A stretch of DNA of 32,343 bases, taken from Nitrososphaerota archaeon (GTDB lineage: Archaea; Thermoproteota; Nitrososphaeria; Nitrososphaerales; Gagatemarchaeaceae). Numbering within the stretch: the stretch's first letter is position 1; each line of letters begins with the position of its first letter. The stretch lies in contig JAGWHE010000012.1 of the NCBI GenBank assembly GCA_028866945.1, positions 1 to 32,343 on the forward strand, written 5' to 3'. Below the pieces are notes generated by a model. It was not told the origin of the DNA and did no database searches. It saw nothing but the letters and a program-made list of their open reading frames with translations. Shown here one piece after another: positions 1 through 32,343 of this stretch. The position numbers and the translations under genes are program-made.

Positions 1-36
1 CTTGGGCGCTGACCCTGCGGCCCAACAGGGGGACGA

Positions 37-798
37 TCAGGTCGGTTCTCCAACCTGCGAGGCCAGGTACTCCCAGAGGTTCATGTGCATGGCCTGCCTG
101 CGTTGTGACTCCGGAGAGGCGTTGGTCCTGGCGATGCTCGAGACGATCGACTGCCTCAGCGACGCTGCCTGGTCTTCGGGTATCGAGCCGTATCCCGGCC
201 CCGAGGCCGCGAAGGCGAGGTAGTTCAGCCGCGCCTGCTCCTCCAGTTGGATCATGCGGATCACGGCCTCTTCGCAGTTCGCGCCAACGGTGACCGCTCC
301 ATGACCCCGGAGCATGCACGCCTTCCCCTTCCCGAGCGCGGCGACGAGGCCCTGCATGTGAGGCTCGGTCGAGATCATGGCGTTGCTGTTGTAGACCGAG
401 ACCGGAAACGAGTCGATGCCCTCGTTCATCATCGGCTTCAGCCGGAGCCCCAGGTCGCTGGCGAGTATCAGGAACCGGGGGTGAGCGTGGCAGACCCCGC
501 CGACGTCTTCGCGGCTGCTGTAGACGCAGGTATGGAGTCTGGTCTCCCCGGTAAGCGCCACCGTGGGCTCCCCTCCTGTCTTCTTCCCTTCCAGGTCGGT
601 CTTCACGATGTCCGCGAGGTGCGTCGTGACCAGCGCGTCTTCAGACTGCGGTCTTCCCCTGATGTAGATCGACCTTTCGCCTTCGATTCTAGCGCTGACA
701 TGCCCCAGGTGCATCTCGAACATCCCAGAGCCTATCTGGGCGTACCAGTAGCCGAGTACTCTGTTCGCGACCGCTACCCTCCTGATCAGTTCATCCAA
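37..798 (-). CDS. Class II aldolase/adducin family protein
   Basis: A 253-residue protein of the class II (zinc-dependent) aldolase/epimerase fold, the family of L-fuculose-phosphate and L-ribulose-phosphate enzymes, which cleave or epimerise sugar phosphates or hydroxy acids in the cytoplasm. Zinc-ligand motifs are visible: HAHP at residues 104-107 and RGHG at 164-167. GHVSAR near residue 32 and GETRLH near residue 84 fit the family's early motifs. Length is normal. The start is a TTG with a GGAG box 8 bases upstream on the minus strand; no in-frame ATG occurs before residue 26. It is divergent from the ThDP enzyme at 920, with about 120 bases between them. Substrate cannot be read from sequence; the neighbourhood suggests a hydroxy- or sulfo-acid or sugar. 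Family call is firm, function is not. Confidence 0.88.
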   Translation of the reverse strand: MDELIRRVAVANRVLGYWYAQIGSGMFEMHLGHVSARIEGERSIYIRGRPQSEDALVTTHLADIVKTDLEGKKTGGEPTVALTGETRLHTCVYSSREDVGGVCHAHPRFLILASDLGLRLKPMMNEGIDSFPVSVYNSNAMISTEPHMQGLVAALGKGKACMLRGHGAVTVGANCEEAVIRMIQLEEQARLNYLAFAASGPGYGSIPEDQAASLRQSIVSSIARTNASPESQRRQAMHMNLWEYLASQVGEPT

Positions 799-889
799 GC
801 TTCGTTCTCCCCGTCCTTCGATGTTCTACGACACAAATGCAGGTCACATCTCCGCTGGGCGGAATCAGACGTTCAAACCCTGTTGGACG

Positions 890-897
890 TATAAATA
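890..897 (+). promoter_or_regulatory. TATA box of ThDP enzyme gene
   Basis: TATAAATA is centred 26.5 bases before the ATG at 920, the archaeal TATA-to-start distance. It implies a leaderless mRNA and argues against the longer reading frame beginning at 821, because that ATG lies upstream of the promoter. Confidence 0.8.
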
Positions 898-919
898 CGT
901 TGGAGCGCTCGCATCTAAC

Positions 920-2521
920 ATGAACGGGGGCGACGCCGCGGTCCAAGCGCTGGCAGATTCAGGGGTGAAGTACGCTTTCGGGATACCGGGAATACACAAT
1001 CTCCCAATCTTCGACGCGCTCGCCAGGCATGGAGGGTTCGAGCTGGTTCCGTCGAGGCACGAGCAGGGGGCCGCGTTCATGGCCGACGGATACAGCAGGG
1101 CGAGCGGCCTTCCGGGTGTCTGCCTGCTTGCGGCCGGGCCGGGAGCCCTGAACGCCGCGTCCGCAGCCAGCACTGCATACATGGATTCCCAGCCACTCCT
1201 AATCCTGGCAGGAGGCGTCAAATCCACTGACGCTGGCAAAGGCGTCCTCCACGAGTTCGACCAGGTTTCCGTCTTCAGGCCGATAACCAAGTCGAGTACA
1301 AGGGTGGAAGACTCCCACAGCATCTACTCCCGGGTCAGAGGCGCCTTTGACCTAAGCTTGGAAGGGAGGCCCAGGCCCGTGTTCTTGGAGGTCCCATACG
1401 ACCACCTGTCGGCCGAGTCGACGTTCGAGAGGACTCACCATCCTCCCGCAGCCGCGCAGGCGCCAACGCCCCCCGACGAGCTTGTCGAGCTCATGAGGCG
1501 GTCGGAGAAGGTGGTGATCATAGCAGGCGGGGGCGTTGTGACCAGCGGCGGATGGAACGAGCTCAGGGCCCTCTCTGCTGCGTTGCGGATTCCTGTAACG
1601 ACTACCACGATGGGCATCGGGACGGTCGTGGACGGGGACCCGCTCTCCCTGGGAAGGTTGCTCACGCCAAAGGCCGCTGCTTCCGTGGAGGAGGCAGACT
1701 TGGTACTGGCCGTCGGATGCAGGTTCTCGGAGAGATCGACGGGGTTCGGGAAGTTGAAGGTGAAGAACCTCGTCCAGGTCGACATCGACCCCGGGGAGCT
1801 CGGGAAGATCTTCCCGGTCAGGCTGGGCATATGCGCGGACGCGCGGGCGTTCCTCAAAGGGTTCCTCGAGAAGGCCGCGCAAGCAGGGGTGGGTCAGAAG
1901 CAGCCATGGTTCCACGCTCCTGAAGGCACGACAGGCGCGAAGGGCGCAGAGTCTGCGCGCCACCCGCTGGATCCGGCCGAAGTGGGCTCGGAGATAACCT
2001 CGGCAGCAGGCCCGAACGCCATCCTGGTCACCGATACGGGCTACAGCTTCTGGCACACCATGATACAGTTCAGAGCCGACTCCCCCCGACGTTACCTCTG
2101 TTCTGCGGGGAACGCCGCCATGGGCTTCGCGCTCCCGGCCTCCATTGGCGCGAAGCTCGCCCGGCCTGAATCCGACGTGATTGCGGTGGTCGGAGACGGC
2201 AGCATGATGATGACGGGTGAGGAGCTGATCGTGGCCGCAGAACTGAACATCGACTTGACCGTCGTAATCATGGACGACGGAGGGTACGGGTCGATCCGCG
2301 ACTACCAGAGGCGCCTTTTTGCCAGCCGCTACTTCGCCGTGGACCTCAAGGCTCCCGACTTCGTGAAACTCGCAGAGGCGCACTCGGCCAGCGGGTTCAG
2401 GGCCGACCGTCTCGCCGACGTAGGGCGTCTGATCCAGGAATCAAGGAATCGCGGCGGGGTGAGCGTGATCGACGTCCCGATCACAAAGACGGAGAACGTA
2501 GTTCCCGGTTTCCTCAGATAG
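920..2521 (+). CDS. Acetolactate synthase-like ThDP-dependent enzyme
   Basis: A 533-residue thiamin-diphosphate enzyme with the usual three domains: N-terminal PYR, a central domain with an IIAGGGV signature near residue 200, and C-terminal PP. The cofactor-activating glutamate sits in SRHEQG (E48). The PP-domain Mg/ThDP motif starts with GDGSMM at residues 425-430 and ends with DDGGYG at 452-457, where family members usually have NNGGYG; Asp for the first Asn is unusual. Relatives include acetolactate synthase, benzoylformate decarboxylase and other 2-oxo-acid decarboxylases or ligases. The TATA box fixes the start at 920. It converges with the ComA-like gene (9 bases between stops) and sits two genes from an Xsc-like enzyme, so a decarboxylase acting on a 2-oxo (perhaps sulfo) acid is possible, but that is inference. 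It lacks the short split ComD/ComE layout of known sulfopyruvate decarboxylases. Confidence 0.88.
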   Translation: MNGGDAAVQALADSGVKYAFGIPGIHNLPIFDALARHGGFELVPSRHEQGAAFMADGYSRASGLPGVCLLAAGPGALNAASAASTAYMDSQPLLILAGGVKSTDAGKGVLHEFDQVSVFRPITKSSTRVEDSHSIYSRVRGAFDLSLEGRPRPVFLEVPYDHLSAESTFERTHHPPAAAQAPTPPDELVELMRRSEKVVIIAGGGVVTSGGWNELRALSAALRIPVTTTTMGIGTVVDGDPLSLGRLLTPKAAASVEEADLVLAVGCRFSERSTGFGKLKVKNLVQVDIDPGELGKIFPVRLGICADARAFLKGFLEKAAQAGVGQKQPWFHAPEGTTGAKGAESARHPLDPAEVGSEITSAAGPNAILVTDTGYSFWHTMIQFRADSPRRYLCSAGNAAMGFALPASIGAKLARPESDVIAVVGDGSMMMTGEELIVAAELNIDLTVVIMDDGGYGSIRDYQRRLFASRYFAVDLKAPDFVKLAEAHSASGFRADRLADVGRLIQESRNRGGVSVIDVPITKTENVVPGFLR

Positions 2522-2530
2522 CGGTACCCC

Positions 2531-3454
2531 TCAGATGTAGAGGTCGTATGGCGGGGATTCCATCGTCCACCACTCCTTCTTCGGCCTCCCCGCTTCAAGC
2601 CACCGCAGGTACGGGTGGTCCATCTCGTAGGATACCCCGCGCCTGACGGATTCGAGGAACGCGACCGCTTCAGGGACAACGTTTCCGAAGTTGGTGTCTG
2701 GCCCGAACCTCGAGATGAGCCAGGCCCAGTATTTCGCAGGGCCCCTGAGGGTCATCTCGGGGCCCCATACCTCGAAGAGCAGCTTGCTCGCATCGAACGC
2801 GCTCACGACGTCAGTCAGCTGCTTCTGGCCCGCGCCGTTGTCGAGGTTCTTCCCTATCAGGTTCACAACCACCCTCCCTTCCAGATACACCAGGTCGCAC
2901 CCGGCATCGATGAACGAGCCGATGGCCCCCACCATCTTTCCGACGTCTATCTGTCCCAGCGACGACCTCGTCTCATCTTTCCAGGCCCACTTCGCGCCCA
3001 CTTCTCCGACTACCTTGAAGCCCCGCTTCTTCAAGAACCGAGTTCCTGACTTCTTCTGGCTGCTATCCGCCTTCGCCACGTGGGTCTCATACTCGATGAC
3101 ATTCACGCCCAGGGCCCGGGCCGCAGCGGCGAGCTCGGCCTCCTTTCCCTGCAGCCGAGCCATCTCGAAGGGGATTCCTCCGAACTGCACGTCGATGCCT
3201 GACTTGCGGTAAGTGGAGATGACCCGTTTCACGAAGGCAGAGGGCGCCCACATTTCCCTGTCGAGCACTTTGACTATGTCTATGTACTGTGAGTATCCTC
3301 TGAGGATGTTAGCGGCGATCGGATGCGGCTCCACCGGGAGGACCATGGTGATCCCCTTGGTCCTGGGCTTGCCGGGCCTGTCTGGTACTTCGAGGAAGTC
3401 GAGGAATCGCCTGGCCATCGTACGGCGAGTCTGCGCCCAGTCGTTATTAGTCAT
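2531..3454 (-). CDS. ComA-like phosphosulfolactate synthase family protein
   Basis: A 307-residue TIM-barrel protein matching the (2R)-phospho-3-sulfolactate synthase (ComA) family, which adds sulfite to phosphoenolpyruvate in coenzyme M synthesis. The family pattern runs in order: GITMV near residue 34, YIDIVK near 57, GGIPFEMA.LQGK near 92-105, VIEYE near 120, VVGEVG near 147, DLVYLEGR near 187, LLFEVWGP near 226 and FGP.TNFGN near 251. It is about 50 residues longer than typical ComA, with an extended N terminus and a Trp-rich tail. Plant HSA32 proteins also belong to this family, so activity should not be assumed. The start is ATG with a TAGATAAT box 25 bases upstream. It is divergent from the Xsc-like gene, which releases sulfite in known systems; a sulfite link is attractive but unproven. 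Confidence 0.82.
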   Translation of the reverse strand: MTNNDWAQTRRTMARRFLDFLEVPDRPGKPRTKGITMVLPVEPHPIAANILRGYSQYIDIVKVLDREMWAPSAFVKRVISTYRKSGIDVQFGGIPFEMARLQGKEAELAAAARALGVNVIEYETHVAKADSSQKKSGTRFLKKRGFKVVGEVGAKWAWKDETRSSLGQIDVGKMVGAIGSFIDAGCDLVYLEGRVVVNLIGKNLDNGAGQKQLTDVVSAFDASKLLFEVWGPEMTLRGPAKYWAWLISRFGPDTNFGNVVPEAVAFLESVRRGVSYEMDHPYLRWLEAGRPKKEWWTMESPPYDLYI

Positions 3455-3474
3455 TTGACATGGTTCCGAGAAAG

Positions 3475-3482
3475 ATTATCTA
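3475..3482 (-). promoter_or_regulatory. TATA-like box of ComA-like gene
   Basis: On the minus strand TAGATAAT is centred about 25 bases before the ATG at 3454, consistent with a leaderless transcript. Confidence 0.55.
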
Positions 3483-3491
3483 TGAAGTTGG

Positions 3492-3508
3492 CCACGTCGA
3501 AAACGTGG
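3492..3508. other. Inverted repeat between ComA-like and Xsc-like genes
   Basis: CCACGT and ACGTGG form a perfect 6-bp stem around a 5-base CGAAA loop. It lies 10 bases beyond the ComA-like TATA box and about 105 bases before the Xsc-like start. It could be an operator shared by the divergent genes or a 5'-leader hairpin of the rightward transcript. Confidence 0.4.
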
Positions 3509-3613
3509 TTTTGAAGGGCTCCCAGGTCTCATCGAGAGGTCCCTGGCCCGCCCCTTACCGGCGTGGGCGCATGGCCCCATGATCTACCCGAGAGGGGGGA
3601 AGAGAAGGCGAGT

Positions 3614-5311
3614 TTGAGAGCGACAGGTTCCGAGGCCGCCGTGAAGTCCTTAGAGTTGCAGGGCGTCGACAAGGTCTTCGGCCTTCTCGGGTCTGGCTAC
3701 CTCGACATCGTCGATGTCATGCACGACGCAGGCATCAGGTTCGTAGGGGTCAGGCACGAGCAGACAGCTTCGCTGATGGCAGACGGGTACGCGAGGGTGA
3801 CCTTGGGACCTGGGGTCTGCATGGCAGGAGAAGGGGCCGGAGCGACCAACCTTCTCACCGGGGTGGCGGTCGCATTCAAGGGCAACTCCCCGGTCGTTGC
3901 GATGACCCCTGCGACGGACACGAAGCACCTATTCTCACAGGCTCACCAGGAGCTCGACCACTCGGCCATCTTCCGGGCGGTCACCAAAGAGACTCTCCTC
4001 GTGCCCCGGGCAGACAGAATCCCGGAGTTCATGAATCGGGCGTTTTCGATTGCGATGTCGGGGCGGAAGGGGCCGGTCCACATCGACATCCCCCGCGACT
4101 TCCAGTTCGCGGAGTTCGATTGGGATGTCCCCGAAATCCAAAGCCGCGACAGCAGCCCCGGCGGCTTCGTCCCCGGCTCGGCGGCGAAGGAGATAGTGGG
4201 CAGGCTCGCGAAGGCGGAAAGGCCGGTGATCATCGCTGGGGGCGGGGTGGTCTGGGCGGACGCAACAGCCGAGCTCATCCGCCTGGCAGAGGCCCTGGAC
4301 GTGCCCGTCACCTCCGCCCGAGGCCACAACGACGTGTTCCCCAATGGACACCGCCTTTGGCTGGGGGCGCTGGGATACTACGGGTCCAGGGCCGCGATGA
4401 GCGCCGTCGCCGAGTCCGATCTGATCTTCGCAGTCGGGACGAAGCTCAGCGAGGCTTCCACGGCCCCCTACTACGGCTTCGAGGTGGTCAGAAAGGGATC
4501 CGCCATCATCCAGGCCGACATAGAGCCCAGGGCGCTGGGGTGGAACTTCCCTGTGGAGCTGGCCGTCTCCTGCGACGCGAAGGCCCTGCTCGGATCCATG
4601 CTTGCGGCCATTGATTCAGGAGGCCTGCGCAGGAAGAACCCGCGGTGGGTAGACAGGACTGCGTCTTCCAGGGAGGATTTCGCGAAAGAGCTCTCGGCCC
4701 TCGTCGGAAAGGAGACGAAGCTGGTGAACCCCTACGGGGCCTACTCGAAGCTGCGCGAGATACTCCCAGGGGAAGCTATCGTCACCCTCGACGCCGGCAT
4801 ACTCTCCCAAGGAATAGCATTCTCGACCCTTGGCTTCGACTCGCCCCGCACTCTGCTGGCTCCTGTGGGCATCGGCAACATCGGCTTCAGCCTGGGTGAG
4901 GCGCTCGGCGCCAAAGCAGCCAAGCCAGACGCTCCTGTCCTCAGCCTTTCTGGGGACGGGGCCTTCTCGATGATGGGGAACGAGATCATGACCGCCGTTC
5001 AGGAGGAGATCAATGTCGTCTGCATCGTGTTCAACAACTCGGCCTGGGGGACTGAGAAGTGGTATCAGAGCAACGTGTACGGGAGGGTCATTGGCTCAGA
5101 CCTGAAGAACCCTGACTTCGCAGAATTCGCGAGGCTGGCAGGCGCGTGGGGGGCAAGGGTTGACAGCTTGAAGGAGTTCGAGGACGCCGTCCGAGAAGCG
5201 CTGGGCAAGAACAGACCGTCGGTGATCGACGTGCAGGTCGACCCGTCGATAATCATCAAGTCTGGCAGGGCCGGGACCATGTCGAAGCCTGCCAGGCACG
5301 TCTACACGTGA
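3614..5311 (+). CDS. Xsc-like ThDP enzyme (sulfoacetaldehyde acetyltransferase family)
   Basis: A 565-residue ThDP enzyme. The catalytic glutamate is in VRHEQT (E49), and the ThDP/Mg motif runs from GDGAFSMM (447) to FNNSAWGTEK (from 473). Compared with the acetolactate synthase family as a whole it follows sulfoacetaldehyde acetyltransferase (Xsc): FGLLGSGYLDIVD, AGIR..VRHEQ, NSPVV..TP.T, IPRDFQF, FPNGHRLWLGALGYYGSRAAM and NNSAWGTEKW all have close Xsc counterparts. Xsc converts sulfoacetaldehyde plus phosphate to acetyl phosphate and sulfite. No phosphotransacetylase or acetate kinase gene is seen here. I chose the TTG at 3614, which puts MRATGSEAAV at the N terminus as in relatives; a GTG at 3563 is possible. 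The comparison is from memory, so substrate is tentative. Confidence 0.8.
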   Translation: MRATGSEAAVKSLELQGVDKVFGLLGSGYLDIVDVMHDAGIRFVGVRHEQTASLMADGYARVTLGPGVCMAGEGAGATNLLTGVAVAFKGNSPVVAMTPATDTKHLFSQAHQELDHSAIFRAVTKETLLVPRADRIPEFMNRAFSIAMSGRKGPVHIDIPRDFQFAEFDWDVPEIQSRDSSPGGFVPGSAAKEIVGRLAKAERPVIIAGGGVVWADATAELIRLAEALDVPVTSARGHNDVFPNGHRLWLGALGYYGSRAAMSAVAESDLIFAVGTKLSEASTAPYYGFEVVRKGSAIIQADIEPRALGWNFPVELAVSCDAKALLGSMLAAIDSGGLRRKNPRWVDRTASSREDFAKELSALVGKETKLVNPYGAYSKLREILPGEAIVTLDAGILSQGIAFSTLGFDSPRTLLAPVGIGNIGFSLGEALGAKAAKPDAPVLSLSGDGAFSMMGNEIMTAVQEEINVVCIVFNNSAWGTEKWYQSNVYGRVIGSDLKNPDFAEFARLAGAWGARVDSLKEFEDAVREALGKNRPSVIDVQVDPSIIIKSGRAGTMSKPARHVYT

Positions 5312-5336
5312 AGCTCTCGGCGGTTCTTCACTCGCG

Positions 5337-5369
5337 CGGCTCAGCAAAACAACGAAAAAGCCTGAGCCG
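5337..5369. other. 8-bp hairpin with A-rich loop
   Basis: CGGCTCAG and CTGAGCCG pair perfectly over 8 bp around a 17-base A-rich loop, between the Xsc-like gene and the importer's TATA box. No T-tract follows, so a regulator site or RNA element is as likely as a terminator. Confidence 0.45.
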
Positions 5370-5408
5370 GCGCAATTCGAGCATCGGCGAAGATTTTCGA
5401 TAAAACCT

Positions 5409-5416
5409 CTTATACT
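5409..5416 (+). promoter_or_regulatory. TATA box of ABC importer operon
   Basis: CTTATACT is centred 26.5 bases before the GTG at 5439, so the importer operon likely starts as a leaderless mRNA separate from the Xsc-like gene. Confidence 0.75.
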
Positions 5417-5438
5417 CTCCGCACGAGCAAATTCCCTT

Positions 5439-6479
5439 GTGGCTGCCCACCGTGCCATTGGGCCCGCGGTAACCGCCGTCGCTATCATCGCAGTAATAGT
5501 CATCTCTGGAGTAGCAGGCTTCTTCATGGCGGCCGGCGCGGTTCAGACGAAGGAAACCATCAACGTGGGGCTCGCCATCGGGGCTGCAGACGCGAGTGAC
5601 GTCCCTGAGATACACGCTCTCAGCGTCGACCTCCCCGCGTACGGGTACAACGTCGTGACCACCATCGTGGGCGACGAGACAGACACCATCTCCGCTCTGA
5701 TCTCCGGGCAAATCCAGGTAGCCGGCTTGGCGCCCTTCGCGCCGGTCATCCTCAACGCCCAGGGACAGAATCTTGTGATATTCGGCGTCATGCAGGCTGC
5801 ACCTGACGAGTACATGGTCTGCGCCAACGGCATCACCACCATGCAGCAGATTATCCAGACCCAGGCACTGACAGCCTACGCTACTAGAATCGACCAGACA
5901 TACATCATGCCAGCCTGGTGGCTGTTGCAGAACGGGTATAATCAGAGCTCGATCAACTGGACTTCGATCCACGGGGCTGCCAACAGGGGCGCGGCCCTCC
6001 TCGCAGGCAAAGTCACCTGCGCCTCGACCGACACCTCGAGCACCATTACACTGCTCTCCCAGCCGAACAACGCCTTCCACGTCGTGATGAGCCTGGGTCA
6101 GATGGACCCGTCGTTGCCGTTCAACGTATGGGTGACCACGCAGTCGTATCTTGCCGGCCATCAGACCGAGCTGACCAACATGATGGAGGCGTACCTGAAG
6201 GCGCTCCACTGGGCTCAGAACAAGGCGGATTACATGGCTTACGCTCCCACGATTGTCGGGACCCAAGTCTCAGCCACCGAGCTGTCGCAGGCCTATGACA
6301 AGCTCCTCGGTACGGGCATCTGGAACCCGAACGCCCCATGGACTTCGTCCATCGCGACCAGCCTCGCACAGCAGATGTACACGTTCAACCTGACCTCCTC
6401 GGCCATGCCCACGAACCAGTTTGCGAACTTCGCGATCTACAATGCGGCAATACAATCGGTAGGGCAGTACACAGGATAG
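5439..6479 (+). CDS. ABC transporter substrate-binding protein, nitrate/sulfonate/taurine type
   Basis: A 346-residue extracytoplasmic solute receptor. Residues about 9-33 form one hydrophobic segment that would act as a signal anchor; there is no lipobox cysteine. The mature part begins with ETINVGLAIG and continues with a type II periplasmic-binding (SsuA/NMT1/THI5-like) layout, including a segment near residue 90 where SALISGQIQVAGLAPFAP matches the family's 'number of uses per site' strand. Several N-x-S/T sites in the mature part suit an archaeal glycosylated surface protein. It heads an operon with a small membrane protein, an ATPase and a permease. The family imports sulfonates, taurine, nitrate, bicarbonate or thiamin precursors; beside Xsc-like and ComA-like genes a sulfonate is the best guess. 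The TATA box fixes the GTG start. Confidence 0.85.
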   Translation: MAAHRAIGPAVTAVAIIAVIVISGVAGFFMAAGAVQTKETINVGLAIGAADASDVPEIHALSVDLPAYGYNVVTTIVGDETDTISALISGQIQVAGLAPFAPVILNAQGQNLVIFGVMQAAPDEYMVCANGITTMQQIIQTQALTAYATRIDQTYIMPAWWLLQNGYNQSSINWTSIHGAANRGAALLAGKVTCASTDTSSTITLLSQPNNAFHVVMSLGQMDPSLPFNVWVTTQSYLAGHQTELTNMMEAYLKALHWAQNKADYMAYAPTIVGTQVSATELSQAYDKLLGTGIWNPNAPWTSSIATSLAQQMYTFNLTSSAMPTNQFANFAIYNAAIQSVGQYTG

Positions 6480-6487
6480 AGATAGAG

Positions 6488-7018
6488 ATGGCCAACACAT
6501 CAAAGACAGTCGGCTTCGTGGTGCTGCTAGTGGGGCTTGCTCTGCTTTCGTACGGCGGAGCCGCCGCCTACGCGACGTCGATGGCGTCGCAGCCCCTCGT
6601 CACCGGGACGCAGGTCGCCCCCGCGGGTGACTGGCACTCTGACGGTGTCCCGCTCACGGCTGGGGCGCACGTCTCGGGTACGCTGACACCCGTGAACGGA
6701 ACGTCTGCCTTCTTCTACTTCATGACGGCCGCCCAGAACAGGAACTGGGGGCTGTGCGCGCCATGCACTTCCCCTGCACTGATCAACGCCACGGGCAAGA
6801 CGGCTTACAACCTTGACTACACGGTCAACGCGACCGGGACCTACTTCATCGTGATGGACAACTCGAACGGAGCGAACAACGAGGCGGTCCAGCTCTCGAT
6901 CAACCAGACGGCCCCTGGCTCAGCGCTGACCACCTACGAATACGTGCTTGCTGCCGGCGCCGTAATAGCGGTCATCGGCGTGGCAATGTACTTAATGCGA
7001 ACGAAGCCGAAGCAGTAG
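6488..7018 (+). CDS. Two-helix membrane protein in the ABC importer operon
   Basis: A 176-residue protein of no family I recognise. It has an N-terminal hydrophobic segment (about residues 8-29), an outside domain of about 110 residues rich in Thr, Asn and Gly with several N-x-S/T sites, one CAPC motif near residue 97, and a C-terminal helix (about 148-170) ending in RTKPKQ. The outside part looks like a small beta-sandwich. ATG follows the receptor stop by 8 bases with a purine-rich GAG leader, and the ATPase starts 14 bases after its stop, so it is cotranscribed and translated between receptor and ATPase. It may hold the receptor near the permease or act as an accessory receptor; this is inference from position. 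Confidence 0.75.
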   Translation: MANTSKTVGFVVLLVGLALLSYGGAAAYATSMASQPLVTGTQVAPAGDWHSDGVPLTAGAHVSGTLTPVNGTSAFFYFMTAAQNRNWGLCAPCTSPALINATGKTAYNLDYTVNATGTYFIVMDNSNGANNEAVQLSINQTAPGSALTTYEYVLAAGAVIAVIGVAMYLMRTKPKQ

Positions 7019-7032
7019 CAGGTCAGCTTCCC

Positions 7033-7791
7033 GTGTTCGTGGAAGTCAACGACGTCAAAAAATCATTCCAGATGTCCCGACAGAAGGAGACACTCCAGGT
7101 CCTGGACGGCATCTCTTTCTCTGCAGACCAGGGCGAGGTGGTATCCATAATCGGGCCCAGCGGCTGCGGGAAGACCACCCTGGTCCGGATCCTCGCGGGG
7201 ATAGAGAAGCAGGACTCGGGCTCGATTAAGATAGAGAACCACGAAGTGACTGGACCAGGCTCCAACAGGGGGATGGTCTTCCAGACCTTCAACCTCTTTC
7301 CCTGGATGACCATAGAACAAAATGTCGGCATCGGCATCCTCGACCTACCGGAGGAGGAACGGAAGAAGAGGGTCGAGACTTACCTTGCCATGGTGAACCT
7401 CCAGGGGTTCGAGAAGTACCACCCTCACCAGCTGTCCGGCGGGATGCAGCAGCGGGTGGGCGTCGCCAGGGCCATGGCCCTCGAGCCCAAGGTCCTCCTC
7501 GTCGATGAGGCCCTCGCCAACGTAGACGCTCAGACGGCGGAGCAACTGATGGATCAACTCCTTCAGGTGTTCGCGAAGACCAAGAAGACTGTGATCTATG
7601 TGACCCACAACATGGACGAAGCCATATACATGTCGAACAGGATAGTGGTCCTGTCGAAGAGACCGAGCAAAGTGATTCAAGTCTTGGACGACGAACTCCC
7701 GACCCCGCGATGGGAGAAGGACACGCGTGCGATGCCCGAATATGGGCAGCTCAGGACGACGCTGAGGAAGTCACTGGGGTTGGCACGCTAG
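7033..7791 (+). CDS. ABC transporter ATP-binding protein (SsuB/TauB type)
   Basis: A 252-residue ABC ATPase that powers the importer. Walker A is GPSGCGKTT (41-49), the Q-loop glutamine is in MVFQTFNLFPW (Q84), the signature is LSGGMQQRV (134-142), Walker B ends VLLVDEA (154-160) and the H-loop is THNMDEA (H192). The usual DEP after Walker B is DEA and the D-loop is ANVDAQT where SsuB/TauB proteins usually have GALD; catalytic residues remain. The GTG start follows the membrane protein by 14 bases, and its stop touches the permease ATG, giving tight translational coupling. Family and subtype are clear; substrate is inferred from context. Confidence 0.9.
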   Translation: MFVEVNDVKKSFQMSRQKETLQVLDGISFSADQGEVVSIIGPSGCGKTTLVRILAGIEKQDSGSIKIENHEVTGPGSNRGMVFQTFNLFPWMTIEQNVGIGILDLPEEERKKRVETYLAMVNLQGFEKYHPHQLSGGMQQRVGVARAMALEPKVLLVDEALANVDAQTAEQLMDQLLQVFAKTKKTVIYVTHNMDEAIYMSNRIVVLSKRPSKVIQVLDDELPTPRWEKDTRAMPEYGQLRTTLRKSLGLAR

Positions 7792-8589
7792 ATGGCCTCG
7801 AACCGCGCTCTTCAGATTCTTCAGAACAAGTGGGTGGCCACTATCCTGACGTTCGTCATCTTCGTAGTGGTCTGGCAGATAGTCGGCAGTTACATACTGA
7901 ACCCTCTGTTCATCTCCTACCCGACCGCCATAGCCTCGGCCTTCGCGCGGCTCGCGGTCTCAACTGGCCAGTATTCTCTCATCGGGCCCACGGTCCCGAC
8001 GCTTCTTGAGACCTTCGAAGGTTTCGGACTGTCCATTCTCATCGGGCTTCCGCTGGGCCTCCTCCTGGGGATTTCACGGACCCTCGACATATCCCTCAAC
8101 CCCTACGTCAACGCCCTGTACGTCACCCCTCGCATCGCCATGATACCTCTGATCATCATCTGGTTCGGCATCGGCGAGCCTGCCATCGTCTTCACCACCT
8201 TCTTCCTCTCGGTGTTCCCCATGATAGTGAACACCTACGTGGGGGTCAGGGACATCAGCAAGTCCATGCTTGACACCGCCGAGGTCTTTTCCATCAGGGG
8301 GCTGAGACGGTTCCGTTACGTGATACTCCCTGCAACCTTCCCGTTCATCATCGCGGGCCTCAGGCTGTCCATTGGCTCGGCCCTCGTGGGCGCCGTCGTC
8401 GCGCAGATGATTCTCAGCCTGTCAGGGCTTGGTTACATCCTCACAGCGTTCGGCGACTTCTTCCAGACCGCGCAGCTGATGGCGGTGATAATCGAACTCA
8501 TGATTATCGGCGTCATCATGAACTACGGGATAGACCTGCTCGGCAAGCGGTTCGCGGACTGGAAGGTTACTGAAAGAGGGTATCGCTAG
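7792..8589 (+). CDS. ABC transporter permease (SsuC/TauC type)
   Basis: A 265-residue integral membrane protein with about six helices. Helix 1 (about residues 15-36) is followed by a short outside loop, and the coupling segment near residues 150-200 reads DTAEVFSIRGLRRFRYVILPATFPFIIAGLR, split here as DTAEVFSIRGLRRF then RYVILPATFPF, which fits the EAA-loop of Binding-protein-dependent permeases. The ATG directly abuts the ATPase stop, so this is the operon's last gene. Its stop lies 16 bases from the end of the convergent carboxymuconolactone decarboxylase-like gene. A homodimer would form the channel. Confidence 0.9.
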   Translation: MASNRALQILQNKWVATILTFVIFVVVWQIVGSYILNPLFISYPTAIASAFARLAVSTGQYSLIGPTVPTLLETFEGFGLSILIGLPLGLLLGISRTLDISLNPYVNALYVTPRIAMIPLIIIWFGIGEPAIVFTTFFLSVFPMIVNTYVGVRDISKSMLDTAEVFSIRGLRRFRYVILPATFPFIIAGLRLSIGSALVGAVVAQMILSLSGLGYILTAFGDFFQTAQLMAVIIELMIIGVIMNYGIDLLGKRFADWKVTERGYR

Positions 8590-8605
8590 GCAGTCGCGCC
8601 GGTCG

Positions 8606-8995
8606 CTACTTGCTTTCCGCGACGGCTTCTAGCATCGCCAGCGTCCCATGTATCATCGACTCCGTTCCCCCGTACATCATGGCCAATTCGAGAGCCTCCA
8701 GAATCTGATTCTCAGTCACCCCGCTCTTGCGGGCCCGCTTGACGTGAGTGCGCATGGCGGCGAACTGCCCTTTGACGGCCAGCATGCCGATGACTATCAG
8801 CTCCTTCTGCTTGATTGTGAGCTGACGTTCCCTCGTCATGAGCAGTTGGAACAGGTCGTCGTAGGTCTGCATGAACTCCGGGTCGCGCTCTGCCAGATGT
8901 AGGTGGGCGTCCGACAGCCTGCCGAAGCGCTCTTTCTTCATCTTCTCGATCAGTTCTTCGGAACTCAGCTTTCCCGACGGCTGCTTCTTGGCCAC
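8606..8995 (-). CDS. Carboxymuconolactone decarboxylase family protein
   Basis: A 129-residue all-helical protein of the CMD/AhpD family. The core reads LTIKQKELIVIGMLAVKG, then a helix with THVKRARKSGVTENQI, then EALELAMMYGG near the C terminus. The CxxC pair of AhpD peroxidase partners is absent, so this belongs with the cysteine-free gamma-carboxymuconolactone decarboxylase branch or an unknown lyase or isomerase. A TTG at 9004 would give three more residues, but the CTTAAATC box is exactly 26.5 bases from the GTG at 8995, so I prefer that start. It follows the MmgE/PrpD gene on the same strand and has its own promoter. Confidence 0.85.
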   Translation of the reverse strand: MAKKQPSGKLSSEELIEKMKKERFGRLSDAHLHLAERDPEFMQTYDDLFQLLMTRERQLTIKQKELIVIGMLAVKGQFAAMRTHVKRARKSGVTENQILEALELAMMYGGTESMIHGTLAMLEAVAESK

Positions 8996-9017
8996 AACTC
9001 GCAACCGCCGGGGTTCC

Positions 9018-9025
9018 GATTTAAG
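9018..9025 (-). promoter_or_regulatory. TATA box of CMD-family gene, overlapping upstream stop codon
   Basis: CTTAAATC on the minus strand is centred 26.5 bases before the GTG at 8995 and contains the TAA stop (9021-9023) of the MmgE/PrpD gene. The same octamer recurs ahead of the RraA-family gene at 11129. Confidence 0.7.
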
Positions 9026-10412
9026 CCTTGGCGGGGTGAGACGGATCTCCGGCCACTTCGCAGGCCTCCATCAGGGGGCTCACTCCGTCCCGTTTCTCCA
9101 GCGTCCACACGAAATCCATGACCGTCTTCATCTGAGCCTGACTCAGGCGCGTTCCCACGAGGCCCCTGAACTTCGCTTCGACGTCGCCGTCGGCCATCGG
9201 GTTACTCGGGTGCCCTAGCGGATCGTCGATCTGTTCCGACAACGAGCCTCCCCCCTTCAGCTTGACCGACACACGGTTGGCGATGTGTTCCGGATACATC
9301 GCGGTCAGTGCGTCGTCCTCCTTCACAGCGATTCTCGCAGCGAACTCCCTGACCTTCGGATTGAGGTAGTTGCCTGAGCCATAGGTCAACGTGTCGACTC
9401 TCCCCTCAATGAACGCCATGGCTATGATGAACGGGAAGCTCCTGTCCGCAATCTCCTTCCGCGAGGGCGCGTACATCTCAGGGTGCTTGGCCAAGTGGTC
9501 GAAGCCCACCTTCTGCGTCCGGACCTCGACCGACTCGACGTCGCCCAAATCGCGGATCTTCCTCATGACTTCCAGGGCGGCCGCAATCGCGCTCTGGGAG
9601 TGGTACTCTGCCGGATAGTTCTTCAGGTACGTATCCTTGAGCCTGAACTCCCCTCCTCTGCCACCGAACGATTGGGGGTCTACCTCGAAGGGCCCTGATA
9701 CCTGCTTGAAGAATCCCGACGACCCCTCGAAGATCGGTGACGGCCCCGTCATCCCCTTCCTCGCCAGGAGCGCAGAGAAGATCGCGTTCTTCGCGGCGTT
9801 CGCGAACGACGCCCCTCTCCAATATGACGGCTCTCCGGTCCGCACCTGCCGCAGGGCTATGTGGGAGCCCAGGGCGATGTTCACAGCCTGGGTCAGCTGT
9901 TCCGCGGTGAGCCCCATCAACTTCCCAGCGCCCAGGGCGCTGGAGACCAGGCCGTAGGCGACATGGTCCCACCCTTTGTCCATCAGATTGGCGCAGTCTG
10001 CGAGCCTGCACTGGACTTCGTAGGCCAGGGTCGTCGCCAGCAGAATCTCCTTCCCGCTCGAGCCCTCCTGTTCGGCTACCGCCAATATCGCGGCGAGGTT
10101 GTCGCTCGGGTGCGCCGGCTCCTTAGAGAGGTACATGTCGTTGAAGTCGAGCTCCCGAATCATGGTGCCGTTGACGAAGGCGGCTATGTCCGCCGTCCTT
10201 CTGATGCTCGTCCCCAGCACCGTGGATGCTCCTTCTTTGTAGTCGGCCTCAGCCACCTGTCTCCCTACCTCCACCGGGCGTTCGTCGAACGCACCGAAGG
10301 CGCAACCCAGCGAGTCCGCGATGCGCCTCTTTGCCTCCGCAACGGTTCTTCCGTCCAGCTGCCCGTATTCGGTGGAACGGACGTACTCGCTCAGGGAATC
10401 TGCTATGCCCAT
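9021..10412 (-). CDS. MmgE/PrpD family protein
   Basis: A 463-residue protein of the MmgE/PrpD family, which includes 2-methylcitrate dehydratase, cis-aconitate decarboxylase and iminodisuccinate epimerase. Family features are ADSLGCAFGA near residue 33, a FVNGT.IRELDFND region near residues 79-92, KEPAHPSDNLAAILAVAE near residue 97, the WRGASFANAAKNA segment near residue 198, and NYPAEYHSQSAI near residue 265. Length is normal. The ATG has a strong AGGTGA box seven bases upstream and follows the RraA-family gene by 24 bases, so these two are probably one operon. It likely adds or removes water from, or rearranges, a polycarboxylic acid; no 2-methylcitrate synthase is nearby, so the propionate role is not supported. 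Confidence 0.88.
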   Translation of the reverse strand: MGIADSLSEYVRSTEYGQLDGRTVAEAKRRIADSLGCAFGAFDERPVEVGRQVAEADYKEGASTVLGTSIRRTADIAAFVNGTMIRELDFNDMYLSKEPAHPSDNLAAILAVAEQEGSSGKEILLATTLAYEVQCRLADCANLMDKGWDHVAYGLVSSALGAGKLMGLTAEQLTQAVNIALGSHIALRQVRTGEPSYWRGASFANAAKNAIFSALLARKGMTGPSPIFEGSSGFFKQVSGPFEVDPQSFGGRGGEFRLKDTYLKNYPAEYHSQSAIAAALEVMRKIRDLGDVESVEVRTQKVGFDHLAKHPEMYAPSRKEIADRSFPFIIAMAFIEGRVDTLTYGSGNYLNPKVREFAARIAVKEDDALTAMYPEHIANRVSVKLKGGGSLSEQIDDPLGHPSNPMADGDVEAKFRGLVGTRLSQAQMKTVMDFVWTLEKRDGVSPLMEACEVAGDPSHPAKA

Positions 10413-10436
10413 GTCCAGCTCACCTTCGTCTGCGGC

Positions 10437-11129
10437 TCAAAGGTCCCTGGCATCTCTGACCACACGGACCTTCTTGTCCTTCAGATAGTCGTCGTAGTGG
10501 TTCAGCTCCATCGACGTCACGCCCTTGGCGTAGAGCTTCCTGTTCTCCGCCTCTTTCTTCTCCCTCTTCCTGACGAGGGCGGGGAGCCCCTGGAGGTCAT
10601 GCCGCGGGACCACGACAACCCCGTCGTCGTCTCCGACCACCACGTCCCCCGGCTTCACTACCACGCCTCCGCACTGGATGGCGACGTTGACCGATCCGAC
10701 AGACTTCTTCACGGTGCCCTGTGACGAGATCATCTTTGCGAACGTGGGAAACTTCATCCTTCTGAGGTCCTTCGAGTCGCGCACCGCCCCGTCGACGATG
10801 ATCCCCTTTATCCCACGGTGGACCGCCTGGAAAGCCATCTGGGACCCCCACATCCCCGCCGGAATCCCGTGACCATTCACTACGAGGACGTCCCCCGGCT
10901 TCGCAAACGCGACGGCGATGTGTATGGTCAGGTTGTCACCTGGGCTGCAGTCTACGGTCACTGCGGGGCCGACCAGCGACATTCCCTCAGACAGAGGCTT
11001 GATGTCGTGGCGCATCAGATTGGCGTTCTGGCTCCCGAGACATTCATGGATCGTGGATACTCCCGCTCCCGCGAGCTTACTTATCTGCGAGGCAGGGGGC
11101 CTTTCGAAGTCTTTCACTATGACTGACAT
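10437..11129 (-). CDS. RraA-family protein (HMG/CHA aldolase-like), copy 1
   Basis: A 230-residue protein of the RraA-like fold, which includes 4-hydroxy-4-methyl-2-oxoglutarate/4-carboxy-4-hydroxy-2-oxoadipate aldolases that release pyruvate or oxaloacetate. The Arg-Asp pair of the metal/substrate site is in DGAVRD (R117, D118), preceded by GMWGSQMA near residue 92 as in the aldolases. The C-terminal GDVVVGDDDGVVVVPR stretch is typical. Such proteins are often misnamed menaquinone methyltransferases or RNase E inhibitors. The start is ATG behind a CTTAAATC box. It leads the operon with MmgE/PrpD. Exact substrate unknown. Confidence 0.88.
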   Translation of the reverse strand: MSVIVKDFERPPASQISKLAGAGVSTIHECLGSQNANLMRHDIKPLSEGMSLVGPAVTVDCSPGDNLTIHIAVAFAKPGDVLVVNGHGIPAGMWGSQMAFQAVHRGIKGIIVDGAVRDSKDLRRMKFPTFAKMISSQGTVKKSVGSVNVAIQCGGVVVKPGDVVVGDDDGVVVVPRHDLQGLPALVRKREKKEAENRKLYAKGVTSMELNHYDDYLKDKKVRVVRDARDL

Positions 11130-11153
11130 GCTGACTGCTCCGCTCTTCGACTC

Positions 11154-11161
11154 GATTTAAG
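11154..11161 (-). promoter_or_regulatory. TATA box of RraA copy 1 / MmgE-PrpD operon
   Basis: CTTAAATC on the minus strand, centred about 28 bases before the ATG at 11129, identical to the box before the CMD-family gene. Confidence 0.7.
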
Positions 11162-11187
11162 GAGATAAGGAGTCCGAAGGGGCGGCG

Positions 11188-11886
11188 TCAGTCCTTCGGT
11201 CGCTGCAGTTCGCCGTACCCGAACTGCTTCCTCGCCTCGGTCAGTGGGACGCCTCTGCTCAGCGCCTCGGCTATCCCTGCTTCTCGCTCGCCTATTTCCT
11301 CGAGCGCGCTCAAGACTTCGTTCACCTTCGCCCGAGGGATGCACACGACCCCGTTGTCGTCGGCGAGTATCAGGTCCCCCGGCGAGACGAGGACGTCGGA
11401 GATGCTTACCGGCTTGTTGACCGAGTCGAGCTGGAGCCTATCCTTGCCGGTCATCATGAACCTCCCTCTGCTGAAGACCGCGTAGCCCAGCTCTCGTATC
11501 TGCTTCACGTCACGGCAGACCCCATTGATCACTGTCCCTCTGACGCCTGCCTTCTGGGCCCGGGAGGTCAGCAGGTCTCCCCAGACAGTGCAGTTCATTC
11601 TTCCACCGTTGTCTATCACTACCACGTCCCCTGGCTTCGCCTGGTCGATGTAAGTCGGCCACGGTTTCCTCTCTGACTGTTCGGCGGTCACCCACCTGAC
11701 CGTGAACGCTGTCCCGCAGATCTTCAGCCCATCGGAGATCGGAAGGATTCCCTCCAGGCCTCCCCTTATCCTCTGCCTGTCGAGGGCGTCGGACACATTC
11801 GAGGTGCTGAACCGGTTGATTCTGTCGGCCGCAGCCAGAAGGGGTTCCCGCGAGAACCCGCCCTTGGCACTGTCACTGTCGCTCAA
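11188..11886 (-). CDS. RraA-family protein (HMG/CHA aldolase-like), copy 2
   Basis: A 232-residue paralogue of the neighbouring RraA-family protein with clearly different sequence. The catalytic pair is kept in NGVCRD (R125, D126), the WGD segment near residue 102 replaces WGS of copy 1, and GDLILADDNGVVCIPR marks the C-terminal strand. The N-terminal 25 residues are extended and Ser-rich. TTG start with an AGAAATAG box 26 bases upstream, so it is transcribed alone. Two divergent copies side by side suggest two substrates or a hetero-oligomer in one pathway. Confidence 0.87.
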   Translation of the reverse strand: MSDSDSAKGGFSREPLLAAADRINRFSTSNVSDALDRQRIRGGLEGILPISDGLKICGTAFTVRWVTAEQSERKPWPTYIDQAKPGDVVVIDNGGRMNCTVWGDLLTSRAQKAGVRGTVINGVCRDVKQIRELGYAVFSRGRFMMTGKDRLQLDSVNKPVSISDVLVSPGDLILADDNGVVCIPRAKVNEVLSALEEIGEREAGIAEALSRGVPLTEARKQFGYGELQRPKD

Positions 11887-11908
11887 GCTGGTTCCTCTGC
11901 GAGGCGAC

Positions 11909-11916
11909 CTATTTCT
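11909..11916 (-). promoter_or_regulatory. TATA-like box of RraA copy 2
   Basis: AGAAATAG on the minus strand is centred 26.5 bases before the TTG at 11886, just after the stop of the DUF6282 gene. Confidence 0.55.
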
Positions 11917-11924
11917 TAGTTTTA

Positions 11925-12842
11925 TCAGATGCCGAGCAGCTTCGACGGGTTGTCTACGGTCATAGCCCTCAGGTCCCCGTCAGACACTCCTGCGCTCGCG
12001 AGGTCGTTCAAGAACTGCATGAAATAGTCGAGGGGGTGACCATGATGGACCTGCCCCGAGTCGCTGGAGAGGATGCAGTTCTCGGCGCCGACTCTTTCGA
12101 CGCTTTCGCGGATGAGGCCTGAGTTGTAGTTGGCTGACGCGCAGTGTTCTAGAGTCGCCCCCATTTCCACGAGCTTAGCGTGGTCGTCGGTGCTCCAGTT
12201 TGTCGCTCGGGCTCTGGGGTGTGTGATCAGGACCTTCTGCACCCCGGCACGCTTGGCTGCCTGGACAAGTGCATAGGTCTCTTCGAGTGATACGTGGCCC
12301 GTGCCGAGTATGACGTCGGCCGACGCGATCTGCCCCAGAATCTCGTGCACTGCCGGGAGAATCTCTCCCGCCTCATCAAGCAGCGTGATCCCCGGAGGTT
12401 CCTTGAAGCCGGTCTGCCTGATCTTGTGGAGCTCTGGGAGGCTTGCCTTGTTGAAGAACTCCCTGTGGTTCCGAGCGTCGAACGTGGGCATCCAGACCTG
12501 GGCCGCCCCCTGCTGGACTGCGGCTTCCACTGCGGCAGGGTTCAGTCCGCCGACGGCGTTGTTCAGCACCGTCCCGCCGAACACCTTGGTCGGGCCACCG
12601 CGTTTGTTGAGCAGGAGCGCTCGGCCTGTGGTGGGTACATAGTGGTCTTTCAGCACCATCGCCCTGTACCCCACCTTTTCTGCAACCTCCAGGAAGTTCA
12701 CATCGTAGCACGCGCGTCTGACCACGTCCGGTGCCAGGTGGAGCTGGAAGTCCACGGCACCCTCGAGCCGCATCCTGTAGAACCCGGGTTCATGCTTGGG
12801 CTGCAGCGCCGCCGAATAGTCTGGCGCCTGGGGGCCCTGCAT
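11925..12842 (-). CDS. DUF6282 family protein (amidohydrolase-like)
   Basis: A 305-residue TIM-barrel metal-hydrolase-like protein that I place in DUF6282: AVDFQLHLAPD near residue 29, the AMVLKDHY.PT..RA segment near residue 61, FGGTVLNNAVGGLNP near residue 88, VWMPTFDARNH near residue 116, GTGHVS near residue 200, ITHPRA near residue 225 and SSDSGQ near residue 270. In amidohydrolase-like proteins the first strand usually carries HxH; here the first His position is Gln (FQLH). Later His and Asp residues are present. ATG start with an ATTATATA box 28 bases upstream. It is divergent from the cyclase-family gene. Reaction unknown; hydrolysis of an amide, lactone or ester is plausible. Confidence 0.8.
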   Translation of the reverse strand: MQGPQAPDYSAALQPKHEPGFYRMRLEGAVDFQLHLAPDVVRRACYDVNFLEVAEKVGYRAMVLKDHYVPTTGRALLLNKRGGPTKVFGGTVLNNAVGGLNPAAVEAAVQQGAAQVWMPTFDARNHREFFNKASLPELHKIRQTGFKEPPGITLLDEAGEILPAVHEILGQIASADVILGTGHVSLEETYALVQAAKRAGVQKVLITHPRARATNWSTDDHAKLVEMGATLEHCASANYNSGLIRESVERVGAENCILSSDSGQVHHGHPLDYFMQFLNDLASAGVSDGDLRAMTVDNPSKLLGI

Positions 12843-12866
12843 GGAACTGGTGGAATCTGTCTAACC

Positions 12867-12874
12867 TATATAAT
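12867..12874 (-). promoter_or_regulatory. TATA box of DUF6282 gene
   Basis: ATTATATA on the minus strand, centred 28 bases before the ATG at 12842. It lies 18 bases from the opposite-facing box of the cyclase gene. Confidence 0.7.
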
Positions 12875-12892
12875 CGAGCAGCTGTCGCAAAT

Positions 12893-12900
12893 CTAAATAT
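12893..12900 (+). promoter_or_regulatory. TATA box of cyclase-family gene
   Basis: CTAAATAT is centred about 30 bases before the TTG at 12927 and 33 before the GTG at 12930. Confidence 0.6.
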
Positions 12901-12926
12901 CCTGGGTCCAACCAACGCGCCACGAT

Positions 12927-13643
12927 TTGGTGAGGTATCTCGATCTTTCGCAGCCGCTCGCTCCCGATACGCCCCGTTCTACTGACCACCCCGAGGTCCG
13001 CTTCGCCGTGGTCAGGCACTACTCCAAGAACGGTGCGAAGACCAGGACCATAGAGGCATCTCTCCACTCGGGGACCCACCTAGACACTGCCAACCTCTTC
13101 TTCCCGGACGGCGAGACGGTGGACCAAGTGGATGTCAACAGGCTCGCGGGTGAGGCGTTTTTCATCGATTGCAGGCTCGAACCCTGGGCGCCCATAACTG
13201 CGGAGTACCTGGACAAAGCGGCTTCGGGACTGGGCGACAGGATCCCCGTCCTCTGCACCGGCTGGCACCATCACCGGAACGACGAGGCGAAGTACCTTCT
13301 CATGGCTCCAGGGCTCGACAAGAGCGGAATCGACTGGATGGCGAAGAAGCATCCGAAGTGCTTCTGCGTCGACAGCCCCTCTGCCGAGCACATCTTCATG
13401 CGGGCGGGACAGTGGCGCATCCTTCGCCCTGACCTCTTCGACAAAGCACCCGTGGACCCAGCGAGGTACCCCACCAACTACGGCCACAAGACCTTGCTCC
13501 CGTTGGGGATAATAATGGTCGAAGGGCTCGGAGGACACATCGACGAACTGATTGGCAAGACCGCAAAGATATTCTGCTTCCCGGCGAAGTACGAAGGGAC
13601 AGAAGCAGCTCCGGTCCGCGTTGTGGCCGAGGTCTCGGACTAG
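12927..13643 (+). CDS. Cyclase family protein (kynurenine formamidase-like)
   Basis: A 238-residue protein of the KynB/isatin hydrolase 'cyclase' family, metal-dependent hydrolases of amides and cyclic compounds. The family motif HxGTHxDxPxHF appears as HSGTHLDTANLF (47-58): the two His and the Asp that bind metal are kept, but the final His, thought to act in proton transfer, is Leu57. A second-half His is in NYGHKTLLPLG near residue 188, and a Glu follows in MVEGLGGH. The start is TTG 12927 or GTG 12930, giving the same protein but one residue. It is divergent from DUF6282 and converges on the MFS gene with 3 bases between stops. It may open a ring made or imported by the neighbouring enzymes. 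Confidence 0.85.
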   Translation: MVRYLDLSQPLAPDTPRSTDHPEVRFAVVRHYSKNGAKTRTIEASLHSGTHLDTANLFFPDGETVDQVDVNRLAGEAFFIDCRLEPWAPITAEYLDKAASGLGDRIPVLCTGWHHHRNDEAKYLLMAPGLDKSGIDWMAKKHPKCFCVDSPSAEHIFMRAGQWRILRPDLFDKAPVDPARYPTNYGHKTLLPLGIIMVEGLGGHIDELIGKTAKIFCFPAKYEGTEAAPVRVVAEVSD

Positions 13644-13646
13644 CCC

Positions 13647-15143
13647 CTAGCTGAATGCCCCTCTGACCCGCTTCGACCTTAGCGACGACGGCACCACCGC
13701 GGCGAAGCTTATCACAGCCATCCACGCGAACGCCAATGCGAGCCCCTTGACGAAGAGCAACCTGTCCGCCTGGGAGACGGCGGCAGAGGTGGACGCGATC
13801 ACGGCGCTCACGACGGAATAGGGCGCGACGAGTGTCATCAGCACAATGGCGAGGTTGACGCTTACCGCGAAACCGAGCTGGATGAAGGTGGAGCGGAACC
13901 CCGACGCCACTCCTCTCCGTTCCGGCGGGACAGATTCGAGCACCGCGCTCACGTTGGAAGTGCTGAACATGCCGAGGCCGGCCCCAAAGAGGAGCATGAA
14001 CGCCGCCAGCGAGGCTGCGGGCGTCGAGGCGTCGATGGTCGAGAAGAGGTAGAAGGATACCCCTTGGATTGCGAGGCCGGTGGACGCAAAGAGGGTCCGC
14101 CCGAACCTGTCGGAGAGCCTCCCGGTCGCGGGGCCGGTTATCAGGAAGGCGAAATCGACGGGGAGGATGAATATCCCGGTCTGGAGCGGGCTATACCCCT
14201 TCACGAGCTGGAAGTAGAGACTTAGGAGGAGCAAGAGGGCACCCCAGGATATCCCGTTCATAAGCTGAGCCACCACGCCCCCCGCGAACTCGGGGATCTT
14301 GAGGAGGCTCAGGTCGAAGAGCGGATGTTCTGCCTTCGTTTCCCAGAGCACGAACAGACCCCCCGACGCGACGCATGCTGCGAAGAGCCCGTCGACGTAC
14401 GCCGTGCTTCCTTCGCCATAGGCCGCGAACGTGAGCGAGAGCAGCAGGGTGGAGATCGCGGTCGCGAAGAGCCCGAACCCCGGCCAGTCTATGCTTACCC
14501 CCTTTTCCACCTTCGCCATCTCCTTCAGCCTTCTGTTGGCCCAGTACGTCCCGAAGAGCCCGATGGGGATGTTGATGTAGAACAGCGCCCTCCAGTCATA
14601 GAACGAAAGTATGAGGCCGCTCACCGTCAGGCCCGCCATCGCCCCGAACCTGTACGCCGTCTGGTTGATCCCGAGCGAGAAGCCGAGATGATTACGGGGG
14701 GTGGCGTCGGTGATGATAGCCGCCGCGTTGGCGAACAGGGCGGCGACCGCGAACCCCTGGATTCCCCTGAAGAGTATCAGCTCGGCCGAATTCTGCGACA
14801 GACTGGTCAGGGCTGATCCGAGTGTGAATCCGACGAATCCCAGGGTGTATACTCTCACCCTCCCGTAGATGTCGGTCACCCTCCCAATGAGGAGGAGCGC
14901 CACCGTCGTACCGAGGGCGTAGGCTTGGGTGAACCATATTGCCTGCTCCGCGTCTGCGTGCATCGCCGCGGCGACCTGGGGGAGGCCGACAATCACGATC
15001 CTCGAGTCAAGGCCGGCCATCAGAGTCCCGACGGTGGTTACGGTCAGGACAGTCCAGCGGTATTCCAGAGGGAACAGGCGCCCAAGACGGGCTTGCCAGA
15101 GGGAATTGGCTCGTCTCTTGCGCACTGAAAGGGGCTGACCCAC
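13647..15143 (-). CDS. MFS transporter, DHA2 (EmrB/QacA) type
   Basis: A 498-residue polytopic protein with about 14 helices, the size and layout of the DHA2 drug:proton antiporter family. The first half carries LMAGLDSRIVIVGLP (motif D1-like, residues about 42-56), GRVTDIYGRVRVY (motif A, near residue 87) and FRGIQGFAVAALF (motif B, near residue 125). The middle KKxx-rich loop near residue 207 joins the two halves. It likely exports a toxic organic compound or takes up a substrate of this island. The GTG at 15143 lies only 11 bases from the GTTTAAAC box; a GTG at 15125 (dropping six residues) fits the promoter better. Confidence 0.88.
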   Translation of the reverse strand: MGQPLSVRKRRANSLWQARLGRLFPLEYRWTVLTVTTVGTLMAGLDSRIVIVGLPQVAAAMHADAEQAIWFTQAYALGTTVALLLIGRVTDIYGRVRVYTLGFVGFTLGSALTSLSQNSAELILFRGIQGFAVAALFANAAAIITDATPRNHLGFSLGINQTAYRFGAMAGLTVSGLILSFYDWRALFYINIPIGLFGTYWANRRLKEMAKVEKGVSIDWPGFGLFATAISTLLLSLTFAAYGEGSTAYVDGLFAACVASGGLFVLWETKAEHPLFDLSLLKIPEFAGGVVAQLMNGISWGALLLLLSLYFQLVKGYSPLQTGIFILPVDFAFLITGPATGRLSDRFGRTLFASTGLAIQGVSFYLFSTIDASTPAASLAAFMLLFGAGLGMFSTSNVSAVLESVPPERRGVASGFRSTFIQLGFAVSVNLAIVLMTLVAPYSVVSAVIASTSAAVSQADRLLFVKGLALAFAWMAVISFAAVVPSSLRSKRVRGAFS

Positions 15144-15150
15144 ATCTAAT

Positions 15151-15158
15151 GTTTAAAC
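15151..15158. promoter_or_regulatory. Palindromic TATA box between MFS and split-barrel genes
   Basis: GTTTAAAC is a perfect palindrome able to bind TBP in either orientation. Its centre is about 30 bases from the GTG at 15125 (minus) and 37 from the TTG at 15192 (plus), and no other AT-rich box lies between the two genes. Confidence 0.5.
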
Positions 15159-15191
15159 GCTTACGGCCCTGCGAACTTCAGGAGCGTTCCA

Positions 15192-15695
15192 TTGGTGACA
15201 TTCAGGCGGTCGAACCGCCAGTACGAGGCCATGGACGAGGCCGAGGTCTGGGCGTTCATCTCCTCCCTCACCAAGATGATCGTGACTTTCTCCATGCCTG
15301 ATGGGTATCCTCATGCTACCCCTGTCTGGTTCGTACTGCGTGAGGGCAAGATCTACTTCAGGTCCCAGATGAACAAGACGAAGTCCAGGCTCGCAGGGAA
15401 CGGGAAGGTTTGTTGCGTCTTCGAAGACGGAGAGAAGTACACCGAACAGAGAGGGTGCATCGTCTGGGGGGAGTGCAAACCCCTTGAGCCGGGACCGATC
15501 ACCGCGAACGTGGAGGCCCTGCTGGGGCAAAAGTACGGCGGCCTCAGGTGGGGAGCGGGCGACATGCCTTCATGGTGGATCAGCGATCGGACCAAAGACA
15601 CCAGAGTCTACTTCGAGATCACGCCTGCCAAGGTGTCGTCCTGGGACAATCGGAAGCTCTCGGCCATGAGCGAGCGTCCCAGCAGGCGCCCCTGA
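15192..15695 (+). CDS. PPOX-class split-barrel flavin/F420-binding protein
   Basis: A 167-residue protein of the pyridoxamine 5'-phosphate oxidase-like split beta-barrel family. IVTFSMPDGYPHATPVWFV (residues 30-48) and GKIYFRSQMNKTKSRLAGNGKVCCVFED, broken here as GKIYFRSQMNKTK and NGKVCCVFED, match the cofactor-binding barrel of PPOX-class F420- or FMN-dependent reductases. The C-terminal third ends in a Ser/Arg-rich tail. The TTG at 15192 has GGAG eight bases upstream; GTG at 15195 is also possible. Cofactor (FMN, F420 or haem) cannot be decided. It may reduce an unsaturated intermediate of the adjacent pathway or act in general redox defence. Confidence 0.8.
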   Translation: MVTFRRSNRQYEAMDEAEVWAFISSLTKMIVTFSMPDGYPHATPVWFVLREGKIYFRSQMNKTKSRLAGNGKVCCVFEDGEKYTEQRGCIVWGECKPLEPGPITANVEALLGQKYGGLRWGAGDMPSWWISDRTKDTRVYFEITPAKVSSWDNRKLSAMSERPSRRP

Positions 15696-15729
15696 CTTGC
15701 GAGTCAGTCGCCGGGGCGTATCGATGCAG

Positions 15730-15743
15730 GGCGTCAAAACGCC
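15730..15743. other. Short perfect hairpin before wHTH gene promoter
   Basis: GGCGT and ACGCC flank CAAA, forming a 5-bp stem three bases before the TATA-like box of the wHTH membrane gene. A regulator site or a weak terminator of the split-barrel gene. Confidence 0.3.
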
Positions 15744-15745
15744 AG

Positions 15746-15753
15746 TCTAATAT
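15746..15753 (+). promoter_or_regulatory. TATA-like box of wHTH membrane protein gene
   Basis: TCTAATAT is centred 30 bases before the TTG at 15780, giving a leader of about four bases. Confidence 0.5.
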
Positions 15754-15779
15754 GGCCGTTCATTAGCGCACCTGCGAAG

Positions 15780-16220
15780 TTGAGCACCGGAGGCAAGAAA
15801 GGCCCCGCCGACATACGTGGGAACACCCTCCGGGTCTATGTCTATCTCCTCCGCTCTGGGGCTTCTGAACTCAGGGACGTCCAGAGGGCCCTGGGCTTCT
15901 CCACCCCCTCTCTCGCTTCCTACCACCTCGGCAGGCTGGTGGAAGCGGGTTACGCGACCCAGGACGAGCACGGCAGGTACCTCGTGGTCCAGGGCGCCAC
16001 CAACGCCATACTCGACGGCTACACCAAGCTGGGAGGGGTGGTGGTGCCCCAGCTGCTCTTCTTCGCCATCATGTTCTCAGTGGTGATCGGGTTCTTCGCC
16101 TACATGTCTCTCATGTACGCCGCCTATGTCCCCCTGCTGGTGGGGGCTGCGGCCGTCATGGTCCTGGTCTTCTGGTATGAGACGGCCAGGGTATGGAGGC
16201 GCCTGGCTTCCTGGGCCTGA
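15780..16220 (+). CDS. Membrane-anchored winged-helix protein
   Basis: A 146-residue protein with two parts. Residues about 12-68 form a winged helix-turn-helix: NTLRVYVYLLRSGASELRDV is helix 1 and 2, FSTPSLASYHLGRLVEAG is the recognition helix, and YATQDEHGRYLV is the wing. Residues about 85-136 contain two transmembrane helices with a short loop. This pairing, ArsR-like DNA-binding domain plus two C-terminal helices, is common among uncharacterised archaeal regulators and suggests one that reads a membrane signal. TTG start near a TATA-like box. Its targets are unknown; the divergent or downstream surface protein gene is a candidate. Confidence 0.75.
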   Translation: MSTGGKKGPADIRGNTLRVYVYLLRSGASELRDVQRALGFSTPSLASYHLGRLVEAGYATQDEHGRYLVVQGATNAILDGYTKLGGVVVPQLLFFAIMFSVVIGFFAYMSLMYAAYVPLLVGAAAVMVLVFWYETARVWRRLASWA

Positions 16221-16268
16221 CCATGCCCACCAGATGAGACGGTTTTCAAAGGCGTTGAACAGGCTCCG

Positions 16269-16288
16269 GAGGGCCCCTCGCCCTCTTT
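16269..16288 (+). terminator. Hairpin terminator after wHTH gene
   Basis: GAGGGC and GCCCTC pair over 6 bp around CCCTC and are followed by TTT. It lies 48 bases after the wHTH stop and before the surface protein start. Confidence 0.45.
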
Positions 16289-16331
16289 CAATTCCCTAGG
16301 ATTATGCTCCCTGCCCCGACACCCGACGCCA

Positions 16332-17669
16332 ATGTCCGTAAAGAAAACGACCCTGCAATACGCAGCAATAGCTATCATCGTCTCCATAGGCATCGTCGCC
16401 GCCTCCTTCCTGTACATCGGCGTACCGATGTCCACAAACACCTCCAACAACTCATCTTCCAACTCCCAGGGTGGCCAGCTGGCGCCTCTCGCGATCAGAC
16501 TTACTGACCCGCCCCAGGTGCCTCCGCTGACATCATCCCTGAACGTCACCTACTCGTCACTATCCCTGCTCGTCGGCGAACCCAGCGGGACTCCAGGGAA
16601 GGTCAACACCACGCCGGTGACCGTAACCCCGACAGGGGGCTCGGCTTCCCTCGACCTGCTCAAGCTGCAGAACGTCTCGCAGACCATAGCAGTGGCTAAC
16701 CTCCCCAACGGCTCGGTGCTGTACTCCGTCACCCTCACGGTGACGAGCATCAAGATCAACGTGAACCACACAGTCTCGGCCGTCTCGCTCGCGACCGGAG
16801 GGACCTCATTCGAGGTCACCATCGCCCATCCATCGGCGTTCGGCTCTGGGGACTTCGCTCTCCTCCAGCTGAACCCGGTCGTGGTAGACACCCCTACAGG
16901 TTACCAGCTGATCCCCTCTTCGGTGGGGGTCATGGGACACGAGGAAGGCTCTGACGAGGTGGGACAACAGCACCAGCTCACCCACTCGGAGAACGACGCC
17001 CTCGGCAGCGCCAAAGGCAATGTGTCCGCAAGCATCACCGCTTTGTCGGTGAGCGCCAACGTCACCACCTTCACCGTCCTGGTGAACAACTCGGCCAACA
17101 TCCCGATAAGCCTCGTCGGCCTAGGGTTGCATGGCAATTTCACCGTGCTCGGGAATGCGTGCACGACGTCCGGCGGCCAGCAGCCAGGCGAAGGCGACTC
17201 GAACTCCACCCAGACCTCTGACTCGAACTCCACCCATACATCTGACTTGAACACCAACCAGACCTCCAACTCCGCCGCCTGCGAGCTACCGACTCACATG
17301 GACGAACTTGTCTTCGTACCTGTGATGCCGAGCTCGACTACCACCACGACCACCTCGACAAGCACAAGCACAACTGCCTCGTCCTCCTGCGCCACCGGCC
17401 AGCTCTCGCTGTCCAACGGCCAAGGGGAGGACTCGGGCTTCCACCAGCTCTCCATAGGTCCGGGGCAGTGCGTCCGGTTCACCTTTGTGGGCAAGCTGAC
17501 TTTCGGTGACGCCAACTTCACCCTGGTGCCTTCGACGGCGCCAGGCCAGGTCTACATCCTTCACGTGATAGCTTCCAATGGGGCAAACCAGCTAGTAAGC
17601 TGTGCTCTCCCCTTGGGGACTGCGAGCTGCACGGTCCAGAATCAGCAACAGAACTCACAGGACTCGTGA
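16332..17669 (+). CDS. Anchored surface protein, Ser/Thr-rich, DUF4382-like N half
   Basis: A 445-residue protein outside the cell. An N-terminal hydrophobic helix (about residues 9-31) would anchor it. After a Ser/Asn linker, residues about 52-190 (IRLTDPP, VTYSSLSLLVGEPSG, LDLLKLQN, VANLPNGSVLYSVTLTV) resemble the DUF4382 beta-sandwich. The middle is rich in His, Glu and Ser. From residue 289 three 8-residue repeats of the type DSNSTQTS follow, then a poly-Thr/Ser stretch near 337-355, and a final beta-rich domain with four Cys and IGPGQCVRFTF. Many N-x-S/T sites suggest heavy glycosylation. ATG start; weak AT-rich box near 16300. Function unknown; cell-envelope or adhesion role is an inference. 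Confidence 0.8.
   Translation: MSVKKTTLQYAAIAIIVSIGIVAASFLYIGVPMSTNTSNNSSSNSQGGQLAPLAIRLTDPPQVPPLTSSLNVTYSSLSLLVGEPSGTPGKVNTTPVTVTPTGGSASLDLLKLQNVSQTIAVANLPNGSVLYSVTLTVTSIKINVNHTVSAVSLATGGTSFEVTIAHPSAFGSGDFALLQLNPVVVDTPTGYQLIPSSVGVMGHEEGSDEVGQQHQLTHSENDALGSAKGNVSASITALSVSANVTTFTVLVNNSANIPISLVGLGLHGNFTVLGNACTTSGGQQPGEGDSNSTQTSDSNSTHTSDLNTNQTSNSAACELPTHMDELVFVPVMPSSTTTTTTSTSTSTTASSSCATGQLSLSNGQGEDSGFHQLSIGPGQCVRFTFVGKLTFGDANFTLVPSTAPGQVYILHVIASNGANQLVSCALPLGTASCTVQNQQQNSQDS
17196..17267 (+). repeat. Three 24-bp tandem repeats inside surface protein gene
   Basis: Units begin at 17196, 17220 and 17244. The first two differ at only a few bases; the third is more diverged. They encode DSNSTQTS, DSNSTHTS and DLNTNQTS, each bearing an N-x-S/T glycosylation-type site. 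Confidence 0.85.
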
Positions 17670-17672
17670 TCT

Positions 17673-17707
17673 GCGCCTAGTAGGCGCGGGTCACAAGCCT
17701 CCCTTTT
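17673..17707 (+). terminator. Hairpin and T-tract after surface protein gene
   Basis: GCGCCTA and TAGGCGC form a near-continuous inverted repeat (17673-17687) three bases after the stop, and a T5 run follows at 17703-17707. A T-run terminator is the usual archaeal signal. Confidence 0.5.
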
Positions 17708-17711
17708 TCAG

Positions 17712-17725
17712 TCGGAATATTCCGA
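17712..17725. repeat. 14-bp perfect palindrome between convergent genes
   Basis: TCGGAATATTCCGA reads the same on both strands and lies between the surface protein terminator and the end of the small leftward gene. No function is evident. Confidence 0.6.
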
Positions 17726-17735
17726 AGTGTAGGGC

Positions 17736-17885
17736 CTAGTCGTCTTTTCGTTTGACGGTTTCCTCTGTCTTCTTGACCCCTTTCTTCCCGAGGTCGACCC
17801 CCTTCTCGCCGGCCTCCTTCCCCACCTCGGCCGTCTTCTTCGCGGCCTCTTCCGTCTTGTCTTTCATCTTCTTCAGGAATGACAT
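17736..17885 (-). CDS. Small Lys/Glu-rich amphipathic protein (49 aa)
   Basis: An ORF of 49 residues. The product begins MSFLKKMKDKTEEAAKKTAE and continues with alternating Lys, Glu, Gly and Val, predicting one long amphipathic helix like LEA or small archaeal stress proteins. A TTTTTAGA box is centred exactly 26.5 bases before the ATG, strong evidence that the ORF is expressed as a leaderless mRNA. It converges with the surface protein gene. Function unknown; membrane- or nucleic-acid-associated stress protection is possible. Confidence 0.72.
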   Translation of the reverse strand: MSFLKKMKDKTEEAAKKTAEVGKEAGEKGVDLGKKGVKKTEETVKRKDD

Positions 17886-17907
17886 GGCCACGACGAACCC
17901 TCAACGG

Positions 17908-17915
17908 TCTAAAAA
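17908..17915 (-). promoter_or_regulatory. TATA box of 49-aa protein gene
   Basis: TTTTTAGA on the minus strand, centred 26.5 bases before the ATG at 17885. Confidence 0.65.
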
Positions 17916-18016
17916 CGGTTTCCCGAAGCCCTTCCCGCCCCGGATCGGCGCGTCGCCCGTCCCTATCTCACTCTGGCCACGGCGCCGCTTTTGCTCCGTC
18001 TTCAGGCAGGGTCGTC

Positions 18017-19039
18017 CTATTCCCGCCCTATGACCGGCCTTTCAGGCCTGCACTTCATGCACGCCACGGCCTGGAAGTCCCTCACCGCCTCAGCGAGGGC
18101 GCTCCTCAGGTAGTACCTCCCCTTCTTCCCTTCGTTGAACACCACGGCTTCGGTGAACCGCTCCTCCGAGAGCTCCCGGCAGAGAGCCCTGTGGGCCCTG
18201 GGTGGCTTCGAGCCGGTGGTGACGATCACGCCTTCCGCCCTCAGCTTGACCTGCCTGAACTCTCTGATGTTGCGAATCTCTCCTGCCGGCTCCGACTCCC
18301 CGGCCTGGCTGGCGCTCACGGCAGCAGGTGGAGCGACCCTCTGATTCAATGATTTGCCTGCGACCCCGTAGGGGCCTGCGATATCTGCGCGGTTCACCCA
18401 ATTCTCCTGGGTCCAGCAGAGGATGCCGTGGAGCCTGACGCCGCTCAGCGGCGTCGGCAGGTCAGCCAAGTTCGACCGCAACTCGGAAAACTGGGTCCTG
18501 TTGCTGACCAGGTCAGCGCGTGCCGAGTCGAGGCACTCAAGGGCCATCTGGAGCAGCTCCCCCTTCGAGAAGGAATTTCCGAAATCGTTGCCCGTCATGA
18601 ACCTCACGACGTGCGGGTCGAGCACTGGGATCAGGTGCGGCCTCTTCAGGTGCAGGACAGTTGTGCACTGCGCCAACGTGGTGCCCGGGAGCGAGAGGAA
18701 CGAGGAGAAGAGCAGGCCGAGTCCGGACTTGACCTCCTTCCAGCGGCTGCCTTCGACTTCGCCGAGCTCGACGTCTCTCGTGGCAGCCAGCCGCTCCTGG
18801 AGCTCGGGGCTGTGGGTAATCCTCCCCCTGTCCAGGGAGCTCAGGCGGGCGCGCATGTTGTTGGCCGCTTCCACGTCTTCCGCCGCTATTCTGTCGGTGA
18901 TGTTTTGGTGGTCGTCGTACCCCCCTCTGTAGTCCTTGTCCCTGTACACCTCCACCTCGCAGTACTCCCTGACCCGCTCCTCCGCCCTCGCGAAAACGGC
19001 ACCGTTTGCTAGCGTTATCACTGCCACGAGATTGACCAC
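18017..19039 (-). CDS. DUF6308-like protein with C-terminal extension
   Basis: A 340-residue soluble protein. Residues about 35-215 resemble DUF6308: YRGGYDDHQNITDRIAAEDV near residue 37, KRPHLIPVLDPHVVRFM near residue 132, and LHGILCWTQEN near residue 203. That domain is known mainly from actinobacteria and has no firm function. Residues about 250-340 form a second unit with basic and aromatic residues (IREFRQVKLRAEGVIVTTGS, AVACMKCRPERP) that I do not recognise. The GTG start is fixed by a CAATTATG box exactly 26.5 bases upstream that lies in the end of the DUF998 gene. Only 7 bases separate it from that gene. Family call is from memory and moderate. Confidence 0.68.
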   Translation of the reverse strand: MVNLVAVITLANGAVFARAEERVREYCEVEVYRDKDYRGGYDDHQNITDRIAAEDVEAANNMRARLSSLDRGRITHSPELQERLAATRDVELGEVEGSRWKEVKSGLGLLFSSFLSLPGTTLAQCTTVLHLKRPHLIPVLDPHVVRFMTGNDFGNSFSKGELLQMALECLDSARADLVSNRTQFSELRSNLADLPTPLSGVRLHGILCWTQENWVNRADIAGPYGVAGKSLNQRVAPPAAVSASQAGESEPAGEIRNIREFRQVKLRAEGVIVTTGSKPPRAHRALCRELSEERFTEAVVFNEGKKGRYYLRSALAEAVRDFQAVACMKCRPERPVIGRE

Positions 19040-19046
19040 TGTAGGG

Positions 19047-19715
19047 TCAGGGCGCCGGCTTCATAATTGGCTTTTCCAGCATCACTGCCGACACCACGGC
19101 CACCCACAGGAGGAGCGACCCGAGGAACAGCCTCTCCGTCAGCCCGCCGTAGCTGGCGGCGACCCCGGGGACCAACCCTCCGAGCAACTCAGCCGCGCAG
19201 AGCGCCGCCGTGAGGTACGCCAGGGGGACTGCGACCCCTCTTGCCTTCCCCAGCGTCCTGTTCCCTGCCATCCCGAGGGAGAAGTAGAGGGCGCCGAACG
19301 CCCCTCCCAGGAACGCGGCGACCGCAACGACGAGATGAACCACTCCATGCCAGGAGACGGGGGCCGGGGGCACGTCTGTGGGGAACGCGGCGAGGAGGAG
19401 TGCTCCCACGGACCACACCGCGAAGAGCCACGACCCTCTCCTGAGCCTGCGGCTCGCCACATCACCGCTGTTGGCCGCCAGCATCAAGGCGAAGAGGAAG
19501 CACAGGGATAGGATCCCCCGATTGATGAAGTTCAGGGTCATTACGTACCCATAGGGCCCCACCGCGAGGTCGCTCTCGGCCTGGCTGACCGGGCTGTAGT
19601 GAGGCGGCAGCGACTGCGCCACTGCGTCCAGGGCAGCGTAAAGCAGGACTCCAGCCAGGGCGACCGCGAACAGGAACCGCGAGCGGTTCACCTGATCGTT
19701 CTCGTCGGTGTCCAT
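19047..19715 (-). CDS. DUF998 family membrane protein
   Basis: A 222-residue integral membrane protein with about six helices. The loop after helix 1 reads YSPVSQAESDLAVGPYGYVM, the characteristic DUF998 motif, followed by FINRGILSLCF. A WHGVVHLVVAVAAFLGGAFG helix near residue 122 carries the conserved His. I chose the ATG at 19715 because the CTTATGAT box at 19751-19758 places the transcript start near 19728; a TTG at 19751 would add 12 residues but falls at the promoter. Function of the family is unknown. It is divergent from the cupin gene. Confidence 0.82.
   Translation of the reverse strand: MDTDENDQVNRSRFLFAVALAGVLLYAALDAVAQSLPPHYSPVSQAESDLAVGPYGYVMTLNFINRGILSLCFLFALMLAANSGDVASRRLRRGSWLFAVWSVGALLLAAFPTDVPPAPVSWHGVVHLVVAVAAFLGGAFGALYFSLGMAGNRTLGKARGVAVPLAYLTAALCAAELLGGLVPGVAASYGGLTERLFLGSLLLWVAVVSAVMLEKPIMKPAP
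19062..19069 (-). promoter_or_regulatory. TATA box of DUF6308-like gene, inside upstream gene
   Basis: CAATTATG on the minus strand, centred 26.5 bases before the GTG at 19039 and within the last codons of the DUF998 gene. Confidence 0.6.
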
Positions 19716-19750
19716 GGGCGCTCGGGGGGGTCGACTCGGCCCCGGGAGCA

Positions 19751-19758
19751 ATCATAAG
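19751..19758 (-). promoter_or_regulatory. TATA-like box of DUF998 gene
   Basis: CTTATGAT on the minus strand, placing a start about 13 bases upstream of the ATG at 19715. Confidence 0.45.
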
Positions 19759-19792
19759 GGTTTGGACCGGTCAGCCGGCGGATCGGCGTTCA

Positions 19793-19800
19793 TCTTAAAG
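19793..19800 (+). promoter_or_regulatory. TATA box of cupin gene
   Basis: TCTTAAAG is centred 28.5 bases before the TTG at 19825. An AGGAG box also lies 6-7 bases before that TTG. Confidence 0.6.
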
Positions 19801-19824
19801 CGGGTCGACTTCCAGGAGCGCGCG

Positions 19825-20199
19825 TTGTCGGTCAAGCCTGCTGGCAGAGTGAAACCCCAGAGAGTGGAGAGGGCGGTCAAGACGGAGATCGAGTGGCTGG
19901 TGGACAGGCACGACGGGGCCCCGAACTTCGAGATGCGGAGGTTCAAGATCAGGCCAGGAGGAAGCATTCCGAAGCACCACCACCCTGACATAGAGCACGA
20001 GCAATACGTCCTCAAGGGAAAGTACAGGGTGGGGATCGGGGGCAGGGTCCACGCCGTGAAGGCCGGGGACTCGATCTACATCCCCGAAGGGACCACTCAC
20101 TGGTACAAGAACACAGGAAAGGTGACCGCCGAGTTCCTCTGCATCATCCCGAAGAAGGACAAGTACGAGACGCTCTACGAGGGAGAAGCCGGCGCCTAG
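19825..20199 (+). CDS. Cupin domain protein
   Basis: A 124-residue single-domain cupin. Motif 1 is GGSIPKHHHPDIEHEQYVLKG, given here as SIPKHHHP and EHEQYVLKG, with three His and a Glu suited to bind a divalent metal; motif 2 is GDSIYIPEGTTHWYKN with the fourth His. The N-terminal segment (VKTEIEWLVDRHDGAPNFEMRRF) is typical of archaeal cupins that bind small organic ligands. Start chosen at the TTG 19825, supported by both TATA box and AGGAG. The role may be isomerase, dioxygenase or sensor; sequence does not decide. Confidence 0.85.
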   Translation: MSVKPAGRVKPQRVERAVKTEIEWLVDRHDGAPNFEMRRFKIRPGGSIPKHHHPDIEHEQYVLKGKYRVGIGGRVHAVKAGDSIYIPEGTTHWYKNTGKVTAEFLCIIPKKDKYETLYEGEAGA

Positions 20200-20208
20200 A
20201 CGCGCGGT

Positions 20209-20388
20209 CTACTCCGGCTGCTGCTTGGACCCTATCTGAACGAGCTGGAACTGCGCCTGGTACCTCTTCCCGTTGATCTCGACCTTCTGAGATGCCCAGT
20301 ATCCCACCGAGCCGGTCTTGAACTTCTTCTCCGGCAGGCCGACTTCGGCCACCTTCTGCGACCCTTCGTAGAGCTCAATTCGAGGCAT
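20209..20388 (-). CDS. Small conserved-looking protein (59 aa)
   Basis: A 59-residue soluble protein, MPRIELYEGSQKVAEVGLPE at the N terminus, beta-rich and ending in QLVQIGSKQQPE. The pattern of short strands with a YWASQKVEINGKRYQAQF stretch suggests a small barrel. A CTTAACTA box lies 26.5 bases before the ATG, which supports expression and rules out the longer frame to 20631. It converges with the cupin gene (9 bases apart) and is divergent from the methyltransferase. No function can be given. Confidence 0.72.
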   Translation of the reverse strand: MPRIELYEGSQKVAEVGLPEKKFKTGSVGYWASQKVEINGKRYQAQFQLVQIGSKQQPE

Positions 20389-20410
20389 GACCGCACGCCG
20401 GGGGCGACGA

Positions 20411-20418
20411 TAGTTAAG
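20411..20418 (-). promoter_or_regulatory. TATA box of 59-aa protein gene
   Basis: CTTAACTA on the minus strand, centred 26.5 bases before the ATG at 20388. Confidence 0.65.
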
Positions 20419-20501
20419 GGTGCCCGTCCTGCGAAGGCAACGCCACCGGAAATCATTGGTACGGGACGCCGCCCAGGCACCTGCGCGCCGCGGCAAAACG
20501 G

Positions 20502-20509
20502 TCAAATCT
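20502..20509 (+). promoter_or_regulatory. TATA box of lysine methyltransferase operon
   Basis: TCAAATCT is centred 25.5 bases before the GTG at 20531, excluding the longer frame from 20420. Confidence 0.6.
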
Positions 20510-20530
20510 GGCGCGGAGCGGATTCCCATC

Positions 20531-21073
20531 GTGGACACGGCCGCCTTCGGACTTGCTCTCATGGTCATCGGCGTATTCTTGGGCGTGTTCCTTCTCGGCA
20601 CGGCTGCGATCGGCGCCGGATGGGAGCCCACCTCCCGCAGGAAGGTCAGGCGGATGCTGGAGCTCTCGGGGGCGGGGCCCTCTGACGTGGTCTACGACCT
20701 CGGCTCCGGGGACGGCAGGGTGGTCATCGAAGCCGCCCGGTCGTGCAACGCGACGGCCGTCGGGGTGGAAGCAGACCCGGCCAGGGTCCTCTATTCGAGG
20801 CTCGCCGTGTCCCTGAACAGCCTTGGCGGGAGGGTCAGGATTGTCTGGGGCAACTTCTTTCACGTGGACTTGAGCGAGGCGACCGTGGTCACCCTCTTCC
20901 TCACGCAAGGGGCCAACCAGAGGCTGAAGCCGAAGCTGCTCTCGGAGCTCAGGCCCGGGACCAGGGTCGTGTCATATGTATGGACCTTCGAAGGATGGGC
21001 ACCCAAGTCCGCCGACAGGGAGAACGAGCTCACACTCTATGTCGTCCCCGATCGGCCTGGAGGGTCGCCTTGA
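20531..21073 (+). CDS. Membrane-anchored aKMT/FAM173-like protein lysine methyltransferase
   Basis: A 180-residue class I SAM-dependent methyltransferase with one N-terminal transmembrane helix (residues about 5-28). SAM motif I is VYDLGSGDGRV (54-64) and the acidic post-I segment is AVGVEAD (76-82). The stretch GNFFHVDLSEATVVTLFL (107-124) followed by LKPKLLSELRPGTRVVS matches the archaeal lysine methyltransferase aKMT of Sulfolobus and the eukaryotic FAM173 proteins (ATPSCKMT, ANTKMT), which also have an N-terminal membrane segment and methylate lysines of membrane proteins. Soluble aKMT lacks that helix. The last four bases overlap the SET gene start, so the two are translated together. 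Lysine methylation of membrane or membrane-near proteins is the likely job. Confidence 0.8.
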   Translation: MDTAAFGLALMVIGVFLGVFLLGTAAIGAGWEPTSRRKVRRMLELSGAGPSDVVYDLGSGDGRVVIEAARSCNATAVGVEADPARVLYSRLAVSLNSLGGRVRIVWGNFFHVDLSEATVVTLFLTQGANQRLKPKLLSELRPGTRVVSYVWTFEGWAPKSADRENELTLYVVPDRPGGSP

Positions 21074-21600
21074 GGCGGGCTCCCGTCTTCATTGGAGACG
21101 CCGGCCCGAAGGGCAAGGGGGTCTTCGCCGCAGCTCCGATGAGGCGGTCGACCAGAGTCGCGTCTTTTCGAGGCAGACCAAGATGGATCTGGGAAATCCC
21201 GGAGGCTATCTGGCCATACACCGTCCAGGTGGACTACGACAGGTACGTCATCCCGAGGAAGGGCGGCGTCGTCTGGTTCTTCAACCACTCCTGTGAACCG
21301 AACTGCGTCATCTCGGGGGACGGCATCAAAACGGAAAGGAACGTCGAACGAGGGGAGGAGCTCACCTTCGACTACTCCACCGACGTCGACTGGCCGGGGT
21401 TCGCCATGAAGTGCAGCTGCGGGAGCAGGAGCTGCAGGGGCGTCGTCAGGGCCTACAGGTTCCTTCCGCCAGAGCTCAAGCTCAGGTACGGGAACAGGGT
21501 CGCCCCGTTCATACTGAAGGAATACCCTCAGAAGCAGGGGGCGGCGCGCTCTGGGCCTGCAGCGCCTGCTGGGCGGCGAGCTGCTCCTCGATCGCCCTGA
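21070..21600 (+). CDS. SET domain protein (protein lysine methyltransferase)
   Basis: A 176-residue single-domain SET protein. GKGVFAAAPM (15-24) begins the SET domain, FNHSCEPNC (71-79) and GEELTFDYS (95-103) form the SAM and substrate site with the pseudoknot, and CSCGSRSCRG (115-124) is the post-SET zinc-binding triad. All hallmark residues are present. The TTG start overlaps the stop of the aKMT-like gene by four bases (TTGA). After residue 150 the tail becomes Ala/Pro/Arg-rich and runs 92 bases into the convergent coiled-coil gene, so the natural end may be shorter. SET proteins are patchily found in archaea, and a known example methylates chromatin protein MC1-alpha in Methanosarcina. 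Confidence 0.85.
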   Translation: MRRAPVFIGDAGPKGKGVFAAAPMRRSTRVASFRGRPRWIWEIPEAIWPYTVQVDYDRYVIPRKGGVVWFFNHSCEPNCVISGDGIKTERNVERGEELTFDYSTDVDWPGFAMKCSCGSRSCRGVVRAYRFLPPELKLRYGNRVAPFILKEYPQKQGAARSGPAAPAGRRAAPRSP

Positions 21601-22078
21601 CCCTCCTCCCCAGCTCCTCCATGGACTTGCTCAGCTCCGCAATCACTGACAGCAGCTTCTGTTCCTGAGCCTCCTCCGTGGTCTGGATCTTGAATGACTT
21701 TGGCAGCCTCGCTTCTTTGATCATGAGGAGGACCAGCTGGTAGAGGCTCTGCTCCGTCCGCACCCGGTCTTCCTCGGCTGATTGGACCGTCCCCGAGTAC
21801 AGCTCCATCAGGCGCTCGAGGTCAGAGAACCTCCTGTCCTTGTACACCACCCTGTATTGGTACCCTGTGCCTATGGCGTTCGAATACGACCAGATCTCCG
21901 CCTTCCTGATCCTGTCGAACTGCGGGCCGTCCATGAGGTATTCGACGTCCCTTCCGGTGGTAGGGTTCTTCTCTGCCATGTTCGGCTTCAGCGAGCCGTT
22001 GTAGTAGGCGACGACGAAATCCTCCACCATCCTGTGCTTCATCGGCTCTCCGAAACCTGAATCGCCGGCTTCCATCAT
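21509..22078 (-). CDS. Coiled-coil protein of unknown function
   Basis: A 189-residue soluble protein. Residues about 14-100 form a mixed domain (VVAYYNGSLKPNMAEKN, DRIRKAEIWSYSNAIGTGYQ), residues about 105-125 a helix ending KEARLPKSFKI, and residues about 128-175 a coiled coil (KLLSVIAELSKSMEELGRRV, AIEEQLAAQQALQAQ). A CAATAAGG box lies 26.5 bases before the first of two ATG codons. The last 92 bases overlap the SET gene in antisense. No family recognised. Confidence 0.72.
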   Translation of the reverse strand: MMEAGDSGFGEPMKHRMVEDFVVAYYNGSLKPNMAEKNPTTGRDVEYLMDGPQFDRIRKAEIWSYSNAIGTGYQYRVVYKDRRFSDLERLMELYSGTVQSAEEDRVRTEQSLYQLVLLMIKEARLPKSFKIQTTEEAQEQKLLSVIAELSKSMEELGRRVRAIEEQLAAQQALQAQSAPPPASEGIPSV

Positions 22079-22100
22079 CCCACCTGATACGTCCCTGACG

Positions 22101-22108
22101 CCTTATTG
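22101..22108 (-). promoter_or_regulatory. TATA box of coiled-coil protein gene
   Basis: CAATAAGG on the minus strand, centred 26.5 bases before the ATG at 22078. Confidence 0.65.
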
Positions 22109-22160
22109 AGAAACTGGGCCAACGAATCTTAATCTGCGGGTCACGGCTGCATACACCAAA

Positions 22161-22442
22161 CTAGCTCGGGATGTAGGGGGAGACTCCGGCCCCGGCGTTG
22201 AGGAACGCCACGATGACTATCCCGATCCCCGCTCCCATCAGGAAGTAGAGCTCTTTCGACTTGTCGCCTCTCCAACGCAGGAAGTATCCGCCCAGCGCGA
22301 GGCCGAACCCCATCAGTGTGACCCCGGAGACGAAAGCGTCGGCGTAGGGCGAAGTTGCGAAGGAGAACACGCCGTAGGCGGTCCCCGACACCGCCAGCCC
22401 GATCAAGACGCCCAGCATGAAGACCCAGTTGTCTCTCAACAT
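22161..22442 (-). CDS. Small three-helix membrane protein
   Basis: A 93-residue hydrophobic protein with three predicted transmembrane helices (about residues 7-28, 37-56 and 68-86) and a short basic loop (RWRGDKSKEL) between helices 2 and 3. I chose the ATG at 22442; a longer frame to 22535 would run through the divergent DJ-1 promoter. A CTTATTCC box sits about 34 bases upstream, implying an 8-base leader with a GGTGG element. No family recognised. Confidence 0.65.
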   Translation of the reverse strand: MLRDNWVFMLGVLIGLAVSGTAYGVFSFATSPYADAFVSGVTLMGFGLALGGYFLRWRGDKSKELYFLMGAGIGIVIVAFLNAGAGVSPYIPS

Positions 22443-22503
22443 GCCACCGCTGGTCGAAGACCCGCCCAAGGGGGAATAAGCCTTTGCCAGCCGCAGCCGA
22501 CGA

Positions 22504-22511
22504 CTTATATC
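22504..22511 (+). promoter_or_regulatory. TATA box of DJ-1/PfpI gene
   Basis: CTTATATC is centred exactly 26.5 bases before the ATG at 22534, the clearest leaderless promoter in the window. Confidence 0.8.
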
Positions 22512-22533
22512 GCCGGGGGGGCTTTCAACCGCC

Positions 22534-23076
22534 ATGCCAATCTCGGGAAAGAAAGTGGCGATACTCGTAGAGAACCTCTACGAAGACCTGGAATTCTGGT
22601 ACCCATACTACAGGCTGAAGGAACCGGGCGCGGAGCTGACCGTCGTGGGGACCGGATCTGCCCCCCTCTACAGGGGCAAACACGGGCTGGAAGCGAAGCC
22701 CGACATCACCGCCGACCAGGCGGACCCTGCCAGGTTCGACGCCGTCGTCATCCCAGGCGGCTACGCGCCTGACTACATGCGCAGATACCCTGCGCTGATC
22801 AGGCTGGTAAAGGAGGCGCACGCCCAGGGCAAGGTGGTGGCTGCCATCTGCCACGCCGGGTGGGTCCTGGCGTCAGCCGGTCTTACGAAGGGGCTGACGA
22901 TGACCTGCTTCAGTTCGATAAAGGAGGACGTCGTAAACGCAGGCGCCAAGTATGTGGACGAGGCCGTGGTCAAAGACAGGAACATCATCACCTCCCGGTT
23001 CCCCGCCGACCTTCCAGCCTTCTGCAGGGAGATCATCTCCTCCCTGGAAGCCAGTGCGCCCGCGGCTCCGCACTAG
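22534..23076 (+). CDS. DJ-1/PfpI family protein
   Basis: A 180-residue protein of the class I glutamine amidotransferase-like DJ-1/PfpI fold. The nucleophile elbow is AAICHAGW with Cys106 and His107, and Glu17 in NLYEDLE is the acid that polarises the cysteine in this family. Length matches archaeal PfpI proteases/deglycases such as PH1704. A role in protein quality control (glyoxal detoxification, deglycation or peptidase activity) is likely. Leaderless ATG start. Confidence 0.9.
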   Translation: MPISGKKVAILVENLYEDLEFWYPYYRLKEPGAELTVVGTGSAPLYRGKHGLEAKPDITADQADPARFDAVVIPGGYAPDYMRRYPALIRLVKEAHAQGKVVAAICHAGWVLASAGLTKGLTMTCFSSIKEDVVNAGAKYVDEAVVKDRNIITSRFPADLPAFCREIISSLEASAPAAPH

Positions 23077-23147
23077 CGGCTCGCGCGTCCCTGCCGCTTC
23101 ATGTCCACTTTCACTCACCCATCGTTCAAAGTATTCTCGCAACGTGC

Positions 23148-23155
23148 GCTAAAGC
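23148..23155 (+). promoter_or_regulatory. TATA-like box of 85-aa protein gene
   Basis: GCTAAAGC is centred 32.5 bases before the TTG at 23184, giving a leader of about six bases. Confidence 0.4.
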
Positions 23156-23183
23156 GGTCCCGGCCCCAGAGCGCCCTGCAAGG

Positions 23184-23441
23184 TTGTCCCTGCTAGCCAC
23201 CACCGACGACGCCGAGAACGTCGCAAGAGCCTGGATGCAGAAGAAGTACGGGAAGAAGCTGGGCAAGGTGAAGTTCACGGAGGTGATGAGCGACGGCGGA
23301 GTGTGGACGGTGAAGGCGAACGTCAAGCTCACGGTGGGGGTGCTCCTGATCAAGCCTCACATCGTCCAGGTGAAGATAGACGCCGGCACCACCGAGGTCC
23401 TCGGCTATTCGGAGACCGAGGCCGACGACAAGGCGGCCTGA
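23184..23441 (+). CDS. Small protein of unknown function (85 aa)
   Basis: An 85-residue soluble alpha/beta protein: an N-terminal helix (DDAENVARAWMQKKYGKK), then four strands (KVKFTEVMS, VWTVKANVKL, HIVQVKIDA, VLGYSETE). The helix-plus-sheet layout resembles a PepSY-like or small cystatin-like unit, but I do not assign it. I chose the TTG at 23184, 32 bases after a TATA-like box; an AAGG element precedes it. The tail EADDKAA is acidic. It stands between the DJ-1 gene and the dehydratase. Confidence 0.65.
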   Translation: MSLLATTDDAENVARAWMQKKYGKKLGKVKFTEVMSDGGVWTVKANVKLTVGVLLIKPHIVQVKIDAGTTEVLGYSETEADDKAA

Positions 23442-23455
23442 CCTCCTCCTAAAGC

Positions 23456-23463
23456 CTCTAATC
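23456..23463 (+). promoter_or_regulatory. TATA-like box upstream of leader ORF and dehydratase
   Basis: CTCTAATC is centred 26.5 bases before a TTG at 23486, the first codon of a 23-residue ORF ending at the dehydratase start. Confidence 0.5.
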
Positions 23464-23485
23464 CACCCGGGTCTTCGCCCGCCCG

Positions 23486-23557
23486 TTGCGTCCGGGCCAG
23501 ACCGACGTCCGGGACCTCGCTAGCATCATGCATCTTCGCCGCATGGGTGACCGCTGA
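23486..23557 (+). CDS. Possible 23-aa leader ORF coupled to dehydratase
   Basis: A tiny ORF that would start leaderless at a TTG exactly where the TATA box predicts transcription to begin. It encodes MRPGQTDVRDLAS... and its TGA stop overlaps the dehydratase ATG as TGATG, with GGTGA just before the junction. Translation of the small ORF could therefore hand ribosomes to the dehydratase. No run of regulatory amino acid codons is seen, so attenuation is not indicated. May be chance. Confidence 0.35.
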   Translation: MRPGQTDVRDLASIMHLRRMGDR

Positions 23558-24510
23558 TGGAACCGAGGGCGCTCCCCGGCCTGAAGGAAATCGAGGAAGC
23601 ATCCAGGGAGATACAGGGCGTGGCCTCCAGGACCCCGCTGGTCGAGTCTCCGGGACTCTCGAAGCTGGCAGGCAGGCGGGTCTACCTGAAGCTCGAATGT
23701 TTCCAGCCCATCAAGGTCTTCAAGATCAGGGGCGCCCACAACAAGGTCTCACGGGTACGCCAGCGCAGCGTCGTCGCGGCCTCCTCGGGCAACCACGGGA
23801 TAGCGGTCTCCTACAGCGCCAGGCTCCTGGGGAAGAAGTGCACCATCGTAGTGCCTGAGACCGCCGTCAAGGAGAAGGTGGACGCCATTCAGGATTTCGG
23901 CGCAGAGGTGGTCAGGGCCGGTAGGCTCAGCGGAGAAAGGGAGGCGAAGGCGAGGGAGATAGCGGCCGCCACCGGCGCCGACTTCGTGCACCCGTTCGAC
24001 GACCCCGACGTCATCGCCGGCCAGGGGACCGTCGGCCTCGAGATATCGGAGCAGCTCCAGGAGTTCGACTCGGTCCTGGTGCCGGTAGGGGGCGGGGGGC
24101 TCATTTCAGGGGTCTCCATCGCCCTGAAGTCCAGGCGCCCCGGGGTGCGGGTCTTCGGAGTGGAGCCCCAGGGGGCGCCCAAGCTGTCCTCGGCCCTCGC
24201 CGCTGGCAGGATAGTGCGGGTCGAGGACCCGAAGTCTGCGGCTGACGGCCTGATACCCTCGTCGCTCGGCGAACTCACCTTCAGAGCGTGCACCATGCAC
24301 GTGGACGGAGCGTACACCGTTTCGGAGGAGGAGATCTTCAGGGCGACGGCCGCCATGATCAACACCGCCCGAATCGTCGCCGAGCCGTCCGGGGCTGCGC
24401 CTCTGGCACCGCTGCTCTCCGGCTCCGACGGGGTGCCCGGAGAGAAGGTTGTGGTCGTCGTCTCCGGCGGAAACATCTCCAGATCACTGTTGAAGCAGGT
24501 CCTGGGCTGA
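23557..24510 (+). CDS. PLP-dependent threonine/serine dehydratase family protein
   Basis: A 317-residue fold-type II PLP enzyme of the threonine/serine ammonia-lyase and serine racemase family. The Schiff-base lysine is Lys56 in VFKIRGA, the phosphate/substrate loop is SSGNHG (76-81), and the glycine-rich cofactor loop is VGGGGL near residue 175. There is no C-terminal ACT domain, so it corresponds to the short, catabolic or racemase-like form. LECFQPIKVFKIRG differs from the common KxExxQxTGSFK, with Pro-Ile-Lys-Val in place of TGS. The ATG has a GGTGA box six bases upstream and overlaps the stop of a small leader ORF. It makes 2-oxobutyrate or pyruvate plus ammonia if active. Confidence 0.85.
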   Translation: MEPRALPGLKEIEEASREIQGVASRTPLVESPGLSKLAGRRVYLKLECFQPIKVFKIRGAHNKVSRVRQRSVVAASSGNHGIAVSYSARLLGKKCTIVVPETAVKEKVDAIQDFGAEVVRAGRLSGEREAKAREIAAATGADFVHPFDDPDVIAGQGTVGLEISEQLQEFDSVLVPVGGGGLISGVSIALKSRRPGVRVFGVEPQGAPKLSSALAAGRIVRVEDPKSAADGLIPSSLGELTFRACTMHVDGAYTVSEEEIFRATAAMINTARIVAEPSGAAPLAPLLSGSDGVPGEKVVVVVSGGNISRSLLKQVLG

Positions 24511-24549
24511 TACCCCTTCGGCCGCGCCTTCTTTCACGGGTCCCATCGG

Positions 24550-24584
24550 GGTCCGTTCAAGACCCCTGAACGAGGACGGGGACC
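24550..24584 (+). other. Two-part hairpin after dehydratase gene
   Basis: Outer GGTCC/GGACC (24550-24554, 24580-24584) encloses inner GTTCA/TGAAC (24555-24559, 24567-24571) with a 7-base loop and an 8-base bulge on the 3' side. Terminator or structured RNA; no T-tract follows. Confidence 0.35.
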
Positions 24585-24602
24585 GATTACAAAACTATCG
24601 TA

Positions 24603-24610
24603 TCATTAAC
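24603..24610 (+). promoter_or_regulatory. TATA-like box of 129-aa protein gene
   Basis: TCATTAAC is centred exactly 26.5 bases before the TTG at 24633. Confidence 0.55.
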
Positions 24611-24631
24611 CGTCCGCGCCATACCTCAGGC

Positions 24632-24646
24632 ATTGATTGAATCAAT
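24632..24646. repeat. 15-bp inverted repeat spanning a start codon
   Basis: ATTGATTGAATCAAT is a perfect inverted repeat around one central G. It covers the predicted transcription and translation start of the 129-residue protein, where a bound repressor could block transcription. Confidence 0.55.
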
Positions 24647-25022
24647 CCGGAGGAGACTTTCAAGGGCGCCCGCGGAGGATCCCTGGGCGACTGACCTGAC
24701 CCTTAAGCCCGAGATCTCCGAGGTCTCTGAACTGCGCTTCGACGACGCCGACACCATGGCCTCGGGTAGTTCCCAACCTCAACCGTCGTCCAACGATGTC
24801 GATCTGAAGGGCTACTACAAAGGGGTGATACTCACCGCCATAGAGCACGGGGGGACCTACCAGGGCCAGCAGATTTCGATCCCCTGGCTGATGATGACCC
24901 TCGCCGGCTTGGAGAAGAGACCGATGCCCCCTGAGCTGATGTGGGGCGATGGACCGGAGGGACTTGCCGCAGACATGCCTGGCTTCGAAGAGTTCTTCCC
25001 AGACCAGAGGCTGGTTTCATAG
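24633..25022 (+). CDS. Protein of unknown function (129 aa)
   Basis: A 129-residue soluble protein I do not recognise. The first 40 residues are basic then acidic, residues about 41-55 are Ser/Pro/Gln-rich and probably unstructured, and residues about 57-100 look folded (GYYKGVILTAIEHGGTYQG, SIPWLMMTLAGLEKRP). The tail is acidic with PGFEEFFPDQRL. The TTG start agrees with the TATA-like box; an internal ATG at residue 42 would keep only the folded half. Its TAG stop is in the same frame as the following MaoC-like remnant. Confidence 0.55.
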   Translation: MIESIRRRLSRAPAEDPWATDLTLKPEISEVSELRFDDADTMASGSSQPQPSSNDVDLKGYYKGVILTAIEHGGTYQGQQISIPWLMMTLAGLEKRPMPPELMWGDGPEGLAADMPGFEEFFPDQRLVS

Positions 25023-25079
25023 CCGCGCTCGCCCACCGCAAACTCAATCAAGCCTGAATCGGACGCTCGGGGCACGTCG

Positions 25080-25453
25080 AAGCCAACCATCGGGTCGAAG
25101 TCCGCCTACTCGCGCACCTTCACGAGGGACGACGTCTTATCATTCGCAGAGATCTCGGGGGACAAGGGGGTGCACCACATGGTCCCTGACGCGAAGGGCA
25201 GGATAATGGTCCAGGGGCTGCTGACCGCGACCCTCCCCACCAAGCTCGGAGGGGACCTCAACTACATAGCCAGGAGCATGACTTTCGAGTTCCTCAGGCC
25301 CGTGTTCGTGGGCGACACCGTCACCTGCAGGGGACGGTAGTGAGCGTGGCGGAGTCGGGGGACAGGCTCGAAGTCTCGATGTCATTCAAGTGTACGAACC
25401 AGGAGGGTAAGGATGTCCTCCGCGGCGGGACGGAAGGGATTATCAGGCGATAG
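25080..25453 (+). pseudogene. MaoC-like dehydratase, frameshifted
   Basis: A hot-dog-fold MaoC/(R)-enoyl-CoA hydratase-like sequence split between two frames. The first frame reads KPTIGSKSAYSRTFTRDDV, SFAEISGDKGVHHMVPD (the Asp/His catalytic pair is present), then LRPVFVGDTVTCRG and stops at TAG 25338-25340. The next frame continues with GTVVSVAESGDRLEVSMSF and ends KDVLRGGTEGIIRR, stop 25451-25453, which is exactly the missing C-terminal part. Loss of one G in the GGGG run at 25330-25333 explains the shift. No ATG, GTG or TTG occurs in frame between the preceding stop and residue G of SGDKGV, so the start is also unclear. Either a decaying gene or a homopolymer error in the assembly. Confidence 0.72.
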
Positions 25454-25489
25454 AAGCGCCAGGCCCACGATGCTCTCCCAGGTGTTCCG

Positions 25490-25804
25490 TTGGCACTGAT
25501 CACCTTCGGCTCCAAGTCGGCCGAACAGGTGAAGGCGGGGAAGAAGACTGTGACGTTCAGGAAGTGGCCCCAGCCCAGAGTGAAGGTCGGCGAGGTCTAC
25601 GACGCCACGAAGATGGGGTACCCGCCCGTCAAGTTCGCGAAGATCAAGGTCACCGGCCTGAGACGACTGAAGCTCAGGGAGATAGACGCCAAGCTCGCCA
25701 GGCGCGACGGCGCGGACTCGCCATCGGAGGTCAAAGCCTACTGGTCCAAGCAGGGATTCAAGTCCACCGACGAGCTCTGGCTGGTAGAGTTCGAGCTCAC
25801 CTAG
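25490..25804 (+). CDS. ASCH domain protein
   Basis: A 104-residue protein with the ASCH (PUA-like beta-barrel) fold: ITFGSKSAEQVKAGKKTVTFRKW at the start, given here as ITFGSKSAEQV and GKKTVTFRKW, then VKVGEVYDA, FAKIKVTGLRRLKL and a C-terminal LWLVEFEL strand. ASCH proteins bind RNA or modified nucleosides; some hydrolyse N4-acetylcytidine. The K..TVTFRKW segment corresponds to the usual GxKTxexR binding region. The TTG start has AGGTG five bases upstream. It probably acts in RNA metabolism. Confidence 0.82.
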   Translation: MALITFGSKSAEQVKAGKKTVTFRKWPQPRVKVGEVYDATKMGYPPVKFAKIKVTGLRRLKLREIDAKLARRDGADSPSEVKAYWSKQGFKSTDELWLVEFELT

Positions 25805-25900
25805 GGTCCGCAGACAGACGCCTCTCGGTGGTCGCCGCTGAAATAACACTCTGTTAAATGCCCGGCGGCTTCAGACGCCAGGGCCAGGTAGTCTGTTCGT

Positions 25901-27535
25901 ATGGCAATTTTCACCGATCTGCCACTCGCAGTGTCGTCGCTCGCTTACCTCGGCATACTTCTGATAGCCGCCAAGCTCGGCGAAGAGGCGTTCCGCAAGG
26001 TCGGTCTCATCCCATTCGTCGGTGCCATTCTGGTCGGCACCCTGTTGGGCCCAGGGGTCTTCAACGTGGTCGACGCCGTGCCGACCATCACTCTCTTCGT
26101 GTCGCTCGGGATCAACTTCCTCCTTTTCATAAGCGGGGCGGAGGAGTTCGAGGCGGACAGGCTCCGCGGGGTGTTCGCCAGGCGGACCACGCTGCTCGTC
26201 GCCCTCGGGCAATTCGCAATCCGGTTCCTGGCCATAACCGCGATATTCTATTTCCTCTTCGGCCAGGCGACCGTGGCCCTGGTCATAGGAATCGTGGCCG
26301 GCATGAGCAGCGCGGGGCCCCTGTCGAGGCTGCTCACAGACACCGGGCTTGCCCGGACAGACGAAGGGACCGCAATCTTCTCACAGGTGGTCGTCATAGA
26401 AGTGGCCGCCGTCGTCCTCTTCTCCTTCGTCATCGACCTCGCCGGGAAGGCGGTCACGGCCCTCTCCATCGCCGTCACCGCGGCAGAGCTGGCCGCGGCC
26501 ATCCTCGGGGTCGTCGCCTTCGGGCGGTACGTGATGGTCCCTCTCCTGGAGAAGGTCGAGAGTCGTCTGAAGAGCAGGGAGGTGGTCTTTGCGGTGATAA
26601 TCTCCATCCTGCTGATAGCGGGCTTCATCGGCCAGATCACGGGGTTCAACGCGGCCATCGTGGCCCTCTTCCTCGGGTTCCTCATGCAGAAGTTTCTGGC
26701 AGCCAGGCCGGTCCTGATGGAGAAGCTGCGGGCTTTCACATACGGTTTCTTCGAGCCCCTGTTCTTCGCGGGTCTCGGCCTCTATTTCGTGCGGGTCACG
26801 CCGGCCCTCATCGTGACCGGGTTGACCATCTTCGGGGTCGCCCTGGCCTTCGACTCCGCCGTCGGAGCCACCTCCGCTGGCTTCTTCCACGTCGACAGGT
26901 GGCGGAACGCCTTCGGGACGATAGTGAACGGAGGAGTTGACGCCGCCCTGCTGGTCTCCGCCTTCACTGCGGGGTCCGCCCTGATAGGCGGGTTCATCTA
27001 TTCGGCGACGGCCATGGGGATAGCCCTCCTTTCGCTGACCGCCCCTCTCCTGTTCAGGCGTCGGGCCCAGCTGGTCTCAATCGACCATGAGGCGGGGACC
27101 CAGAAGAAGGTCGTCATGCAGCACCTCCAGTCGATGACGGCGCAGGAGATATGCAAGACGCTCCCGACCGTCGCCGTCCGGGACGACGAGCCGGTGAAGG
27201 ACGCGTTCATGAAGCTCCTCGAATTCGACGCCAGGGCGGCGGTGGTCGTCAGAGGGAACATGCCGATAGCGACCCTGATGCTGCGCGACGTCACGGGGCT
27301 CTCAAGGAAGGAGATGGCTGGGATGAAAGTCTCGGAGGCGCCCCTGGCGGAGGTGACGAGGGTACTGGAGGACGAACCTGGCCTCAACCTCACGACGATG
27401 TTCAGGGAGACGAACGTCCCCATAGTCGCCGTGGTCGACGAAGACGGCAGGCTCGCCGGGACGATACTGGAGCGGGAGATCCTCAGAAGGCTCGCAGAGT
27501 CTCTCGAAGAGCAGGAAGACGGGGCAGCCCCCTAG
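25901..27535 (+). CDS. CPA2-family cation/proton antiporter with C-terminal CBS-like domains
   Basis: A 544-residue membrane protein. Residues about 10-390 contain about 12 helices with CPA2 features: EEAFRKVGLIPFVGAILVGTLLGPG split as GLIPFVGAILVG (37-48) and TLLGPGVF, LLFISGAEEFEAD near residue 73, and an unwound-helix region near residue 137. Residues about 410-540 form a soluble pair of CBS-like motifs (TVAVRDDEPVKDAFMKLLEF and NVPIVAVVDEDGRLAGTILE) that may sense adenine nucleotides or ionic strength. No TrkA-N (Rossmann) domain is present, unlike KefB. ATG start; TTAAATG near 25852 could serve as TATA. Likely exchanges Na+ or K+ for protons. Confidence 0.85.
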   Translation: MAIFTDLPLAVSSLAYLGILLIAAKLGEEAFRKVGLIPFVGAILVGTLLGPGVFNVVDAVPTITLFVSLGINFLLFISGAEEFEADRLRGVFARRTTLLVALGQFAIRFLAITAIFYFLFGQATVALVIGIVAGMSSAGPLSRLLTDTGLARTDEGTAIFSQVVVIEVAAVVLFSFVIDLAGKAVTALSIAVTAAELAAAILGVVAFGRYVMVPLLEKVESRLKSREVVFAVIISILLIAGFIGQITGFNAAIVALFLGFLMQKFLAARPVLMEKLRAFTYGFFEPLFFAGLGLYFVRVTPALIVTGLTIFGVALAFDSAVGATSAGFFHVDRWRNAFGTIVNGGVDAALLVSAFTAGSALIGGFIYSATAMGIALLSLTAPLLFRRRAQLVSIDHEAGTQKKVVMQHLQSMTAQEICKTLPTVAVRDDEPVKDAFMKLLEFDARAAVVVRGNMPIATLMLRDVTGLSRKEMAGMKVSEAPLAEVTRVLEDEPGLNLTTMFRETNVPIVAVVDEDGRLAGTILEREILRRLAESLEEQEDGAAP

Positions 27536-27550
27536 CGACGGCGGGGGCCG

Positions 27551-28285
27551 TCAGTAGTTCATGGTCCTTCGGTACATGAGGAACCCCACGGCCAGCAGGG
27601 CCGCGGAGAGGCCGCCGAGGGGGGCGAGCAGCGCCAGGTCCACGGTCCCGGCCTGAAGGGCCCTGAACGACTGCACCGCCCAGGTCATGGGGTTGAACGC
27701 CGACACGGCGGCGACTTCCGGCGGCAGTATGCTCGAGGGATAGAACTGCGTGCTGAAGAACGAGAGATAGACCTGGACCGTGCTCCTCACCGTTGCGAAG
27801 AGCTCCAGGCTGTTGGCCAGGGACGCCGCAGCGACCGAGAGCCCAGCGACCGCTCCTGAGTAGATGAACATGATGCCCAGCCCTACCAGGAAGTACTGAA
27901 ACGACAGCCCGTAGAGGACCGCGATGACCACGGTCCCGGGGAGCACTGTCAGCACCGTCCTGAGCATCCCCGAGAAGAGCCTCGAGAGCGCGAAAACATT
28001 CTTCCTCACAGGGAGCGTCAGCAGGTACTGCTGGGTGTCCTGGATGACCCTCTCCCTCCAGACGTCCCTCCCCGACTGGAAGGACGCAACGGTCGCGGTG
28101 ATCAGGTTGGCTCCGGGGGCGATGTACAGGAAGTAGCTGAACCCCAGGTTCCTGATCATGGCCCCGAGGCTCAGCCCCGACACCCCGAGGTCGATCATGA
28201 AGTTGGCGAACATTATCATCAGCATGTACTTGTCTGCGAAGAAAATCCGGAAGTCCCGCTCCATGACCGCAGACGCTTTACTCAA
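27551..28285 (-). CDS. ABC-2 type exporter permease, second subunit
   Basis: A 244-residue membrane protein with six helices of the ABC-2 (DrrB/NodJ-like) type. An N-terminal amphipathic elbow (VMERDFRIFFADKYMLM) precedes helix 1, QDTQQYLLTLPVRKNVFALS is the coupling loop, and STQFYPSSILPP followed by FNPMTWAV is the conserved segment before the last helix. The TTG start overlaps the previous permease stop by 8 bases and has GGAGG nine bases upstream. It would pair with the first permease to form a heterodimeric channel, last gene of the exporter operon. Confidence 0.85.
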   Translation of the reverse strand: MSKASAVMERDFRIFFADKYMLMIMFANFMIDLGVSGLSLGAMIRNLGFSYFLYIAPGANLITATVASFQSGRDVWRERVIQDTQQYLLTLPVRKNVFALSRLFSGMLRTVLTVLPGTVVIAVLYGLSFQYFLVGLGIMFIYSGAVAGLSVAAASLANSLELFATVRSTVQVYLSFFSTQFYPSSILPPEVAAVSAFNPMTWAVQSFRALQAGTVDLALLAPLGGLSAALLAVGFLMYRRTMNY

Positions 28286-29051
28286 ACTTGCCCCCCTCCA
28301 GCTTCCTGAACAGGAACGCGCTCCCAAGCCCGAAGAAGATCAGGACGAACAGAACGAGCACGACTGTCTCGTAGGGCTCGGAGGCGTATCCCGGCAGGAA
28401 GATCGCCCTGACGATGTCCGAGGCGGAGGTCACCGGCGAGTAGGTCGCGAGCGGCTGCAGGACCTTGGGCATGTACACCAGAGGATAGATCGCGGCGCTG
28501 ACCCTAACCGTGGCCAGCTCCGCCAGTGCGATCATTATGTCGAACCTGTTGGCGTTTCTGATGAGCATGGCCAGGGTTATGGAGAGCCCGGAGATGCCAG
28601 TGGCCAGGACGAAGATCACAAGGAGCGAGCCAGCGACCCCCACGACCGAGAAGTATCCGTCCAGGTATGCCACGAGTATCATCATCGGGGTCACGTAGAT
28701 CAGCCCCCTCACTGCCCCTCCCAGCGCCCTCCCGATCACGAAGAGCGTGTGGCCGAAGGGGAGGCTGAGCAGGTAGTCCAGCAGCCCCATCTCCTCTTCC
28801 TCGAACAGGTCCTCGCCGATGATGAAGGCGATGGAGGTTATGGTAGAGACTACGGCCCCGACGGAGTAGAAGGCGAAGTAGTTGAACCCGAGAGACGACG
28901 CCAGCTTGGTGATCAGGAACGCGAAGACGAAGAGCTGGATAAGGAAGAACACCGTCCTGTTGATGAGGATCCAGGGGGACTTCACGAGGGTCCTCAGGTC
29001 GCGTTCGATCAGCACCCAGATGATGAAGAGCGAAGAGGGCTTCGAGCTCAA
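28278..29051 (-). CDS. ABC-2 type exporter permease, first subunit
   Basis: A 257-residue membrane protein with six helices and the same layout as its neighbour: elbow IIWVLIERDLRTLVKSPW, coupling loop EEEEMGLLDYLLSLPFGHTL, then YSPVTSASDIVRAIFLPG before the last helix. The TTG start overlaps the ATPase stop by four bases (TTGA). The longer upstream reading frame is an antisense-type Arg/Gly-rich frame inside the ATPase gene and is discarded. Acts with the second permease and the DrrA-like ATPase. Confidence 0.85.
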   Translation of the reverse strand: MSSKPSSLFIIWVLIERDLRTLVKSPWILINRTVFFLIQLFVFAFLITKLASSLGFNYFAFYSVGAVVSTITSIAFIIGEDLFEEEEMGLLDYLLSLPFGHTLFVIGRALGGAVRGLIYVTPMMILVAYLDGYFSVVGVAGSLLVIFVLATGISGLSITLAMLIRNANRFDIMIALAELATVRVSAAIYPLVYMPKVLQPLATYSPVTSASDIVRAIFLPGYASEPYETVVLVLFVLIFFGLGSAFLFRKLEGGKFE

Positions 29052-29980
29052 GTGAGGGTCGTCCCGGTGTAATGGAGGAAGACGTCTTCCAGGGACGGCT
29101 CCTTGAGGTTCACGCTCTGCACCTTCCCACCCTTGGCTGTCACCAGGTTGATCATGTGGGGCAGCAGCTCCCTCCCGTTGCTCAGGGCGATCTTCAGCAG
29201 GTCGCCCTCGAAGTGAGCCTCCTTCACCTCCTCGACGTGCTTGACCTCCCCCACCAGCTCCGGAAACGGTGCCTCGAGCTTCATCTCGATGACGTCCCTC
29301 CCCTTGAGGGTCCCCTTCAGCCTGGCCGGCTCCCCCACCTGCACCATCTCCCCCCTGCTCATTATTCCCACCCTGTCCGACATCCTGTCGGCCTCGTCCA
29401 TCATGTTCGTCGCGAGCACAACCGTCGTCCCCCCGTCCCTGAGCTCGTCGATCATGTCCCACACCATCAGCCTGGACGGGACGTCGAGGTAGGCCGTCGG
29501 CTCGTCGAACACCGCTATCTTGGGACGCTGGACGAAGACCTTCGCGTTCTCTATCTTCTTCTTCGTCCCCCCGCTGAGCATCCACGTCCGCTTCTTCGCT
29601 TCGCCGGCAAGGCCGAACTTCGTGAGCACGTCGTCTATCCGCTTCTCTCTGACGCCCTTCTCCACCCCGGTGACCTTCCCATGCCACTGGAGTATCTCTC
29701 TGGCAGAGAGTATCCTGTCGTACTTCGGGTCCTGGAAGCTTATCCCTATGAGCGACTTGACCTTGTCAGGCTCCGCGCTCGCGCTGTGGCCGTCGACGAC
29801 GACCTCCCCCCTGGTGGGGTTGTAGACCGTCGCCATGGTCATGATGAGGGTCGTCTTCCCCGCTCCATTCGGGCCCAGAAGCCCGAAGATCTCCTGGTCC
29901 TCGATGTCGCAGGTGACCCCCTTCACGGCGTAGACGTCCTTGAAGGACTTCGCCACGTCCTTGAACTGAATCATCGCCAA
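29048..29980 (-). CDS. ABC exporter ATP-binding protein (DrrA type)
   Basis: A 310-residue ABC ATPase with a C-terminal 80-residue extension typical of DrrA/CcmA-type exporters. Walker A is GPNGAGKTT (36-44), Q-loop Gln83, signature LSGGT (135-139), Walker B VFDEP (157-161). The H-loop position reads ATNMMDEAD: the switch histidine is Asn192, which usually abolishes or reduces ATP hydrolysis in ABC proteins. The Walker B region also differs from the usual GLD pattern (TAYLD). It either works in a degenerate pair or has compensating changes. TTG start (or ATG six bases later) 44 bases after the carboxypeptidase gene, so possibly cotranscribed. Confidence 0.87.
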   Translation of the reverse strand: MAMIQFKDVAKSFKDVYAVKGVTCDIEDQEIFGLLGPNGAGKTTLIMTMATVYNPTRGEVVVDGHSASAEPDKVKSLIGISFQDPKYDRILSAREILQWHGKVTGVEKGVREKRIDDVLTKFGLAGEAKKRTWMLSGGTKKKIENAKVFVQRPKIAVFDEPTAYLDVPSRLMVWDMIDELRDGGTTVVLATNMMDEADRMSDRVGIMSRGEMVQVGEPARLKGTLKGRDVIEMKLEAPFPELVGEVKHVEEVKEAHFEGDLLKIALSNGRELLPHMINLVTAKGGKVQSVNLKEPSLEDVFLHYTGTTLT

Positions 29981-30024
29981 TCAGTGGCACCCGTCCGGGC
30001 GCTGGTCACAGCCCCCGCCAGCCC

Positions 30025-31506
30025 CTATTCGAGGTACTTGTGCTCGAAGTATGCCAGGAGCCTCTGGGGGTTGTAGGCCTCCCCGAACACCCTGTCCTGC
30101 AGCTCCTTGGGGGTGTAGGTGGAGCCGTGCCTGTGGATGTTCTTCCCAAGCCACTCTTTCAGCTCCGTGACGTCCCCCTTCTGGAGGGCCTCCTGGACCA
30201 TGGCTCCATCCCTCATCTTGTGCCATATCATCGCAGCCACCACGTTGCCCAGGGTGTAAGTGGCGAAGTAGCCGAACGACCCGCCGCTCCAGTGGACGTC
30301 CTGGAGCGCGCCCTCGGCGTCGTTCTTCGGCTTTATCCCCAGATAGTCTTCGAAGGTGTCGTTCCAGAGCGAAGGTATCTCCGAGACCTTCACGTCTCCA
30401 GCTATCACCTTCTTCTCGACGTCGTACCTGACCGCCGTATGGAAGTTGTAGGTGAGCTCGTCCGCGTCCACCCTGACGAAGCTCTTCCTGACCGTGTTGA
30501 AGTACAGATACAGCTGCTCGGCGTCGTACTTCCGGACGAACGGCAGGTGCTTCCGCAGGCTCGGGTTGATGAGCCTGACGAACCCCATGCTCCTGCCCAC
30601 CACGTTCTCCCAGAACCGCGACTGCGACTCATGGATGCCGTATGACGCCCCGTCCGCCACGGGGGTGAAGGCGAGCGCCTGGTCTATGCCCAGGCCGTAG
30701 ATTGCATGGCCGCTTTCGTGCGCCGTGCTGTACATCGTCGCCTTGAAGTTCCTGCCCTCGTACCTGGTCGTGATCCTGACGTCGTCCTGGGCGATCTGGA
30801 CGGTGAAGGGGTGGGTCGACACGTCCATCCTGAACCTGTCCTTCGGCATCTTCAGCACCCTGATCACTTCCTCGTTGACCTTCTCCATGGCGCCGGTGTC
30901 GTACTTGGCCGCCTCCAGGGGGTGCCTCGAAGGGAAGACCCCCGCCGCGCTCACCTTCGCCAGCAGCTTCTTGCTCTGGGGAATGAGCTTCGCGTAAACC
31001 GAGTCCGCATCCCGAACCGTGAACCCCTCCTCGAAGAGGTCCAAGAGCGCGTTGTAGGGGTGCTTCTCGTATCCAAGCTTGTCCGCAATCTTCCTCTCCA
31101 ACCCGACTATCTTCTCCAGATGCGGCCTGAACATGTCGAAGTCAGACTTCTTGCGGGCTGTCCGCCACACCACCGTCGCTTCGGTGGTCACCCGCTCCAT
31201 CTCGTCCACGAGTTCCGGAGGGATCTTGAGGTAGTAGTCCAGGCTGCGCCTCAGGACTCTGACCACTCCCTTCTCCATGTCGTCCAGGTCCCTGGCCTTC
31301 TCGGCCTTCCTCACCAGGCCGTCGAGCTCGATGGTCGCCTTCTGGGACATCATGGCGAGCTGCCCCAGGGCGATGCCGCGCGGCCGGGCTCCCTTCTCCG
31401 GCATGTGGGTCTCCGTGTCCCAGCCGAGGACCGCCTGAGAGTGCCCGAGCGCCCACACCTGCGTGTAGCGCTTCAAGATGTCCCTGACTATGGGGTTGCG
31501 AGCCAT
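30025..31506 (-). CDS. M32 family metallocarboxypeptidase (Taq type)
   Basis: A 493-residue cytoplasmic zinc carboxypeptidase. The zinc motif HESGH is at 263-267, the third ligand glutamate lies in HESQSRFWEN (292-301), and DVHWSGGSFGYFATYTLGN near residue 420 is the family's substrate-pocket motif. Length and order match Thermus and Pyrococcus enzymes, which remove C-terminal residues other than Pro with broad specificity. ATG start with an AAAAAAGG box about 30 bases upstream, giving a four-base leader. It may recycle peptides; the link to the downstream exporter is only positional. Confidence 0.92.
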   Translation of the reverse strand: MARNPIVRDILKRYTQVWALGHSQAVLGWDTETHMPEKGARPRGIALGQLAMMSQKATIELDGLVRKAEKARDLDDMEKGVVRVLRRSLDYYLKIPPELVDEMERVTTEATVVWRTARKKSDFDMFRPHLEKIVGLERKIADKLGYEKHPYNALLDLFEEGFTVRDADSVYAKLIPQSKKLLAKVSAAGVFPSRHPLEAAKYDTGAMEKVNEEVIRVLKMPKDRFRMDVSTHPFTVQIAQDDVRITTRYEGRNFKATMYSTAHESGHAIYGLGIDQALAFTPVADGASYGIHESQSRFWENVVGRSMGFVRLINPSLRKHLPFVRKYDAEQLYLYFNTVRKSFVRVDADELTYNFHTAVRYDVEKKVIAGDVKVSEIPSLWNDTFEDYLGIKPKNDAEGALQDVHWSGGSFGYFATYTLGNVVAAMIWHKMRDGAMVQEALQKGDVTELKEWLGKNIHRHGSTYTPKELQDRVFGEAYNPQRLLAYFEHKYLE

Positions 31507-31532
31507 GCTTTGACGGCCACCGTCAGGGCGCT

Positions 31533-31540
31533 CCTTTTTT
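31533..31540 (-). promoter_or_regulatory. TATA-like box of M32 carboxypeptidase gene
   Basis: AAAAAAGG on the minus strand, centred about 30 bases before the ATG at 31506. It lies 31 bases from the opposite-facing box of the DUF1684 gene. Confidence 0.45.
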
Positions 31541-31571
31541 CAGCTTTGCCCATCGCCGGGGAGGGGAAAGT

Positions 31572-31579
31572 CCTATTTC
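31572..31579 (+). promoter_or_regulatory. TATA-like box of DUF1684 gene
   Basis: CCTATTTC is centred 25.5 bases before the ATG at 31601. Confidence 0.5.
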
Positions 31580-31600
31580 GGGGATGCTCCCATTCGCCCC

Positions 31601-32146
31601 ATGGACCCGCAAGACCAGGCGACCTGGGAGAGGGCGCTCAGCAGGTTCAGGCGCGACAAGGACGAGTTCTTCAGGGCAGGGGACGACTCCCCCCTCCCCC
31701 CGGGCGAGAGGGCCTCCTTCGTCGGGCTGAACTACTTCGACCCTGACCCATCCCTGCGGATCGAGGCAGGCCTCCACAGGTACGCCGAACCGGAAGCCAT
31801 CATGGTCTCGACGAGCAAGGGCAGCCGCCAGCTCTTCAACAGGGTGGGGTACTTCGACCTCGCCATCGGCGGGAGCGATGTCCGCGTCACGGCCTACCAG
31901 TCCGCTGAGAGAGACGACCCGAACCTCTTCATCCCCTTCCGCGACGGGACTTCGGGCCAGGAGAGCTACGGCTCCGCCCGCTACCTCGACATGGAGGTGG
32001 AGCATGACGACGAGTACGCGGTCGACTTCAACTACGCGTACAACCCATACTGCGCCTACTCGGAGGACTACGTCTGCCCGCTGCCGCCCCAGGAGAACTG
32101 GCTGAAGGTCCCCATCAGGGCCGGCGAACGGAAGTACCACGACTAG
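31601..32146 (+). CDS. DUF1684 family protein
   Basis: A 181-residue soluble protein of DUF1684. The N-terminal helix WERALSRFRRDKDEFFRAGD is followed by FVGLNYFDPDPSLRIEA, and the second half contains LFIPFRDGTSGQESYGSARY and VDFNYAYNPYCAYSEDYVCP with two conserved-looking Cys. These are the strongest family signatures (FRD.TSG..TYG..RY and D.N.AYNP.CAY). No enzymatic role is established. Leaderless ATG. Its TAG stop overlaps the stop of the convergent partial gene through CTAG. Confidence 0.88.
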   Translation: MDPQDQATWERALSRFRRDKDEFFRAGDDSPLPPGERASFVGLNYFDPDPSLRIEAGLHRYAEPEAIMVSTSKGSRQLFNRVGYFDLAIGGSDVRVTAYQSAERDDPNLFIPFRDGTSGQESYGSARYLDMEVEHDDEYAVDFNYAYNPYCAYSEDYVCPLPPQENWLKVPIRAGERKYHD

Positions 32147-32343
32147 TAGATCATCCTGTCGCTGACCCGCAACCTTCGCGCCTCTGACAGGAACCGGGGT
32201 GCGGCCATGCCCGCCCTCCTGGCCTCGGCGAGGCACCAGAGCTGCGAGACGAATACGCAGTGGAAGAACTGCTCCATCGCAGACTTCCCCCTGGCAGGGA
32301 CCGCCACCGAAGCGAACCCTTCCGCTGCAAGGGCCCTCCTCAA
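32143..32343 (-). CDS. Unknown protein, partial at right edge
   Basis: The C-terminal part of a leftward gene; 66 residues are visible and the frame stays open to the window edge, so the true start lies outside. The visible part is helical and basic (QFFHCVFVSQLWCLAEARRA, RFLSEARRLRVSDRM). I do not recognise it. The stop overlaps the DUF1684 stop by four bases. Confidence 0.55.
   Translation of the reverse strand: MRRALAAEGFASVAVPARGKSAMEQFFHCVFVSQLWCLAEARRAGMAAPRFLSEARRLRVSDRMIY

Follow-up and report, generated by a model that had tools for sequence, protein, structure and literature searches.

A predicted membrane-anchored aKMT-like methyltransferase of an old family branch and its probably recent neighbour, a SET-domain protein gene, in a Nitrososphaerota archaeon

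Background

Do two overlapping genes for putative protein methyltransferases constitute a dedicated methylation system, and does a membrane helix on one of the enzymes link archaea to the mitochondrial FAM173 proteins? These questions were raised by contig JAGWHE010000012.1 of a Nitrososphaerota archaeon (GCA_028866945.1), of which a stretch of 32,343 nucleotides was analysed, hereafter the window. The genome of the window (G000) comprises 1.27 Mb on 73 contigs, and its nearest named relatives are thaumarchaeal metagenome bins. In the literature on these enzymes, aKMT figures as an archaeal enzyme of broad specificity, and the FAM173 helix as a mitochondrial feature. An earlier note, made from the sequence alone, had read the locus as a two-enzyme operon for protein lysine methylation with a possible archaeal ancestor or analogue of the mitochondrial system. 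Our explanation, held with reasonable though not full confidence, is a different one: a membrane-anchored enzyme of an old aKMT branch and a soluble SET protein were joined by a recent relocation. The features of the locus are collected in Table 1.

Table 1 Features of the two-gene locus in the window
Feature	Position	Strand	Details or basis
aKMT-like class I (seven-beta-strand) methyltransferase gene, membrane-anchored	20531..21073	+	180 aa, GTG start
N-terminal transmembrane helix, residues 3-25	20537..20605	+	AF2 model, alignment A1, hydropathy of homologues
Helix-core junction GAGW.P, conserved	20612..20631	+	alignment A1
SAM-binding motif I VYDLGSGDGR, residues 54-63	20690..20719	+	translation and alignment A1
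Four-base overlap TTGA of SET start and aKMT-like stop	21070..21073	+	sequence; junction comparison
SET-domain protein gene	21070..21600	+	176 aa, TTG start
SET domain (PF00856), NHSC residues 72-75, ELTFDY residues 97-102	21112..21378	+	Pfam, motif reading
Post-SET-like CxCxxxxC motif, CSCGSRSC	21412..21435	+	zinc-binding type cysteines, aligned with KMT2 post-SET

Results and discussion

The aKMT-like methyltransferase

The frame of the first gene is open from the GTG at 20531 to the TGA at 21071-21073, and DLGSGDGR of the SAM motif I is intact. The start codon aligned with an ATG in the orthologous locus L071 and was within about one codon of the GTG start in L070, while an alternative upstream start at 20420 showed no conservation in the orthologs compared. 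The aKMT catalytic core ascribed to this protein in the earlier note was backed by sequence as well as by fold: the aKMT of Sulfolobus islandicus (PDB 5fa8) matched residues 31-162 with E=2.7e-37, and the top fold matches of the AlphaFold (AF2) model, which had a mean pLDDT of 85.6, were aKMT structures (5fad, 47% identity, TM-score 0.74/0.84). The S. islandicus enzyme (aKMT4; PDB 5fa8, 5fad and 5jwj) shares the SAM motif and the fold with the core of the window protein, but has no helix, the match beginning at its residue 9.

The NCBIfam model NF041081 'protein-lysine N-methyltransferase' scored 123 bits, under its equivalog cut-off of 200 bits, thus the lysine specificity of the enzyme is not assured. 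Substrate switching is common among class I methyltransferases, and the helix-anchored branch might methylate a lipid, a quinone or another membrane-associated small molecule instead of protein lysines. We consider this rather unlikely: the low score and the strong split of the helix branch from the soluble aKMT-type forms in the core tree are in its favour, but the aKMT-typical stretches GNFF..D, AT.VT.FL and KL..EL are retained, and among solved structures an aKMT comes closest, its E-value being about nine orders of magnitude below that of any small-molecule enzyme. The most likely function is a SAM-dependent methylation of lysines in proteins on or close to the cytoplasmic side of the membrane.

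The N-terminal helix and the topology

In the AlphaFold model a helix was predicted for residues 3-25, followed by a hinge of low confidence (residues 23-32) and the methyltransferase fold. Congeneric orthologs of 62-79% identity carried a hydrophobic helix ending in GAG[WY].P with the core directly after it; the copy in G030 is truncated at the end of a contig, and the helix region is absent from its readable sequence. G28, A29, G30 and P33 at the junction were invariant among the 12 proteins of alignment A1. Lysine and arginine are missing N-terminal of the helix, whereas R36, R37, K38, R40 and R41 follow on its C-terminal side. By the positive-inside rule, these flanking charges predict a single-pass protein with N-out/C-in orientation and a cytoplasmic catalytic domain, a placement that fits the requirement for SAM.

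Many bacterial homologues have N-termini resembling signal peptides, and the helix could accordingly result from a wrongly assigned start or be a signal peptide, with the protein an ordinary soluble or exported aKMT. This is extremely improbable, as the charge pattern is opposite to that of a signal peptide, a cleavage-like site is absent, the helix and its junction are preserved in all 12 aligned proteins and the core by itself forms a separate branch. The membrane helix proposed in the earlier note was therefore conserved wherever the orthologs are readable, and the doubt voiced there, a poorly conserved N-terminal artefact, is contradicted by the alignment together with the core tree.

An old helix-bearing branch of the family

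A tree was calculated from the cores of 74 sequences with the helix columns left out. All 26 helix-bearing forms were placed on one side of a branch with support of 100/98, opposite to 31 soluble archaeal and 17 bacterial forms, the latter nearly all with a signal-peptide-like N-terminus. The helix-bearing set consists of 23 archaeal proteins from two phyla and three proteins of Pseudomonadota, two of which are encoded by Rhizobium and Agrobacterium plasmids. The archaeal helix forms stem from the genus of the window, from other families of the same class and from Thermoplasmatota, where 9 of the 194 sampled genomes possessed such a gene. In a tree without the bacterial helix forms and the remaining long-branched or atypical rows, they were united at 100/99; with the bacterial helix forms included, they may or may not be a clade of their own (AU p=0.156). 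Neither of the core trees (100/98 and 100/99) grouped the core of the window protein with the soluble archaeal aKMT. The phylogeny suggested in the earlier note was thus realised as far as soluble aKMT is concerned, with a separate branch as outcome. As the split between helix-bearing and other forms appears in a tree of the cores alone, the helix follows an old division within the core, and to judge from the sequences the helix-bearing aKMT-like proteins represent an old membrane-anchored subfamily rather than a local fusion.

Compared with S. islandicus aKMT, the helix cores stand on their own branch and the window protein stays below the equivalog cut-off. In S. islandicus, aKMT is reported to be the main lysine methyltransferase and nevertheless dispensable (PMC8927968), hence the loss of such an enzyme in some genomes is not unusual. 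The bacterial aKMT-like methyltransferases (e.g., Chelatococcus WP_019404735 and Salinibacter 5bxy) belong to the same core family, but according to hydropathy most of the rows read, with the exception of the solved 5bxy construct, have a signal-peptide-like N-terminus and a linker ahead of the core and are placed opposite the helix-bearing forms in the core tree. On plasmids of Chelatococcus, Agrobacterium and Leptolyngbya (L115, L116, L118), such a gene adjoins an amino acid permease gene; the N-terminus is signal-peptide-like in L116 and less clear in L115 and L118. On plasmid pAt1 of Agrobacterium tumefaciens (L175 707-2031), the helix-bearing methyltransferase gene has as neighbours genes for another methyltransferase and for a membrane protein with a VTT domain.

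The SET protein

The second frame is open from the TTG at 21070-21072 onwards, and its stop codon ends at 21600. The identification as a SET enzyme in the earlier note stood: the Pfam SET model (PF00856) scored 40.9 bits (cut-off, 22.4 bits), SET and post-SET of KMT2 matched with an E-value of about 1e-11, and the motifs GKG.FA, NHSC, ELTFDY and CxCxxxxC are all intact. NCBIfam searches revealed no relatives. The SET core, NHSC, ELTFDY and CxCxxxxC are common to KMT2-type, archaeal and bacterial SET enzymes and to the window protein; the latter differs from known SET-domain enzymes in its minimal size, in the absence of targeting domains and in its coupling to a transporter of the major facilitator type (MFS) in most congeners. 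The gene product is predicted to be a soluble SET-domain lysine methyltransferase. Chromatin as a target, mentioned in the earlier note, is unsupported. A histone-fold match was absent from the genome of the window, and seven of the ten genomes searched had one; with the genome of the window incomplete, this absence carries no information on the target. The 3' end of the SET gene overlaps the 3' end of a convergent gene (21509-22078, reverse strand) at 21509-21600, and likewise in L071; the final SET residues encoded in this overlap are of low complexity.

Gene neighbourhood and origin of the pair

The four-base overlap of the two genes given in the earlier note was confirmed, and both frames are open at the stated coordinates and strand. 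Nine congeners had both genes intact (G000, G008, G010, G015, G018, G027, G028, G029, G030), and in three of them, G000, G010 and G018, the genes adjoined each other. A different partner of SET was seen in at least four genomes (G007, G008, G015, G029), in which the SET gene directly follows a gene for an MFS transporter (Pfam MFS_1), again with an overlap of four bases. This conserved transporter-SET pair is located at L073 7893-9649, L075 7851-9748, L079 6865-8588 and L080 6129-8026. The aKMT-like gene was found downstream of Nob1 and eIF5A and ahead of TFB in six genomes (G008, G013, G015, G024, G028, G029), and at a third location in G027. The order MFS-aKMT-SET was present in G010 and G018. 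The Nob1-TFB locus was devoid of the aKMT-like gene in G000 and G010. In G000 the MFS gene is missing at this place, and a cupin gene and a small conserved gene are directly upstream of the aKMT-like gene. The small gene (window 20212-20430, reverse strand; 73 aa, MPRIELYEGSQKVAEV...), situated between the cupin and aKMT-like genes, had 77% identity to its counterpart in G010 (L070 11041-11259) and no Pfam match.

Most parsimoniously, the aKMT-like gene relocated once into the MFS-SET operon and MFS was lost later. In the ancestor of the three species, the gene would have moved from the Nob1-TFB locus to a position between MFS and SET, after which the MFS gene would have been lost in the lineage of the window; through this relocation the aKMT-like and SET genes would probably be co-transcribed in the window. 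We infer the direction of the move and the co-transcription, as well as the lysine specificity of the aKMT-like enzyme. Scans for terminators and bacterial promoters yielded nothing above chance, the promoter models being bacterial and the host archaeal. The paired copies clustered in both gene trees, with support of 96/88 for aKMT and 81/88 for SET, and the paired aKMT-like proteins are moderately diverged, with 71-78% identity to the window protein. A relocation inherited by vertical descent and a transfer of the cassette between species are not separated, because the species tree around the three paired genomes is weakly resolved.

A functional two-enzyme lysine methylation system, with a shared substrate or with a division of labour between membrane and cytoplasm, was the alternative to this relocation. 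The tight overlap, the adjacency retained in three species and the persistence of aKMT-SET in G000 despite the absence of MFS there speak for it. We regard it nevertheless as improbable. The overlap is not specific to the pair, since the MFS-SET junction has the same one, and the genes are unlinked in six of the nine congeners. Each gene also occurred alone, SET in G006, G007 and G023 and the helix-bearing aKMT in G013 and G024, some of these bins being incomplete. G012 retains SET, but its aKMT at the Nob1-TFB locus (L111 4912-5427) is a pseudogene with three stops; its near relative G015, unlike G012, has an intact helix-bearing copy. In G023, a rearrangement joins the SET and Nob1 loci: SET lies directly downstream of Nob1 (L081 7341-8442), the usual place of the helix-bearing aKMT in other congeners. 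Within the limited flanks available, SET was found at none of the 23 other helix-aKMT loci, and in a sample of 300 genomes of the class, no SET gene was next to an aKMT-type match outside the genome of the window.

The surveys of genus and class together with the synteny ruled out aKMT-SET as a conserved module. The two-enzyme operon of the earlier note hence holds for the overlapping genes themselves, whereas the adjacency is confined to three species and to one recent relocation; the pairing extends beyond this genome, but not to most congeners nor into the class sample. It is probably no dedicated system, but a recent and lineage-specific neighbourhood. A weak selection for the pairing is possible, because it persists in three moderately diverged species. 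The locus cautions against taking a four-base gene overlap for a sign of functional pairing: the partner has changed within a single genus.

Relation to mitochondrial FAM173

The likeness to the FAM173 architecture noticed earlier, an N-terminal transmembrane domain (TMD) before an aKMT-like core, was confirmed by the alignment and the AF2 model. The animal mitochondrial enzymes FAM173A and FAM173B (ANT-KMT and ATPSc-KMT) have this order of parts (PMC9006661, PMC5828452). In FAM173B, the N-terminus is not conserved and is followed by a TMD, a 'pre-MTase' segment and the MTase domain (PMC9006661), whereas the helix of the window protein begins at residue 3 and passes into the core without an intervening segment. 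FAM173B without the TMD is an active lysine methyltransferase, and its homology to archaeal aKMT has already been noted (PMC5828452). Eukaryotic FAM173 was absent from the PDB profile matches.

Mitochondrial FAM173 (ATPSCKMT/ANTKMT) could descend from the archaeal helix-bearing enzyme or have it as its closest relative among prokaryotes, and the archaeal enzyme could likewise methylate the rotor of the ATP synthase. The order of parts is identical, and all rotor subunits examined in the genus have a lysine in the loop (EKP or EKA); both points favour this reading. As a combination of ancestry and rotor methylation it is nonetheless very improbable. Helix-bearing relatives occur also in alphaproteobacteria, and since the rhizobial proteins carry the helix, the architecture is no evidence for an archaeal source of FAM173. 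A bacterial origin of FAM173 has been favoured, aKMT homologues being noted in alphaproteobacteria (PMC9006661). With the same architecture in alphaproteobacteria, a bacterial route is at least as plausible as an archaeal one. It is also doubtful, at about the level of the two-enzyme system above, that the helix-bearing enzymes of archaea and alphaproteobacteria form a distinct system for membrane-protein lysine methylation that is older than mitochondria, gave rise to FAM173 and modifies rotor subunits or further inner-membrane complexes of acid-dwelling archaea. With a helix conserved in a prokaryotic branch that covers two archaeal phyla and alphaproteobacteria, one could directly test how the methylation of mitochondrial membrane proteins arose, and methylated lysines would be expected in archaeal membrane complexes.

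The rotor subunits (ATP-synt_C) of the genus are of two types, both with the loop lysine. As a discriminating substrate this lysine was ruled out, for it is invariant in genomes with and without the helix-bearing aKMT, a point against the combined reading above. The rotor type with the shorter N-terminus was commoner among carriers of the helix-bearing aKMT, an association that amounts to one or two independent contrasts on the marker tree and thus adds little to that reading. ATPase operons move horizontally among acid-dwelling thaumarchaea (PMC6863869). The association is a lead, entangled with phylogeny. Among the rotor loci (L176-L223), none was found in the genome of the window, and both types were present in G010.
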